Source of the DNA: Bradyrhizobium quebecense
GTDB lineage: Bacteria; Pseudomonadota; Alphaproteobacteria; Rhizobiales; Xanthobacteraceae
Reading direction: 5' to 3'
Assembly: GCF_013373795.3 (NCBI RefSeq)
Contig: NZ_CP088022.1
Span: 8,676,743-8,740,742, forward strand
Length of the DNA: 64,000 nucleotides
The notes under the pieces are model-generated. The model was given only the letters and a program-made list of their open reading frames with translations. It had not been told where the DNA came from and made no database searches. The number at the start of each line of letters is the position of its first letter. Within the stretch, counting starts at the first letter, position 1. A program made the translations under genes and the position numbers. Shown in pieces: positions 1 through 64,000 of the stretch.

Positions 1-117
1 GCTTTTTGTTCTCCGGCCAAAGTGAGCGTGTCGCTGCCGAATGGCGTGAAGCTCGCGCTGGAATGCGGCGATGTGGATGCATTGACGGCGATCATCGGAG
101 CGCTGGGCGATGTTTAG
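1..117 (+). CDS. tnpA: IS66 TnpA, C-terminal end (partial)
   Basis: Frame 1 is open from the window edge and reads ...LPNGVKLALECGDVDALTAI before a TAG at 115-117. This is the typical end of the small HTH protein TnpA of IS66 elements, needed with TnpB and TnpC for transposition. Only 38 residues are visible. Its last eight bases overlap the start of tnpB (ATG at 110), the usual translational coupling in this family. Confidence 0.75.
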   Translation, partial: AFCSPAKVSVSLPNGVKLALECGDVDALTAIIGALGDV

Positions 118-463
118 ACTGGGCGATGACCTGCAGGTCTATCTGCACCGTGAGCCGATCGACTTCCGGGCTGGCATCAACAGCCTTGCGGTCCTGGTCC
201 AGGAGACGATGGCGCTCGATCCATTCACTCCGGCGGTTTTTGCGTTCTGCAATCGCCGTTGCGACCGGATGAAGCTTCTGTTCTTCGATCGGTCCGGCTT
301 TGTACTGGTCCTGAAGCGGCTGACCGAAGACAGGTTCCGATGGCCGCGCCGCCAGGAGGCGATCGTCACGCTGACGACGGAGCAATTGCACTGGATCCTT
401 GACGGCATCGATATCGATGCGATGGTCCGCCATCCGGTGCGGCAATATCAGGTTGCCGGCTGA
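110..463 (+). CDS. tnpB: IS66 accessory protein TnpB
   Basis: A 117-residue protein of the IS66 TnpB family (IS66 Orf2), the usual length. It carries the family hallmark PIDFRAGINSL near residue 18 and the FCNRRCDRMKLLFFDR segment near residue 46. Its exact biochemical role is not established; it is required for transposition in some IS66 elements. It overlaps the tnpA stop and is followed after 52 bases by tnpC. It looks intact. Confidence 0.9.
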   Translation: MFRLGDDLQVYLHREPIDFRAGINSLAVLVQETMALDPFTPAVFAFCNRRCDRMKLLFFDRSGFVLVLKRLTEDRFRWPRRQEAIVTLTTEQLHWILDGIDIDAMVRHPVRQYQVAG

Positions 464-515
464 GCTCTCGAGTTGAGCGGTTGACGCGTCGGTACGGTTC
501 AGATTCAAGAATTCG

Positions 516-2087
516 ATGAATCGAACCGGCGATCCGAGTGTTGAAGTGCTGTTGGCACGCATTGCTGCGCTGCAGGCGGAGAACCATCAACTCGCCGACC
601 GCGTCGCCAAGCTCGAGGAAGAACTGGCGCTGGCACGCCTGCATCGTTTTGCGCCGCGCAGCGAAAAGCATGTTGATCGTCTCTTCAATGAAGCCGAGCA
701 GGCCTCCGATGAGGAGGACGCCGGCAGTGAAACGAACAATATCGCCGAACTTCCGGACACGGGCTTGCCACCCGTCGAAAACACAATGGGAAAGAAGCGC
801 GGCCGCAAGCCGCTGCCGGGGAACCTACCTCGTGAGCGCGTCGAGTATGACCTGTCCGACGATCAGAAGGCGTGTCCTTGCTGCCGTGGCCAGATGCATC
901 GCATGGGCGAGGCTGTCACCGAGCAACTTCATATCGAGGTGAAGGCGAAGGTTTTACAGAATGTGCGCTTCAAATATGCGTGCCGCCATTGCGATCGCAC
1001 CGGGATCCACGCCCCTGTCGTGACCGCGCCGATGCCGCCGCAACCATTGCCGGGCAGCGTTGCCACGCCCTCGACGCTGGCGTTCGCGCTGGTTCACAAA
1101 TATGTCGATGGCACGCCGCTCTACCGCCTGGCGCAGGCCTTCGAACGTGCAGGTGTTCCTGTCAGCCGCGGCGCTTTGGGCCACTGGGTGATTGGCTCGA
1201 GCGAGAAGCATCTGCATCGCATCTACGACGCCCTGAAGCTGCGGCTCAGATCACAACCTCTCATCCATGGCGACGAGACAACGGTTCAGGTCCTCAAGGA
1301 GAAGGACAAACGGGCCACCAGCACATCGTACATGTGGGCTTATCGCAGCGGCAAGGGCAGCCACGAGCCGATCGTTCTTCTGGATTATCAGCCGGGCCGC
1401 GGCCAAATCCACCCGCAAGCCTTCCTCGGCGATTACCGTGGCATTGTAATGAGTGACGGCTATACCGCATGGCGCACGCTGGAAGGGGCCACCCACATTG
1501 GATGCATGGCCCACTCCCGGCGGCGCTTTGTCGATGCCCTCAAAGCCAGGAAGAAGGGCGGCGGTCCGCCCGAGCAAGCGCTGCGGTTCTTTGAACAGCT
1601 CTACCGGGTTGAAAGGCGGGCGTGGGACGGAATACCGGAGAAGGGTGAAACACAGGCCTACTGCATTCGCCGCTTCCGCCAGCAACATAGTGTCCCCATC
1701 CTCAATGCTCTCAAAGTATGGCTCGATGACATGGCCCCGAAGGTCTTGCCTGACAGCAAGCTCGGCGACGCCGTATCCTACACCCGAAACCAATGGGAAT
1801 ATCTGACGCGCTACACCGGGGACGGCAGCATGCCGATTGACAACAATCTTCTGGAGCGCGACATCAGGGTTTTTGCAACTGGCAGGAAGAGTTGGTTGTT
1901 CAGCGATACCGTGGACGGAGCCAAGGCCAGTGCCGTCGTCTATAGCCTGATGCTGACCTGCCGCGCCTCACGTGTCGAGCCGTTAGCGTGGTTGCGCCAC
2001 GTCCTCACCGAATTGCCTCAGCGCGCCGGCGACGCCGATATTACAGACCTGCTGCCCTTCAACTTCCACAAAGCCGCCACTGCCTGA
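516..2087 (+). CDS. tnpC: IS66 transposase TnpC
   Basis: A 523-residue DDE transposase of normal length. An N-terminal coiled coil (about 10-45) is followed by a zinc-binding segment (CPCCRGQM...YACRHC, about 120-160). The RNase H-like core has D253 (HGDETT), D314 (MSDGYTAW) and E447 (LLERDIRVF). The C-terminus reads DLLPFNFHKA. The three acidic residues are in family-consistent positions and no frameshift is seen. Fragments of related TnpC proteins lie at 21.8, 22.6-23.4, 45.0 and 57.7-58.2 kb. Confidence 0.93.
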   Translation: MNRTGDPSVEVLLARIAALQAENHQLADRVAKLEEELALARLHRFAPRSEKHVDRLFNEAEQASDEEDAGSETNNIAELPDTGLPPVENTMGKKRGRKPLPGNLPRERVEYDLSDDQKACPCCRGQMHRMGEAVTEQLHIEVKAKVLQNVRFKYACRHCDRTGIHAPVVTAPMPPQPLPGSVATPSTLAFALVHKYVDGTPLYRLAQAFERAGVPVSRGALGHWVIGSSEKHLHRIYDALKLRLRSQPLIHGDETTVQVLKEKDKRATSTSYMWAYRSGKGSHEPIVLLDYQPGRGQIHPQAFLGDYRGIVMSDGYTAWRTLEGATHIGCMAHSRRRFVDALKARKKGGGPPEQALRFFEQLYRVERRAWDGIPEKGETQAYCIRRFRQQHSVPILNALKVWLDDMAPKVLPDSKLGDAVSYTRNQWEYLTRYTGDGSMPIDNNLLERDIRVFATGRKSWLFSDTVDGAKASAVVYSLMLTCRASRVEPLAWLRHVLTELPQRAGDADITDLLPFNFHKAATA

Positions 2088-2158
2088 ACGGCTCGGTATC
2101 GCCCGATACCAGGGCAATCCATCAAAACCGCCGGCGTGCGAAGAAAATCGCGCTTACG

Positions 2159-2214
2159 CTCAAGGTGGGCAACGCCGACCTCTTCAGAAATTCAACAGAA
2201 CCCGGGACATCCCC
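2159..2214. repeat. 56-bp repeat, outer end of an IS256-like element (copy 1)
   Basis: This stretch recurs base for base at 23797-23852. There it lies just outside the start codon of an IS256-type transposase N-terminus, so it is probably that element's terminal region. Here only the end survives, directly against the IS66 right end. Confidence 0.7.
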
Positions 2215-3150
2215 CCGAACTCTCCCCGCGCAGAGCTTTGTGCGGATCGGCACGTAGGCCCACAGCATCGTCCGATATTACGGGAGTGGATGTCTGCGTA
2301 TGCGAGTTGTTCGGTGCCCGTGACATCCTGGAAGCGATGTAGAACCGACCAGCTTGCGCAAGAAGCGACTTAGAATGGAGGACAATTTTGAGGTGAGCTC
2401 TGAATTGAGGGCAGAGGCGTTCAGTGATGGTAGCGGCCGGTCAGGAGACCTGGTTCGCAAACTGACCCTTTATTCGTTCGGCCTCTTCCCTCGACAGTTT
2501 CTCGGGCCCAGTCCCCGTTTCTTAAAAGAGCCGGCCCCTTGCGTTCTCGATCGTAAACCATCCAACCTTTGGTGCCCTGACGAACGATGAACCGTTGTGC
2601 TGCCTCCAGTTGTACCTAGAAAAGAAGCTTCGACACGGGCAAAATGCCTAGGGCGAGGCGTTGGGCTGCCGAGAGCCAGAAATCAACTCAAGACCCGATC
2701 ATGACCTGTGCAAAGCTGCAGTGGGCGGCTTTATGAGGATATCGAGCGTGGCGCGCTTCTCCGGTAAATGCGACGATCGCGGGGATGCTGCTGATCAGAT
2801 CCGCGCTTAATTCCTTGGGGGTGCCGGGTCGGCGAGCTCTAGTCGAAGCCTATCCGCGCGCTTCCGCCGTGCTCGGTTCCGGCGCGGTACGAAGTATTCG
2901 AGGCGCCAAAGATTGGAGGCATCGGAAATTGTTCGTCCCGTCGTTAACGGCCGAGCAGACGCCGTTGAGGCAGTGGTGTTCCGACTTAGCGACGAGTCGT
3001 CTTACATTGCATTACCGGTTCAGAGATGGTCGTGGATGGTAGTCTCACGATCGGCGTCCCACAGAAATCTGAAGCGCCCGAGACAATTTTCTGATTGCTA
3101 TCGACTGAATGACGCGAACACACCGTTTTCGTGCGCGGTTGTCAATTATG
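2215..3150. other. No supported gene
   Basis: Short open frames exist (for example 2354-2590 and 2785-3042 on +), but none has a recognisable domain or convincing ribosome-binding site. It is probably decayed sequence between IS elements. Confidence 0.5.
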
Positions 3151-3405
3151 TCAGTTGCGGCCACGTATCCAAAGTATTATGTCGCTCGATCCAATTACGC
3201 GCCTTGGATAATGTGGGTTTATCGTGCCAGCCAGCATGGTAGTCGAATTCGCGGATGGACTGTTCAGCAGTTCGTCTGCGAATCTCTTCGCGTCAGCCTC
3301 GCTTGGAAAGGTTCTGGTTTCTCGAATGGGGTATCGATTTGGCCCCTTCGACTGGTTGAAGGAAACATACCAAGTGTGTTGTAGCCATATCCTTTTCGTG
3401 CTCAT
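3151..3405 (-). CDS. Small hypothetical protein
   Basis: An 84-residue basic protein. The pattern RETRTFPSEADAKRFADELL followed by AGTINPHYPRRVIGSS looks like a small protein type that I associate with rhizobial accessory DNA. No catalytic motif, signal peptide or membrane segment is seen, and the function is unknown. The upstream base order contains GGAGGT, but about 20 bases from this ATG, so the start is uncertain. Reading it as non-coding is possible. Confidence 0.45.
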   Translation of the reverse strand: MSTKRIWLQHTWYVSFNQSKGPNRYPIRETRTFPSEADAKRFADELLNSPSANSTTMLAGTINPHYPRRVIGSSDIILWIRGRN

Positions 3406-3694
3406 CGGCCGATGATGGTGGTCATACCTCCATCAGCAGTCAATTGCGAGTATTGGTAGTTGATCGTTTGCGGCAATTGTCGTCGATGAAGGGGCTTGAC
3501 TATTTGGCAGGTCGTCGGATCCACCCAGCGCAGAAGGTCGGCAAGAAGATCAGGTTACACCGGCAGACTTGACCACGCCTCGCGCCGCGGAAGCCTGAAC
3601 AGGTTCAGGCCACGCCTGCTGATGTCCTCAAGCTGAAATGTGCCCACCAGGATGCGACGCAGCCGGCGGCAGCGAAGGAGGGTGTCATAAGGAA

Positions 3695-4815
3695 TGTGTA
3701 AGCAGGTTTCTGTGAGTTTACCCTACCGAGGAGACTCACATGACGACGATAACACCTGAACTGCTTGATCAACTGCTTGCTAACTATGAGAAGCCCGAGG
3801 ACCTGACCGGAGACAACGGGCTGTTCAAGCAGCTGAAGAAGGCGTTGATCGAGCGCGCGCTCGCCGCCGAGTTGAGCGAACATCTCGGCTATGAGAAGGG
3901 CGATCCGGGCGGTCGAGGGACGGGCAACAGCCGCAATGGCACCAGCAGCAAGACGATCCTGACCGAGGACGGCGAGATCGAGATTGCCATACCGCGCGAC
4001 CGCGCCGGCAGTTTCGAACCGCAGCTCGTCGCCAAGGGCCAGGACGCGGTTCGATGGCTTCGACGACAAGATTCTGGGCCTGTATGCCCGCGGCATGACG
4101 GTGCGCGAGATCCAGGGCCACCTGGCCGAGGTCTCACCCGATCTCATCAGCCGGGTCACCGATGCCGTCCTCGATGAGGTGCGGGAGTGGCAAAATGGCC
4201 TTCGTGTCCCGGAAGGACCGCAAGGCGATCCTGCCCGCGATCAAGGCGATCTACCGGGCCGAGCACGCCGATATTGCGCTTGTCCGCCTCGAGGAGTTCG
4301 AGGCCGAGTGGGGCAAGCGCTATCCAGCGATCGGAGCGGCCTAGCGGAGCGCCTGGGATTACGTCGTGCCATTCTTCGCCTTCGCACCGGGCACCCGCAA
4401 GATGATCTACACCACCAACGCTGTGGAGGCGCTGCATCGCTCGTTGCGCAAGATCATCAAAACGCGCGGCAGCTTTCCAAACGATGACGCGGCGTCGAAG
4501 CTGCTCTATCTCGCAATCAAGAATGCCGGCCTGCGCTGGCGACGCCCGGTCGAATGGACCTCCGCGATGGGCCAGTTTGCCATCCGGTTCGGCGAGCGCT
4601 TTCCGGGAACGACGCGATGACGAACGGCATCACGGCAACGGTCATGATGGCTCGGCACGCCCCTTCGCCGTCAAGTTCCTCGCCTGCGGCGCGCCGCTCC
4701 GCGGCTTCGGGACTTGAACGCTCGGTGCGGCCAAGCAAACTCATCCACCATGCCGCTGATGCCTTGTTCTTGATGCCGGGAGACAAATTCACCCTTCACA
4801 GAAACCCCTGACACA
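3695..4815 (+). mobile_element. IS256-family element, inactive
   Basis: The terminal sequences are imperfect inverted repeats: TGTGTAAGCAGGTTTCTGTG near 3695 faces CACAGAAACCCCTGACACA ending near 4815. Between them lies a single broken transposase gene. The element is about 1.1 kb, shorter than a complete IS256 (about 1.3 kb), in line with an internal deletion. Confidence 0.7.
3740..4620 (+). pseudogene. IS256-family transposase, frameshifted and deleted
   Basis: The N-terminus (MTTITPELLDQLLANYEK...) reads normally to about 4045, where the frame shifts to continue IS256 sequence ([20 protein letters not shown]). After DEVREWQ near 4190 the gene jumps to [20 protein letters not shown], so the central part that holds the first two catalytic aspartates is missing. 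A stop at 4342 is followed in another frame by the C-terminal part ([20 protein letters not shown] to FGERFPG). It cannot make an active transposase. Confidence 0.85.
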
Positions 4816-4821
4816 AAAGTT

Positions 4822-5679
4822 CTGACAATCCCAGCGCCAGCGCGGCTCTGGCTCGTCTGCTGCTTTAAAAGTACGGCTTCTTGCTTCTTCTCTTCATACC
4901 GCAACTCGTGCGGGCGGTCGTCAGCAGCCGCTCGCACGCTTTTCCGAGGGCGCGACTAGTCAACCGCGCGCGTCCTGTTCTTCCCTCTCTCTTTTCGTCG
5001 TGCCCGTTTGGTACGCGAGTTGCTGAGAAACGTGCGGGCTTGGCTTCTCAAACATTCACACTCGCGACCCCATGAGATGGCCAAATCTGCTCAGCCCAGA
5101 CTTGCGCTTGGGCGGTTTCTCCAAGGCAGCGCCCGCGTCATTTGTAGCCACCGCAGCAACATACTCAGGAGGCCAAATTCCCCGATCATTCTCGATCCAA
5201 ATTGCTGAGCTTGAAAGTTGGCTTTGGGCGAGCAACTGAGTTTCTTGATCCGAGACCCCGCGCCGCACAGTTCCCCTATTCATTGGAGGATACCGGAGTC
5301 TTACGGATAGCGACGGCGTGCGCCCTCCTCCATATTCTATGCAAGCTAGGATTTTGCATTTCCTTCCTGGGGCTAGAGCCAACGCCGCCCGCATGCATTT
5401 TGAGCGGGCGGCGTTGTGCTTTCTACAAACAAACGTCGCAGTTCAGGGCGTTGCCTCGAGGGTCGGCGTCGCGTCTCGCGTCGCAAGCGCACAGGCAGGA
5501 AGCTTCAGTGCTTCGCATCACGCAAATTCACTCGCACGTAGGCCTGCTCGTTGCAGATTGATTGCGCGCTTACGCGCGACTGCAACCCTGACACACTGCA
5601 AAACTCGAATCGGAATTTAAGTTGTGCATCTATCGAACCACAATGTCGGCTTCTAACCAATCTGGAGGAGCGATCATGG
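4822..5679. other. No supported gene
   Basis: Several overlapping short frames on both strands, none with recognisable protein features. Confidence 0.5.
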
Positions 5680-5990
5680 ATTCACGAATGGACCTGCCAC
5701 TGAACTTTCATCCAGCGGCATTAGAGTGTCGGGATCTTGGACGCCAAGTGGCGCGGTTGGAGCAACGAACGATCGGCGAAGCTGGTCGGGGTTGCGTAGC
5801 CGATCGTCCGTTGCGGTGAGGTGGGCTGCATAGGCCGCGGGGGATGACATACTACAGCGACGAGTGAGGCTGCCGGAGATTGTCATCGTCGACCCAGTTG
5901 GCGATCTTGGCGCGGGCGCCGCCAAGATCGAAGAACAGGGTCTCGTTGAGCAGCTCATCGCGCATCCGGCCATTGATGGGGAAGACGGCC
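5680..5990 (-). pseudogene. IS3-family orfB, C-terminal scrap
   Basis: Read on the minus strand across two frames, the DNA gives the usual end of an IS3 transposase: RDELLNETLFFDLGGARAKI, then NWVDDDNLRQPHSSL and AAYAAHLTATDDRLRNPDQL. At least one frameshift and a stop after HSSL are present. The N-terminal and catalytic parts are absent. Confidence 0.65.
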
Positions 5991-6057
5991 CCGCTCCCTC
6001 GGCGCCGGCGATATGCTGGCGATGGACGAACCCGCTAACAGCCAGCAGTTCACCAAT

Positions 6058-7040
6058 GGAAGTCGCGACAATTGGGTTGGACGTTTCGGAGCACGTATTT
6101 CACATCCATGCCGTTGATGGCCAAGGCCAAGTGGCCTGTCGCCAACGCCTCCGGCCAGGCGAGATCGTGTCGTTCTTCTCCTCGCTCGTACCTTGCCTAG
6201 TCGGCATTGAGGCCTGCGCGACTGCTCACAACCGGGCGCGGGAGATTCGCCAGTTGGACACGATGTGAGATTGATCCCGCCAGCCTATGTTAAACCCTAC
6301 CTACGAAGAGGAGCCAAGCATGACGCCGTTGACGCGGCTGCAATCTGCGAAGGGGTCACCCGTCCCAATATGCGGTTCGTTCCAATCAAGAGCGTCGAGA
6401 ACCATGGCTTCTTGATGCTTCATCGTGCAAGAGGCTTTGTTGGTCCGCCAACGGGCCACGACAGCCTGCGCCACTCGGGCTCATTTTGCTGAGTTCGGAA
6501 TCATTGCCGGGCAAGGCCGGCAACGGGCGGACGGTCTGGTGGGCTTGTTGGATGACGAGGAACTGATGCTACCGGCCCACGCCCGAATTGCACTAGCCGT
6601 CCTTGTGAACCAACTGAAGGAATTGGACCGGCAGGTCGAGGCCATCGAGCGCGAGCTAGCTCAGATCCAGCGAATAAATCCGATGACGAAGTTGCTGTCC
6701 TCGATTCCAGGGATCGGTCACATAACGGCCACGGCTCTCGCCGCGACCGTGCCGGATGCGACAATGTTCCGCTCCGGGCGCGAGTTCGCGGCCTGGCTTG
6801 GCCTGACGCCTAAGCAGAATTTCACCGGCGGGAAGGATCGGCTCGGCCGGATTACGAACAGGGCGATTCCTATCTCAGGCACTTGCTTGTCATCGGAGCA
6901 CGTAACGTCGTTCGGTGCCCAAAGGCACGCTCCCGGGTTGGAGGCGGCTGGATCAAAGTCCTGCTTGAACGGCGTCGGACATGGTCGTCGTCGCCATCGC
7001 CGTTGCCAACAAGTCTGGCCCGGATCGTCTGGGCGATGAC
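6058..7040 (+). pseudogene. IS110-family transposase, frameshifted
   Basis: It starts at ATG 6058 with the DEDD-type N-terminus VATIGLDVSEHVFHIHAVDG. It shifts frame near 6265 (VKPYLRRGAKHDAVDAAAIC, the second acidic region of IS110 RuvC-like domains) and again near 6430. The C-terminal Transposase_20 part follows (LSSIPGIGHITATALAATVP, FAAWLGLTPKQNFTGGKDRL). The end after about 6880 is out of frame. All family regions are recognisable but spread over three frames, so the gene is dead. Confidence 0.8.
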
Positions 7041-7121
7041 TCTCTCTGGAGGAAATAATCAGTGGCAGGCAGCGAACTTGATTGCACAACATTCGACCGA
7101 TCTTGATCTGAGACCGACAAC

Positions 7122-7560
7122 ATGCATGAATTAGATTCTCTTGTTAATAGAAGCACGTCCGCTGCGCAACCTTCGCCAATAGAGACTTTCGATGGAAGCT
7201 CGTCCCGTCCAATAATTGAACTCTTCAAAGGCATCGAACAGATGTTGGCGCCTCTATTTCAACGTTCTTACGAATGGGGCTCGAAGGAGTGGAAAGTCCT
7301 ATGGGATGCAATCTTGGAGCAGTACGAGCACAATCAAGATGCGGTACTGGCTTCGATTTCACAAGCGCAATTGTCACGGCGCCCAGCACGATCAGCCGGC
7401 TTCGCTCCGGGCCCTTATCAGCGCAATTATGGGCCATGCAGGAGCGGCCCCAAGGTCAGCGTCTTCTTCGTCCAGAGCTCGGACGAAGTTGCCGGGCAGT
7501 CCTCTCAGGGGCCTCAGTTAAATCGGACGCCAAATGCCCACGCTGCTTTGCTTTACATTT
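7122..7560 (+). pseudogene. DUF262-domain protein, N-terminal remnant
   Basis: The first frame contains IIELFKGIEQMLAPLFQRSY followed by EWGSKEWKVLWDAILEQYE. This matches the start of DUF262 proteins, the nuclease-associated domain found in GmrSD-type modification-dependent restriction systems and other defence proteins. Near 7340 the frame shifts and FTSAIVTAPSTIS continues the domain. The rest is missing. It is probably a defence-gene remnant next to the ParA-type locus. Confidence 0.6.
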
Positions 7561-8515
7561 CTGGATCTGAAATGCGGGTCAGCATCTTCACGTGCGGTCC
7601 CGCCCGCTTGAAGATCGGCTCCCAAAAGGCATAGGCCGTCTCGGCGAAACTCGCGCTTATGCTGAACTTCGTGAGCGCAGCCCGATATGCGGCCTGTCGC
7701 CCGCAGCCTTGCCTCTCGACAAGGTGCCAGATGAATTGACCGACCTGGCGCGCATACGTGCTCGGACGAGCTCGGTGGTTGGGTACGATCTCAAGCCGCA
7801 TGGTCCCGGTGTCGCGCGTCTCCGGTTCGATGAGATTGGCAAGCCAAATGAAGATTGATGGATCAATGCTCGCAGCATAGCCGTCGCGCTTGAGCTGCTG
7901 ATTGATCATAGAGAACGCGCTAGCGGCTTCTCTGAAGCATTCGCTCAGGATGAAGTTCGCCTGATTCTCCAGCTTGCCGCTCTGAAGATCGTCCAGCAAT
8001 CTGACCGCCTCGTCAGTGAGCCGCCGCATGTATCGCAGTTGCGGCTGCCCCGCGCCGTCGGCAGGTTCCTTCTGCACGATCAACTCGGCCGCATCCGCGG
8101 GGAACTCTGTTGCGGCTTCTTTGAGAGCGGTCAAAAAGTCGCCTTCAAGACCGGAGCGGCCGATGTCTTTCGGTGCCGCTTCCCTCCCCACCCGTGTCTC
8201 TACGAGATTGGCAATCTTCACCATCATCTCAGTCGTAGCGTCGGAATCTAGAAGTTCGTCCTTGCGCGGCGCCGCCGCATTCCGAGATTCAAGCACCGCA
8301 ACGGCACCCGGAGCCGTCGCTTGCCTCGCAAGCATTGCTTGATCAGGCGTCTTCTCTCCTGTGTGCTCCGATCGCGGATTGGAAGCGGCAATCCCGCTGG
8401 ACAACACAAACAGGCCATCGTCAACGGCTCGGCTCGCCGCCGCGGTAAGCTCCACCAGCGAGCGTCGCGCACAGCGCGTATGGCTAGCACGACGCCTTTT
8501 TTTCGTGTGGCTCAT
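7553..8515 (-). CDS. Unknown protein, partner of the ParA-type ATPase
   Basis: A 320-residue protein that I do not recognise. It has a very basic N-terminus (KKRRRASHTRCARR), a charged middle part and a C-terminal half with aromatic motifs (FIWLANLIEP, QVGQFIWHLVERQG, AYAFWEPIFKRAG). No membrane segment or signal peptide is seen. Its start overlaps the end of the ParA-type gene by 32 bases, which argues for one operon and a joint job. The basic N-terminus would suit DNA binding, but that is inference only. Confidence 0.7.
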   Translation of the reverse strand: MSHTKKRRRASHTRCARRSLVELTAAASRAVDDGLFVLSSGIAASNPRSEHTGEKTPDQAMLARQATAPGAVAVLESRNAAAPRKDELLDSDATTEMMVKIANLVETRVGREAAPKDIGRSGLEGDFLTALKEAATEFPADAAELIVQKEPADGAGQPQLRYMRRLTDEAVRLLDDLQSGKLENQANFILSECFREAASAFSMINQQLKRDGYAASIDPSIFIWLANLIEPETRDTGTMRLEIVPNHRARPSTYARQVGQFIWHLVERQGCGRQAAYRAALTKFSISASFAETAYAFWEPIFKRAGPHVKMLTRISDPEM

Positions 8516-9146
8516 GATCTAACGACCCCTCGACAAGCGTTTTCAAGACCCAGCGCCAAAGCTCACGAACTTCCTCCGAGGCTCTTCCCTCTTGTGCAAA
8601 CTCGGTTACGCCTAATCCGGCCCCAAGCGCGTCCTGGTGGACATTGCGCTGTCCGACATAGGGATGCGCAAGCACTCCGAGCGAATTGAGGGACGTTGCA
8701 GCTTCACTCAAGCGGCAGCCCCGCGGTGGCGTCTGATTGAGGACGAAAGCGAATCGGCGGTTGAGCCTACGAATAGCAATCAGTGTCGGTATCGCAGCTT
8801 CGATGTCGGCCAGACTCGGACGCACTGGGATCAGGCAAAGATCGCCCCTCGCGATGGCGAGCACGGCCATTGCATTGTTCGTGGCGGCGGTATCGATGAC
8901 CGTAAGCCAGATTCCCTCAGCTTCAAGGCTGACGAGAGCCACTTCTAGTTCGGCGGGATCGGAGATCCGAACGACCCGCGGATAGGGATGGCAACGCCGC
9001 TCTTTCCATTTTGAAATCGTGCCTTGTGGATCCGCCTCGACAATTGCGACGCGCTCCCCGTTCCCCATCGCCGCGACCGCAATGCCAACCGCCAGCGTGC
9101 TTTTGCCGCTTCCGCCTTTTTGGGTGACCAGAACAAGGACATGCAT
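8484..9146 (-). CDS. ParA-type partition ATPase
   Basis: A ParA/MinD-family P-loop ATPase of about 220 residues. It has a deviant Walker A motif (KGGSGKST) at the N-terminus, WLTVIDTAA as the Walker B region, and a C-terminal RNRQ-like surface (GLGVTEFAQEGRASEEVREL). Such proteins segregate plasmids and integrated conjugative elements. The frame is open to 9200, but the ATG at 9146 (MHVLVLVTQKGG) places the Walker motif at the usual distance and has GGAAG upstream. No ParB is seen; the overlapping downstream gene may fill that role. Confidence 0.88.
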   Translation of the reverse strand: MHVLVLVTQKGGSGKSTLAVGIAVAAMGNGERVAIVEADPQGTISKWKERRCHPYPRVVRISDPAELEVALVSLEAEGIWLTVIDTAATNNAMAVLAIARGDLCLIPVRPSLADIEAAIPTLIAIRRLNRRFAFVLNQTPPRGCRLSEAATSLNSLGVLAHPYVGQRNVHQDALGAGLGVTEFAQEGRASEEVRELWRWVLKTLVEGSLDHEPHEKKASC

Positions 9147-9307
9147 ATCCTGCGCTTCCCGGATGACAACGAGATGAGACGCATGAGTCGTCGGCTGCAT
9201 GGGCGTCAGTCAACTACCAACCTTGGGAATTGATGGAGAGGACGGGCACATGGCAATCTTCGTCCTATACCCGTCAGGGACGGTCGATACGAAGCTGGGT
9301 TTAGAGA

Positions 9308-10081
9308 ATGAAAAAGGTCCTGCTGGGCACGGTAGCCCTGATCGCGCTGGTTGCCCCTTCCTCTGCCGCTGATCTGGCCGCGGGGCCCTACGTCAAAGCG
9401 CTCCCAGCGGTCATTCCAATCTATGATTGGAGCGGCTTCTACGTCGGCATAAATGGCGGCGGCGGCTCCGCGCATCAATGCTGGGACGTGGTCAACGCCG
9501 GAGGCGCGATTGTCGCTCCGCCCGTCGGCATAGGGTTGCCATAATGCGACGGGAGGCACGGTCGGCGGTCAAATCGACTATCGCTGGCAAATAGCCAACT
9601 CGCAGTTTGGCCTGGAGGCGTAGGGCGACTGGGCCGATTTCAAGGGCTCCAACGCCAACCTCGCTTTTGCAGGCGTCCAGGATGAATCCAAGCTTGATGC
9701 ATTCGGCCTGTTCACGGGCCAAGTCGGCTATGCCTGGAATAACATGCTGCTCTATGTGAAGGGTGGCGCTGCGGTTGTCCGCGACAAATACCGGGTCTTC
9801 GATTTTGCGACTGGGCTGACTATCGACAACGGCAGCGAAACTTGTTGGGGCGGCACGGTAGGGGCGGGCCTTGAATTTGGCTTCGCTCCGAACTGGTCCA
9901 TCGGCGTTGAGTACGACCACCTGTTCATGGGTCATCGGGACGTGGACTTCTTTTTTCACCTGGACTCGTGGGTGGTCCGGCGGCCGCTTTCGCGGGGACT
10001 GCCCGTATCAGTCAGGACGTCGATATCGGTCTGGTCCGCCTGAATTACCGCTGGGGTGGCGCGGTCGCCACGACATATTGA
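9308..10081 (+). pseudogene. Outer-membrane beta-barrel protein (RopB/Omp25 type), broken
   Basis: It begins with a clear Sec signal peptide (MKKVLLGTVALIALVAPSSA) and the IYDWSGFYVGINGG start of Omp25/RopB-like eight-stranded porin-type proteins. Frame is lost near 9540, a TAG interrupts at about 9621 (GLEA*GDW), and it shifts again near 9955. The normal end, DVDIGLVRLNYRWGG with a final aromatic residue before TGA at 10079-10081, survives in another frame. All domain parts are present but it cannot be translated whole. Confidence 0.85.
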
Positions 10082-10239
10082 TCTTCGCCGGAACGGAAGC
10101 GTTCGATCACACGGAGCGCTAGAGACAATCCTTGACGCGCGTTGCTCCTCTCTCAAGGTAGTCATCTGGAACGCAAGTTCGCCACATAAATCGGCGCTGG
10201 GACCTCTGAAGCAGAGCGCTTGTCGCAAATGCAGGTGTG

Positions 10240-10795
10240 AGAGGCCGGCCGATCGCGCCGTTGGTGCTAAGTCAGCAGGAGCGGACGTACTTGGAGAGGC
10301 ACGTTCGTCGTCACCACGTTGCCCGCTCGCTATCTGAGCGGTACCGCGCGATCCTGTGGTGTGCGGACGGCTTGCCTTAGCAAGTCCGTGGCTGCCAAAC
10401 TCGGCCTCCATGAACACACCGTTGCCAAATGGCGCCATCGCGTTTTGAAGGATCGCTGTGATGGTCTGCTTGAAGAGGCGCGCCATGGCTGACCCCGCAC
10501 CATCAACGCCGATCAGGTTGCCGCGGTGATCGAACGAACGTTGCGGCTGACGCCAGCCGACGCGACGCCCAGTCGATCCGCTCGATGGCGGCGGAAACTG
10601 GCTTTTTCCACACCACGATCCGCCGCATGTGGGCGGCGTTCGGCTTGCCGCACCGTAGCCAGACATTCAAGCTGTCGAGCGATCCGCTGTTCGTCGTCAA
10701 GGTGGGCAATATCATCGGCCTTTACCTATCCCAAACCGAGCCCTTGTCCTCAGCATCGATGAGAAAAGCCACATTCAGGCACTCGATCACGAGCA
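10240..10795 (+). pseudogene. IS630-family transposase, N-terminal remnant
   Basis: Across frames the DNA reads RTYLERHVRRHHVARSLSER, the HTH region SKSVAAKLGLHEHTVAKWRH, then IRRMWAAFGLPHRSQTFKLS and VVKVGNIIGLYL. The first catalytic region LSIDEKSHIQALDHE ends the match. It is then replaced by an IS110 fragment on the other strand. Confidence 0.75.
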
Positions 10796-11060
10796 TGGAC
10801 GGCTTGCGGGCAAGCAAGCGCGCAAGCCAAGGATTTGCGGTCGAGCCTTTACGCATTGCCCAGCGCACGGCTGCGCTCGCACCGATGATTAATAGTCGGC
10901 GCAGAGTTCGTTCGCCCATGCGGGATGTCTCGCCGAGCTTCTGCTTTCCGCCCGTGGAGCGCTGCAGCGGGGTGAGCCCCAGCCAGGCCGCAAAGTCGCG
11001 TCCTCTCCTATATGCCCGAGTCGTCGGCGCCAGGGCCAACGAGCGACCGTCGCTGTGATG
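10770..11060 (-). pseudogene. IS110-family transposase, C-terminal remnant
   Basis: On the minus strand the DNA reads GRDFAAWLGLTPLQRSTGGK, then LGETSRMGERTLRRLLIIGA and a WLARLLARKPSMLV end. These are the C-terminal Transposase_20 region and tail of IS110/IS1111 proteins. No N-terminal part is present. It abuts the IS630 remnant on the opposite strand. Confidence 0.7.
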
Positions 11061-11099
11061 GGCCACATGCCGCTTGGTCGCGATCCAGGTCAACATGGT

Positions 11100-12230
11100 T
11101 ACTTTTGTATATTGACCTCGATCCTGGCAGCCGTTTGGCGTTGCTCCTTCAGCGAAGCCTCTTGGCCGGCTCGGGCAGCGTCCATGCCAGGCGCCGGACA
11201 GCGGCCAGTGGCAACTTGTAGGCGATGGTCTCGAAGCGCCCGAATGTATTGATCTTGATGAACTCGTTTTCCCCTGTCGAATGAACATAGCTATCGCGTT
11301 TGCCGCAAGCAGGCTTAATGCCTTCCAAGCTCGAAACCTTGTCGCTGCAGCTCCCCAATACTGTTATGCGTTTGCATTTGCTCGTTCGTCTGTTCGAGGT
11401 GGGCGCCGTTCGCTTTGAAATCCGGATCATTCTCCAACCGCTTACCTAACATGTTCGGGCGCCTGCGTCTCAATTGCAAGCGGCTCTCAAGCGGAGAACG
11501 AACTGTATACCGAGACAGCCGTGCCATTCCTCCTCCACCGGTTCGATGTCTAAACGGCGATCCGACTCAAAACTTGGCCTGAAGAGGGTCGCGGGTAACG
11601 CTGGCAGCCCTTTCTGGCTGCGGTGGTGCTCAAAATGAGGAGATGTTTGGATCCTCACGAATGTTGTCAGCTTTGACCCAACATCAACAAGCGCCGCTCT
11701 GTCCAACAGAGAATGTAGTGCTTGCAGAAGGACTTTCAGTTCGGCACGTCGCTTGCTTTGCTCAGAACACCATCACACCGCGACGAGGGGACGATGCGGA
11801 GAATGCTGTGCTGCGATAGTGCGCGACTGCCGCCTGCTGCTTCCGGTCTTCGCACCGTTCTCCGCCGCAGCGCCTCTCACAGCCCCACGCGCTCGCGACC
11901 TTTCTGCTGCTCGAGCAGTTATTCGCGGCGTGCTCTTCGCGGAAGCACCGTTGGCGCTCTATGGCACTGCGATGGCGGCGGTGCTCGCCCGCGATTGCGG
12001 GAGCGAGGCGGCATTTCGCCGTTCGGCGCAGGCGGGTCGAGCGCCGCTCACTCTCCGACTATGGTAACGACTCTGGTCGATGGCGCGGCGCTCCCTTATC
12101 GATGGCTGCGGCACGGCGGATGATTCTTGTGCTCCTGCTGCGGCTGCAGCGTGTCCACAAAGGGCGGAGCTTAAAAGTGCGGTGGCGCGGCGGATTAATA
12201 GCGCGCGTTGGACAGCGGAAGACGGGGTGA
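11100..12230. other. No supported gene
   Basis: Open frames exist on both strands, for example 11315-11527 minus, but none shows a recognisable domain. The part from 11750 to 12200 has no conserved pattern that I can see. Confidence 0.45.
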
Positions 12231-12233
12231 GGA

Positions 12234-13382
12234 ATGCGTGTTTGCGAAGTCGCCGTCGTCGGCCTCGGGCTGATAGGAAGCTCTGCGTTCCATTCGCTGC
12301 TGCGTCGTGGGACCGACGTGCTCGGATTCGACCCTCTTGTCTTGGGCGAGGCTCGCGGCTCGTCGCATGGCTCATGCCGAGTGTACCGACGCTTCAATTT
12401 CGAGAGCGCGGCCTACACGGAGCTAAGCGATGCTGCCTTCAAGGGATGGCGGATGCTGGAGGCCGCCAGTGGACGGACAATCCTGATGCCGACTCATGTA
12501 CTCGAAGCAGGACCTCCCGGATCGAAGATGGTGGCCGACTCCCGCGCTGCCGCGCTGAAGGACGCCGTCCCCGGTCCAGCCACGGGAGCGGAAGCAAACG
12601 CCGCATTTCCCGCCTTCCGGCTTCCCGAACACTGGGATGTGGTCGTCCAGGAAAGCGGCGGGATCCTATTGGCCGAAGCTGCGATCCGCGCATTTCGCGA
12701 AGGAGCCGAGCACCGCATCATTCTGGCTCCGGCCCGAATACGGCCGGTGGCCGCCGGCATCCGTATTTCAATGCCCCAAGAGGTAATCTTGGCCGAGAGG
12801 GCCATCATCGCGGCTGGACCGTGGATTGCCGGGCTAGTCCCGGGACTTGCACGACACTTAAAGATCACCCGACAAACGGTCGGTTGGTTCAAGCCGGCCA
12901 AACCGGAATTGGTGCGTTACGGTGAGTTTCCGGCGTTCATTGTCGAAGGGGAGAAAGGAGTGGTATACGGCTTTCCCGATTTTGAGGGACGAGGCGTGAA
13001 GGCTGCACAGCATGACCATGGGCCGGTCGTGGGGGCAGACGCCTGGCACCCGCAGCCGACCGACGCAGAACTGGAGACTGTTGGATTGACGCTCGCCGAA
13101 TTGGTCCCCGGAGCGGCGGGCCCAATCGTCGAGCGCGATATCTGCCTCTACACGAACACGCTCCGAGCAGACCTGCGACCGGACGAGGGCAACGAATTCA
13201 TCATTGACCGACTTCCGGCCGATCCCCGCATCATCGTCGCCTCGCCTTGCTCCGGTCACGGTGCCAAGTTCGCCAGCGCGATCGGTACGATGCTCGCGGA
13301 TTTGGCGCTCGATGCGAAGCTGATAGCGCCGAAGGCATTCCAATTAGACCGGTTCAGCGGCGTCGAGCCGCCAAGCTCCTGA
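12234..13382 (+). CDS. Sarcosine-oxidase-like FAD-dependent oxidase
   Basis: A 382-residue flavoenzyme of the DAO family, closest in pattern to monomeric sarcosine oxidase and N-methyltryptophan oxidase. These oxidise N-methyl amino acids and release hydrogen peroxide and formaldehyde. The N-terminal Rossmann motif is VVGLGLIGSSAF (residues 8-19). RGSSHG(S) near residue 42 matches the FAD-contact loop of the family. Cys304 (DICLYTNT) is at the place of the covalent FAD cysteine. The C-terminal CSGHGAKFASAIG (339-351) closes the FAD site. Full length and intact, it is one of few whole metabolic genes here. The substrate is not deducible. Confidence 0.88.
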   Translation: MRVCEVAVVGLGLIGSSAFHSLLRRGTDVLGFDPLVLGEARGSSHGSCRVYRRFNFESAAYTELSDAAFKGWRMLEAASGRTILMPTHVLEAGPPGSKMVADSRAAALKDAVPGPATGAEANAAFPAFRLPEHWDVVVQESGGILLAEAAIRAFREGAEHRIILAPARIRPVAAGIRISMPQEVILAERAIIAAGPWIAGLVPGLARHLKITRQTVGWFKPAKPELVRYGEFPAFIVEGEKGVVYGFPDFEGRGVKAAQHDHGPVVGADAWHPQPTDAELETVGLTLAELVPGAAGPIVERDICLYTNTLRADLRPDEGNEFIIDRLPADPRIIVASPCSGHGAKFASAIGTMLADLALDAKLIAPKAFQLDRFSGVEPPSS

Positions 13383-13544
13383 CAGGTCAATGGCGTCCAA
13401 TTCTGGTATTGCAGACAATGGCGTAATTGCGGTCGTGGGCTCGGGAACCAATGGAGCTCCCGCAAACAACCGAGTCGCCCGCAGCTCTTGCTGGCCGATT
13501 CTAGCGGTTGATTTTGAGAGCAGCACGAGATGATGCAGGTTGCT

Positions 13545-13930
13545 TACAGTCCAGCGCAACTCTTTGCTCGGCGTAAGACGTCCGTTCGCAGGACGTTCGC
13601 GGCCTCGAACAGATAGGTCCGAACCTGGTGGTTGCCGCGCTTGGAGATGCCGCCAGCGCGATCGATCCCGCCGATTGATAACGTGCCGGTGTCAGGCCGG
13701 GGCGGACCTGTTTCAAGGATTCGAAGTACGAGCGCCAATCCTTCGTTCCGTTGCAAGCCATCTGGAGCCGGGCCGCAGCAATCTTCGCGCCAATGGTCCG
13801 AACCGGTCGTCGGTGGCCCTCAGGATCTGGTCCTTGAGCGCGGTTCCGGCGCGCCGACCGTCCGCGATGGCCGGACGCCTTCGGCGCCCCGGTCGGTCAA
13901 ACCGCGGCTGGCGATCTCGATCTCGCGTTG
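13545..13930 (-). pseudogene. IS110-family transposase, C-terminal remnant
   Basis: Minus-strand reading gives KDQILRATDDRFG, then SYFESLKQVRPGLTPARYQS, and in the next frame GISKRGNHQVRTYLFEAANV. These are parts of the C-terminal domain of IS110/IS1111 transposases. A frameshift separates the parts. The fragment overlaps the front of the truncated AbiEii-type gene on the other strand. Confidence 0.7.
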
Positions 13931-14473
13931 AAGCGCCTCGATCGTGCGAGTGTGCCTGGCCTCTTCCTCGCGGCGGGCGTTCCGTTCCGACTCGAGAAGG
14001 ATCTTCAACACCCGTATCTCGCGGCGCTCGACCGGCAGCATCCGCGCGACCTGTTCGATGTCCGCGATCTGCTCGCCAACGAAGGCATCACGGATGATCT
14101 CCGCGAGGCATTCATCATCTACCTCATCAGCCATGACAGGCCGATTTCCGAGGTCGTGGTTCCTCGTCGCAAGGATATCGAGCACGAGTTCACGCACGGC
14201 TTCGAGGGCATGAGCGCCGATGAAGTAAGTCTGGACGAGTTGCTCGAAGCCCGAGAAACGCTGATCGCCGAGATCGCGGGAAAAATGCCGCAAGCTCATA
14301 AGGATTTCCTCATAGGGTTTAAGCGCGGCGAGCCGGATTGGAGCCTGCTGGGCGTCCCTGGCGCGGCGGAGCTGCCGGCGGTGTGCTGGAAGCAGATCAA
14401 TCTGGACAAGCTTCCTGCCGAGCACTGGGCGAAGCTCGTCGCGCAACTCGAGGAAGTCTTGCGTAATGCCTGA
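13928..14473 (+). pseudogene. AbiEii-type nucleotidyltransferase toxin, 5'-truncated
   Basis: The C-terminal part of a nucleotidyltransferase of the AbiEii/AbiGii toxin family (type IV toxin-antitoxin, abortive infection). Recognisable parts are PYLAALDRQHPRDLFDVRDL, FIIYLISHDRPISEVV, and the tail LIGFKRGEPDWSLLGVPGAA. The N-terminal catalytic region with the GS..D nucleotidyltransferase motif is missing, replaced by an IS110 fragment. The 182-codon frame could be translated from an internal ATG but would be inactive. A long open frame on the opposite strand (13820-14530) is its shadow. Confidence 0.7.
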
Positions 14474-14700
14474 GGTCGGAGGAGGGGGATCTCCGTCGAG
14501 CACGCGCGTGGCAACTCGTTCAGACGACATGTCCAGGGAGCACTCCGCCGCCCAGCAGGAGTGGAGATTGCGGCTTCAGCTCAGCCGGCGCGAGCCTGAC
14601 TGCGACGGTCTCATTGCCCGCATGAAAGTTCTGAATCGCTGGCCCGGATTAATTCATTTATTTAATTGGACGGTCGATTCGGTAATTGCGATTCTGGCGC

Positions 14701-14990
14701 ATGTCCGAACTCACGGTGCAATATCTCGTGCTCGAGCGTCGCGATCCGGCCCGCAACATGGCGCGGTTCTATGTGCTCACGATCGAACCGACGCTGTTTG
14801 GCGATACGGCATTGGTGCGTGAATGGGGTCCTCTCGGTGGGCGCGGGCGACGGCGGCTCGATCTGTTCAAGGGGCGCGTGCAGCTGTAAAGGCCCTCGAG
14901 TCTTGGCTCAGGCGCAAGACCCGCCGTGGTTATCTCCAGCGAGAATTTCCGCGTTTGGAGCCAGCGTGCGACATACCGCAAGCTGGCTGA
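14701..14990 (+). pseudogene. WGR-domain protein, frameshifted
   Basis: From ATG 14701 the frame reads LERRDPARNMARFYVLTIEP, then ALVREWGPLGGRGRRRLDLF, a WGR domain in which the W-G-R core has become W-G-P. One frameshift near 14880 separates it from the natural end VKALESWLRRKTRRGYLQRE, with TGA at 14988-14990. WGR genes are common on rhizobial symbiosis plasmids and integrative elements; their role there is unknown. Confidence 0.75.
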
Positions 14991-15258
14991 TTGGCCCGCA
15001 TGCCTTTGATCGCGCTTCGCGTCCCCGATGAAGTCGCGGTGGAATTCTCAATTCTTGCCGCGACCCAGGGCGGCAAGTGCGCGCTACTGCGGCGATTTTG
15101 GAGAGTGTAGCTATCCACCCCGGGGCCGACATCTCGTTCTGTGAAACCGTCTTGTGGGCAATCGACGATCACGCCAAACCACTCCGCGACAGAGTCTCAT
15201 GGTCCTCTATGAGGAGCGTCCGCCTTTCAGAAGCCACTGCCGTACCCGAAATAACTGC

Positions 15259-15659
15259 TATGTCCGATCCAGATGAAAACGCGCCGTATATGAACGCGCT
15301 CCGCGCCTACGAGACGGAGCGGCAAAAGCAATTCGCGGCTGAAGTTGACGCGATCCAGTTCGACGTTTCGGATTTGCGCTGCGCCATGGGCCAGCTTGTG
15401 CGAGGACATGGAAAAACTCGTCGCCGAACTTGGCGGGGCCTTCCTTTCGGCCGATTTCAACCTCAGACCAGAGGTGAGGGAAGTGCACGCCGCCTATATC
15501 GGATCGTGGATTAAGATCTCGAAGAACGTTAAAAGGGGCCTCTTCACCACTTGCTCGTACGCCCAAAAGGCAGCCGAATATCTGCGCAGCTTGCAGCCCA
15601 TCTACGGCGAGGCGCCTGCGGCTTCACCGCAGGACCGGGGTCTGCAACTGGTCGGCTAA
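15259..15659 (+). pseudogene. ArdC-type antirestriction protein, C-terminal remnant
   Basis: From about 15400 one frame reads EDMEKLVAELGGAFLSADFN, REVHAAYIGSWIKISKN and SYAQKAAEYLRSLQP. This is the end of the zincin domain of ArdC (DUF1738) antirestriction proteins carried by conjugative elements. The DNA-binding N-terminal domain and the HExxH region are absent. An ATG at 15259 opens a different frame (MSDPDENAPYMNALRAYETE) that joins the fragment by a frameshift; I do not recognise that part. Confidence 0.7.
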
Positions 15660-15812
15660 ATCCCGCCGCCAGCTTCGATCTGGTGCGCCCACTGGCGATC
15701 GGCAGGCGCGGTCGTGCGTCCATAAGGACTAAACCTTTGGGTGATCTGGCAAAAGAAGGGCTTGCGGTCCCCCAAACCTAGCGCCACTCTATTTTCAAAG
15801 GGGGCGGGTGCC

Positions 15813-17168
15813 ATGGCGGCGGCGCAGGGGCTACAGACCAAGATCTTGCGGCGAGCGAAATCGTACCAGCATTATACCGTCTATCGGGCCGCGCTTGAGT
15901 GGGGGCTGACCGATCCAATCGTGATCGAAAGCCGCGACGATTTCAAATCCGAGTTCCGTTGGAAGGGCCGACTTGAGCCCTTCCACCACCAGGTACAAAA
16001 CCTCATCACATTTTGCCGACGTTTGCCGGTGACCCTACTCGCAGACGATGTCGGTCTCGGCAAAACGATATCCGCTGGGCTTGTGGCAAGCGAGCTCATG
16101 GCCCGAAATCGGGTGGCGAAGATTCTGATCGTTGCGCCCAAACTGCTTGGCCCACAATGGAAGGACGAGCTCGGGACAAAGTTCGATATCCCGGGCGAGG
16201 TCGTTACCGGAAGCAAACTTGTTTCAGCCGACCCTGATGAAATGGGCGCGATCATTACGACCTATCATTCCGCGCGCGTCCATCTCGACAAGATTCCCGA
16301 TGACCGTTTCGACATGCTTGTGCTCGACGAAGCTCACAAGCTTCGTAACCTCTATGGCGTTGATCCCACGCCGCAGGTCGCGAAGGTATTTCACAGGGCG
16401 CTGCAGCGACGCCGCTTCCGCTACGTGCTGATGCTGACCGCGACACCAATCCAAAATCGGCTATGGGATCTTTATTCCTTGGTCGAACTCCTCACGGTTG
16501 CGCGCGGACACGAAAATCTATTCGGCAACGAAGGCGTCTTTGCCCGCCGCTTCATGGACGATAAGCGCGAAAATGCGCGCGTCCTCAAGCCAGAGGCGCG
16601 AGAGGAGTTTCGTAAGATCGTCTATGGCTATATGTCGCGCGTTAGACGGGGCGACGCCAATCTGGATTTTCCCGAACGGAAGATCCAGTTGCACAAAGTC
16701 ACCCCATCGGAGGAGGAGCTTGCGCTCATCAATGCCATAGCCAAACCGATCCAAAAGCTCAATCGGCTCGCCCAGATCAGCATTCTGCAAGCGTTGACGA
16801 GCAGTCTACACGCGCTCATGGCGCAACTCCAGACGATGGCCCGTAACGAGATGGTGCCACGCGAACTAGCGGAAACCGTCAAAGCGATCGTCACGCCCAT
16901 GAGAACGAGCGCGAAGCTCGAAGGGCTTCGTCAACTCGTTTCGATGCTCAAGCAGCAAACTCCGACCGGCTGGCGAATGGTCGTCTTCACCGGGCGGCGC
17001 GAAACGCAGACCACAATTCAGGCATTAGAACTCGGGCTCAAGGTTGGCATTATCAACGGCTCATCGGGCCAGCGGAACCAAGAGACCATCGCGCGGTTTC
17101 GTGCCGACCCGCCCGAAATACGCGCCATCGTCTCAACCGAAGACGCCGCGCTTCTGGCCGGCAGATGA
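15813..17168 (+). pseudogene. SNF2-family helicase, 3'-truncated
   Basis: About 450 residues remain. The start ATG 15813 (MAAAQGLQTKILRRAK) has AGGGGG upstream; the frame is open further up. Motifs in order are LADDVGLGKTISAG (motif I, Walker A), VLDEAHKLRN (II, DEAH), LMLTATPIQNRLWDLYSL (III), and the C-terminal helicase lobe (VVFTGRRETQT). At motif V (IVSTE...) the reading runs into a 66-base piece of IS5 DNA and stops at TGA 17166-17168, so motif VI is lost. Such helicases travel with methylases and ArdC on integrative elements. Confidence 0.85.
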
Positions 17169-17202
17169 AGACGCGGCGCGGGTTCTGTGCGTCATGGCCG
17201 CG
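17137..17202 (-). mobile_element. 66-bp IS5-type transposase fragment inside helicase gene
   Basis: This stretch is the reverse complement of the IS5-family segment encoding GHDAQNPRRVFISGQ at 22.43-22.49 kb, with one inserted base. It lies exactly where the helicase loses its reading frame. Confidence 0.75.
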
Positions 17203-17640
17203 AAGCGTGGCCTTGTAACGGAACGTCTTACCGGCGCGACATTTATCCAGCGTTGCTTTCGCGATGCTGAAGAGTTTGAAAGTTGTTTGGCCACCTTGGC
17301 GGCTCTTGGCGTCGATACTACCGGTCTTGAGTCGGAAGGGCTGTTTCACGCCGATTTGCTCTTGTCCCGCCCTGAGATGGATGCTCGCGCCACCCCTCTC
17401 GAAAACATTGTCACCGTCGCCAGCGGCAGGGGTCGGCCTATCGGGCCCCGTTATGTGCATATTGGAGGCAACGCGGGCTTGCAGGTTGCGTTGGAGCCGT
17501 GACGGGTTCCTTTTCCGAGGATAGTTGTGGGTATGCCCCAAGGAACTGTACACCGAAGTGGATCATACCCTGACTTCCTGAATGATTACTTTCTATCAGG
17601 TCGGTAGTCTTACAGAGAAGCCTTGGTTATGACTACTTCG
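17203..17640 (+). other. Open frame of unknown status downstream of the helicase break
   Basis: A + frame stays open to 17502 (RLTGATFIQRCFRDAEEFES, then LATLAALGVDTTGLESEG), and the opposite strand is open too. I see no known domain. It may be the remaining downstream part of the helicase operon or non-coding. Confidence 0.3.
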
Positions 17641-17985
17641 CCGATTGCGAATCCATGTGTTGCCGTGCCGTATGATCGAGGTCGCCGCTGCGTCAGATTT
17701 CTACGATCGAGTGCGGCGTATTGCCGTTTCCAACGTATCGTTCGAAGTGCGGCAAGCGAAGAAGGTCGCACTGCGGCCGACGCCAAGGCTAGGGCGAAAT
17801 CGATAGCAAAGGTCAGCACGAGCCAGCCGATTAGCGCGCCAGCCAGAGCCTGTTCCAGGCCAGCCAGATCACGCCCGCAATCGCGGCCCAGAAATGGAAG
17901 CCGGTCGCGTACGAAGACGAATTTGTCGGCCGCCGCAAGAGCCGCGCCGTTGGCCGCGGGGGCATGCACTGTATAGACCGGCTTC
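17640..17985 (-). pseudogene. DUF2628-type small membrane protein, degenerate
   Basis: The minus strand read across frames gives FVFVRDGFHFWAAIAGVIWL, then AWNRLWLALIGWLVLTFAID, the aromatic membrane core of DUF2628 proteins. The single frames are broken by at least two shifts. Function of the family is unknown. Confidence 0.5.
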
Positions 17986-18018
17986 GAACGCTCCGCCGAG
18001 GATGGACTCTTACTTACA

Positions 18019-18062
18019 GCATGATCTTCCGGAAAACCGGCACGACCTTTTCCGGATCATGC
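18019..18062. repeat. Imperfect palindromic repeat of Bradyrhizobium/Rhodopseudomonas type
   Basis: GCATGATCTTCCGGAAAACC on one side faces CTTTTCCGGATCATGC on the other. Very similar palindromes with GGAAAA arms and GATCATGC ends are frequent intergenic elements in Bradyrhizobiaceae chromosomes. Confidence 0.6.
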
Positions 18063-18219
18063 ACCCGGAGATCAGCCGCCGAGCTGCCCCTTGGTTGAGA
18101 CGCCAGTATGCATTCGCTGTGGTCTTCCATGCGAGCCTGCAGGAAGACGCCGTCTTGAGGTCTGAGGTCGAATACCCGAGCGGGTCTCGCATCGGACCCG
18201 CCTGACGACAGGAGGGGGG

Positions 18220-18400
18220 CGCTCCGATTCTGTCGGCACCTTTTCACCGGCCTTCGGTTTGAGCCGACGAAATTCATCGACCGACATCATAATCGATCTG
18301 GTTTGCCGTGGTTCATGATTGCGACGCGGCCGGATACGGCAGCCCGCTGCATCTCCCCGGATTGCTGCTGCAAATCCTGAGAGGAGAAGGTTCGAATAAG
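18220..18400 (-). pseudogene. Phd/YefM-type antitoxin, frameshifted
   Basis: Minus strand, one frame: SQDLQQQSGEMQRAAVSGRV then AIMNHGKP, typical of the Phd/YefM DNA-binding half. The next frame continues with RSIMMSVDEFRRLKPKAGEK. A frameshift lies between them and no toxin gene is seen beside it. Confidence 0.6.
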
Positions 18401-18515
18401 CGCTCAAGGATCTTCACGTATTTATGTATTTTTCTCGAGTAGGTGCGCGGCGCCGTTCGAGCGCCTTGCGATCCCCATTCAAGATGCGGCAGGAAGAGTA
18501 CTACCACTCTGCTTT

Positions 18516-18660
18516 TTGTTGGGTCGCCAAGCCGAAGAATCCGTCATTGGAGGGATCCTTCGTCGGCGAAGTCTTCTGAGCAGTTTCGAACCGGCTGCAC
18601 GCCGACCATTTCACGCTGCCGCACATCGGGCGATCTTCACGGCGGTAGATGCGTGCGGCC
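18516..18660 (+). pseudogene. Possible DnaB helicase N-terminal scrap
   Basis: The frame reads RQAEESVIGGILRRRSLL and, further on, PFHAAAHRAIFTAVDA. This resembles the start of the DnaB N-terminal domain (AE.SVIGGIL...F...AHR.IF.A). The middle is poorly conserved and the rest is missing. Confidence 0.45.
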
Positions 18661-18789
18661 CTCAACGGGCCGCGCCTCAGCCTCTGGCTCGAGCGCCAAT
18701 CGTCAGCTCAAGGATGATGCCGATTGCGGGAATCCATCTTGAAGCAGCCCCATAGAGCAATGAAAATATCCCTGCGGGACTCTTGAGTC

Positions 18790-20517
18790 TCATTGTTCTA
18801 GGCCACGCTCTGCGAGCAGCCGGTGCATGACCTCGCCTTTTATCTCGGCTGCGATTTGGTTTCGGACTTGGGCTCCGAGCACCCGCTCGGCATCGACGTC
18901 GCCTACCAGACCATGTTCGGCCAGTCGCTGATCCAGACGGCTTTGAAACTCTTCGCCCATGGCTTCGACAAGCCGGTCCTGCATCGCTGCATGTTCGTCC
19001 GGTGCGATGCGCCTCAGCACCGTCTCCCAAGGTTGCCAGCGGGTGGCCATATAGTCGGTGAATTGGTTCGCTTCCCGCTCCCGGACCAGGTCCAGCGCCT
19101 CCGTCGCATCATCCTCGCTTACGCGAGAGACCGCCAGGAAGCGCATGTCAGGGGCGACGTGACTGAGCTCCAGCGGCTCGCGCAGCCGATGTTGATAGGC
19201 CAAGTAGACTTCCACGTCGTCTATGTCTGGGTCGAGGCTGAGGAGCGAGTTGACCCTGTCGCGCGCGATCTCGTCAAGCGCCTCCAAGCGGAACGCAACA
19301 CGGCCGCGCTGGATCAGTTCGCCAAGACGATCGTCATAGACGCCGCCCTCGACATCAGCGTTGAGGCGCGCGGTCTGCATACCGTTCCAGTGCAAGGTAA
19401 CTCGATCCTCGCAGCTCGCGTTGGCCTCGGAAGCCTGTGCAAAAAACTGCTCGCGCAATCTCGGATTGGCCGCCGCCTGCCGCAGATCATCAGCCACTCT
19501 CTGCCGAAACTCGTGATTGCCATAATTAACGGTCTCTCGTAGCCTCTCTAGGAACCGTGCGTAGTCCTGCGCGCCGGGCTCATCCGCAAAGTGCTGCCAT
19601 TCGGCCAGTGCCGAGGGGGCGTCTCCCAGCCAGTGCGCGGCAGCCTCATACAGAGATTGCTGCGCAAGCTGAGGTGGCGCTTCAGCCGCCGCCAGATTAG
19701 CGAGGACGTCGTCCGGCAGCGGGTTATCCCCGAACTCGAGGTTCTCCAAATGCGGATAGCTAAAACTCGATAAAAGACCCTCAGGTAGGCTGGTCAGCCG
19801 GTTACCGCTGAGATTGAGCGATTGGAGCGTGCTCGGAAGAGGGGCGGGGAGGTTGGCCAATTGATTGCTGCTGACATCGAGTTCAATGAGCCCCGATGGG
19901 AGGGAGTCGGGGAGGTCGGTCAGCTGATTGCCACTAACCGCGAGCGAGGTGAGCCTGCTCGGGAGAGCGTCCGGCAGGCTAGTTAGTCGGTTGTCGCTTG
20001 CGTTCAGGATCTCGAGCCGAGCCGGAAGGTTGGCCGGCAGACTGGTCAAGCTGTTATCGGCCACCTCCAGCCGAGAGAGGGTCGCCGGAAGAGCGTCCGG
20101 CAAACTGATCAACCGGTTATGGCTAATGAGAAGATGCTGAAGACCGGGTGGGAAGCTAGCGGGCAGGCTGCTTAGCTCGTTGTGCCTGGCGCGCAGTTCA
20201 AGCAATCTTGGCGGCAGGGCGGCGGGCAAAGCGGTCAGGGAGAGGGAGGACAAATCCAGCAAGTGCGAGCCCGCGTTGTCCGAAACCCTAATTCGTGTGC
20301 GCCCCTGTCGCCGATTCTCGGCTTCGCCCTGCCCCTCTTCGGCAACCCAGTTGTCCAGGATCTGCGCGCGCGCGGAGGCCGGGGTCCGATATCCTGTCAT
20401 GGCTTCGACCAAATCCGCCACGGCTCGGCTGAAGCCGCTGAGGTAACTTTCCTGCTCCCCCTCTTCAGAAGCGTCCGAGGAAGAACCTGCACTCCGCTGT
20501 GCCTGTCCTGTGTTCAT
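18790..20517 (-). CDS. nopM: NopM-type type III effector, LRR-NEL E3 ubiquitin ligase
   Basis: An effector of the IpaH/SspH/NopM class. These are secreted into plant cells and attach ubiquitin to host proteins. Counting from a frame start at 20559, a Ser/Glu-rich N-terminus is followed by about eight leucine-rich repeats of the LPxxLPxxLxxLxxxxNxLxxLP type (residues 100-280). The NEL domain follows, with catalytic Cys383 in the CxD motif (ASCEDR, D385) and RGRVAFRLEALDEIARDRVN. The ATG at 20517 (MNTGQAQRS) is chosen because GGAGAA lies just upstream; 20529 and 20559 are alternatives. A tts box lies about 240 bases upstream. A deleted second copy is at 42.1-43.1 kb. Confidence 0.92.
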   Translation of the reverse strand: MNTGQAQRSAGSSSDASEEGEQESYLSGFSRAVADLVEAMTGYRTPASARAQILDNWVAEEGQGEAENRRQGRTRIRVSDNAGSHLLDLSSLSLTALPAALPPRLLELRARHNELSSLPASFPPGLQHLLISHNRLISLPDALPATLSRLEVADNSLTSLPANLPARLEILNASDNRLTSLPDALPSRLTSLAVSGNQLTDLPDSLPSGLIELDVSSNQLANLPAPLPSTLQSLNLSGNRLTSLPEGLLSSFSYPHLENLEFGDNPLPDDVLANLAAAEAPPQLAQQSLYEAAAHWLGDAPSALAEWQHFADEPGAQDYARFLERLRETVNYGNHEFRQRVADDLRQAAANPRLREQFFAQASEANASCEDRVTLHWNGMQTARLNADVEGGVYDDRLGELIQRGRVAFRLEALDEIARDRVNSLLSLDPDIDDVEVYLAYQHRLREPLELSHVAPDMRFLAVSRVSEDDATEALDLVREREANQFTDYMATRWQPWETVLRRIAPDEHAAMQDRLVEAMGEEFQSRLDQRLAEHGLVGDVDAERVLGAQVRNQIAAEIKGEVMHRLLAERGLEQ

Positions 20518-20755
20518 CAATTTCTCCATCGTCAGAACAAGAATGCCCCCGCTTCTCAAGGTCGCGAAACAGGCTGGTTGTCATGATCATTCGAGAGCCA
20601 GCGCACGTGCGCTGCGGCTCCCGCGCGACTCGAGCCGGTACAGGTTCACATGAGCCCAAATGCGGCAAATGGATCGCTACTGCTGCGAGGCTTCCTGCCA
20701 TTTCGTTGACCAGATTAAGTCCCGGAGGACCGTCAACGTGGCAGCGTTCTGCCCT

Positions 20756-20783
20756 TAGCAGGCCTACCTGTCGATCAGCTGAC
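20756..20783 (-). promoter_or_regulatory. tts box (TtsI-binding promoter) of the NopM gene
   Basis: On the minus strand it begins GTCAGCTGATCGACAGG and ends CTGCTA. It fits the rhizobial tts box pattern (GTCAGCTT-TCGAAAGCT-CC-A) at most defined positions. Its orientation and its distance of about 240 bases suit transcription of the NopM gene by the response regulator TtsI. The same motif is carried by the second copy at 42974-43001. Confidence 0.75.
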
Positions 20784-20838
20784 GAGTGTCGCTGCAGAAC
20801 CCCGGGTCGCTCGGTTGCCAGCGGTGACAGAAGTAAGC

Positions 20839-21658
20839 CCGCCTCTTTATTCCGAGGATGCTCGCCTTATTTCGGGGCTTGAGGAGGTCCTCCGCAATGG
20901 AAGCAGCGCCGGCGCCCGCTGCCAGGGCTCGCTCAGACACCTACGGCGGTTTTCCATTGGTTGATCTGACTGCGCCCACGCCGTCTGAATCACGCGACGA
21001 TGCTAATTCTGTACGGCCGTTTCCGAGCACCTCCGCTGATGCTCAGATCGGGGCTTTAGGTCCGACAGCCTCGTCCCACGGCCGCGGGCTGGTGCTCGAG
21101 GACGGAATGGCTGGGCGACGAGCATATCGACAGGGATCACCGGCTCCAGGAGCAGGATTTGCAGAGGTACCATCCAAATCTCGCCGCCCGAACGCGGTTC
21201 GTGAATCCCCTCATCGTTCTAAATTATCTGCGCTCTGACGACGATGGCGTCGTGCGAACCGAATTCCAGCGCATCGTCGATGATGATAATGGTAATGATG
21301 CAGCCGACTTCCTGTTCCTGCTCGTGACTAATGCCGATCCTGAAGATCCTAATAGCCTCGGCAACCACTGGTCGCTGCTGTTCGTTGATCGCAGCGACCG
21401 GGGCCGGCCGGTCGCCTATCACTACGATTCCTACGGCGGACTCAACAACAAGGATGCAGAACATCCCGCAAGTCGGCTGGACCTCCGCCTGGAGCCGGCA
21501 TGGCCCGGCAGCGGAACGGCTATGATTGCGGCGTCTTCGTGGTGGACGGCACGCGGGCGCTGGTTAGGCAATTGGAGCAAGGACGGGAGCCACACCTGCT
21601 GAACCTCAGCAACCTCGTTGTCAATCGGCAGGCACTGCAGAACCGACTCAGGGGCTGA
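20839..21658 (+). pseudogene. NopD-type SUMO-protease effector, deleted and frameshifted
   Basis: It starts with a piece of the internal repeat of the large effector (LYSEDARLISGLEE, as at 55.27 kb). It then jumps to that effector's C-terminal region (ARARSDTYGG...) and the C48/ULP protease domain. The His (NHWSLLFVDR) and Asp (YHYDSYGG) motifs lie in one frame. The Cys motif (YDCGVFVVDG) and end (QALQNRLRG) lie in another. Frameshifts are near 20900, 21105 and 21500. The sequence is very close to 56.9-57.68 kb, so this is a broken paralogue of the intact gene there. Confidence 0.88.
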
Positions 21659-21679
21659 TGTCGCCGTGGGCGGATAGCT

Positions 21680-21826
21680 CGTCGACGATGCCGCCAACGT
21701 CATCCTCTCCGCCGTCGGTTACAATTTCCGCCGCGTCCTCGCCTGGCTAAGGGCTCTTTGGTACCTCTTCCTGGCTGCCTTCTTCTCAGTCACCAGCCAC
21801 CGCACGCCACTCAAATCGGCTTCTTA
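21680..21826 (+). mobile_element. IS5-type transposase, C-terminal scrap
   Basis: The frame reads DAANVILSAVGYNFRRVLAW, the end of the IS5-family transposase whose middle part lies at 22015-22602. An IS66 tail sits between the two pieces. Confidence 0.7.
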
Positions 21827-22009
21827 ACCGACGCGCCGCGACGACGACGATACTGAAGATCTACTCCCTCTCAACTTCCCCAAAAGCCGCAGCGCCGAAA
21901 ACCCGGCCTGATATAACATAATCTCTCATCCAGCAGCGAATCCACTGGCTCTCGTAGGGGCCGACTGATTCTATGCGAGATTCAATGTGACGAGAAAGTC
22001 GCGCTTACG
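21826..22009 (+). mobile_element. IS66 right-end scrap
   Basis: The end of a TnpC protein (TEDLLPLNFPKSRSAENPA and stop) is followed by an IS66 terminal sequence ending GCGCTTACG at about 22009, as at 2157. Only the last 25 codons and the end remain. Confidence 0.7.
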
Positions 22010-22014
22010 TTCAA

Positions 22015-22602
22015 GCGGCACCAGCGGCAGTTGCGCATCGTGCGCAGCCGCCTGGGCCGGATCATCCGCGACATCCGCCGCAAGATCGAAGGCCAGGATG
22101 CGCTCGAAGAGGCGTTCGCACTCCCGTTGAGCCGGGCCACGCAGATCCGCTCGCAGCAGCAGCGCCAGCGCGGCTGGAAGCTGTATTCCTTCCATGCCCC
22201 CGAGGTGGAGTGCATCGGCAAGGGTAAGGCCAGCGCGCCTTACGAGTTCGGCGTGAAGGCTTCCATAGTCACCAACAACCGGCCTGCTCCCGGCGGCCAG
22301 TTCGTGCTGCACGCCAAGCGCTGCCCGATAACCCTTACGACGGTCACACCCTGCGGGACGTCATCGACCGAACCGAGACACTCACCGGGTGCGCGATCGA
22401 GCGCGCCTTTGTCGACAAGGGATACCGCGGCCATGACGCACAGAACCCGCGCCGCGTCTTCATCTCCGGCCAGAAGCGCGGCGTCTTCGGCACTATCAAG
22501 CGCTAGCTGCGGCGCCGTTCCGCTATCGAGCCCGTGATCGGCCATTTGAAGGCTGAAGGACGCCTCGGCCGCTGCTACCTCAAAGGCCGCGCCCGCTGGG
22601 GC
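22015..22602 (+). pseudogene. IS5-type transposase, middle fragment
   Basis: Read across frames: IVRSRLGRIIRDIRRKIEGQ, LYSFHAPEVECIGKGKASAP, YEFGVKASIVTNNRPAPGGQ, AFVDKGYRGHDAQNPRRVFI and IEPVIGHLKAEGRLGRCYLK. This is the catalytic half of a long IS5-family transposase (D of FVDKGYRG, E of IEPVIGHLK). A frameshift lies near 22320 and a stop follows GTIKR at 22504. The fragment ends where the hybrid transposase on the other strand begins. Confidence 0.8.
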
Positions 22603-23753
22603 AATTCGGTGAGGACATGTCGCAACCATGCGAAGGGCTCAACGCTACAGGCGCGACAGGTCAGCACCAGGCTATAGACAACGGCACTGGCGCTGGCTCC
22701 ATCAACGGTATCGCTGAAGAGCCAATTTTTCCTGCCACAGGCGAAGATTCTGATGTCGCGCTCAAGAAGGTTGTTGTGGATCGGCATCTCGCCGTCCTCG
22801 TTGTAGCGCGTCAGATATTCCCACTGATTGAGCGTATAGGAGACAGCATCGCCGAGCTTGGTGTCGGGCACGACCTTTGCGGCGATTGCTTCGAGCCATG
22901 CCTTGAGAGTGTTCAGGACAGGAATGCTGTGTTGCTGGCGGAAGCGGCGCCTGTAATTGGCCCGCGTTTCGCCGTCATCCGGTTTTTCTTCACGCACCTG
23001 TCTTTCAATCCGGTAGAGTTGGTCGAAGAACTTGAGGGCTTGCGCCGGCAGCCCGCCGGGTTTCTTCCTCGCTTTGAGGGCGTCGACAAAGCGCCGCCTG
23101 GCGTGGGCCACGCATCCGATATGCGTGGCGCCTTTCAACGTGCGCCAGGCCGAGTAACCGTCACTCATCAAGATGCCGCGGTAGTCGCCAAGGAAGGTCT
23201 GCGGGTGTTCCTGCCCACGACCAGGCTGATAATCGAACAGCACAATCGGCTGCTCACTGTCCTCGCCGCTGCAATAGGCCCACATGTACGAGGTGCTGGA
23301 GGCTTCCTTGTCCTTTTCCTTCAATACCTGAACCGTTGTTTCGTCGCCGTGGATGAGGGCCTGGCACCTGAGCCGCAGTTTCAGTACGTCGTAGATGCGC
23401 ACATTGATCAGCATCAGGTTCATCGCCCCGCGACCGAGCCAATCCTCCTGCGCCGCCGTTTCCCAGCTCGGGATCGTGACCTCGCCGCCATCCACGCCCC
23501 GGACCCGCGGGCGCTCGACCTCGATCTTGCCGCCGTGGAAGCCGATCCGTCCCCGCGTTCGGCCCAAGGTGCGTCCGCCGCGCCGCCTCGCGATCGTGGC
23601 GCGGCCCGCCACAACATCCGCCTCCATCATCGTGCCGAGCGCCTCGATCCCTGCCGCAAGGCAGAACCGATCGAAGCTCGCCCGCACTTCTGCAAACGCT
23701 TCGTCCACCGCCCCGGTCGCCGGCCAACCAGCCGGTGTGATATCTCTTGTCAT
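22575..23753 (-). CDS. Hybrid open frame: IS256 N-terminus fused to IS66 TnpC core
   Basis: A continuous 392-residue frame made of two unrelated transposases. Residues 1-118 (MTRDITPAGWPATG... to GAMNLMLINV) are the N-terminal DNA-binding half of an IS256-family transposase. From RIYDVLKLRLRCQALIHGDE onward it is the TnpC catalytic core of IS66, with HGDETT, MSDGYSAW and LLERDIRIF, so all three DDE residues are kept. The C-terminus is cut at TELPQRA by the IS5 fragment. The join is at about 23400. It may be translated but is unlikely to act on either element's ends. Confidence 0.85.
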   Translation of the reverse strand: MTRDITPAGWPATGAVDEAFAEVRASFDRFCLAAGIEALGTMMEADVVAGRATIARRRGGRTLGRTRGRIGFHGGKIEVERPRVRGVDGGEVTIPSWETAAQEDWLGRGAMNLMLINVRIYDVLKLRLRCQALIHGDETTVQVLKEKDKEASSTSYMWAYCSGEDSEQPIVLFDYQPGRGQEHPQTFLGDYRGILMSDGYSAWRTLKGATHIGCVAHARRRFVDALKARKKPGGLPAQALKFFDQLYRIERQVREEKPDDGETRANYRRRFRQQHSIPVLNTLKAWLEAIAAKVVPDTKLGDAVSYTLNQWEYLTRYNEDGEMPIHNNLLERDIRIFACGRKNWLFSDTVDGASASAVVYSLVLTCRACSVEPFAWLRHVLTELPQRARPLR

Positions 23754-23796
23754 GGCGTTGCTCTTCTTTGTGGAATCAGCACCCCGAGCCTACCGG

Positions 23797-23852
23797 CTCA
23801 AGGTGGGCAACGCCGACCTCTTCAGAAATTCAACAGAACCCGGGACATCCCC
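23797..23852. repeat. 56-bp repeat, outer end of an IS256-like element (copy 2)
   Basis: Same sequence as 2159-2214. It lies 44 bases upstream of the ATG of the IS256-type N-terminus (23753, minus strand), the position expected for the element's left terminal region. Confidence 0.7.
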
Positions 23853-24208
23853 AGTTCTTGTTCTAAATGGGCGATCTTCTCATCCAGGGACTGCAACTGG
23901 TCGACAGCAATCGTAGGATCGATTGGGCCATCGCAGGGGTATCTGCTATCCTATTCAGGAGTTTGGCCAGATTGATCCATCATTCCGATCGCGGCGCCCA
24001 GGGCGAACTCCGTCGGAACACCTGTTCTCACTCATGACAGCAACTTGTCCAGCACCTCTGCCGGTTGGCAACATGATAAGGGTCCCAGAGCGGTCGGATC
24101 GAAACCGGATCAAGTAGTCCTATCCACGTGGTCCACTTCAGATTTCCACCAGATCGGTCGTGTGTGTTGCAGGCGCGCGAATTCTTGAGCGTCGAAAAAG
24201 GTGCTTGA
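23853..24208. other. No supported gene
   Basis: Only short unsupported frames; nothing recognised. Confidence 0.5.
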
Positions 24209-24840
24209 TCACAGTCTGCAACCAAATTCCAATTTGCCACCGCTTGGGTCACCAGACTTCCTATTTTGTCTTGCCCAGCTGAGGCGCCCGCGCGCCGGTT
24301 TTTGCCCGACGCGGCTGCCATTGCGACACGAATCGTAGCTTTGATCGGCCTGGGCGGCAATCAACATCTCGCAGTCGCGCAGCGCCTTGATGTTGCAGGC
24401 ATAGGCTGGTCCACGGCGGTTACCTTTCTGTTGGGGATGTCCGGCTTGAAGTTGCATCGCGCGGGTCTTGTTGGCGACCAGCGCCGGGTGCGCCCACAGG
24501 TAATCCTCGCTCTTCGTCAGCAAATGCCAGCAGAGCACAGTAAGCTTGCGAGCCACGGCGACCGCGGCGATCTGATGGCCGCGCCGGGTGCGGATGCGCA
24601 CGAAAAAAGCACGCAGTGGACCGGGCGCCTTGGCCGCTGCCCAGGCCGCCTCGACCAGCATGGCGCGCGCGTGACTGCGCCCGATCTCGCTGATGCGACG
24701 TGATGGGCGGCTCCCAGTCCCGACTGCCGCACCCGCGGGTTCAGCCCGAAATAGCTCGCTAGGGGGCGCCGGCCGTCCGGATCGCGGTCGGCACCAGGCG
24801 CATACTCCTCCATCCTTCAAGTCAGAGGGACAAGCAGGAC
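24209..24840 (-). pseudogene. IS110-family transposase, C-terminal half
   Basis: Minus strand. One frame gives LASYFGLNPRVRQSGLGAAH and the next gives IGRSHARAMLVEAAWAAAKA, FFVRIRTRRGHQIAAVAVAR and LTVLCWHLLTKSEDYLWAHP. This is the well-conserved C-terminal half of an IS110/IS116 transposase with its tail (AYACNIKALRDCEMLIAAQA). A frameshift lies near 24700. The N-terminal catalytic domain is missing. Confidence 0.8.
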
Positions 24841-25610
24841 TCGATCGCGCCGGGGCGGGATGACAACCGAAGGACGGCTCACGCCATTTAAGGGGCAATC
24901 CGTTCTGCGGGTGAGCCTTGGTGTATGTCGTCCGGCAACGTCGTCGCCAAGAATAGGCGTCTCTCCCGCAGGACCCTGGGGGCTTGGGGCAGCTCAAAAA
25001 TACCGCAACCCCGTAGGATCCCGCATTGCCAAGCCGCCAATAGAGCAGCATGTTTCCTCTGGAATTGGAGGGAGAACCGTAGTGATCTTCGCAAGCGGAC
25101 GTCGGAGCGGTCGGTCATTCAGCCGTGCCGGACGATTGAGGAAGCAGAGGCCGTTGCCGCGGAAATGAACGGCGCCGGGTTTAAGAATGTTGCGATCGGG
25201 AACACAAGCCGGCCCGCGAAATGAACAATCGGTGAGCAGTCTTCTCTAGTATGGAAATGCTGCTCGGATAGCTTGGGCACCTTGCCCACCGGCGCGCGGT
25301 GAACTCATCCACTGATAGGACCGATCCCTCGGGATCACCGAGCGCACGGCCGATGAAGGAGCAAAGCTTGCAGCCGTCTGGCGCTCTCCGCTTCTGTTGC
25401 CGTCTGCCGACCAGGGTGATCTGGTTGCTCTCGCTGTGGGTACGGTTTCGCTGTGGGGACGGTCTGGAGCACGACACGGGATACCGCGCGCAATTCGGGC
25501 GCGTGCGAACTGTCGATGATCTGTTGGTAGGTGAGGAGTTCGAGCGCCGCCAGACAGAGTGCGACCTACTCGATCTGGTGCGAAACAACTACGGCTTAAA
25601 GAAAGGAGTA
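24841..25610. other. No firmly supported gene
   Basis: A + frame ending at 25224 reads RTIEEAEAVAAEMNGAGFKN near its end, which looks protein-like, but its start is unclear. Other frames here overlap on both strands without recognisable features. Confidence 0.35.
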
Positions 25611-25615
25611 GCCAC

Positions 25616-25807
25616 ATGCTGTTCTTTGTCGATCTCGCCCTCGCGCCTCTGCAGTTCATGGCCTCGTTTTGCGACGAGATGGTGAGGCCGCTGACGCGGT
25701 CGGTGCGCCCTGCCATCGCGGGCCCGGCCCAGATAATCCATATCACCCCAGAGCGTCGGGCGCGCCGAAAGCGGAAGATTCTGCGTCGCCTGCAGCTCGG
25801 CTATTGA
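25616..25807 (+). CDS. Small hypothetical protein
   Basis: A 63-residue protein starting at ATG 25616 with AAAGGAG eight bases upstream, a strong ribosome-binding site that decides this start over longer frames. The N-terminal half is hydrophobic (LFFVDLALAPLQFMASFCDE) and could lie along or cross the membrane. The C-terminal half is very basic (ERRARRKRKILRRLQLGY). No family is recognised. It stands alone between IS fragments. Confidence 0.6.
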   Translation: MLFFVDLALAPLQFMASFCDEMVRPLTRSVRPAIAGPAQIIHITPERRARRKRKILRRLQLGY

Positions 25808-25949
25808 GGAGGCTGCGCTGATGACCGTGGGGATGTCCCGATCGGTGTTGAACTACGTCGGGCCGACGGGAGTGAATGTTACGCGGGCCTCGAGACGTGG
25901 GCAATGGGCTTGATCGTCATGCGATCGTGGCGAGCTTGTGGGCCGCACG

Positions 25950-26107
25950 CAGAACCGACAATTGCGGGCAGCCGGGCGGCGCGGCTGGCTGACTTCATGG
26001 CTGCCGATCTGTCCGCGCTCGACCATCTGGTGGTCCAAATCGACGGGCTGCATCTCGGCGACGATCTCGTGCTGGTCGCCGCAATCGGAGTTGGCGGCGA
26101 AGGCAAC
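25950..26107 (+). mobile_element. IS256-type transposase, central fragment
   Basis: The frame reads ARLADFMAADLSALDHLVVQ then IDGLHLGDDLVLVAAIGVGG, the region around the first catalytic aspartate of the same IS256-type family as the N-terminus at 23.4-23.75 kb. It is cut at 26111 by the GTAAGC end of an IS66 element. Confidence 0.75.
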
Positions 26108-26148
26108 AAGCGTAAGCGCGAAGCCGATACCCTGGCTTCAGAGTTAGA

Positions 26149-26604
26149 ATGAATGTGCGAAGAAGCCTCCGGCTTGGAACGGAGGTTTGGATGGGATTGG
26201 ACAGCAAAAAGGACGTCCATTTGGGCGGCTCACCGGTAGGGCTGGTGGAGGTCCTCGAAGGACCGTCGGGGCGCCGTGTGTGTTCGGAGGCTGAGAGAGC
26301 CCGGATCGTCGCCGAGAGTCTGCTACCTGGTGCCCAGGTGTCCGAGGTGGCGCGCAAGCACGGAGCGACGCGCTGGCATATTTACGATTGGCGACGCCGC
26401 TTTCGACAGCGAGGCATGTTGGCGCCGTGCGAGGCATCGCAGTCGACATTCGCAGCGCTGGTCGTGGAAAGCGCGTTGGAGGAGCGTCAGGTTCCGGCGA
26501 TCAAGCTTGAGATCGCGATCGGCGATGTTGTGCTGCGGACGGACACAGCCATAGATGGCGAGCAGCTGTCCCGGGTGATCCGCGCAGTCCGAGCGTCACG
26601 ATGA
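26149..26604 (+). CDS. tnpA: IS66 TnpA
   Basis: A 151-residue protein with the HTH_8-like region of IS66 Orf1 (RIVAESLLPGAQVSEVARKH followed by GATRWHIYDWRRRF, residues 50-85) and the usual C-terminal strand part (IKLEIAIGDVVLRTDTAIDG). The IS66 left end GTAAGC is at 26112. The gene overlaps tnpB at ATGA (26601-26604). It is intact, but the rest of the element is cut off by an IS3. Confidence 0.88.
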   Translation: MNVRRSLRLGTEVWMGLDSKKDVHLGGSPVGLVEVLEGPSGRRVCSEAERARIVAESLLPGAQVSEVARKHGATRWHIYDWRRRFRQRGMLAPCEASQSTFAALVVESALEERQVPAIKLEIAIGDVVLRTDTAIDGEQLSRVIRAVRASR

Positions 26605-26763
26605 TCGCGGCCGGTGCCGATCTGAAGATTTACATCGCGACGCGGCCGATCGACTTCCGCTGTGGCCACGATGGGCTTGCGGCGAAGGTGCAGGAGATGC
26701 TTCGTCTCGACCCGTTCAGCGGCGCAGCCTTCGTGTTCCGATCGAAACGAGCACAGCTCGTTT
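26601..26763 (+). pseudogene. tnpB: IS66 TnpB, truncated
   Basis: It starts normally (IYIATRPIDFRCGHDGLAAK) and carries AAFVFRSKRAQLV, the place where IS66 TnpB proteins read VFCN+R.D. It is then lost as unrelated DNA and the IS3 left end follow. About 54 of some 115 residues remain. tnpC is absent. Confidence 0.8.
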
Positions 26764-26785
26764 CATTGTACGTCCCTTTGTCAGA

Positions 26786-28151
26786 AGAGCTGGCTCCGCA
26801 AATTCAGACAGTAGCTTGAGTGGATTTTCTGCCTGAGAGCGGCGAGGATTCTTGCCGCGAAACAGGAGCGAAGATGACGAAGAGGAGTCGCCGGACGCAT
26901 TCTCCGGCATTCAAGGCAAAGGTGGCTTTGGCGGCCGTGAAGGGGGAGAAGACATTGGCCGAGCTGGCGCAACTGTTTGATGTCCATCCGAACCAGATCA
27001 CGACCTGCAAGTCCCAACTCCTGGAAGGCGCCGCCGGAGTGTTTGGGCAGGACAACGGACCGGCCGAGGCGCCGGTCGATTTGAAGCGTTACATGCCAAG
27101 ATCGGCGAGCTTGCGTTGGAGAACGATTTTTTGTCCGGCGCGCTCACCAAGGCGGGCCTGCTGAGCGCAAAGCGATGATCGACCGCGACCATGATCTGTC
27201 TGTCGTGCGCCAGGCGAAGGTCCTGAACCTTGCCCGCAGTACGGTTTACTATGAACCTCGGCCGGTTTCGGCCGAGGACTTGTCTTGATGCGCCGGCTCG
27301 ATGAGCTGCACCTCGATTATCCCTTCGCAGGGGGGCGCATGCTGCGATCGCTGTTGCAGCGTGAGGGCATGCAGGTTGGCCGCCGCCACGTCGCGACGCT
27401 GATGAAGCGCATGGGGATCGAGGCGATCTATCGCCGTCCGAACACGAGCAAGCCCGCACCGGGCCAGAAGATCTACCCGTACCTATTGCGCGGATTGAAG
27501 ATCGAGCGGCCGAACCAGGTCTGGGCAATGGACATCAGTTACATTCCGATGCGACGTGGATTCGTTTACCTCGCCGCGGTCGTCGATGTGTTCAGCTGAA
27601 GGGTATTGGTCCATCGCGTATCGATCACGATGGAGACGATATTCTGCGTCGAAGCGCTCCAGGAGGCGTTGGCGAAGCACGGCAGGCCCGAGATCTTCTT
27701 CAACACGGATCAGGGTAGCCAGTTCACCAGCCTCGACTTCGCCGGCGTGCTGCTGGACGCGAACATCGCCATCAGCATGGACGGCAAGGGTGCCTGGCGC
27801 GACAACGTGTTCGTCGAGCGGCTGTGGCGCACTGTCAAATACGAGGAAGTCTATCTGCGTGCTTACGACAGCGTGCTCGAGGCGCGAGCATCGATTTCCA
27901 AATATCTGGCGTTCTACAATCGAGGACGTCCTCACTCGAGCCTTGACGAACGCACGCCCGACGAGGCTTACTTCGGCGCGCAAACGATGGTGACGGCCGC
28001 ATGATCGTCGCCAACGATTTTGCTGCGGCTCTGGTCGGGCTTGCGCCCTCCCGACGCCACAGCAAAATCGTAAAGCCCCGCGTTCAGCATAACCCGGCAG
28101 GAATCCACTTAATTTTCGCGGGGCCCTGTCCAAACAACCGGGACCAGCTCT
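26786..28151 (+). mobile_element. IS3-family element, copy 1 (1366 bp)
   Basis: Ends are imperfect inverted repeats: AGAGCTGGCTCCGCAAATTC at 26786 against the complement of ...ACCAGCTCT ending at 28151. A second copy lies inverted at 47569-48952. Apart from a few substitutions the two differ by an 18-bp tandem duplication in copy 2. No target duplication is obvious here. Confidence 0.85.
26874..28004 (+). pseudogene. IS3 orfA/orfB, frameshifted, copy 1
   Basis: orfA starts at 26874 (TKRSRRTHSPAFKAKVALAA, HTH with AELAQLFDVHPNQI). It loses frame at 27087, where the proper reading ALHAKIGELALENDFLSG lies in another frame. orfB begins near 27175 (DHDLSVVRQAKVLNLARSTV) and has a frameshift at DLS*/LMRRLDELHLDYPF. 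A TGA after VVDVFS at 27597 splits the integrase core: WAMDISYIP before the stop, NTDQGSQFTS and WRDNVFVERLW after it. The first two lesions are shared with copy 2; the TGA is not. Confidence 0.85.
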
Positions 28152-28229
28152 GTTCTCTCAGGCCTGCTTTGGGTTCAAATAGAAAGGGGAACTGTGGTCA
28201 ACCTCCAACCTTCAGAGCGGCGACCGTAC

Positions 28230-28485
28230 GACTGACTTGCGCAGTATCGGGGATAGGGGCGCGGAGGCTCAAGACGACTGCGTTATTTCCACCACGCATC
28301 ATTGCCACCACGCATCGCTCGTCGAGGATCCGTCCCTTCTCCGCTCGTGTGGCCGACCGGTAACGCTCCGTTACCGCCGACACCACCTCGCGCCGCGCGC
28401 GCATGCTGATCTTTCCCGCATAGACGCCACCGAACCAATTCGATGGCACCGCCCCAATCATCGGCGAAAAGTTGTCCAGTAACAT
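28230..28485 (-). pseudogene. Transposase N-terminal remnant
   Basis: The minus frame reads MRARREVVSAVTERYRSATR then AEKGRILDE. This resembles the start of a rhizobial integrase-core transposase group (ERYR...RAEKGRILDELC). After this the reading decays. The family assignment is uncertain. Confidence 0.5.
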
Positions 28486-28606
28486 TCTGGGTGAGGCAAT
28501 GCGGGGGTCAAATTTGCAAACGATGACGTAATTGCGGTCGGCGCCCGCGGCTCGAAAGGTCCGCTATCTTCAAGCCTTCCCGCAATCTCGCGAATCGGAG
28601 GGGGCT

Positions 28607-29701
28607 ATGAAGCAATATGTTGGGCTGGATGTCTCGCAAAGAGAAACGTCAGTATGTGTGGTCGACGAAGTGGGTCAGGTCTTGTTCGAGGGAAAGGCCA
28701 AGTCCGACCCGGGGGCGCTCACGGCACTGCTTCGCAAGCGGGCGCCACAGGCGCAGCGCATCGGATTTGAGACCGGGGCGATGGCGAGTTGGCTATGGCA
28801 TGAACTTCGTAGGGTTGATCTTCCGGTGGTCTGCATCGACGCGCGGCATGCCCACGCGGCTTTGTCCGTACGCATGAACAAGAGCGATCGGAATGATGCT
28901 CGAGGTCTGGCCGAATTGGTGCGGGTTGGCTGGTATCGAGAAGTCAAAGTCAAGAGTGAGGAAAGTCAGAAGATCCGCGCGATACTCATCGCGAGATCTC
29001 GGCTCGTGGCCATTCGTCGAGATATCGAGAACCAGGTCCGCAGTCTAATCAAAGAATAGGGCTTGCTCTTCCCACGCGCGATCGGACTGAAGTTTCGCAA
29101 TCAGGTCTGCGAGCTATTGGGCGAAGATCATCAACTCCTCGGTGTGATCGCGCCGCTTCTGTCGATCCATGAGCAGATCTGCAAGCAGCAAAGCAAGTTC
29201 GACGACGAAGTCCGCCAGTTGGCGAAGTCGGATGAGACGACGCGCCGCCTGATGACGGTTCCTGGTGTCGGCGTCGTGACCGCCTTGGCCTTCCGCCATA
29301 CGATCGACGACCCATCGCGCTTCCGATCGGCATCAAGCGTCGGCGCCTATCTGGGTCTTACGCCCCGACGAAACCAGTCTGGTGAAACTGACATCAACGG
29401 CAAGATATCACGATGGGGCGACCGTCTTCTCCGAACGTACCTGTACGGGGCGGCGACCGTCCTGCTTTATCGAACGAAGAAATGGTCCTCTCTCAAGGCT
29501 TGGGGCATGAAGCTCGCCAATCGGATTGGCATGCGAAAGGCAAAGGTCGCCATCGCGCGCAAAATCGCCATCGTTCTTCACTGTATCTGGGTCGACGGCG
29601 GATTCTCGCCTTTGACGGCCTTACTGCCGGAGAAGGCTTCTAGCCGGTCGAAGAAGCTCGAGTCGTCCGCGGTGACTGTGAACGATTCCCATTTGGACTG
29701 A
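28607..29701 (+). pseudogene. IS110-family transposase with one in-frame stop
   Basis: Start ATG 28607 ([20 protein letters not shown]) has GGAGGGGG just upstream. The DEDD domain is complete ([32 protein letters not shown]). A single TAG at 29057-29059 interrupts ([15 protein letters not shown]). The same frame then continues to the end with the Transposase_20 region ([40 protein letters not shown]). Only this amber codon prevents a full-length product of about 364 residues, so decay is recent or readthrough is possible. Confidence 0.85.
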
Positions 29702-30612
29702 CCGATCTTGGAAGCGAAGGCGGCGGGGTAGCCGAAATCCGGACTCTTGGCAGCCACGCGCTCCCAAAGTTTCCACGTCCTCCAGTTCGCTCCGTATTCC
29801 GCACGGGAACCGTGTCCATCGAACCGTAGCTCGTATCGGATGTCATTGACCCGTTGGTCACGAACACAAGATCCCGTTCGGCCAGATCGATGGCGCGATC
29901 TTCGCCGCAATGCCGATAGCGCAAGCGCGTCGCGGTCTTCGTCCCGCCTTCGGCGACAATGTCAACATCGGTCACTTCCGTCCCCATCTCCAGCCGCACG
30001 CCCCGCGCCGTCAACCATGCGACGGTCGGACGGACCATGGCGTCGAACTGGTTGAGCTGGGTGCGGTAGATCCCCGCGAAAGTGTCGATCGTCGAGAACA
30101 GATGCAGGAAGCGCAGACAGTATCGCTTGAACTCGACGGCACTGTGCCATGGCGCAAATGCAAAGGTTGTAGACCAGATGAGCCAGAACTTGCTGCGGAA
30201 AAGTGGGGTTCGAACCAGTTCTGGATCGTCCTGGCGTCGAGCACCGATTCTGGAGCCGCGCAAGGCGCGATCAGGTCGAGCCGATCTTTCTCAGTTCGTC
30301 CTTCGCCGATTTGGTCTCGTCGGCAATCGAGGGAATGAAGGATAACAAGTCGTAGGTACAGTTGAACTTTTCCTCGAACATGCGCCCGCCGCGCATGACA
30401 TATCCGTCCTTCGGATCGCCATGTGCGTCGAGGCTTCCGCCGAACTGCTCCATTTGCTCGAACAGGACGACATTCGGGCCGGATAGCCCGCCCTCCTTGA
30501 CGAGGTAAGCCGCTGCGGCCAGGGCGGCGATGCCTGTTCCGACCAAATAGGCCTTGCGAGGAGCCGCCTGCTTCGGTGGATTAAGGCGAGAAACGAGAGA
30601 AGCAGAGGACAT
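29700..30612 (-). pseudogene. Oleate hydratase (MCRA family), frameshifted and truncated
   Basis: A flavoprotein that adds water to oleate. From ATG 30612 it shows the FAD motif KAYLVGTGIAALAAAAYLVK and the family segments FGGSLDAHGDPKDGYVMRGG and RMFEEKFNCTYDLLSFIPSI. Frame is lost near 30275. Another frame carries FWLIWSTTFAFAPWHSAVEF, KRYCLRFLHLF, QFDAMVRPTVAWL and DLVFVTNGSMT. The C-terminal third is missing, cut by the IS110 element at 29701. Confidence 0.85.
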
Positions 30613-30627
30613 AAAGTTCGCCAGCAT

Positions 30628-31156
30628 CTAGCGGTTGGAATGTCTATGCAATCGGCGCGCCGATGGCGCCGTGCAAAACAATATGATCGCGAAGCACAGC
30701 TCCCGGACTGCATCATAATCAACAAGCGCCAGAAGCCCTTCGGGGTGCACAGCCACATGCAGTCGCCGTCGAGCGCCTGACCATAAGCAGCAACGGCGCC
30801 GCGATCATCGAATTGGATCAAGCCATACCAGCAGCGGCTGCGCGGCGCGCAAAAGCTGATTGCGGGCTTTGCTCGAAGACGGAATAGGAGCGCCGTCATG
30901 TCGGGCTTACAACCATCTCCGTCTTCAACCAGACAAGACAGAAAGCAACCGGACAAGACGGAAATTGAGACGGTGCCAGTTGTCGCCTTTGCCGAAGTCG
31001 ACCATACGTCAGTACGAAGATGCCCAAGGCGACCTTACAAGGTGCTTGGCCAGCGGCCGGGTTGAGTTCGAGCGCAAGCACGTACCCGGTCCTTTGCGCA
31101 TCGCGAAAGTCTTTCGGGATGGCGCCGCACTTCTGAATCAGGGTCCGTGCTACCTC
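30628..31156. other. No supported gene
   Basis: A minus frame contains FDDRGAVAAYGQALDGDCMW, which looks somewhat protein-like, but has no clear start or family. Confidence 0.35.
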
Positions 31157-31912
31157 CTATCTCATCTGTGAGGCGCTCCATACCCTGAGAGCCCGGGCTG
31201 TGAGGCTGGCGTTCGCCAGTTCTCTCCAGGACTTCCGTACTTCCATCCAACGGATTTTTCGAGCGGGCAAGGTATCAAGCAGTTTTCGGGCAATTGGTAC
31301 AAACCGCACAGCTTCCGAGTTCGGGTCGCGCTTGGCATCTTCGAGAATTTTGAGAGCGGCCGCTTCGGACCGTCTCCAGCCCGACTCGGTGAACCTGCTC
31401 TCCGCGAAATACTCAAAACAGGTCCGGAACCTCAAAGCGCGGCCGATGATCGTATGGGCTGGCAATCCCGCCTCGCTCAGCCACCTCCGAAGATGGTCAC
31501 ACCACCCTTTGCTGCTGCATTCGAGAAGACCACCACCTTCCAAGACCAGAAGCGCTGCCATGCCAGCGATCTCGCATCGTACCTCCTCATTCTGGCCTTC
31601 GAACCAGTTCCGGACTGCATGCAGTGGCGTCACCGGCCGATTCACAATCGATACCTGTGCCGCGCCGGCGCGATAGAACGGAACCACGTTTTTCAGCGAT
31701 GGCAGGCGCGGCCACGGCCTCCCTTCTGCGTCCCACAAGACCCAACGCTCAGCGATCCTCTTTGCCTCGTCGGGCGACCTGCTTCGCCAAAGCTCTTTGA
31801 GCGCCTCATTGACGTAATATGAGACGTCAGCTTTCAGACCGCATGTACGTGCTATTGCTGCGAGGCGACCGGCGTCAATGAGCCGCGCCGCGAAGTTGTT
31901 CTCCGCGTTCAT
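31157..31912 (-). CDS. Hypothetical protein, 251 residues
   Basis: A continuous frame with protein-like composition. It is mostly helical and rich in Arg, Glu and Trp (ERWVLWDAEGRPWPRLPSLK, AVRNWFEGQNEEVRCEIAGM). A hydrophobic stretch AALLVLEGGGLL near residue 123 is too short for a confident membrane helix. No family is recognised, no tts box is seen upstream, and no strong ribosome-binding site precedes the ATG at 31912. The opposite strand is also partly open, so coding status is likely but not certain. Confidence 0.55.
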   Translation of the reverse strand: MNAENNFAARLIDAGRLAAIARTCGLKADVSYYVNEALKELWRSRSPDEAKRIAERWVLWDAEGRPWPRLPSLKNVVPFYRAGAAQVSIVNRPVTPLHAVRNWFEGQNEEVRCEIAGMAALLVLEGGGLLECSSKGWCDHLRRWLSEAGLPAHTIIGRALRFRTCFEYFAESRFTESGWRRSEAAALKILEDAKRDPNSEAVRFVPIARKLLDTLPARKIRWMEVRKSWRELANASLTARALRVWSASQMR

Positions 31913-32107
31913 TTGCCGACGTGCTTGGTTCGCTGCTCAGTTCCGATCATCAACCTTCAGAAGGTACCACAATCTCCAACTTGTCATACCCACCTCATTC
32001 GGTACGGCGTGGACGTATGCAAAGCCAATGGAAGTGGGCTGGCTGGGCCTTCGCGCTCTTATTGATTTTCGGAGAAGTCACTGACGGCGAAAAGGACAAT
32101 CCACTTT

Positions 32108-32150
32108 CAGGCTAAGAAGTGCCACTTGTTCAGGCTAAGAAGTGCCACTT
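32108..32150. repeat. Tandem repeat typical of an IS21 end
   Basis: The 20-mer CAGGCTAAGAAGTGCCACTT occurs at 32108-32127 and again at 32131-32150. IS21-family ends carry such multiple terminal repeats (often with AAGTGCCACTT). No istA or istB lies beside it, so only the end remains. The rest of 31913-32390 holds no recognised gene. Confidence 0.6.
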
Positions 32151-32394
32151 GGACTTTGCCAAGAAATCCTGGTCGAGGTCGTTCCGCGAGGGATCGAAGA
32201 TGCTGGATCGTCGCAAAACACAGCCCCCCTCTGCGGTGAGGTAAGCTATTCACGCATCGCCGCACGAAGGGGACGATTCCGTGCAAAGACCTCGCTGCTG
32301 TCCCGCTCAGAACTGAACGCCATGCCGAATTCGGTTGCTATGATACAGCGCCGCCTCAGGAGCGCGTTGGTTGGGCGTATAGCTAGGACGACTC

Positions 32395-33165
32395 CACATT
32401 CATTGAAGCCAAAAGCAGATTGCGGCGAGATGGACAAACGCGAGGAAGTTCGGCCCGTCGGTCGAATCGCGTAGCGAAGCGGCGGAAGTGTTTTGAGCTT
32501 GTTGAGCAGCGCTCGATGCGGTTTCTCAGCTTGTAGATCGTTTCGTCGTGGGGGATCGGGACCTTGCGAGAGCGGCTGAGGAATTCTGCTTGGGAGTTCC
32601 TGTCTGCGATGGTTTTGCGCAGATGTCGTTGTAGTCATAGGCCCTGTCGGCTAGCACGGCCTCGGCCTCAAAGCCTTCGAGCAGGGCTTTCGTAGTGAGA
32701 TTGCCGTGTCGTTGACCGGCCATGAGACGACCGAGGCCGTTGCAGAGCATCTGGATCTTGGTCGTCAAACAGCCTCCGGAGCGCCCGAGTTCTTGAGTTT
32801 TGGCCCCCTTCTCCGCTCGCGGCCTGCTGGTGGACGCGAACCAGAGTGGTGTCGAGCATCAGGTATTTATTGTCGCGATCCCGGATCAGTTCGGCAAACA
32901 CTTTCTCCCACACGCCGCTTTGGCCAGCGGGAAACCGCGCAGGCACGCTGTTCCACTTGCCATAGCGCTCCGGCAGGTGCAGGTGCTGCCAGTAGGCGCC
33001 GGACCGCGGAACCCACAACCCCGTTCACGAACAGACGGTTGTCGACACCGCTGCGGTCGCGATCACCCACCTTGCCCGCCAGCATCTGCCCGAGGATCGA
33101 TAGAACGCGCTGTCCAGGCGCAGGATCACGCAATTGATGAATGGGCGATTGCGGCCGACGTCATG
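32395..33165 (-). pseudogene. IS5-family (IS1031/IS427 type) transposase, frameshifted
   Basis: Minus strand across frames: KVGDRDRSGVDNRLFVNGVV, HLHLPERYGKWNSVPARF, GVWEKVFAELIRDRDNKYLM with LDTTLVRVHQQAASGEGGQN, ALLEGFEAEAVLADRAYDYN and ETIYKLRNRIERCFNKLK. These are all parts of a small IS5 transposase (DTTLVR, ADRAYD, E of RNRIER). Several frameshifts separate them, so the gene is inactive. Confidence 0.8.
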
Positions 33166-33540
33166 ATTCTTCTTCGACTCTTCCTCGACCGGCTGCGCGA
33201 CTCCCGAGAACCGTCCCAGTTAAGCCGCGCTCCACTAGAAGGTGCCGGCATAGTCGCTTGCCTGGGTTAGTGCGGTATGGGCGATTCCGGCAACTGGATT
33301 TTCCCGAGCTTTTTGAGCAACGAAGAATGCGGCGCGCCTGCTCGACCAGCTTCAGCGCGAACTTTCTGACCGAGAAGCCATTGCCCTGCTCCGGACTCAT
33401 TCCGAAAAACTTTCTCGCTTTCGCGATGGTCGACGAAGAGAAATTGGTAAGTGGAGCTTCGGATCTGACCTGGAGAATGACAGCGAAAATGAGCGCCACG
33501 GCGCGGAGCGCCTGAGGCTAAGCGCGCGAATAAATGAAGC
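33166..33540. other. No supported gene
   Basis: A minus frame (33161-33499) is open (KARKFFGMSPEQGNGFSVRK) but has no recognised family; probably non-coding. Confidence 0.4.
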
Positions 33541-34944
33541 TTACGCGGCAATCACACGATTGCGACCTTCATGTTTTGCGCGATAGAGCCGCTGATCGGC
33601 GACGTTCAGCAATCCGTCAAGCGTGTCTCCATCGCGCCCGAACTCCGACACCCCAACGCTGATGGTGACGCCGACCGACGGCTGAGCTTCGACGTCGAAT
33701 GCAGTGCCTTCAATCGTCGATCGAAGGCGTTCGGCTACCGCGTAAGCCGTGTCGAGCGTCGCCCCGGGCAGCAAGACCATGAATTCTTCACCGCCCACGC
33801 GTGCGACAGAGTCATAAGGGCGAATTGCCTCCAGACACTTTCGCACAAATGCGCGGAGCACCCCATCGCCGACGCTGTGACCACGTGAGTCATTGATATC
33901 CTTGAAATGGTCGAGATCGAGCGACAGCAGAGATAATGGAGCACCGGTTCGTTTGGCCCGCGCGATCTCGGCGCCGATATGGTCGAGGAAGTGTCGCCGA
34001 TTTCCGGCACCGGTCAGTGGGTCGGTGGCGGCAAGGCGTTCTAACCTTTGATTGCTCACCTGCACTTGCTGTAGCGCCCTTTGAGTGTGGGCCATCGAAT
34101 CGGCCAGGCGGGCCATCATTTCTTCCTGGCTATAGATGGTCGAGAAGGATTGCGTCGTTCGGAAAGCCTGGACAACGCCATAGCTGAGCAGGAAGAACCC
34201 GCCAGCAAAGATCGCGTGGGCGAGCCACCACATATGATTCCACGGTGCCGCCAAAATGAATGCGAGCGACGATAACGCAAACCACGCGACCGAGATGCCG
34301 AAAACAAGCATGAGCGGCGAGTGAATCCCTCGCATGAGCATGACCGCGACGTTCAGCGCGCTGAACACCAGTGCACCGCCCTCCATGGACAAGCGTACCG
34401 CCGGGTGTCCCGCATAGGGGGAGTAGGCGATCAATGCGACAGCTATATCCACGGTCAGGAACAGGCTGGTCCACATCAGCCATGTGCGCGCATCCGAACG
34501 CTTCTCGACCTCGTCTGATGGCTGGTTATAGCTGAGCAGCCCAACGAAGAGAAGAATCGACATCGCGAGACGCGACGCCGGTCCATAGAGCAGAAACAGC
34601 CAGATGTTGCGGTGTGCCATCCTGGTGAAGGCGCCGTGCAGTAAATAGATCAATACGAAGCCGAGAAAACCCAGCGTCAACCAACGCAACAGAGGTTCGC
34701 CGGAAGACCGGTAGCAGCGACACGTCACGTAGGTGACGAACAGCCCTTCGAGGGTGGCGAGGGCAATCGCGAATTCATGGAATGGGTGATTTTCGAATTT
34801 TAGCGTGGGATCCTGCTGGAAATACAGGTAGGCAATGAACTGGGCAGGCATCAAGGCGAAGGCGATGAGGAGAAGGCTCATATACGCCTGTGTGATCAGC
34901 CGGAGCGTATTAGGCGGCTCGGGTACCGCACGATTGGTGCTCAT
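33541..34944 (-). CDS. Membrane-bound diguanylate cyclase
   Basis: A 467-residue enzyme that makes c-di-GMP from two GTP. The N-terminal half has about seven or eight membrane helices (starting LITQAYMSLLLIAFALMPAQ), a MASE-like sensor. A short coiled coil leads to the GGDEF domain (about 295-467). The active site is GGEEF at 384-388 and the inhibitory RxxD site (RPYD) at 375-378 is present, so product inhibition is expected. The frame is open to 35259, but the ATG at 34944 (STNRAVPEPPN) has GGAGA upstream and puts the first helix at a normal place. It lies 3.4 kb from a c-di-GMP-responsive synthase gene. Confidence 0.93.
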   Translation of the reverse strand: MSTNRAVPEPPNTLRLITQAYMSLLLIAFALMPAQFIAYLYFQQDPTLKFENHPFHEFAIALATLEGLFVTYVTCRCYRSSGEPLLRWLTLGFLGFVLIYLLHGAFTRMAHRNIWLFLLYGPASRLAMSILLFVGLLSYNQPSDEVEKRSDARTWLMWTSLFLTVDIAVALIAYSPYAGHPAVRLSMEGGALVFSALNVAVMLMRGIHSPLMLVFGISVAWFALSSLAFILAAPWNHMWWLAHAIFAGGFFLLSYGVVQAFRTTQSFSTIYSQEEMMARLADSMAHTQRALQQVQVSNQRLERLAATDPLTGAGNRRHFLDHIGAEIARAKRTGAPLSLLSLDLDHFKDINDSRGHSVGDGVLRAFVRKCLEAIRPYDSVARVGGEEFMVLLPGATLDTAYAVAERLRSTIEGTAFDVEAQPSVGVTISVGVSEFGRDGDTLDGLLNVADQRLYRAKHEGRNRVIAA

Positions 34945-35725
34945 ATGCAATACCGTCTCCCATGATGACGTCAGATCGGAGCACCTTCGGTCCTTGTGTA
35001 CTAGCCAGTTGAAGGAACCAGGATGCGTCGCGGCCGGAGGCCGTTCAACAACTCGGAGCCCGCGATCACCGCTGCGACGGAGGCATGAGCTTGACCTTTC
35101 CGTCCTGCGGCACCCCATCGAGCAGGCGGCGGCGCGGATAGGCTCGGCCTTGTCGTCCAGCAGCGGCCAGCTCCCGCCGCCGCCGGGATCAGCAGCGCCG
35201 CGGACTGCGTTTATGTATTCGAGCCCACCGCGTTCAGGCCGCCCGCTCCGCTGGGTCAACGTGTCGTGTGTTCAGCAGATTATTCCGGCCCCTCCCGCGA
35301 GTTGTCACGGTCTGCGAGGCGCTCGAAAACCTCCATCGAAAGACAAGGAAATCACGATCCCGTTGGAAAGGAGTCTGCGTATTACCGTACTCAATGGTCT
35401 GCCTACCGCCCCCCGGTAGTGCCGCCGCCACAATCGGTCCGTTACCGGTTCGGCTCCGAGTCAACACGCGTAATGAGCAAAACCGTAAGCGTCAGCCCGC
35501 TTTGATTGGCGAGTTTCTTGTAGGCCATCTGCGATCTCCTTCGTCTGGGATGTCCCCGCACTGCGCGACCGTGGCCGTAGGATACCTAAGCTGGTTGAGT
35601 TAGCCGCCTGCCAAACCTTGTAGGTTCCCTAACGCAACCTGTGAGATTGGCTTACGGCAAGGACGAGTTACTCGATCCGTCATGGATCACGCACGAGGAT
35701 ATATCCGCGAGAAGATAATCGCCGG
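34945..35725. other. No supported gene
   Basis: Contains the promoter region of the cyclase gene and overlapping short frames without recognisable features. Confidence 0.45.
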
Positions 35726-35938
35726 TTGGCTCTATCGAATGCTTGGGCGGGGCGGGCAAGTGCTTCGGCCGAGCGAATCTACGCGCACTGGGCGTTCAAC
35801 ATCTACGACTATGACGATAAAGGTACGCTCGAGATCGGTTTCGTGCCGTGCCCGCTGCATTTGCCGGAAGAGAGGCTCATCGCTGGCGACGCGTCGGTCC
35901 GTATCCTGATGGACCGCGTCGAAGCCCATCGACCGTGA
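35726..35938 (+). CDS. Possible small protein or fragment
   Basis: Within this frame, IYDYDDKGTLEIGFVPCPLH then LPEERLIAGDASVRILMDRV looks like folded protein sequence, and it ends with a stop at 35938. The start is not clear and it may be the tail of a truncated gene. No family is recognised. Confidence 0.35.
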   Translation: MALSNAWAGRASASAERIYAHWAFNIYDYDDKGTLEIGFVPCPLHLPEERLIAGDASVRILMDRVEAHRP

Positions 35939-36129
35939 GGTCGGCATGCCAATTGGTTGGTTCTTCTTGATAATTCATGGTCATCAGGCTAAGCGAGAGG
36001 TTGGCCAAGCGATCGCCAAGGGGCTGCGTAATCTTTGACAGTCACTTCGGAGGAAGGCTCCTTGCTGGTCTATGCATGGATCTGGATCTTCCTCGAGGCC
36101 TTCTGCGATTCCAGGCCTGAGAGTGGCAA

Positions 36130-36758
36130 GCGGGAGCTGCGCCGCCGCTCCGCCATTCTTCCGATTTCGCGTCTGCTCTCCTGACGGCCCAATCGAGCGG
36201 TGCAAAGGTCGTCGCTTTGCCCGATTCGGGGGCAGACTTCGCCAATGCCCTGAAGCGGGCTGAGGAGTTCGGGCTCACGCAGAAGCAGCAGCTAGCTCCG
36301 CTGGGATTGATGATCAATCAGACGCACAGCATCGGCCTGCAGCCGCTGCAGAATGTACGTCTGACCACCACGTTTTACCGGGATAGGACGGACGAGACGC
36401 GCGCCTTCGCGAAGCGCTACGAGGCAGCATTCGATGGGCGGATCCCGAACGAGGCGCACGCGAGCACCTACAGTGCAATTATACACTATCTCAAGGCGAT
36501 TGCCGCGGCGCAGACGGACGAAGGCGAGGCGGTGGTGCGACAGATGAAGAACACCCCGGCTAATGATTTCGAGATGAAGAATGTCAGGATCCGCGCCGAC
36601 GGTCAGGTGATGCGACCGCTCTATGCCGCGCGCATAAAGGCGTCGAACGAGTCAAAATATCCTGATGACTACTACGAGATCACGCGGACCATTCCGGCCG
36701 AAGAGCTTGGCGCCCGGCCGCGGACAGCGCCTGCAATCTCGTGAAGACGCAGTAAGTC
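36130..36758 (+). pseudogene. LivK-type periplasmic binding protein, 5'-truncated and frameshifted
   Basis: The C-terminal half of a type I periplasmic-binding protein of branched-chain amino acid ABC transporters (Peripla_BP_6). Visible parts are SSGAKVVALPDSGADFANAL, QLAPLGLMINQTHSIGLQPL, TTTFYRDRTDETRAFAKRYE and NDFEMKNVRIRADGQVMRPL. The signal peptide and N-terminal lobe are missing. The last codons shift frame (natural end CNLVKTQ at about 36756). The open part runs from 36217 to 36744. Confidence 0.85.
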
Positions 36759-36837
36759 GGACGGGCGGGCCAGCCCGATCTGTCTCGATCGGGCTACAGA
36801 CAGTCAATCCGCCAACAACAATAGTTCTGCCCGACAA

Positions 36838-36945
36838 CAGGGCGCTGGATAGACAACGTGTTCATCGAACGCCTGTGGCGCGCTAAAATATGAGGACATC
36901 TCAAGGGTTATTCGGATGGCCATGAGGCTGTAGATATGACGCTTC
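36838..36945 (+). mobile_element. IS3 orfB scrap
   Basis: The DNA encodes GRWIDNVFIERLWRALKYED and YLKGYSDGHEA across a small frameshift, the last catalytic region (E of IERLWR) of an IS3 transposase like that at 50.9-51.4 kb. Nothing else is recognised up to 37239. Confidence 0.75.
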
Positions 36946-37239
36946 TCGCAAGCGAGACGCTTGGACAACGCTGCGCGTTGCCTACATCCCCAGGGCCACA
37001 ACAGCAGCAAGCAAGAGTAGCGTAAGGCTATTGAGAAGAACGAACGGCAGCGGCTCCACTTAAGAAACCGGACCCAGCGGTCCTCAGTGTAGGGTCCATT
37101 TCAGTTATCCGAGCTAACCGGGCGAGCGGCGTAAGCGCGGCCGCTGATCCGCTGCAAACTACCGTTTCTCATAGGCTTTGCAGGTCACCGAATGTGGTCG
37201 AATGGGTATGGCGGAACGCACCATCGCCGGAGACCACCG

Positions 37240-37396
37240 ATGTATTTCCACCTCTGTCAGGACGACAAGCGAGAGTGGTGTTGGTCGCTGCACGGCGGGA
37301 ATCACCATAAGACTGCCAGCTCCGGTGAAGGCTACCATCGCAAGACCTGATGCTGTCCCTGCCCTTGGACTAGTCCAAGGGACGAACGAACGGTAA
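37240..37396 (+). pseudogene. DUF1508 (YegP-type) protein, frameshifted upstream copy
   Basis: It starts at ATG 37240 with CGGAGAC upstream. MYFHLCQDDKREWCWSLHGG then SSGEGYHRKT aligns with the downstream gene. A stop follows, while the next frame continues DAVPALGLVQGTNER to TAA at 37394. It is a tandem paralogue of the gene at 37438, inactivated by one frameshift. Confidence 0.75.
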
Positions 37397-37437
37397 AGGA
37401 CTGAAGACTGCGAATTGACCATCGTCGGAGACTTACG

Positions 37438-37617
37438 ATGCATTTCGAATTGTACCGAGACGAGCACCAGGAATGGCGTTGGAAGCTTCACGCGCGGAAT
37501 GGTCTCTATATCGTCACCTCCGGCGAAAGCTACCACAAAAAGGATGATGCTATTCGCGCCATCAGGCTCGTCCAAGCCACGACTGACGAAACTCCGATCC
37601 GTATATCCACTACCTAG
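37438..37617 (+). CDS. DUF1508 (YegP-type) small protein
   Basis: A 59-residue protein, intact. MHFELYRDEHQEWRWKLHAR then NGLYIVTSGESYHKKDDAIR fits the DUF1508 repeat (F.L+.D..G.+RW.L.A.NG..I..S.E.Y..K..A...I). The domain is present in E. coli YegP, and its molecular function is not established. The start has CGGAGAC eight bases upstream, identical in layout to the broken copy before it. It stands free among fragments. Confidence 0.8.
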   Translation: MHFELYRDEHQEWRWKLHARNGLYIVTSGESYHKKDDAIRAIRLVQATTDETPIRISTT

Positions 37618-37707
37618 CGTCGGTAGCGTTGATAGGGAAATCGACACATGTAACCGTAACTCATCGGCGATCATCAATGCTGCCGATCAAAATCAGGAGA
37701 GACGCCT

Positions 37708-37963
37708 ATGCCGATCCATATTAGCTACGCTGAGAAAGAGCTAACCAACGAACGGCGCGCGTCGCAGCCGGCGAACGCCGCGCTAGCTCAAGCAACCCAA
37801 TACTCGCTGTTGCTCAAGAATCGATCCGCTCAGCCCTGGATATTTTTCGTTTATCAGAGGTTGCCGCGCCTGCACGCGGGATATCTTCTCCTTGGCTTGG
37901 TTCTGCTCCCCCTATCAGATCCAAGTCGGCGATCAGATCAGGTTCACGTGGGAAATCGACTAA
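37708..37963 (+). pseudogene. Hypothetical protein, frameshifted and truncated
   Basis: ATG 37708 has GGAGAG eight bases upstream. The frame reads ALAQATQYSLLLKNRSAQPW IFFVYQRLP in two runs. After a frameshift near 37875 the alternative frame reads DIFSLAWFCSPYQIQVGDQI then RFTWEID and a stop. The pattern (short strands, NNS-like start, aromatic FF..Q) loosely resembles the N-terminus of the protein at 43322-44266. Function unknown. Confidence 0.55.
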
Positions 37964-37975
37964 GTGCGGGGTCAA

Positions 37976-38233
37976 TGTTCAGCGTCGATTCACAATCGAG
38001 GTCTCCGGCCTCGACCTCCCCGGCCTGCTCTACCAGCTGACCACCGCGACCTCGAAGCTCAACCTCAACATCGCCTCGGCGCATGTCGCGACCTTCGGCG
38101 AGCGCGCCCGCGACGTGTTCTATATCACCGACCTGCTCGGCGCCCAGATCACCGCGCCGACCCGGCAGGCCGCGATCAAGAGCTGCTGCATCTGTTGTCG
38201 ACCGAGGACCAGGCGGCGAAGCCGGCGGCCTGA
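37976..38233 (+). pseudogene. glnD: GlnD uridylyltransferase, C-terminal ACT-domain fragment
   Basis: The frame reads FTIEVSGLDLPGLLYQLTTA then TSKLNLNIASAHVATFGERA and RDVFYITDLLGAQITAPTRQ, the last ACT domain of the PII uridylyltransferase GlnD, a core nitrogen-control enzyme. A frameshift at about 38190 precedes the natural end STEDQAAKPAA and TGA at 38231-38233. The other nine tenths of glnD are absent, so this is a cut-off end of a normally chromosomal gene. Confidence 0.85.
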
Positions 38234-38252
38234 CGCGTCGCCTCTCTCCACT

Positions 38253-38292
38253 CGTCATTCCCCGATGCGCAATTGCGCATCGGGGAATGACG
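38253..38292. terminator. Perfect 20+20 base palindrome between convergent genes
   Basis: CGTCATTCCCCGATGCGCAA is followed at once by its exact reverse complement. It sits between the glnD tail (+) and the synthase gene (-), so it can act as a two-way terminator. No long T run follows on either side, so Rho-independent action is not certain. Confidence 0.65.
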
Positions 38293-38332
38293 ACGGATGG
38301 GACTGCTGCAGGCCCACCTCATTCATGCCGCT

Positions 38333-40279
38333 CTAGCCGAACAGCCGCATCAGCAGGGCCTTGCCGACCGGCGCTGCGCGGACACTGCGGAAGGCGCGGA
38401 CATATTCGCCGGCATAGAATGCGCGCACGACATTGATCCGCGTCGCAACCGCGTCCTCGAAACGGACGCCGAAGCCATCGCGGGTGCGGCGGACCACGAG
38501 CGCGGCCACGTTCTGTCCGTAGACATTGCACTTGATCGAGGCGCCGATTGCGGGAGGGGCGGGATCGATGAAGCGCGCGCCCGAGATCGAAATGTCGACC
38601 ATCCGGACCAGCCGCGGCTCCGTACCTTCGTGAATCAGGATCGGCTCGTCACGTTCGAAGCGCTCGGCCTTGCGACGCCGCGGCTGCTCGATGCAAATGA
38701 AGCACACGATCGCGAGCACGACGCAATTATAGAGGCTCCAGGCCAGCGCCAGCCCGCCATAGGCGATGCTGTCGCCGCGCAGATGCAGGATGAATGCGTA
38801 GGCGATCGCCAGCAGCGTGATGAGCAAGGCGCTGCCATAGAGCCGCAGCAGCGGCCACTCGATGAAGCGGCGATTGCGGTCGCCGCCCTTGGCCGTCACC
38901 TTGAACTTGTGGCCTTGCGGCTTGGCGAGGCCGGTCACGACCGCCTTCAGGACCGCGGGGGCTGCGATGTATTGCGACACGTCGGTCATGATCGCGAGCG
39001 AGCGACCGCGCGAGATCCAGGCCATGGTGAAGGCGTGCCAGACATAGAACGGCATGAAGTACTTCAGAAGCTCGAACAGATCGGCGTGAACCGCCTTGAT
39101 GCCGAACAGCAGATAGAGCCACGGCACGACGAGGCCGAAAACCTTGGTGCCATAGACCGCCGCCCAGCTCATGAAAGCGTCGACCAGCGACAGCCGGTCC
39201 ATGAAGGCGAGCTTCGATTGCCGCGAGAACGGCCCGCTGCGGCCCCTGAAGATCTGCATGAAGCCGAGACACCAGCGCCCGCGCTGCGTGATGTATTCCT
39301 TCAATCCCTCCGGCGCGAGGCCGATGGTCAGGCGCTCGTTGAGATAGACCGTGCGCAATCCCCCTTCCTTCAGGCGCAGCGTGACGAGATAATCCTCCGT
39401 CACCGAATCGGTCGGAAAGCCGCCGATCTGCATCAGTCCGGAGTAACGGATCAGCGATGAGGTGCCGCAGCAGAACGCGGTGCCCCAGGCGTCCTTGGCC
39501 GGCATCAAGATGTCGAAGAAGAAACGCTGTTCGTCGGGCCAGACGTCGGTTGCGGCGAGATTGGTCTGGATCGGATCCGGATTGATGAAGTGCTGCGGCG
39601 TCTGCACGACGCCGACGGTGCCGTCCTGCATCAGGCTCATCGCCCGCGTCAGGAAGTCCGGCATCGGGACAAAATCCGCATCGAGGATCGAGACGAACTC
39701 CGGCCGGTCCGGCAGCCCGGAAACGTGCTGGAGCGCATGATTGATGTTGCCGGCCTTGGCATGGCGGTTGTCCGGACGGGTCAGATAGTTGCAGCCGAGC
39801 TCCTGGGCGAGCCGGCGCAGCCAGAGCCGCCGTCCGTCGTCGAGCACCCAGACGCGGTAGTTGGGATAGTTCAGCCCGGTGGCGCCGATGATGGTGCGCT
39901 CGAGGATCGCCTTCTCTTCATTGTAGGTGCAGATGAAGACGTCGACGCGCGGCGCATTCGTCGACGTCCTGGATCGGCGCAGGATGGCATTGACCGCGGG
40001 CGAACGGTCGATGGTGCGGCTGAGGAACAGCAACGACAGGCACACCGCGATCATCGAGGCCGCCTCGGCCGCCACGAAGGGATAGCCGACCACCGCGTCG
40101 GCGGTGAGCCCCAACGGCGGCAAGGTCTGGGTCACCCGCCAGACGAAGTAGTGCAACAGCAGCAGGAACGATATGCCGGTCATCATGACGCGCCCCAGCG
40201 TCTGCTCGTGCCGGAGCAGCGGCAGGATCGCAAGACAGGCGCCGAAGGCAACCAGCCCGGGCGCGAATGCCGCCATCAT
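38333..40279 (-). CDS. Processive family 2 glycan synthase with PilZ domain (BcsA/BgsA type)
   Basis: A 648-residue inner-membrane glycosyltransferase. Four N-terminal membrane helices precede the GT2 domain with DDG (147-149), DAD (200-202), TED (294-296) and QRGRW (332-336), the full set for processive beta-glucan synthases. More helices follow. The C-terminal PilZ domain has an Arg cluster (RRRKAERF) and DISISG (562-567), so c-di-GMP should switch it on. The ATG at 40279 overlaps the upstream gene's stop (ATGA). The pairing with a HlyD-type gene resembles the Sinorhizobium bgsBA mixed-linkage glucan operon; cellulose synthase alone is less likely because bcsB and bcsC are missing. The product is inferred. 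Confidence 0.9.
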   Translation of the reverse strand: MMAAFAPGLVAFGACLAILPLLRHEQTLGRVMMTGISFLLLLHYFVWRVTQTLPPLGLTADAVVGYPFVAAEAASMIAVCLSLLFLSRTIDRSPAVNAILRRSRTSTNAPRVDVFICTYNEEKAILERTIIGATGLNYPNYRVWVLDDGRRLWLRRLAQELGCNYLTRPDNRHAKAGNINHALQHVSGLPDRPEFVSILDADFVPMPDFLTRAMSLMQDGTVGVVQTPQHFINPDPIQTNLAATDVWPDEQRFFFDILMPAKDAWGTAFCCGTSSLIRYSGLMQIGGFPTDSVTEDYLVTLRLKEGGLRTVYLNERLTIGLAPEGLKEYITQRGRWCLGFMQIFRGRSGPFSRQSKLAFMDRLSLVDAFMSWAAVYGTKVFGLVVPWLYLLFGIKAVHADLFELLKYFMPFYVWHAFTMAWISRGRSLAIMTDVSQYIAAPAVLKAVVTGLAKPQGHKFKVTAKGGDRNRRFIEWPLLRLYGSALLITLLAIAYAFILHLRGDSIAYGGLALAWSLYNCVVLAIVCFICIEQPRRRKAERFERDEPILIHEGTEPRLVRMVDISISGARFIDPAPPAIGASIKCNVYGQNVAALVVRRTRDGFGVRFEDAVATRINVVRAFYAGEYVRAFRSVRAAPVGKALLMRLFG

Positions 40280-41643
40280 GACTTTGCCGCGTCCGTGTTG
40301 AACACCACCCGCCCGGTGCGGCCGACTGCGCATTCCTTGCCCGTGGTATCGAGCTCCGGCATCGAGACCGTCACCCGGTACGGTTCCTTGTTCAGCGCAT
40401 CCGGATTGATCGCAAGGTTCGCGGGCGCCCCCGATGCACCGGTGAGGTTGACGATCTCACCCTTGATCGAAGCGCTGCCGTCGTTCGGCTCAAAGCTCGC
40501 CTGCTCACCAAGCCTGAGGCGGTTATAGACGCCTTCGGTGACATTGGCGGTGACCACCGCACCGCTGCAATCAAGCAGCTTGAGCAGGGGCTGCCCGGCC
40601 CTGACGTCCTCGCCCGGCGACGTCATCATCTCCCAGATGCGTCCGCCGACCGGCGCCTTGATGTCGGCTTCCGCCCGGTTAACGTAGTGCAATTGCTCCG
40701 AGGCAATCTCGTGGGTGAGCCAGTCGATCTCCGCATCGGAATGCACCAGATCGGCGCGCAGATCGCTGACGCGCTGGCGCATCTCCTCTTCGCGTTGCAC
40801 GGAACTCGGCCGGTCATTGTAGCTGTCGCCAAGATAGGTGCCGTTCCTTGCCGCGGTGAGTTCGACCTTGGCGGCGTCGAGCCGGCGCTGCGCGCCTATC
40901 TCGGTCTGATGGGCGATCGCCTGCTCGCGCGTCAGCCGGGCCATTTCGACCGTCGAGACGCTGCCCGACTTGATCAGCGACGAGGCGCGTTCAACCGCCG
41001 CCGTCGCTTCTTCCCGTCGCGCGGCCGCGGCCTCGATCGCGGTCTGAATTTCGGCGATGCGCGCCTCGAGCTGGAGGATGCGGCCGTCGCGGAACTGGGC
41101 CGCCTGGCGCGCGAGGTCCTGTTGCGACGTCTCGGCGGCCGCAAGCTTTGCGGCGAGACTCGGGCGCTCATTCTCCATCCGGGACATCTGCCGCCGGAGA
41201 TCGTCGAGCCGCACCCGATCGCCGCGCGCGTTGACGACATGAAGGATCGTATCGCCTTCGTGGACCACACTGAGCTGCGTGGAGCTCTGCGGCTTCGCAC
41301 TCACGGTGCCGTCGATCGGCGAGCGCAGGGTCACGATCCTGGCATTGACCACAGCCTCGACGCTCGAGGTCTGCAGCACGGCCTTCAGCGGCAGCCATCC
41401 GAAGATCGCGACGAGGGCGAGGCCAATGCCGACCTTGAGCAGGCGTCGAACCCACCGGCCCGAGCCTGCAGGCGCTTCGGGATGGGGGGCGCTATCATTG
41501 ACAGGCTCGCTGACCGGCTCGTCGTCCGCCGGCTGCAATCGGTCCTGCAAGTCGCGCTGCAATCCCCGCGCGCCCGCTTCCTCGTCCTTGATGACGGAAA
41601 TATCGCCTTCGGGAAGCGGCTTCTGCGGCTGTGCCTGATTCAT
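40276..41643 (-). CDS. HlyD-type membrane-fusion protein, partner of the glycan synthase
   Basis: A 455-residue protein with a cytosolic N-terminus, one membrane helix (about 72-90, LLKVGIGLALVAIFGWLPLK), the barrel-sandwich start VTLRSPIDGTVSAKPQSSTQ, and a long periplasmic coiled coil (about 140-310). The second half of the lipoyl/barrel region follows (DIKAPVGGRIWEMMTSPGED). It matches BgsB/Alg44-like partners that guide the polymer through the periplasm. First gene of a two-gene operon; its TGA overlaps the synthase ATG. Intact. Confidence 0.88.
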   Translation of the reverse strand: MNQAQPQKPLPEGDISVIKDEEAGARGLQRDLQDRLQPADDEPVSEPVNDSAPHPEAPAGSGRWVRRLLKVGIGLALVAIFGWLPLKAVLQTSSVEAVVNARIVTLRSPIDGTVSAKPQSSTQLSVVHEGDTILHVVNARGDRVRLDDLRRQMSRMENERPSLAAKLAAAETSQQDLARQAAQFRDGRILQLEARIAEIQTAIEAAAARREEATAAVERASSLIKSGSVSTVEMARLTREQAIAHQTEIGAQRRLDAAKVELTAARNGTYLGDSYNDRPSSVQREEEMRQRVSDLRADLVHSDAEIDWLTHEIASEQLHYVNRAEADIKAPVGGRIWEMMTSPGEDVRAGQPLLKLLDCSGAVVTANVTEGVYNRLRLGEQASFEPNDGSASIKGEIVNLTGASGAPANLAINPDALNKEPYRVTVSMPELDTTGKECAVGRTGRVVFNTDAAKS

Positions 41644-42101
41644 GATGACCGGACCTGAACTGTCAGTGCGCGCGGGGTTCAGAAACCATAATCCTGAACG
41701 GCCAATGTGCTTTTGGGGTGCCCCTTAGACATAGGCGCACCGTCCCACCGAACGGGGCCGTTATACGCTGGCCCATTGATGGCCACTGATGCTATCTTAG
41801 GTTTCTGAGGCCCAAGCCGAGGGTTGCAAACAACCTAGACGTTTGCAACAGTTAGTTTCTACTTAGGGTGCGGCGAAACCGCGCGCTCTCGTAAAGCGGT
41901 TGCAAGGCTCGACGCTGACGGAAGCCCCTGTGAATCGGCGTGGAATCCGGACGCCGATCGGCGTCCCAAGTGCTTGATTGACTTCGCGCGTGCGGAGTCA
42001 CACCTGTGAGCGTGCCGCGCTCGATGCCACTAGCAGCGGCCGTTCTCGATTACGTCAAAGCACCCTGGATGGGCACCTGCCGTTCCTGGACGCGCAGTGG
42101 T
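41644..42101. other. Upstream region of the glycan operon, no gene
   Basis: About 450 bases without a supported gene. It must hold the operon promoter on the minus strand; I cannot point to a clear -35/-10 pair. Confidence 0.45.
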
Positions 42102-42940
42102 CGTGCGTAGTCCTGCGCGCCGGGCTCATCCGCAAAGTGCTGCCATTCGGCCAGTGCCGAGGGGGCGTCTCCCAGCCAGTGCGCGGCAGCCTCATACAGA
42201 GATTGCTGCGCAAGCTGAGGTGGCGCTTCAGCCGCCGCCAGATTAGCGAGGACGTCGTCCGGCAGCGGGTTATCCCCGAACTCGAGGTTCTCCAAATGCG
42301 GATAGCTAAAACTCGATAAAAGACCCTCAGGTAGGCTGGTCAGCCGGTTACCGCTGAGATTGAGCGATTGGAGCGTGCTCGGAAGAGGGGCGGGGAGGTT
42401 GGCCAATTGATTGCTGCTGACATCGAGTTCAATGAGCCCCGATGGGAGGGAGTCGGGGAGGTCGGTCAGCTGATTGCCACTAACCGCGAGCGAGGTGAGC
42501 CTGCTCGGGAGAGCGTCCGGCAGGCTAGTTAGTCGGTTGTCGCTTGCGTTCAGGATCTCGAGCCGAGCCGGAAGGTTGGCCGGCAGACTGGTCAAGCTGT
42601 TATCGGCCACCTCCAGCCGAGAGAGGGTCGCCGGAAGAGCGTCCGGCAAACTGATCAACCGGTTATGGCTAATGAGAAGATGCTGAAGACCGGGTGGGAA
42701 GCTAGCGGGCAGGCTGCTTAGCTCGTTGTGCCTGGCGCGCAGTTCAAGCAATCTTGGCGGCAGGGCGGCGGGCAAAGCGGTCAGGGAGAGGGAGGACAAA
42801 TCCAGCAAGTGCGAGCCCGCGTTGTCCGAAACCCTAATTCGTGTGCGCCCCTGTCGCCGATTCTCGGCTTCGCCCTGCCCCTCTTCGGCAACCCAGTTGT
42901 CCAGGATCTGCGCGCGCGCGGAGGCCGGGGTCCGATATCC
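42102..42940 (-). pseudogene. NopM gene, second copy: LRR part only
   Basis: As far as I could compare by eye, base for base the same as 19556-20394, covering most of the leucine-rich repeats and the stretch before the NEL domain (to GAQDYA). The NEL catalytic domain is missing on one side. On the other side the first about 55 codons, including start and secretion signal, are deleted, so the LRR DNA joins directly to the promoter copy. An open frame runs through, but it has no valid start and reads into the tts box. Confidence 0.9.
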
Positions 42941-43058
42941 CGGAGGACCGTCAACGTGGCAGCGTTCTGCCCTTAGCAGGCCTACCTGTCGATCAGCTGA
43001 CGAGTGTCGCTGCAGAACCCCGGGTCGCTCGGTTGCCAAGCGGTGACAGAAGTAAGCC
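42941..43058 (-). promoter_or_regulatory. Second copy of the NopM promoter with tts box at 42974-43001
   Basis: The sequence matches 20723-20839 with one inserted base near 43039. It contains the same tts box (GTCAGCTGATCGACAGG on the minus strand). A 328-base piece between promoter and LRR region (20395-20722 in copy 1) is missing, so the promoter now points into a start-less LRR fragment. Confidence 0.75.
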
Positions 43059-43272
43059 CAGTTTGAGGTTGAACCGGTCAATCCTCTCAACCTTCGAGGA
43101 GGGAGCGCTCTTTTTTGAGGTCGCGCGCGTGCTATCTACGTAGCCCAGTCGGCCGCAAAAAGCCGTCACGCGGTTTCGAATTCAAGACATCGGAGGCTCC
43201 CGACCGCCGTGAAGCGGTCGTGATTTGCCGACCATACTCGCCCAGCAGCGGCTGGAGATGCTGTCCGCGAGT

Positions 43273-43293
43273 GAGTGCCCCGACGGGGCACTC
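43273..43293. terminator. Short hairpin downstream of the gene at 43322
   Basis: GAGTGCCCC-GAC-GGGGCACTC, a perfect 9-bp stem with a 3-base loop, 29 bases past the stop of the minus-strand gene. No T tract, so terminator function is only possible. Confidence 0.4.
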
Positions 43294-43321
43294 ATAAGCG
43301 CGGCAGGAGCTTTGGTTGGCC

Positions 43322-44266
43322 CTACGGGGCGAACGTCGCCGAGGTTCCCTGCTTATCGATGCAAGTTGTCCCTATCTTCGGGCCACCGATTGGACCAACC
43401 TGATATTCGCCAAGCACGTTGATTGCAGCAGCATGGCTTAGATTCTGCACCAGGATGGGAGGATTGAAATTGCCGTCAGCAACATAGCCGGTGGAGATAG
43501 TTGCAGTCCCAGCTTCGTTCAGCACCTCGGCATTTGTCGCGGTTGTACCTTCGACAAGCCTTCCGCGTCCATCAGCGGCGCGTACGACGGCAAAAGGCTT
43601 GATTGTCCACGTACCGTCAGCGTTGTATACGACGCTGAAGCTTGAATAGCCCGGCGTCGCATCGCAAACGGCGGCAGTGGCCGAAGATGCCGTGAAGTTC
43701 ATCACCGTACCAGCGGTGTAATTGCCGGTCTGGACATAGAAGATGCGAATGGGCTGACAATCCAGATTGGTATTCGGCTGGGCTGTCACGAAATTGGATA
43801 ATGTGACGCCACCGGTAAGAGTCTGCAGGGCCGATCCTGCATTGTAGTTCTCCAGGGTAGGGTTGTAGACCGGCGTTATAATCCGGAAAGAGCCGGCTTG
43901 CGGTCCGGACGTGGAAACCGGCGACGAGAGCCCGAGCGATGGAGTTACGGTCATCGTCGTCGTATTCTTGGTTGGTGTTCCGCCGGCCGCCGGCGTTACG
44001 TTGATCGCCTGCGTGGCCGAAAGTTGACCTGAGGGTTTACCGACCGTTGGGGGGGTAACCTGCTGTTGAACACCTGCGTAATCCTGCAGAATTAGTGAAA
44101 AGGTCAGGATCGCGCCGGATGTCGCATAGGGTAGGAGCGCTTGAGAATACAGACTATTCGTATACACCTCAGGCCCGCCCGTGTAGATAGCCGGCTGCTG
44201 GAAGAAGAAGAAGTTCTGAAGCGAGGGGCTGTTGTTTTGCACGTTGATTGTGATTGTCGTAGCCAT
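43322..44266 (-). CDS. Hypothetical beta-rich protein, 314 residues
   Basis: An intact frame; ATG 44266 has AGAGGAA upstream. It is rich in Thr, Ser, Asn, Gly and Ala with many short strand-like runs (TITINVQNNSPSLQNFFFFQ, VYTNSLYSQALLPYATSG, SYSSF-type pairs). Only two Cys pairs are evident (NLDCQPI, AAVCDATPG). No signal peptide, membrane helix or known domain. The amino-acid make-up is like secreted or surface beta proteins, but there is no classical export signal and no tts box. A degenerate relative may lie at 37708. Function unknown. Confidence 0.75.
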   Translation of the reverse strand: MATTITINVQNNSPSLQNFFFFQQPAIYTGGPEVYTNSLYSQALLPYATSGAILTFSLILQDYAGVQQQVTPPTVGKPSGQLSATQAINVTPAAGGTPTKNTTTMTVTPSLGLSSPVSTSGPQAGSFRIITPVYNPTLENYNAGSALQTLTGGVTLSNFVTAQPNTNLDCQPIRIFYVQTGNYTAGTVMNFTASSATAAVCDATPGYSSFSVVYNADGTWTIKPFAVVRAADGRGRLVEGTTATNAEVLNEAGTATISTGYVADGNFNPPILVQNLSHAAAINVLGEYQVGPIGGPKIGTTCIDKQGTSATFAP

Positions 44267-44984
44267 GACGTTCCTCTCAATTCCGATGTGTTAAGTTTCT
44301 GAGACCGGCCATCAAGCATGTGAGCAGGGATCGTCCTCACACCCTGGCTCTGAGTTGGCTCATCTGAGCTTCAGCCCGCAATTGTGAGGCCGAAATGGTC
44401 GCACGAATCGGGTCCCTGCGCTTGATCAGCAAGCAGTGTGCCATTGCGGATACTGAGATTCTGTATTTGAAGAGAAGGGAAAGCATGTGCTTAGCTCTAC
44501 GCTGCCGAAGCGCGTGCTCCGCCAAGTTGGACTTGTGCCATCAAGGTATTAAATCGGACAGGGTAGATTGCGACATGGTCCAAGCGCCAAGGGCGCGCGC
44601 CCATCGGAATTGGCGTGCGCATACCGGTCGAGAAGTCTAGCTGAGAAGGTCGTTGTGCCGATCAACTCGACGTGCTCGAGATCGAAGCAAATCCTCGGGC
44701 GCGACGGCCTTGCTACTTCACTGCCAGAATCATTACTCAGGTGATGCGGCCGTTAATGTCGGTTCGGCTCATCAATTTCATGTCGTTAAAGAAGAGGGAG
44801 GTCTGTTGACCATCTGCCCATTGGATAACAACGCCAAAACGGCCCACGCTCCTTACGACGCCAAGGCCCGCCTCGGCAGTCCCTAGCCCTCAAACATAGT
44901 CGCCCCGCTTCAATTGCCTTGCCTCGTCTCCCGTCATAAGGCATTGACCGCAGAAGTATTGGGTAAAAAAGCACCGGCTAAAGC
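44267..44984. other. No supported gene
   Basis: Only short overlapping frames. The first about 100 bases are the promoter region of the gene at 44266. Confidence 0.45.
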
Positions 44985-45225
44985 TGTTGGATGGGCGGAC
45001 GTCCTCGCCCCGCATCGCCGATCTTCCCGCATCGCGTCTGCTCACGAACTATGCTGCCCTGGGAATGGAAGCTCCTGCGCAAAGCCGACAAACCCGCCGA
45101 TCAGCAGGCGGCCTGACCTTCACGCAACAAGCCATCATAGAGCTCGACGCTCTCACGTGCATGTGCCAATCTGGCGGTCTTCGTCGTATGCGTACTCTTG
45201 ATGTGAGCGGCGTAGAATTTCTCAA
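44985..45225 (+). mobile_element. IS66 right-end scrap with TnpC tail
   Basis: Across frames it encodes RIADLPASRL, WEWKLL and ADQQAA, the TnpC end also seen (inverted) at 57.75-57.85 kb. The following bases to about 45200 match the bases just outside tnpC there, down to the GTCTTCGTCGTATGCGTAC end. Confidence 0.7.
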
Positions 45226-45777
45226 TCATCATGGTCAAGCGCTGGCTGCCCGGACTGTGGGCTTTGAAGGCGCGCGCGATTGCATGTATGCGATCGATCG
45301 CAAGGCATTTGAATGGCAAATCACGTCGCTGCTGGACGGCGAAGAATACGATTTGCCCAAGCCGCGAAACGGACGTGCCATAACGGCTGTCGCCTATCCG
45401 GCATGTCCGCCTCACTAGGTCTATGGTTCGAATTACCGTTTTTCGCAGGATTGAAGGGCCCGGCTTTGGTCTAGGTCGAGACGGATGCGCGCCACAATCG
45501 GATACAGCGGTCCATCGACCCTTTCGCGTGCGCGCCGGGTCTTCTTTGCGTTCGCTCTCTCAAAGGCGCCGTCGGGCTCTTCCTGCCCCGGGCGGCTTGG
45601 TCGCCGACGCGGACACTGTTCCGCATCAACATCCCGAACTGCCGTCCGATCACCCGCATGTACGTGGAGAAGCATCCGGACATGCGCACGCTTATCTGAT
45701 CGATGACCTGCACCACCGATGGCCTTAGCCAGACCACAGATTAGCCTTGTACGCCAGAAGGCCAAGCGCGACCGTCA
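45226..45777. other. Uncertain frames, no supported gene
   Basis: A + frame to 45418 (DCMYAIDRKAFEWQITSLLD then GEEYDLPKPRNGRAITAVAY) looks protein-like but has no proper start. The DNA to 45777 has no recognised family. Confidence 0.35.
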
Positions 45778-45838
45778 TCATACGGAGCGGCCCTTTTCCA
45801 ACTTAACCTCTGGCCCCAAAATCGGGGTCCATTTCAGA
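45778..45838. repeat. IS3 terminal scrap
   Basis: ACGGAGCGGCCCTTTTCCAA ... AAATCGGGGTCCATTTCA is nearly the same as the right end of the IS3 at 52060-52119. Only the end is left. Confidence 0.75.
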
Positions 45839-45992
45839 TGCCCAATGCGGTACCTGCACCAGAGATTTAGTTGCGGCTGTTCTACGCCAGCGCTTGGCCG
45901 GCCTTCCAATCCATGACGCCCGGCACAAGCCTTAACTATAGATGAACTGGTTTCTCTCAGCGGGCCCGGCCGGCCCTGCCCCCTGAGGTATG

Positions 45993-46529
45993 CTAGCGCT
46001 CCATCTCGCCCATAAGGATTTCATCTGATGCGTATCGTGGATTGGAAATGAGAGTCCGCATTTCCGCATTCTTGTCCTCGTCCGTAAACCGGAATCCCTT
46101 CTTGTAGAAAAATTCTGAAGCTCCCTCATCTTGAGAGAGAAGGGATAGCGTGGAAAGTCCCGCGGACTCCCTAATGTGATCGGCGACTTCGATCATAGCC
46201 GTCCCGACCCCCTTGTACCTCGACCGGCCAACATTCTCTATGGTAAGAATTCGCAAACTGTCGCGCACCGGCGCCACGGTCATAGTCCCCACCTTATTGT
46301 GTTGACTGGCATCAGAAAACAAAGAAAGATTTTGGACGTTGCCGAAATTGCTACTTGCTCTGTGTAGCCTGACTGACTCACCTGTCCTCTTCTCAACAGC
46401 AAAAGAGGTCGGCCCTTCAGCAGCTAAAGCGGCCGTAAAAGCAGTCATATCTGCGCCAGAAGTGCCGGCCAACGCATCGCGCTGCTGGTCCACACTTTGC
46501 CCGTAGGCATTGTTGTAATTGGTTCTCAT
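45993..46529 (-). CDS. GNAT-fold acetyltransferase, possible type III effector
   Basis: A 178-residue protein. The C-terminal half is a GNAT domain. It has strand MTVAPVRDSLRILTIENV, the acetyl-CoA loop GRSRYKGVGTAM (R/Q-x-x-G-x-G), helix IEVADHIRESAG, and the ending LSLLSQDEGASEFFYKKGFRF (A..FY.+.GF). The N-terminus (RTNYNNAYGQSVDQQRDALA) is polar and Asn/Gln/Ser-rich, as in many secreted effectors. A tts-box-like motif lies directly upstream (46543-46570), very close to this ATG; the next Met (46448) would give better spacing. The substrate is unknown. Confidence 0.75.
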   Translation of the reverse strand: MRTNYNNAYGQSVDQQRDALAGTSGADMTAFTAALAAEGPTSFAVEKRTGESVRLHRASSNFGNVQNLSLFSDASQHNKVGTMTVAPVRDSLRILTIENVGRSRYKGVGTAMIEVADHIRESAGLSTLSLLSQDEGASEFFYKKGFRFTDEDKNAEMRTLISNPRYASDEILMGEMER

Positions 46530-46542
46530 CGCAACGAGTTGT

Positions 46543-46570
46543 TATGTAGACAAGCTGACAAAAAGCTGAC
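46543..46570 (-). promoter_or_regulatory. Candidate tts box upstream of the GNAT gene
   Basis: On the minus strand it reads GTCAGCTTTTTGTCAGCTTG then TCTACATA. GTCAGCTT, the central AGCT and the final A fit the tts pattern, with mismatches in TCGAAA. The GTCAGCTT unit is present twice. Only 13 bases separate it from the annotated ATG, which is unusually short. Confidence 0.45.
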
Positions 46571-46970
46571 AAAGTCGATATTTCTTGCCAATGCGCAGGC
46601 GTCGCCTGACACGCTCGCTTTGCGTCGTCCAAAGCAGTACTCAGCGCTCTAGGTGGTGTGGACTCTAAGGATTCCCTTTTAGGCGCAAATCAGATTCAAG
46701 ACTGCTTTTGGGTAGGCAGTCTTGGGTGTGCCGCCGCATTGCCTCATTATTCAGTGGGCGCGCTTGAAGACCCGATGGAATCCGACGAGATCAAAGGGTG
46801 GCTTTGCGGGCTTAAGCCATACAGGGATTTCTGTCGCCATCAAAAAGTACGGCCCCCCAGAGTGGGTAGGGTCCCGATCCCCTGCTGATGCAGTACCGTC
46901 AGTCCTCGTTAGCCTTTTCGAGCTGACTCCGTGGGGCTTACCAGCGGGCAATGGGAAGGCCGAGCAAATT

Positions 46971-47342
46971 ATGACAAGCGAAAGCGCGCCTTCAAGGCCG
47001 ATTGAAGCCGCGTGGGAGGCGGTGACACTCGGAGAGGCGGCCAACGTCGCGCTAGCCATCTGGGCCGCAATAGTCGCGGCCCACATCACCGCAGCGTCGG
47101 TGTATTTTTGGCGGGAGCAGCGCAGCCCAGCATGGTTGGCCGCTCTTGCGATTTTGGCATACTGGCCGATCTTGGTGCTGATCACATGTCTCAGCCTTGC
47201 TTTTAAACATCTAATCCGGCCTCTGATTGAGCAAGTCAAACGAAGAAGGCCCGGTACCAAAAGCCGCCCATTAGTAAGGGCGCCTCAGTTGGCGGCCTCT
47301 TCGTCATCATCGATGTCGTCGCCGTATTCAAATGATGGCTGA
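46971..47342 (+). CDS. Small membrane protein
   Basis: A 123-residue protein with two membrane helices (NVALAIWAAIVAAHITAAS and WLAALAILAYWPILVLITCL) and a basic C-terminal tail (EQVKRRRPGTKSRP, then a Ser-rich end). The open frame begins at 46722, but the part before 46971 has little protein character, and GGAAGG lies upstream of this ATG. No family is recognised. Confidence 0.55.
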   Translation: MTSESAPSRPIEAAWEAVTLGEAANVALAIWAAIVAAHITAASVYFWREQRSPAWLAALAILAYWPILVLITCLSLAFKHLIRPLIEQVKRRRPGTKSRPLVRAPQLAASSSSSMSSPYSNDG

Positions 47343-47412
47343 GTTGGTTCAGTAATCGTGGATGCAATCGATCAAGCTTTGCTTTGAAGGCCGTTTCGAT
47401 TCGGCGCGGGTC

Positions 47413-47508
47413 ATGGACAAACAACCGATACCCATCGGTGAACAGATCATCACCATCGTCTTGCTGGTGATCTTCGCGCTCGTGATTTGGTACGGCACCA
47501 TGATCTGA
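47413..47508 (+). CDS. Possible 31-residue single-span membrane peptide
   Basis: MDKQPIPIGEQIITIVLLVI is followed by FALVIWYGTMI and a TGA. The reading is a typical small single-helix membrane protein, but no ribosome-binding site is evident. It lies 71 bases after the two-helix membrane protein gene. Confidence 0.35.
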   Translation: MDKQPIPIGEQIITIVLLVIFALVIWYGTMI

Positions 47509-47715
47509 GACTTCTTTCTTTGGAGTGGGCCTTGTCTAGCCAGAGACGCCTTTGGCGAAATTGATCACAGAGCTGGTCTCGGTTGTTTGGACAGGGCCCC
47601 GCGAAAATTAAGTGGATTCCTGCCGGGTTATGCTGAACGCGGGGCTTTACGATTTTGCTGTGGCGTCGGGAGGGCGCAAGCCCGACCAGAGCCGCAGCAA
47701 AATCGTTGGCGACGA

Positions 47716-48453
47716 TCATGCGGCCGTCACCATCGTTTGCGCGCCGAAGTAAGCCTCGTCGGGCGTGCGTTCGTCAAGGCTCGAGTGAGGACGTCCTCGA
47801 TTGTAGAACGCCAGATATTTGGAAATCGATGCTCGCGCCTCGAGCACGCTGTCGTAAGCACGCAGATAGACTTCAGCACGCAGATAGACTTCCTCGTATT
47901 TGACAGTGCGCCACAGCCGCTCGACGAACACGTTGTCGCGCCAGGCACCCTTGCCGTCCATGCTGATGGCGATGTTCGCGTCCAGCAGCACGCCGGTGAA
48001 GTCGAGGCTGGTGAACTGGCTACCCTGATCCGTGTTGAAGAAGATCTCGGGCCTGCCGTGCTTCGCCAACGCCTCCTGGAGCGCTTCGACGCAGAATATC
48101 GTCTCCATCGTGATCGATACGCGATGGACCAATACCCTTCGGCTGAACACATCGACGACCGCGGCGAGGTAAACGAATCCACGTCGCATCGGAATGTAGC
48201 TGATGTCCATTGCCCAGACCTGGTTCGGCCGCTCGATCTTCAATCCGCGCAATAGGTACGGGTAGATCTTCTGGCCCGGTGCGGGCTTGCTCGTGTTCGG
48301 ACGGCGATAGATCGCCTCGATCCCCATGCGCTTCATCAGCGTCGCGACGTGGCGGCGGCCAACCTGCATGCCCTCACGCTGCAACAGCGATCGCAGCATG
48401 CGCCCCCCTGCGAAGGGATAATCGAGGTGCAGCTCATCGAGCCGGCGCATCAA
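47716..48453 (-). CDS. IS3 orfB, integrase part, copy 2
   Basis: A continuous 245-residue frame: RRLDELHLDYPFAGGRMLRS (HTH_21), WAMDISYIPMRRGFVYLAAV (first Asp), NTDQGSQFTSLDF (second Asp) and RDNVFVERLWRTVKYEEVYL (Glu). The internal TGA of copy 1 is absent, so the whole catalytic core is open. A six-residue duplication (EVYLRA twice) follows the Glu motif. The first about 40 codons of orfB and the end of orfA (48574-48874) are out of frame, as in copy 1, so a complete transposase is still not made. Confidence 0.85.
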   Translation of the reverse strand: MMRRLDELHLDYPFAGGRMLRSLLQREGMQVGRRHVATLMKRMGIEAIYRRPNTSKPAPGQKIYPYLLRGLKIERPNQVWAMDISYIPMRRGFVYLAAVVDVFSRRVLVHRVSITMETIFCVEALQEALAKHGRPEIFFNTDQGSQFTSLDFTGVLLDANIAISMDGKGAWRDNVFVERLWRTVKYEEVYLRAEVYLRAYDSVLEARASISKYLAFYNRGRPHSSLDERTPDEAYFGAQTMVTAA

Positions 48454-48573
48454 GACAAGTCCTCGGCCGAAACCGGCCGAGGTTCATAGTAAACCGTACT
48501 GCGGGCAAGGTTCAGGACCTTCGCCTGGCGCACGACAGACAGATCATGGTCGCGGTCGATCATCGCTTTGCGC

Positions 48574-48874
48574 TCAGCAGGGCCGCCTTGGTGAGCGCGC
48601 CGGACAAAAAATCGTTCTCCAACGCAAGCTCGCCGATCTTGCCATGTAACGCTTCAAATCGACCGGCGCCTCGGCCGGTCCGTTGTCCTGCCCAAACACT
48701 CCGGCGGCGCCTTCCAGGAGTTGGGACTTGCAGGTCGTGATCTGGTTCGGATGGACATCAAACAGTTGCGCCAGCTCGGCCAATGTCTTCTCCCCCTTCA
48801 CGGCCGCCAAAGCCACCTTTGCCTTGAATGCCGGAGAATGCGTCCGGCGACTCCTCTTCGTCATCTTCGCTCCT
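48574..48874 (-). pseudogene. IS3 orfA, frameshifted, copy 2
   Basis: Same as orfA of copy 1: TKRSRRTHSPAFKAKVALAA, FDVHPNQITTCKSQLLEGAA, then frame lost at VDLKRYMARS, while ALHGKIGELALENDFLSG lies in another frame. The lesion is identical in both copies, so it predates their duplication. Confidence 0.8.
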
Positions 48875-49147
48875 GTTTCGCGGCAAGAAGCCGCGCCGCT
48901 CTCAGGCAGAAAATCCACTCAAGCTACTGTCCGAATTTGCGGAGCCAGCTCTCTGCGTGTGTGTCGCTCTCGCAACGTCACACTTGTCCGCTTGAGTGCA
49001 ACCTGCCTAAGGCAGGAGACCAGAAACGTCCCGATTACGTCCGTGGTGCTCTTAGCCGTCGCGGGTTTATGCAGCGCAGTTAGGAGACGTTACGCATGTT
49101 AACGAGCGATGACATTTATGGAAGTCAGCGCTCGCTGACATTTTCAA

Positions 49148-49190
49148 TTGTCGTCGAACGCGGACATATGGTAATGTAAGCGAACGACAA
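49148..49190. promoter_or_regulatory. Candidate HipB operator
   Basis: TTGTCGT (49148-49154) and its inverse ACGACAA (49184-49190) flank a 29-base spacer just before hipB (ATG 49205). HipB-type repressors bind inverted repeats in their own promoter, so this is a likely autoregulation site. Confidence 0.45.
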
Positions 49191-49204
49191 CGTTTTGAAT
49201 TGCC

Positions 49205-49492
49205 ATGCTCATACGCACATCGGCCGATCTCGGGGCCATCATTCGGGATACCCGCAAACGGCACAAGCTTGATCAGTCCAGCCTCGCCAAGCGCATTGGC
49301 GTCAGCCGTCAGTGGGTCATCGAGATCGAGCGCGGCCACGCGCGCGCCGAACTCGGCCTCGTACTCCGCGCTCTTGACGCTCTCGGCATCCATCTAGACG
49401 CAGGCAGCGAACAACCACATGGCCGCGGTTCAGAAAAGTCAGCCGTCGATATCAATGCAATCGTGTCAAAAGCCAAAAGAAGCAGGCCATGA
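49205..49492 (+). CDS. hipB: HipB-type antitoxin
   Basis: A 95-residue HTH_3 (Cro/CI) protein: DLGAIIRDTRKRHKLDQSSL then AKRIGVSRQWVIEIERGHAR, with a typical recognition helix, and ALGIHLDAGSEQ near the end. It neutralises HipA and represses the operon. It overlaps hipA by ATGA at 49489-49492, so the two are translated together. Intact. It lies right after IS3 copy 2. Confidence 0.9.
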   Translation: MLIRTSADLGAIIRDTRKRHKLDQSSLAKRIGVSRQWVIEIERGHARAELGLVLRALDALGIHLDAGSEQPHGRGSEKSAVDINAIVSKAKRSRP

Positions 49493-50769
49493 CCAGCGAA
49501 CTCGTCGCGCTCCTGGACGGCAGGGAAGTCGGCCGCGTGCACAACGACGCTCGTGGCCGCCTCACCTTCGTCTATGACAGCGATTGGCGTCAAACGAGGG
49601 GCGCGTACCCCATTTCGCTCTCCATGCCACTCGCGGCCGAGGAACACGGTCCCGCCGCTGTTCAGGCCTTTCTATGGGGCCTGCTCCCGGACAATGAGCG
49701 CGTTCTCGATCGTTGGGCGAAGAAGTTTCAGGTCTCGGCTCGCAACGTCTTTGCCCTGATTTCCCACGTCGGCGAAGATTGCGCCGGCGCCATTCAATTC
49801 GTCACGCGCGATCGTTTGGAGGAATTGCGAAGCGGTACGAATGACAAGGTTGAGTGGCTTGACGAAACCGCCGTCGCAAAACGTCTGCAAGCATTGAGAG
49901 AAGATCATGCCGCGTGGCGGTTGCCGCGTGACACGGGGCAATTCAGTCTTGCCGGCGCCCAGCCGAAAACCGCGCTGCTTCTGCAAAAGGCGCGATGGGG
50001 GATACCGTCTGGAGGCATTCCGACAACCCATATCCTTAAGCCGCCGACCGGCCATTTCGATGGCCATGCCGAGAACGAGCACATCTGCCTCAATCTCGCG
50101 CGCAATCTCGGCTTGCCCGTCGCCGGAACCAAAGTCGTGCGGTTTGAGAAAGAGATCGCCATTGTCGTCGAACGCTACGATCGGCAGTTCAGTGGCAATG
50201 ACGTCATTCGCGTCCATCAAGAGGACGCGTGCCAGGCACGCGGCATCATGCCAACCAAGAAATATCAAAGCGAGGGCGGCCCGTCCGCTGCGGATATTAT
50301 CGAACTTTTACGCACCTACTCCACCGACAGTGTTGATGATCTCGATACATTCATCGATGCCCTCGGCTTAAATTGGCTCATCGGAGGCACCGATGCACAC
50401 GCTAAGAACTACTCACTACTCCTAGCCAGCGGCCCCACGGTGCGACTTGCGCCACTCTACGATGTTGCCAGCATCCTTCCCTACGACGATGTCGACTTGC
50501 AGAAGATGAAGCTCGCTATGAAGGTCGGCGGGGAATACAGGCTAGCCCAGATAGGTGCGCGCGAATGGCAGAAATTCGCCCGCGAGACCCGTTTCGATGC
50601 GGAAAAAGTGATTGCTGGATTGAACTCGCTGGCCGAACTGCTCCCCGACAACGTGAGCGACGTGTGCGCTGCCGCGCAAGCGGAAGGGCTAGATAACGTC
50701 ATTATCGAGCGCCTTTCCGCCAAGTTGATCGAGCGAGCCAAAGAATGCCAACGCCTTCTGAAAAGGTGA
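49489..50769 (+). CDS. hipA: HipA-type serine/threonine kinase toxin
   Basis: A 426-residue kinase of the HipA family. In E. coli HipA phosphorylates glutamyl-tRNA synthetase and causes persistence. The N-terminal Couple_hipA part (LVALLDGREVGRVHND, PISLSMPLA) precedes the P-loop-like autophosphorylation segment QFSLAGAQPKTALL. The kinase core follows: HILKPPTGHFDGHAENEHIC, VVERYDRQ, catalytic GGTDAHAKNYSLLL and metal-binding LAPLYDVAS. All key residues are present. The TGA stop (50767-50769) is the first three bases of an IS3 end, so the original last codons may have been replaced. Confidence 0.92.
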   Translation: MTSELVALLDGREVGRVHNDARGRLTFVYDSDWRQTRGAYPISLSMPLAAEEHGPAAVQAFLWGLLPDNERVLDRWAKKFQVSARNVFALISHVGEDCAGAIQFVTRDRLEELRSGTNDKVEWLDETAVAKRLQALREDHAAWRLPRDTGQFSLAGAQPKTALLLQKARWGIPSGGIPTTHILKPPTGHFDGHAENEHICLNLARNLGLPVAGTKVVRFEKEIAIVVERYDRQFSGNDVIRVHQEDACQARGIMPTKKYQSEGGPSAADIIELLRTYSTDSVDDLDTFIDALGLNWLIGGTDAHAKNYSLLLASGPTVRLAPLYDVASILPYDDVDLQKMKLAMKVGGEYRLAQIGAREWQKFARETRFDAEKVIAGLNSLAELLPDNVSDVCAAAQAEGLDNVIIERLSAKLIERAKECQRLLKR

Positions 50770-50888
50770 AATGGACCCGCGGAGCGGGGCCGCTTGAGCC
50801 GGTTTGTTAGTTGGAAACTGACCGCTCCTGATTACTTCCTATCACGCTGCCAGAGACACTGTCTGCTGCTGTTGCTGTGGGCATGTGG

Positions 50889-51759
50889 TCAACGCGTCAG
50901 CGTTGTCCACCATTCCACAGCCTTCGCGGCCTGCATCCGTTCGCGCCAGACCGCCATCGGCGTGCGATAGCCGAGCGCCTGATGAAGGCGACGATCGTTG
51001 TAGAAGGAGATCCAGCTCGCGATCCCTGCCTTGGCCTCGCGGCCGTCGGCATAGCCCTTGAGATAGATGTCCTCATGCTTGAGCGACCGCCACAGCCGCT
51101 CGATGAAGACGTTGTCCATCCAACGACCGCGGCCATCCATGGAGATCTTGATCCCTGCGCCCGCCAACGCGCCGGTGAAGGCCGCGCTGGTGAACTGGCT
51201 GCCTTGGTCGGTATTGAAAATCTCCGGCCTGCCGTACTTCGCCAGCGCCTCCTCCAGAGCCGCCACGCAGAACGAGACGTCGATCGTGTTCGATAATCGC
51301 CACGCCAGAACCGCACGGCTCGCCCAGTCGATGATGGCGACGAGATAAAGAAAAGCCACGGCCGATGGGCAGATACGTGATGTCGGCGGCCCACACCTGG
51401 TTCGGCCGGTCGATCGTCATGTTGCGCAGCAGATAAGGATAGATCTTGTGGCCCGGCGCCGGCTTCGTCGTGTTCGGCTTCGGTCCCAGCGCCGCGATGC
51501 CCATCTTGCGCATCAACCGCTGCACGCGCTTGCGATTGACCTGAAGCCCCTCAGCCTTCAGCATTGCGGTCATTCGCCGCGAGCCCAGGAACGGCCAGGC
51601 GATGAAGAGCTCGTCGATCCGCCGCATCAGGGCAAGGTCGTTGTCGTTGGCCGGCCGGTAGACCCCGGAGCGCGCGATGCCAAGCAACAGGCATTGCCAA
51701 CGGATCGACAGCGCCTTGTCCGCGCGATCGAGCATTCCTCGACGGTCCGGCGTGCTCAT
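50889..51759 (-). pseudogene. IS3 orfB, one frameshift
   Basis: The first frame starts [20 protein letters not shown] and runs through RIDELFIAWPFLGSRRMTAM to WAADITYLPIGRGF. There one base shift (about 51355) moves the frame to AFLYLVAIIDWASRAVLAWR, FNTDQGSQFTSAAF and RWMDNVFIERLWRSLKHEDI. All DDE residues exist, split between two frames. Confidence 0.88.
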
Positions 51760-52049
51760 CTTCCGGACCTCCGCGCTAAAAAATCGCGCTCGACCGTCAG
51801 TTGTCCAATCTTGGCGTGCAGCTTCTCGATCTTGCGTTCGCGCGTTTCCTCGCTCTCGCGCCCGACACCCGCATCAAAGGCCCGCGCCGCATGGTCCAGC
51901 AGTTGCTTCTTCCAGGCATAGATCTGGTTCGGGTGAACCCCATAGCGCTGGGCCAGATCGGCCACCGTCGCCTGCTCCCGCACGGCTTCCAGCGCAATCT
52001 TTGCCTTCAGTGCCGCGTCGATCTTGCGTCTCGTCTTCGTCGTCATCAT
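51756..52049 (-). CDS. IS3 orfA
   Basis: A 97-residue HTH protein ([40 protein letters not shown], then a leucine-zipper part [20 protein letters not shown]). It is a normal orfA of the IS3 family (IS407/IS2-like layout). It overlaps the orfB frame by four bases at 51756-51759. Intact. Confidence 0.88.
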
Positions 52050-52264
52050 GCCCTCCGTCTATCAAACGGAGCGGCCCTTTTCCAACTAACCTCTGGTCCC
52101 AAAATCGGGGTCCATTTCACTCGCGCCCCGTTCGCCCAACCCATCCCTCAAGCGCGTTGCAAAGTACCGGTCGTCAGGCGGTGAAAAGCCGAAGGCACCC
52201 GCGCGCCTCGTCAGAGCAGATGTGCGGCCCATCAATCGGACTAAAAAAACGCACTCTCACGAAT

Positions 52265-52830
52265 AGGACGGGTTAGTCCCGGCATCTGCTGGAGCGGGTT
52301 GAGTGTGAATCGTTCTGGCTGGCAAGTCCAGCATTTGCAGATGTGTTCGTAAGGCGTGAGGCCGTTCAGGGTCTTCAAGCGCCGAGCGTAGTTGTAGGCG
52401 GTGATGAAAGGTGAGCTTCGAGCTGATCGTGTCGATCATAGTGGTAGCGTTGGACGGTCGCTTCCTTGATCGTGCGGTTCATGCGCTCGACCTGGCCATT
52501 GGTCCAGGGATGCTTGATCTTGGTCAGCCGATGTTCGATCCCGTTTTCTTGGCATCGCATATCGAACATATGCGTCACGTATATTGCTGTCGGGCCGTCC
52601 GCATAGCGGGGCGGGAAGGTGAACTGGATCCCATTGTAAGTGAGCACTGTTTGGATCTTGTAGAAATAAGCGATCGGATAAGCCTTGAACTTTTTCTTCG
52701 AAGGCTTGCCGCCTTCAACCTCCGGCAATCGGCTGATGCCGTGGCGCTGGAGGCAGCGATGCAGGGTGACCGCGTCAGATGCGGGATGGTCAGCTGCAAA
52801 TTCCGTTTGCTATCCTACCCCAGCTCGTTG
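52265..52830 (-). pseudogene. IS481-family transposase, internal deletion
   Basis: Minus strand: RCLQRHGISRLPEVEGGK-type lead, then KPSKKKFKAYPIAYFYKIQT joined directly to VLTYNGIQFTF. The stretch with the first catalytic Asp (normally after YPIGYFHIDI) is deleted. The end follows: HRLTKIKHPWTNGQVERMNR, TIKEATVQRYHYD, and in another frame YARRLKTLNGLTPYE and CWTCQPERF. Dead copy. Confidence 0.8.
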
Positions 52831-53004
52831 AGCCGGAGTATCGCCGAAACCTCGTCCAGCTCCAGCGTGACCTCCCTCCGCGGATCTTCGAACCGCAGAG
52901 GACCTGAACTGATTCGCTGCATAAACCCCGTTCTGACCGTGTCGCGAGGGGATCAATTCCTCGTCTCGTCAGGGAGCAATTTTCCACGTCGCCCGACAGC
53001 GCTC

Positions 53005-53032
53005 GTCAGGTACTCGACAGCTTCCTCTCATA
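53005..53032 (+). promoter_or_regulatory. tts box of the NopD-type effector gene
   Basis: GTCAGGTACTCGACAGCTTC then CTCTCATA fits the rhizobial tts box at most defined positions (GTCAG, TCGA.AGCT, C.C, final A). It lies 202 bases before the effector ATG in the right orientation, so TtsI control is expected. Confidence 0.8.
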
Positions 53033-53234
53033 GCAAAAATTGTGGGGAAGAACATCCGAGTGTCCGACTGCCTGCGGCGCGGACGGTTCGGACCCACGCT
53101 GGTTTGTTGCTGGATCCAACGTTGAGAGCACATTCTGTGCTGTGGATTTGGTCGCCGCGCTGCCGTCTCGATTGCCCCGCGCACGAGATCCAAACCGAGC
53201 TCTGATGCGCCTATATCTTCGAAAGTGAGAACGG

Positions 53235-56200
53235 ATGGATTTCACCTCAACTAGCCGACTGCAGCAACAATCGAACAGCGCCGCCCAGCAAGAGACTGCA
53301 CCGGTGTCCCCGTCGACAGACGCGGCGGCCTTTGAGCGGCAGCTAAGCGAGATCACCCGTCCAGGTGATCGTGTGCTGATGCAGACCCCCCCCCATCAAG
53401 TCGCCGCATCGCCATCGGAGGCGCAGCCCATCATGCAGGCGAGCGGGCGCGAATGCCCTCCAGCGTCGCAGGGTGAAGGCGGCGGGCCGATGCCAGGCGC
53501 CTCGGCGCTGCAGTCTGGCCAGTCAACAGAGGTTTACATAGGTATCAGCAGGCGTCCTCTTTATTCCCAAGATGCTGACCTTATTTTGGGGCTTGAGGAG
53601 GCCCTCATCAAAGGGGGGGCTGCCGAGCGCACGGCCAAGAACAATGTGAGTAATCTTCTCACTCTCGACCGCTGGCTCTTTGAAAACAAAAAGCAGGCCA
53701 TTGCTGCTCGGCTTAACGACGAGTCGCTGACCAATGATGTCCAGGAGTTCATAAGAAAGGGCGGTACCAAGAAGGTCCGTACAGCACTAGATCATCTCCG
53801 GACCTCGCAGTCGACGGGCGGAATCGTGCCGATCGCAGGCCTCACTGAGTTGAATCCTTATCCCAAGGACGCGGCTCTCATCAAAGAGTGCAAAAACGAA
53901 ACACCAACACATATCGTCCAGAACTATGCAACTGCTCTTCGCAGTTTCAGTGACTACCTGCGTGAAAATAACAAGAAGGGCATTGCTGCTCGGCTTTCCG
54001 ACAAGTCGTTGGATAAAGATGTCGACGGCTATAAGAAAACGCCCGGTCGAGACCCGAAGATCGGGGCCGCTCTAACTTATCTCCGAGGCTCGCGAGCGGG
54101 CGCCCGAGCGATGGAACTCGTGCGCGTTATCTCACCCGTTCCTGATTCTGAAGACGCGGTCCTCATGGAGCCGACGCGAGTCAGGGACGCCGCCGCGCCG
54201 CGCAGCGCGTGGGAGAGATCTGGCAGCTGGCCAGAGGTCCTCCCCGTGGAAGGTCACGATCAAGATTTGCCTTTGGGGATGATGGACGAAACCCGCCCGT
54301 CGTCGCCTCCCGGACCAACCGCGCAAGTCGGTGCATCGCCATCGGAGGCGCAGCCCATTATGCAGGCGAGCGGGCACGAATACCCTCCAGCGTTGCGGGG
54401 TGGAGACGGCGGGCCGATGCCAGGCACCTCGGCGCTGCAGCCGGGCAAGTCACCTGGGGTTTTGGTAGGTCGCAGCAAGCGCCCTCTTTATCTCGAAGAT
54501 AAGCCCCTTATTTTGGGGCTTAGCAAGGCACTCACCGGGGTCGCCGAGCGCACCGCCCAGGACAATGTAGGTCATCTTCTCAGATTGGGCCGCTGGCTCT
54601 TTGAAAACAAAAAGCAGGCCATTGCTGCTCGGCTTAACGACGAGTCGCTGACCAACGACGTTCGGGAGTCGATAGGAAAGGGTGATCCCAAGAGAGTCCG
54701 TAAGGCACTAGATCATCTCCGGACCTCGCTGTCGACGGGCGGAATCGTCCCGATCGGAGGCCGCGCTAAGCTGAATCCGCACCCCGGGGACGAGGCCCTC
54801 ATCAAAGAGTACAAAAACGAAGCAACGACAGGTACCGGCATTACCTATACGGTTGCTCTTGGCAGTTTCAGTGACTACCTGCGCGAAAACAACAAGCCGG
54901 GCATTGCTGGTCGGCTTCCCAGCACGTCGTTGGATGGAGATGTCGAGGACTATAAGAAGGACGCCGGTGGTTACCGCATCATCAGTGCCGCACTGGCCCA
55001 TCTCCGAAAATCGTCGGCCGGCGCTAAGGCGATGGAGCTCGAGCGCCATATTTCTCATCCTGATCCCGAAGACGCGGCCCTGATGGAGCCGAGGCGGGTC
55101 GGCGACGCCGCTGCGGAGCACAGCGCGTCGCAGGAAGCTGGCAGTTGGCCAGAGGAGCTTCCTGCGGAAGCCCACGATCAGGATTTGCTTTGGGGGCTGA
55201 TGGACGAACCCGGCCCGTCGTCCTCGGCGCTGCAGCTGGCTCGATCAACTGGGGTTCGCAGGAAGCAGCCTCTTTATTCCGAGGACGCTCGCCTTATTTC
55301 GGAGCTTGAGAAGGCCCTCATCAAGGGCGGGGCTACCGAAATCACCGCCAAGGCCAATGTGTGGCCCCTTCGCAGCTTTGGCCGCTGGCTTGTCGCAAAT
55401 AAAAGAAAGTCCATTGCTGCTCGGCTCGACGACAAGTCGCTGACCGATGATGCTGAGTTCTTTGGAAAGGGTAATCCCACGAGACTCCTTACGGCAATTG
55501 GTCATCTCCGGACCTCGCAGTCGACGGGCGGGATCGTGCCGATCGCAGGCCGCGCTAAGCTGAATCCTTATCCCCAGGACGTGGCTCTCATCAAAGAGTA
55601 CAAAAACAAAGCTGCGACAGGTACCGTACGTACCTATGCAGTTGTTCTTAACAGTTTCAGTGACTACCTGCGTGAAAATAACAAGAAGGGCATTGCTGCT
55701 CGGCTTTCCGGCAAGGCGTTGGATGGAGATGTCGAGGATTATAAGGACGCTGGTGGTAATCGGAAGATCGGTGCCGCACTGGCCCATCTCCGAAAATCGC
55801 CGGCCGGTAAGGCGATGGAGCTCGATCGCCATATTTCCCCCATTCCTGATCCCGAAGACGCGGCTCTGATGGAGTCGAGGCGGGTCGGCGACGCCGCTGC
55901 GCGGCACAGCGCGTCGCAGCAAGCTTTCAGCAGGCGAGAGGAGCTTCCTGCGGAAGGCTACGATCAGGATTTGGTTTTGGGGCTGATGGACGCCCCCGGC
56001 CCGTCGTCGTCTCTTGAGCCAGCCGCGTGCCATGACCAGGCACCGGATCCCGGAGAGTCCGACCGCCAGCAGTTCCCGGACGAGCCGATCGGTGCACTTG
56101 CCAAGAGCAACCTCCTGCCAAGCGAGGAGGTCGTCATCAACGATGAGCATGACACAGCTGAATTGAGGCCAGCGAAGAGGCCGAGGACCCTAGACAATCT

Positions 56201-57677
56201 GCACGGCGTTGCCATTGAGCGGCAACTGAGCGAGATCGCCAATTCAGGCGGTCGCCTGCTGACGTCGGCCCCCACCCATCAACTGGGTGCATCGCCATGG
56301 CAGGCGCAGCCGACGATGCAGGGGAGTGGGTACCAAGATGCCACGGCGCTGCAGCGAGCTGTCAGTCGGCCATTGGTCCTCCCGGAAGGTTATAATCAGG
56401 ATCTGCGTTTGATGGTGGAAGACGGCCCACCGTGGCCCGGGGTTCCCCCGGAGCAGGCGCAGGACATAGTCCAAGCTGGACAGCAGGAACCTGCCTGGTC
56501 CGCCTCAACCTGGTCGCCGCAGATGCCGCTCAACTTTGATTGGAGTATGTGGCCGGTCCTGGAAGCATCGCCAGCGCACTCTGCCAGGGTTCACTCAGAC
56601 ACCTATGGCGGTCTTGAAGCAGCGGTTAATCCGAATTCGCCCGCATCATTTGAGTTGCGTGACAACGCTTGGAGCCCGCCGCCCGACTTTGCGCCGCCGT
56701 TTGCCAGGCCGGTACCGGGTCATCACCATGGCGCTCGACAGCTCGGCTCGCCGCAGCGGCTTTCTCCGATGCCAGCCTCCTCGGACGATGAAGCTTTGGC
56801 GTGGTTGAGCGAGGAGTTGTCGCGGCGGAAGATGCAAGCACCGGCGTCACCATCAACTGCCAGGGTTCAGCATCTCGCACTGGTGAATCCGAATCCGTCC
56901 GAGTTGCGCGACGATGCTCACTTTGAGCCAGCGCAGGCTGCCAGGGCTCGCTCAAGCACCTACGGCGGTCCTCCATTGGTTGATCTGACTGCGGCCACGC
57001 CGTCTGAATCACGCGACGATGTTAATTCTGTGCCGGCGTTTCCGAGCACCTCCTACGATGCTCAGATCGGGGCTTTAGGTCCGACAGCCTCGCCTCACGG
57101 CCGCGGGCTGGTGCTCGAGGACACGGAATGGCTGGGCGACGAGCATGTCCTGAGAGATTACCAGCTCCTGGCGCAAGAGTTGGGGGGGGACAATCCGAAT
57201 CTCGCCGCCCGGACGCGGTTCGTGGATCCTCTCATAACCCTTGTTAGCCTGCGCTTGGGCACCGAGAGCGAAATGCTACGCGCATTCCAGCGCATCGTCC
57301 ATGATCAGAATGGTGACGACACAGCCGACTTCCTGTTCCTGCCAGTGAACAATGCCCGTGCTACGAATCTCCCCGGCACCCATTGGTCGTTGCTGTTTGT
57401 TGATCGCCGCGACCGCGAAAGGCCGGTTGCCTATCGCTACGACTCCATGGGGGAATACAACAACACGCCCGCAGCAGAGCTCGCAGCAAGGCTGGGCGCC
57501 CGCCTGGAGTCACGCGGCATGACCCAGCAGCTGAACACTTATGATTGCGGCGTCTTCGTGGTGGACGGCACGCGGGCGCTGGTTAGGCAATTGGAGCAAG
57601 GACGAGCACCACACCTGCTGAACCTCAGCAGCCTCGTTGCCAATCGGCAGGCGCTGCAGAACCGACTCAGGGGCTGA
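53235..57677 (+). CDS. nopD: NopD-type type III effector, SUMO protease with internal repeats
   Basis: A 1480-residue effector of the NopD/XopD/Bel2-5 class. A Ser/Thr/Gln-rich N-terminus precedes three long repeats (starting at residues 108, 416 and 678), each made of two related halves with RWLFENKKQAIAARLNDESL-like cores. LxLxL EAR-like motifs (LILGL, 116-120; also LVLGL) could recruit plant co-repressors. A basic nuclear signal, PAKRPR, is at 979-984. The C-terminal C48/ULP domain (about 1290-1480) has H1383 (GTHWSLLFVD), D1403 (RYDSMG) and C1438 (NTYDCGVFV), a complete triad for SUMO removal in the host nucleus. Intact, with a tts box at 53005. An IS66 end starts right behind its stop. 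Confidence 0.92.
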   Translation: MDFTSTSRLQQQSNSAAQQETAPVSPSTDAAAFERQLSEITRPGDRVLMQTPPHQVAASPSEAQPIMQASGRECPPASQGEGGGPMPGASALQSGQSTEVYIGISRRPLYSQDADLILGLEEALIKGGAAERTAKNNVSNLLTLDRWLFENKKQAIAARLNDESLTNDVQEFIRKGGTKKVRTALDHLRTSQSTGGIVPIAGLTELNPYPKDAALIKECKNETPTHIVQNYATALRSFSDYLRENNKKGIAARLSDKSLDKDVDGYKKTPGRDPKIGAALTYLRGSRAGARAMELVRVISPVPDSEDAVLMEPTRVRDAAAPRSAWERSGSWPEVLPVEGHDQDLPLGMMDETRPSSPPGPTAQVGASPSEAQPIMQASGHEYPPALRGGDGGPMPGTSALQPGKSPGVLVGRSKRPLYLEDKPLILGLSKALTGVAERTAQDNVGHLLRLGRWLFENKKQAIAARLNDESLTNDVRESIGKGDPKRVRKALDHLRTSLSTGGIVPIGGRAKLNPHPGDEALIKEYKNEATTGTGITYTVALGSFSDYLRENNKPGIAGRLPSTSLDGDVEDYKKDAGGYRIISAALAHLRKSSAGAKAMELERHISHPDPEDAALMEPRRVGDAAAEHSASQEAGSWPEELPAEAHDQDLLWGLMDEPGPSSSALQLARSTGVRRKQPLYSEDARLISELEKALIKGGATEITAKANVWPLRSFGRWLVANKRKSIAARLDDKSLTDDAEFFGKGNPTRLLTAIGHLRTSQSTGGIVPIAGRAKLNPYPQDVALIKEYKNKAATGTVRTYAVVLNSFSDYLRENNKKGIAARLSGKALDGDVEDYKDAGGNRKIGAALAHLRKSPAGKAMELDRHISPIPDPEDAALMESRRVGDAAARHSASQQAFSRREELPAEGYDQDLVLGLMDAPGPSSSLEPAACHDQAPDPGESDRQQFPDEPIGALAKSNLLPSEEVVINDEHDTAELRPAKRPRTLDNLHGVAIERQLSEIANSGGRLLTSAPTHQLGASPWQAQPTMQGSGYQDATALQRAVSRPLVLPEGYNQDLRLMVEDGPPWPGVPPEQAQDIVQAGQQEPAWSASTWSPQMPLNFDWSMWPVLEASPAHSARVHSDTYGGLEAAVNPNSPASFELRDNAWSPPPDFAPPFARPVPGHHHGARQLGSPQRLSPMPASSDDEALAWLSEELSRRKMQAPASPSTARVQHLALVNPNPSELRDDAHFEPAQAARARSSTYGGPPLVDLTAATPSESRDDVNSVPAFPSTSYDAQIGALGPTASPHGRGLVLEDTEWLGDEHVLRDYQLLAQELGGDNPNLAARTRFVDPLITLVSLRLGTESEMLRAFQRIVHDQNGDDTADFLFLPVNNARATNLPGTHWSLLFVDRRDRERPVAYRYDSMGEYNNTPAAELAARLGARLESRGMTQQLNTYDCGVFVVDGTRALVRQLEQGRAPHLLNLSSLVANRQALQNRLRG
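53556..56010 (+). repeat. Three-fold intragenic repeat of the NopD-type gene
   Basis: Units start at 53556, 54481 and 55267, each opening with CCTCTTTAT and PLY..DA.LI. Each holds two half-units (A: ..LDRWLFENKKQAIAARLNDE; B: ..FSDYLRENNKKGIAARLSDK) and ends in HDQDL.LG.MDE.  DNA identity is high in places, for example GGACCTCGCAGTCGACGGGC in units 1 and 3, which favours unequal crossing over. Confidence 0.88.
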
Positions 57678-59935
<2,258 letters not shown>

Positions 59936-60610
59936 ATGACCGGTATCGCTACCTCCGTCGATGCCGCCCGTGTCGAGCTGCTTCTCAATGAGCTCCGCCT
60001 GCCGGGCGTCAAGGCGATCTGGCCGAAGCTCGCCGCACAGTCGGACAAGGAAGGGTGGCCTGCCGCCCGCTTCCTCGCCGCCCTTGCCGAGCACGAGGCG
60101 GCCGATCGCACCCGCCGTCGGATCGAGCGACACATGGTGGAAGCGCGTTTGCCCGCCGGCAAGACGCTCGCCACCTTCGACTTCGAAAGCGTGCCGATGC
60201 TATCAAAGGCACAGGCGATGGCGCTCGCCGCTGGCGACGCCTGGTTGAAGGCCGGCGCCAATTTGCTCTTGTTCGGTCCACCTGGCGGCGGCAAGACCCA
60301 TCTCGGCACGGCGATCGGCCTGGCTCTCGTCGAGAACGGTTGGCGCGTTCTCTTCGCGCGCACCACCGATCTGGTGCAACGGCTGCAGGTCGCGCGGCGC
60401 GAGCTGGCGCTGGAGTCCGCGATCGCCAAACTCGATCGCTATGACCTCCTGATCCTCGACGACATCACATATGTGAGCAAGGATCAGCCGGAAACCAGTG
60501 TGCTGTTCGAGTTGATCGCCGCCCGCTACGAACGACGCTCGCTGCTGATCACGGCCAATCAGCCATTTGGCGAATGGGGGCGTATCTTCCCGGAGCCGAT
60601 GACTTCATGA
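59936..60610 (+). pseudogene. istB: IS21 helper ATPase IstB, front part, interrupted
   Basis: A DnaA/DnaC-like AAA+ ATPase that guides IstA. It has Walker A FGPPGGGKTHLGTA (about 120), Walker B LLILDDI (about 180) and the sensor region LLITANQPFGEWG. At codon 222 (ATG, 60599) the gene is broken by an inserted element, and reading ends at a stop in the insert (60608-60610). The missing end is at 63237-63434 in matching frame. Removing the insert would give an open reading frame of about 286 residues. Confidence 0.88.
60599..60603. other. Left junction (att-like ATGAC) of the recombinase element
   Basis: The five bases ATGAC occur here and again at 63237-63241, where the istB sequence resumes. 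Joining the flanks at this word restores istB exactly, as expected for site-specific integration with a short shared core. Confidence 0.7.
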
Positions 60611-62707
60611 TGCCTCCTTCTTCGAACGCTTGGTGCGTCGTACCCGATTGCGAAGCTGACGGATTTGGTCGTCTGAGAGCTCGATCTGCCATGGCTGGCC
60701 TTTGGCTAACTGACGACCTGCCAGCAATTCCCGCGCGAGATAATCGAACACCGTCTGCGGGGTCACTCCAAGCTCAGCCGCTGCGCCCTGAATTGAGAAG
60801 CTTCCATCGGGCCAGCGCATCGGATTCTTGTCCACGCCGTTGATTTTGACGGTGGGAATGCCCCAGCGGGTACGCAACAGCCAGACATTCTCGCCTTTGA
60901 AGGCGCAGCCTCGAGCCGCGACGAAGCCTTCCTGATTGAGTATTGCCGCGATCTCGGCATCCATTTTGTGTTCAGCATTCAACTCGACGATCCGTTGCCG
61001 CAACCGATCAATGTCGATGTAATCACGGTATGTCTGAACGCGCCGTTGCACGTGATGCTCGCTGGTTGCACCGGTCTGCCAGACGATCTTGAGCCACACC
61101 TGACCTCGGGTCCGCTTCTGATCAAGAACGACTTCGCGGATCACAAATCGCAGAATGCGCTTGCGATCGGCTGCCGACGTGGTGGCCGCGTTCCAAATCC
61201 GCGGCAGGTTCTCGCCGAGCGCTTGTAGCCCTGCGCATTCCGCCGGGCCAATCAGAAGCGGCTCTTGCCCGCGCCAACGCGCATGCTCCTGCTCGACCGC
61301 CTCTGCGACACGCAGCCTCTCTTCCCAAGCCCGCTCAAGTGAGCGCGCCACAAGACGGTTCTCGGGCTCTACGGCGTCATACTGGCGCCGAGCGCGCTCG
61401 GCCTCGTAGCGGGCGCGCTCCACGCGAAGCGCCCACTGGCGCTCGAGCTGACGGCTCTCCTGCTCCAGTTGGCCCGCGGCTGCGAGTGCGATCTCAATCT
61501 GATCCGGCACCAGGGCGTCGAGGACTATCCGCTCGACCAGCGCGTCAACCGCCAAGGCCCGGACTTCCTGGCACATTGCACTGCCTTGCTGGTCCCGATC
61601 CGAGCGGCAGCAATAGACCGGATAGTCGGCATTCGGGCCCGTGTAGCGCATGCTCATGCGCCGTCCACAACGACCGCAGACCGCAATTCCTTGTAACAGG
61701 GCTGCCCCCTTGCGCGGTACGCCAGAGTGACCTGCCTCATAGCGGCAGACGTTATCTGCCAATCGCCCCTGGTTGGCCATGAACTCCTCCCAGCTGATAT
61801 AGCCTGGGTGAGCGGCGTGGAGGCAAACCGCCCAATCCGCGATCGCTACCTTGACCGTTCCCGTCAGCGATCCCCGCCGGCATCGGCTCGGGTCCTTTTG
61901 CCGGCGGCCATAAACATACGCCCCAGCATAGGCCGGATTCTGAAGGATATTAAGGACGCGTGTGCTATCTGGCGCACGCCAGACGATCTCGTGTGGAGAA
62001 GGTCCAAGCAGCGGCCGAACCGGCAAGGACAATCCATTCCTGTCCAAGTAGCGCATCACACGGCGCGCACTTTGCAGTTCCCGGAATTTAGCAAACACGA
62101 GATGAAGACGGGCGCGCACCTCCTCATCCGGATTGAGAACAATTGTGCCCGCTCGATCGTAGGCGAGCCCGGCCGGCAGCGGCAGCCGCAGTTCGCCCCG
62201 CGCCGCCTTCTGCCGTTCCCCTTGGTGAAGGCGCATCCGAAGCTGATGCAGCTCCGCCTCGCTCATGATGCCGGACAGGCCCAACAGCAGGCGGTCGTGA
62301 TAGGCGCGCGGATCGTAAAGCCGCTCGCCATCCGCAATCAGCACGCCAAATACCGAGCACAGTTCGAGAAGCTGATGCCAGTCCCGGTTATTGCGGGCCA
62401 AGCGCGAAGCGTCGAGACTCACCACGAGACCGGCGTTGCCAAGGCCGATCTCGGCAATGAGCTTCTGGAAACCATGACGGTCCACGCCGCCAGCACCGGA
62501 TTTGCCCAGATCCTCGTCAATCACCTGGACGCGCTCGGGCGGCCAGCCCAGACCGATGGCGCGATCGACAAGGCGGTACTGCAGCTCGGTGCTCTCCTGA
62601 TGCTGGCGCACCTGGTTCACGGATGACTGCCGCACGTAGACATAGGCCAACTTGGCTCGGTGAGCCGTCGTGAGCCGCTCGTCAGCGACGGTCGAGCTGA
62701 TCAGCAC
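60605..62707 (-). CDS. Large serine recombinase
   Basis: A 700-residue site-specific recombinase. The resolvase domain (20-160) has the nucleophile in YVYVRQSS (S28, with S29 next), SLDASRLARNNRDW (SRxxR) and EDLGKSG. The Recombinase domain (about 170-290) follows, then a zinc ribbon (CGRCGRRMSM...YCC...C, about 345-385) and a long coiled coil (about 395-480). The last about 70 residues form an added HTH-like domain (IQGAAAELGVTPQTVFDYLA). It is the main gene of the element inserted in istB and probably drove that insertion. Intact. Its start overlaps the small gene upstream. Confidence 0.93.
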   Translation of the reverse strand: MLISSTVADERLTTAHRAKLAYVYVRQSSVNQVRQHQESTELQYRLVDRAIGLGWPPERVQVIDEDLGKSGAGGVDRHGFQKLIAEIGLGNAGLVVSLDASRLARNNRDWHQLLELCSVFGVLIADGERLYDPRAYHDRLLLGLSGIMSEAELHQLRMRLHQGERQKAARGELRLPLPAGLAYDRAGTIVLNPDEEVRARLHLVFAKFRELQSARRVMRYLDRNGLSLPVRPLLGPSPHEIVWRAPDSTRVLNILQNPAYAGAYVYGRRQKDPSRCRRGSLTGTVKVAIADWAVCLHAAHPGYISWEEFMANQGRLADNVCRYEAGHSGVPRKGAALLQGIAVCGRCGRRMSMRYTGPNADYPVYCCRSDRDQQGSAMCQEVRALAVDALVERIVLDALVPDQIEIALAAAGQLEQESRQLERQWALRVERARYEAERARRQYDAVEPENRLVARSLERAWEERLRVAEAVEQEHARWRGQEPLLIGPAECAGLQALGENLPRIWNAATTSAADRKRILRFVIREVVLDQKRTRGQVWLKIVWQTGATSEHHVQRRVQTYRDYIDIDRLRQRIVELNAEHKMDAEIAAILNQEGFVAARGCAFKGENVWLLRTRWGIPTVKINGVDKNPMRWPDGSFSIQGAAAELGVTPQTVFDYLARELLAGRQLAKGQPWQIELSDDQIRQLRNRVRRTKRSKKEAS

Positions 62708-62909
62708 GACCCAGTCCCCTTCCGGGCGTGCCGGGGATCGCTTGCATTCGCCGCATCAGCGCGGCGATCGTTTGAGCAATCTGGGTTTGCGTCGCGGTCG
62801 ACAGATTCGGCCAGAGGCGCGGAATATCGGCCATCGGACGGCCGGATGGATTTGCCAACGTTGGCAGGGGTCGATACGCAACGCGACCTGGGAGCGGTCG
62901 GTGGGTCAT
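62682..62909 (-). CDS. Small protein of the recombinase element
   Basis: A 75-residue frame: MADIPRLWPNLSTATQTQIA then QTIAALMRRMQAIPGTPGRG. It ends 26 bases inside the recombinase gene, suggesting coupled translation. The pattern looks like a conserved helper of this element type; the function is unknown. The true start may be the internal ATG at M26. Confidence 0.6.
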   Translation of the reverse strand: MTHRPLPGRVAYRPLPTLANPSGRPMADIPRLWPNLSTATQTQIAQTIAALMRRMQAIPGTPGRGLGRADQLDRR

Positions 62910-63189
62910 CGCGAATCACCTTCTCGTCGAGAAGGCTCAGACTCGCGCTCAAATGTTGCATCAATGGGATCAGCGTCCGTACACTGATGCGCGGCAGGTC
63001 GGCCGCGTTCGGGCGGAAAGCGATCGACGTCTCGGTAAGATCCGTCGACGCGATCCGAACCCCCCGCCGCCGTCCGTCCGGCAGCGCGACAACAACGTAG
63101 GCGGGACCGCGTCCCGACCGCTCCTTCAGCACCTCAAGCCGGTGCCCAAATAGGAAATGATGCGGGTCAGTGATCGTGACGTGAGACAC
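62701..63189 (-). CDS. DUF5372-like small protein of the recombinase element
   Basis: From a GTG at 63189 it reads SHVTITDPHHFLFGHRLEVL then KERSGRGPAYVVVALPDGRR, like the DUF5372 beta-barrel proteins often found before such recombinases. The frame starts at TTG 63237, inside the att word, but GTG 63189 is more natural. Its last about 60 codons lie over the next gene in another frame and look like shadow sequence, so a late frameshift is possible. Confidence 0.6.
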   Translation of the reverse strand: MSHVTITDPHHFLFGHRLEVLKERSGRGPAYVVVALPDGRRRGVRIASTDLTETSIAFRPNAADLPRISVRTLIPLMQHLSASLSLLDEKVIRDDPPTAPRSRCVSTPANVGKSIRPSDGRYSAPLAESVDRDANPDCSNDRRADAANASDPRHARKGTGSC

Positions 63190-63236
63190 GACCCGTTCAA
63201 GAATAGGGGTACTCTGCCGTGTTCGGCGACCAGGCA

Positions 63237-63241
63237 ATGAC
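63237..63241. other. Right junction (att-like ATGAC) of the recombinase element
   Basis: Second copy of the ATGAC word. The element between the two copies is about 2.64 kb and holds three genes, all on the minus strand. Confidence 0.7.
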
Positions 63242-63434
63242 GTTGGCTGCCATCGATCGTTTGGTCCACCACGCCACGATCCTCGAGATGAACGTCGAAA
63301 GTTACCGTCGAAAAGTTGCCCTCGATCGCAGACGCGGTCCAGGCCGGCCGCCTGTTCACACTACCCCCAACGAACTCGACGGCGGCCAGCGTCAATTATC
63401 TCCTGACTCGGCCGCCTCGTCTCATCTTGATTGA
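63237..63434 (+). pseudogene. istB: IstB, end part after the insertion
   Basis: MTLAAIDRLVHHATILEMNV then ESYRRKVALDRR is the usual C-terminal part of IstB, followed by an extension to TGA at 63432. It continues codon 222 of the front part without loss or gain. Confidence 0.85.
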
Positions 63435-64000
63435 CGCGCCGCTCCCATCCTGATTGTCGCGTTATAAACGATAGGCGCTCGGTATCCGAATACGCCCACG
63501 TGGAGGCGAGGCGCGTCAGACCGCCAAACTCCTGTGATACAAAACCGCCCCGGGTTTGCCGGAGGCCATTTAGTTTAAGTTCTGCCGCCATGGCGGATTG
63601 TTCCAGCATGGCGTAGTAGCGTTTCTCGGCTTCGGCCGGCGGTATGTTGCCGATGGGCTCGAGGAGCCGTCGGTTGTTGAACCAATCCACCCATTCCAGG
63701 TCGCATGTCGCAATCTCGACGGCCTCGAAGCTGCGCCATGGGCCGCGCGGGATCACCTCGGCCTTGTAGAGACCGTTGATGGTTTCGGTGAGAGCATTGT
63801 CATAGGAATCTCCGAGGCTGCCGACAGAAGGCCCCACACCAGCTTCAGCCAAGCGCTCGATGTACTTAATGGATACGTATTGGCTGCCTCTGTCGCTGTG
63901 GTGCACGAGCCCGCCACGATGGACCGGCCGTCGATCTTGCAGTGCCTGCTCCAGCGCATCGAGCACGAAGCTGCATGCGCCGCGCGCGAGGCTCGCCAGC
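63361..64000 (-). pseudogene. IS3-family orfB, C-terminal part, runs off the window
   Basis: The frame is open at the window end (LASLARGACSFVLDALEQAL) and shows HHSDRGSQYVSIKYIERLAE (second Asp), GDSYDNALTETINGLYKAEV (Glu) and EWVDWFNNRRLLEPIGNIPP. These are typical of the IS3 group. The natural stop after SAMAA is changed to a GAA codon, so the frame runs about 75 codons past the IS end (near 63535) to 63361. The front half is outside the window. Confidence 0.82.

Follow-up and report, generated by a model that had tools for sequence, protein, structure and literature searches.

The window analysed here, a stretch of 64,000 nucleotides from Bradyrhizobium quebecense, carries an istB gene, encoding the helper ATPase of IS21, that is interrupted by a 2.6-kb serine-recombinase unit of three ORFs, the removal of which leaves the istB frame; the insertion proposed in the earlier note is thus real. 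The 5' part of istB (59936..60594, plus strand) runs through the GA of an Asp codon, as judged by the intact copies L130, L131 and L136. Its ORF matches PF01695 (1.8e-48) and NF038214 (1.7e-67), and the open frame extends to 60610, within the element. The 3' part (63230..63434, plus strand) matches the intact L136 protein from there onward to the C-terminus.

Comparison of eight near-identical full copies with intact istB genes delimits the element proper to 60595-63227 (2633 bp, the recombinase strand being antiparallel to istB), bracketed by a common GA dinucleotide, the crossover point, with a left copy at 60593..60594 and a right copy at 63228..63229. With a single copy of the shared GA added, this span makes up the full unit; this corrects the span 60599..63241 given previously. 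The GA core belongs to the codon for Asp in the istB motif F-x-D. In all eight full copies of the source genome the left end reads GA followed directly by GCCGATGACTTC, and the right end reads GTGTTCGGC followed directly by GA. The empty site, represented in the same genome by the intact IS21 copies L130, L131 and L136, reads CTTCCCGGACCAGGCAATGACG and encodes IFPDQAMTLAA. By megablast, the element aligned without a break over bases 1 to 2633 in at least four Bradyrhizobium plasmids (H121, H122, H123 and H125), taken from the 20 records listed of 36. Plasmids with the same element include NZ_CP147712, NZ_CP083722 and NZ_CP088283.

The three genes of the unit all lie on the minus strand, as described earlier. 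The largest (60605..62707) encodes a large serine recombinase of 700 amino acids, identified by its Pfam domains (PF00239, 2.7e-17; PF07508, 7.4e-13; PF13408, 4.9e-09), its structure model, fold matches and core spacing, its stop codon lying 10 nt before the core. The protein has the architecture of a large serine recombinase, with a Resolvase catalytic domain, a Recombinase domain, a zinc ribbon and a coiled coil. Ser28, invariant in 27 aligned sequences, is presumably the catalytic residue, judging by the YxRxS motif. In sequence searches against the PDB the recombinase gave a single weak match (3guv_A, E 0.00012), and with the NCBIfam model of the fdxN-element recombinase XisF (NF041201) it reached 73.3 bits where the cut-off is 375, outside that family. 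As the structural model has a pTM of 0.38, within-domain features alone were used. Residues 6-547 match serine-integrase structures in fold searches, and residues from about 548 to 700 are an addition at the C-terminus that may contain a helix-turn-helix, apparently excisionase-like. HTH_17 falls below the cut-off on the C-terminus of the window recombinase (E 0.13) and exceeds the 27-bit cut-off in six of eight C-terminal pieces of relatives, which were hand-picked for their helix-turn-helix look. Foldseek aligned the C-terminus with the Pukovnik Xis (4j2n_C; E 0.16, probability 1.00, 57 columns, 32% identity), a match absent from the best 50 rows of another fold listing; the last 81 residues found no match among PDB sequences.

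A small protein of 75 amino acids (62682..62909) overlaps the recombinase start. Its ORF has no Pfam match; a loose script rule, which catches chance frames as well, called a small ORF in the same place in 91 of 96 full-length relatives. The third gene (62701..63189) has a listed start at 63237 that falls in istB, and its start should be near the GTG at 63189. We name its product DUF5372-like because it scores below the Pfam gathering cut-off with PF17342 (0.0038; 17.7 bits against 25); our own profile found it in 84 of the 96 full-length relatives. The conserved part comprises approximately the first 90 residues, the C-terminal half not being conserved in the alignment, and the predicted fold (mean pLDDT 71.0) combines a small beta-barrel and helices. 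SH3 domains lead the Foldseek matches of the model in the PDB, and as the best E value is 0.023, no function is assigned.

Searching the source genome with the unit revealed eight full copies and one partial copy. Five of these are identical across 2637 bases and are placed in three istB types (L001 in the B-type, L002-L004 in the A-type, L005 in another type), the four istB reference types being 28-39% identical to each other. The element has thus spread recently into different istB genes, and some flanks, here and in relatives, were rearranged: the istB halves lie on opposite strands in L006, L008, L076 and L093, and best match two different istB types in L014, L063 and L067.

Among relatives on genome contigs, 71 of 78 assessable loci (70 by script, L081 by eye) are struck at the same istB codon, and both istB halves are present in 44 of the 49 loci with both ends assessable (43 by script, L109 by eye). 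Together with the five identical copies in three istB types, this bears out the earlier proposal of a minimal, site-specific mobile element that targets a conserved istB codon. Of 83 readable loci, 79 have the core exactly 10 nt past the stop codon of the recombinase (TC 56, GA 21, AA 2), a count including loci that repeat each other; the 71 distinct ends left after removal of repeats carry TC in 45, GA in 20, AA in 2 and other dinucleotides in 4. The four exceptions to the spacing are L106 and L110, with IS630-type targets, and L027 and L115, with broken frames. Orientation tracks the core: elements with TC are antiparallel to istB, those with GA or AA are parallel, and a TC element is parallel where istB carries a Ser TCC codon (L008, L076). 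L063 and L064 have similar element ends, differ in their cores (GA and TC, respectively) and are inserted in opposite orientation. The ends are exact, and the shared central dinucleotide sets orientation with the exceptions of L051, L066 and L095. Some parallel copies (L051, L066) carry different dinucleotides at their two ends, AA and GA, which makes the core match imperfect at times, and L095 has CT instead of TC at its single readable end. Core position and orientation dependence are as would be expected of a large serine recombinase.

Judged from flanking genes, the target range is wider than istB, related clades using other transposase, reverse-transcriptase and tyrosine-recombinase genes. 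More distant relatives strike conserved motifs of IS66, IS3, IS4, IS5 and IS630 types, of IstA and of the IstB P-loop, as well as a group II intron reverse transcriptase and a tyrosine recombinase. The 21 target labels on the tree need 20 changes, the minimum possible, in a 'quick' tree with flagged long branches, where labels were assigned from flanks and not blind, and where near-copies favour clustering. The loci are a non-random sample of serine recombinases, the searches having been seeded with the window recombinase, and the target comparison library was partly built from the same loci and thus contains self-matches, the targets of these loci resting on Pfam or record annotation. Two near-family copies lie outside evident mobile-element genes, L107 (HerA_C, 7.3e-06) and L102 (weak Usp match, 0.041, below the cut-off). 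Weak targets are those of L118 (partial match to an ISCR-type model, E 0.00087, read as IS91 by eye) and L160_0 (tyrosine-recombinase C-terminus, best E 0.00054). L037, L038, L176 and L177 constitute one subfamily outside the target assignments; of these, the two included in the tree group inside the IS3-targeting clade. When L020 was searched class-wide, none of 289 genomes gave a hit at E <= 1e-150, a threshold too strict to be informative.

We propose, with a probability of roughly 0.9, that the unit is an autonomous, compact mobile element working by conservative large-serine-recombinase recombination. Once joined, the element ends would form a short palindrome centred on GA (TTCGGC-GA-GCCGAT), which the recombinase would bind together with a corresponding site in istB. 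Both sites would be cut at the 2-bp core, and strand exchange and ligation would leave the element in istB with GA at either end. A circle would be the intermediate, and excision may be controlled by the Xis-like domain or the small proteins. The site codes the conserved IstB motif F-x-D/S and is therefore present in very different IS21 elements, which gives the element a multi-copy, mobile and dispensable landing site. The wider family would follow the same plan, each clade locked on a conserved motif of another mobile-element gene.

Part of the gain in copies may come from riding on IS21, and such hitch-hiking is plausible. That the element multiplies mainly in this way, by one insertion into an A-type IS21 followed by transposition of the composite with intact copies helping in trans, we rate at slightly under even odds. 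Three whole A-type composites (L002 on C4, L003 on C2, L004 on C1) have left IS21 flanks with 0, 0 and 2 mismatches, respectively, to the intact L119 over ~1500 bp; on the right, the flanks stay identical over 237-238 bases before diverging from each other, which sets the composites in three genomic places, and nine intact A-type istB copies are present. However, separate insertions into identical IS21 copies would give the same picture, and riding one IS21 cannot account for the identical element in the istB types of L001 and L005. If homologous recombination (gene conversion), and not the recombinase, carried the element from one istB gene to another, the inverted and mixed flanks described above would fit, but a site-specific enzyme is needed for the exact one-codon insertion in istB types of such low identity, the orientation fixed by the dinucleotide and the retargeting of related clades to unrelated genes; we reject gene conversion as the main route and regard it as very unlikely.

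The earlier note had placed recombination at a 5-bp word, ATGAC, which does flank the window copy and can be deleted with the reading frame kept. The right-hand ATGAC of this copy is, however, istB sequence; near the junction it is found in L001-L004 and is absent from L005-L008, half of the eight own copies, and thus is not a boundary word. The join proposed in the note would give IFPEPMTLAA, in frame but lacking one codon and altering two residues relative to the IFPDQAMTLAA of intact copies. The other element copies and the empty sites rule out ATGAC as a target-site duplication, and we consider recombination at this word virtually impossible. Homologues in unrelated targets with no ATGAC pair, which the earlier note had set as a test, exist and count against the ATGAC part only. 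Recombination at the GA core by the serine recombinase is the reading we retain.

The relatives appear to treat many other transposon genes likewise and look like parasites of parasites. We find it probable, though less so than the recombinase mechanism itself, that a family of compact elements, which encode a DUF5372-like protein, a small protein and a recombinase with a fused excisionase-like domain, is specialised for other mobile elements, with every clade locked on one DNA site coding a conserved motif of a transposase, an IS helper ATPase, an intron reverse transcriptase or a tyrosine recombinase. Clades would switch motifs, and orientation would flip with the 2-bp core within clades; these elements would be general hyperparasites of insertion sequences, with excision control possibly self-contained. 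If true, this adds a layer to mobile-element ecology: the safe haven of the integrase is the conserved part of other selfish genes, not a host gene, and each insertion therefore harms not the host but its parasite. It would also account for broken transposase genes left as fragments by annotation, and identical 2.6-kb copies would be a route to replicon rearrangement. As a natural series of related enzymes whose many target sites can be read, these large serine recombinases may help to show how sites are chosen and changed, and a possible natural recombinase-excisionase fusion is a candidate for built-in direction control.

Our search of open-licence literature found no serine-recombinase elements that target istB or transposase genes and no mention of DUF5372. 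The unit is not itself an IS21: istB is an outside target, and the three inner ORFs match no IS21 model. Streptococcal IMEs with serine integrases (PMC5357655) integrate in conserved genes of Tn5252-type ICEs and disrupt a conserved gene of another mobile element in 12 of 16 cases; their integrase families for the most part follow the target gene, and the elements encode relaxases and transfer by conjugative mobilisation. The present family is similar in its serine integrase, its disruption of a conserved mobile-element gene and the sorting of recombinases by target. Neither Pfam nor NCBIfam matched a relaxase in the three ORFs of the unit, and we reject an IME on this basis. Unlike the IMEs as described there, the unit is only ~2.6 kb with no transfer gene found, and its family resides in insertion sequences and in other genes for transposases, RT or recombinases. 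The group II intron RmInt1, which homes into the IS630-type ISRm2011-2 according to PMC4496777, is likewise a small element of rhizobia using a site in an abundant insertion sequence, but it moves by RNA-based retrohoming, whereas the present element would use DNA recombination by a serine recombinase. Multi-targeting large serine recombinases of the TndX/Cp36 clade (PMC10083194) also insert at many places in one genome; they show a relaxed T/A-rich site in the example given there and commonly carry DUF4368, whereas the present site is a conserved coding motif and DUF4368 is not among the Pfam matches of the recombinase. With the large serine recombinases of phages and ICEs (phiC31, Bxb1, Listeria integrase) the enzyme shares its domain order, the fold of residues 6-547 and the orientation-setting 2-bp core, and it differs from them in carrying ~150 further C-terminal residues, which may include an excisionase-like HTH, and in belonging to a unit without phage or ICE genes.

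In the window (positions 8676743-8740742 of C1, the contig that carries it, in a genome of 9.17 Mb and four contigs), the istB reading frame is cut off at 59936-60610 (+), according to ORF calling, Pfam/NCBIfam profiles and empty-site comparison, and resumes, by comparison with intact copies, as a C-terminal part at 63230-63434 (+). The nearest matches that carry a name belong to Bradyrhizobium. On the strand opposite to istB lie a serine recombinase of 700 aa (60605-62707; ORF and profile search), a 75-aa ORF (62682-62909; ORF calling) and a DUF5372-like ORF, whose conservation starts near the GTG at 63189 (ORF and alignment). The expected place of istA, upstream of istB at 58828-59884 (+), is broken into several short frames, so this IS21 copy may be unable to move on its own. 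The istB 3' part is overlapped, on the opposite strand, by a transposase-like frame at 63361-63999 (-), which has an rve_3 (PF13683) match at C1:8740379-8740582. Further upstream, 53235-57677 (+) holds a 1480-aa frame with internal repeats, the C-terminus of which may resemble a C48-type (Ulp1) protease of rhizobial effectors.

A search of the same genome with the unit delimited in the earlier note returned eight full copies and one partial copy. Junction alignment of the full copies gave a left end GA/GCCGATGACTTC and a right end GTGTTCGGC/GA common to all eight (slashes mark the junctions). The earlier note had proposed that a serine-recombinase unit interrupts istB, and the genome holds istB both with and without an insertion at this codon, the intact copies (nine A-type, L119-L127; three B-type, L130, L131 and L136) constituting matching empty sites. 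For the B-type, the kind interrupted in the window, the empty site reads CTTCCCGGACCAGGC versus the filled CTTCCCGGA/GCCGATG...GTGTTCGGC/GACCAGGC; for the A-type, the empty GTGTTCGGTGATGCC corresponds to the filled GTGTTCGGTGA/GCCG... and ...GTGTTCGGC/GATGCC. This comparison places the crossover within GA, two bases of the Asp codon in the F-x-D motif. The element's ends, once joined, would read TTCGGC-GA-GCCGAT, a five-base palindrome about GA. The word ATGAC, put forward earlier as the boundary, was discarded as the recombination word: its left copy belongs to the element, its right copy represents the Met-Thr codons of istB and is missing near the junction in 4 of the 8 copies, and the pairing is a coincidence.

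The dinucleotide 10 nt after the recombinase stop was TC in 56, GA in 21, AA in 2 and another in 4 of 83 loci (at least 50% identity, readable C-terminal end, own-genome copies and some repeats included), and TC in 45, GA in 20, AA in 2 and another in 4 of the 71 distinct ends left after removal of repeats. TC elements are antiparallel to istB, with the exceptions of L008 and L076 (Ser-type istB) and of L042, L078 and L102, which are without a simple istB setting, while GA and AA elements are parallel to it. Two loci with like element ends, L063 and L064, carry GA versus TC and are oppositely oriented. This core-linked orientation, as read from the sequences, fits the prediction of conservative two-base serine recombination. 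Mismatched cores occur in L051 and L066 (AA at one end, GA at the other), and L095 has an imperfect core, CT.

A recombinase scan of species genomes matched 111 relatives, the best 80 of which were analysed; script rules found at least one assessable end in 78 of these 80. Among these best 80 of 111, the flanks showed the same target, istB broken at the same codon, in 70 of 78 loci by script and in 71 with L081, assigned by eye; the downstream end lies at this codon in 58 of 66 (60 with L081 and L109, by eye) and the upstream end in 55 of 61. Hosts with the istB-codon insertion in this set include Bradyrhizobium, Rhizobium, Mesorhizobium, Acetobacteraceae, Azospirillum and Thiocystis, as well as bins from metagenomes that bear the names Chloroflexi, Acidobacteriaceae and Dormibacteraeota. 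The seven exceptions involve a DDE transposase (L078, IS5 type by eye), IS630-type genes by eye (L106 and L110, the latter with DDE_3), a HerA-like gene (L107), a weak Usp-like match (L102), a distant member with 41% identity (L118), and L042, directly abutted by an element of another subtype. In L042 (Bradyrhizobium sp. SSUT77, NZ_JARVWW010000049.1) the two elements form a direct tandem joined at the TC core, an arrangement suggesting that one inserted at the end of another already in place.

Within the window's genome the spread is recent: L001-L005 are mutually identical over 2637 bases, though placed in three istB types. L006, L007 and L008 have one substitution in common, and L008 has one further. 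Both flanks of L006 (C3:76287-81919) are istB N-terminal parts and both flanks of L008 (C2:11349-16979) are C-terminal parts; when the outer flank of one is joined to that of the other, they yield a single good C-terminal region of istB, TETFGSERLTGALLDRMTHH, preceded by a degraded N-terminal part. Since the flanks rejoin across copies, contigs C2 and C3 carry recombination products that stem from oppositely oriented copies on two replicons. The Ser codon in this rejoined region is TCC, whose TC acted as core for the opposite orientation. Of 21 recognisable istB N-terminal parts in this genome (a hand count from 31 rows, the two rows of a frame-broken gene merged), 14 are full length and 7 end at the same place. 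In a truncated copy, L196 (C1:6152500-6158500), only ~700 bp remain, from the right side of the element, and these adjoin an A-type istB C-terminus.

Distant relatives (35-45% identity) have the same plan and different targets. Comparison of their flanking frames with Pfam and NCBIfam cut-offs gave, above cut-off, a reverse transcriptase with a group II intron maturase domain, IS66 TnpC and TnpB, rve/rve_3 (IS3 type by eye), DDE_Tnp_1 with DUF4372 (IS4 type by eye), IstB broken at the P-loop, Phage_integrase (tyrosine recombinase), DDE_3 (IS630 type by eye) and DDE_Tnp_1; an IstA-like rve target (26.9 vs 32.6 bits) and the ISCR-type match of L118 fell below it. By automatic comparison with a library to which some of these loci themselves contributed fragments, a mobile-element gene part lies near an end in 46 of 52 distinct distant full-length recombinases; weak-scoring target matches add L118 and L160_0, and the remaining four (L037, L038, L176, L177) are one subfamily. 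In a second sample of 18 single-piece matches (coverage of 80% or more, chosen from all along the ranking, from 60 listed of 413 plasmid records), such a part was found at one end or more in 18 of 18, again by comparison with this partly self-derived library. Both target halves were seen in eight: L197, L199, L200, L201, L205, L208, L210 (where the upstream gap is wide, 880 nt) and L212, the target of which comes from separate profile matches, its halves matching the IS5 model NF033580 at 1-224 and 219-257, the shorter below the whole-protein cut-off. Two related elements stand in direct tandem between apparent halves of a tyrosine-recombinase gene in L160 (G054:C1:6897300-6906000), and two members of the IS66-targeting clade adjoin convergently in L154 (G017:C1:7493000-7502000).

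The target motif follows the recombinase tree. In a quick tree of 89 author-chosen recombinases, 33 of them from the istB clade, 87 were labelled non-blind by target motif (L037 and L176 were left unlabelled); the 21 labels need 20 changes, the minimum possible, while shuffled labels need 52.0 on average and none of 200 shuffles was as low as 20. The first version of the tree had 17 labels and 16 changes. Mobile-element genes are the target in 85 of the 87 labelled rows.

As the most likely mechanism, we propose that the element leaves istB as a circle, presumably under some control of excision, and that its recombinase would recognise the site coding for the conserved IstB motif, where the element would re-insert. 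Since IS21 exists in numerous mobile and dispensable copies, such a site would be common and cheap for the host; the element may also travel with IS21 when the latter moves.

Passages of a large serine-recombinase survey report a preference for Mg-chelatase-type genes and competence genes, and the terms "insertion sequence" and "IS21" are absent from its main text (PMC10083194). The literature searched yielded no description of a compact family specialised in conserved transposase-type gene motifs. The streptococcal IMEs with serine integrases are likewise integrase elements in conserved genes of another element: as PMC5357655 reports, 12 of 16 reside in conserved genes of Tn5252-type ICEs, and their integrase families sort largely by target. 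RmInt1, according to PMC4496777, homes into the IS630-type ISRm2011-2. Given these two precedents, the principle that an integrase element can reside within another element is known.
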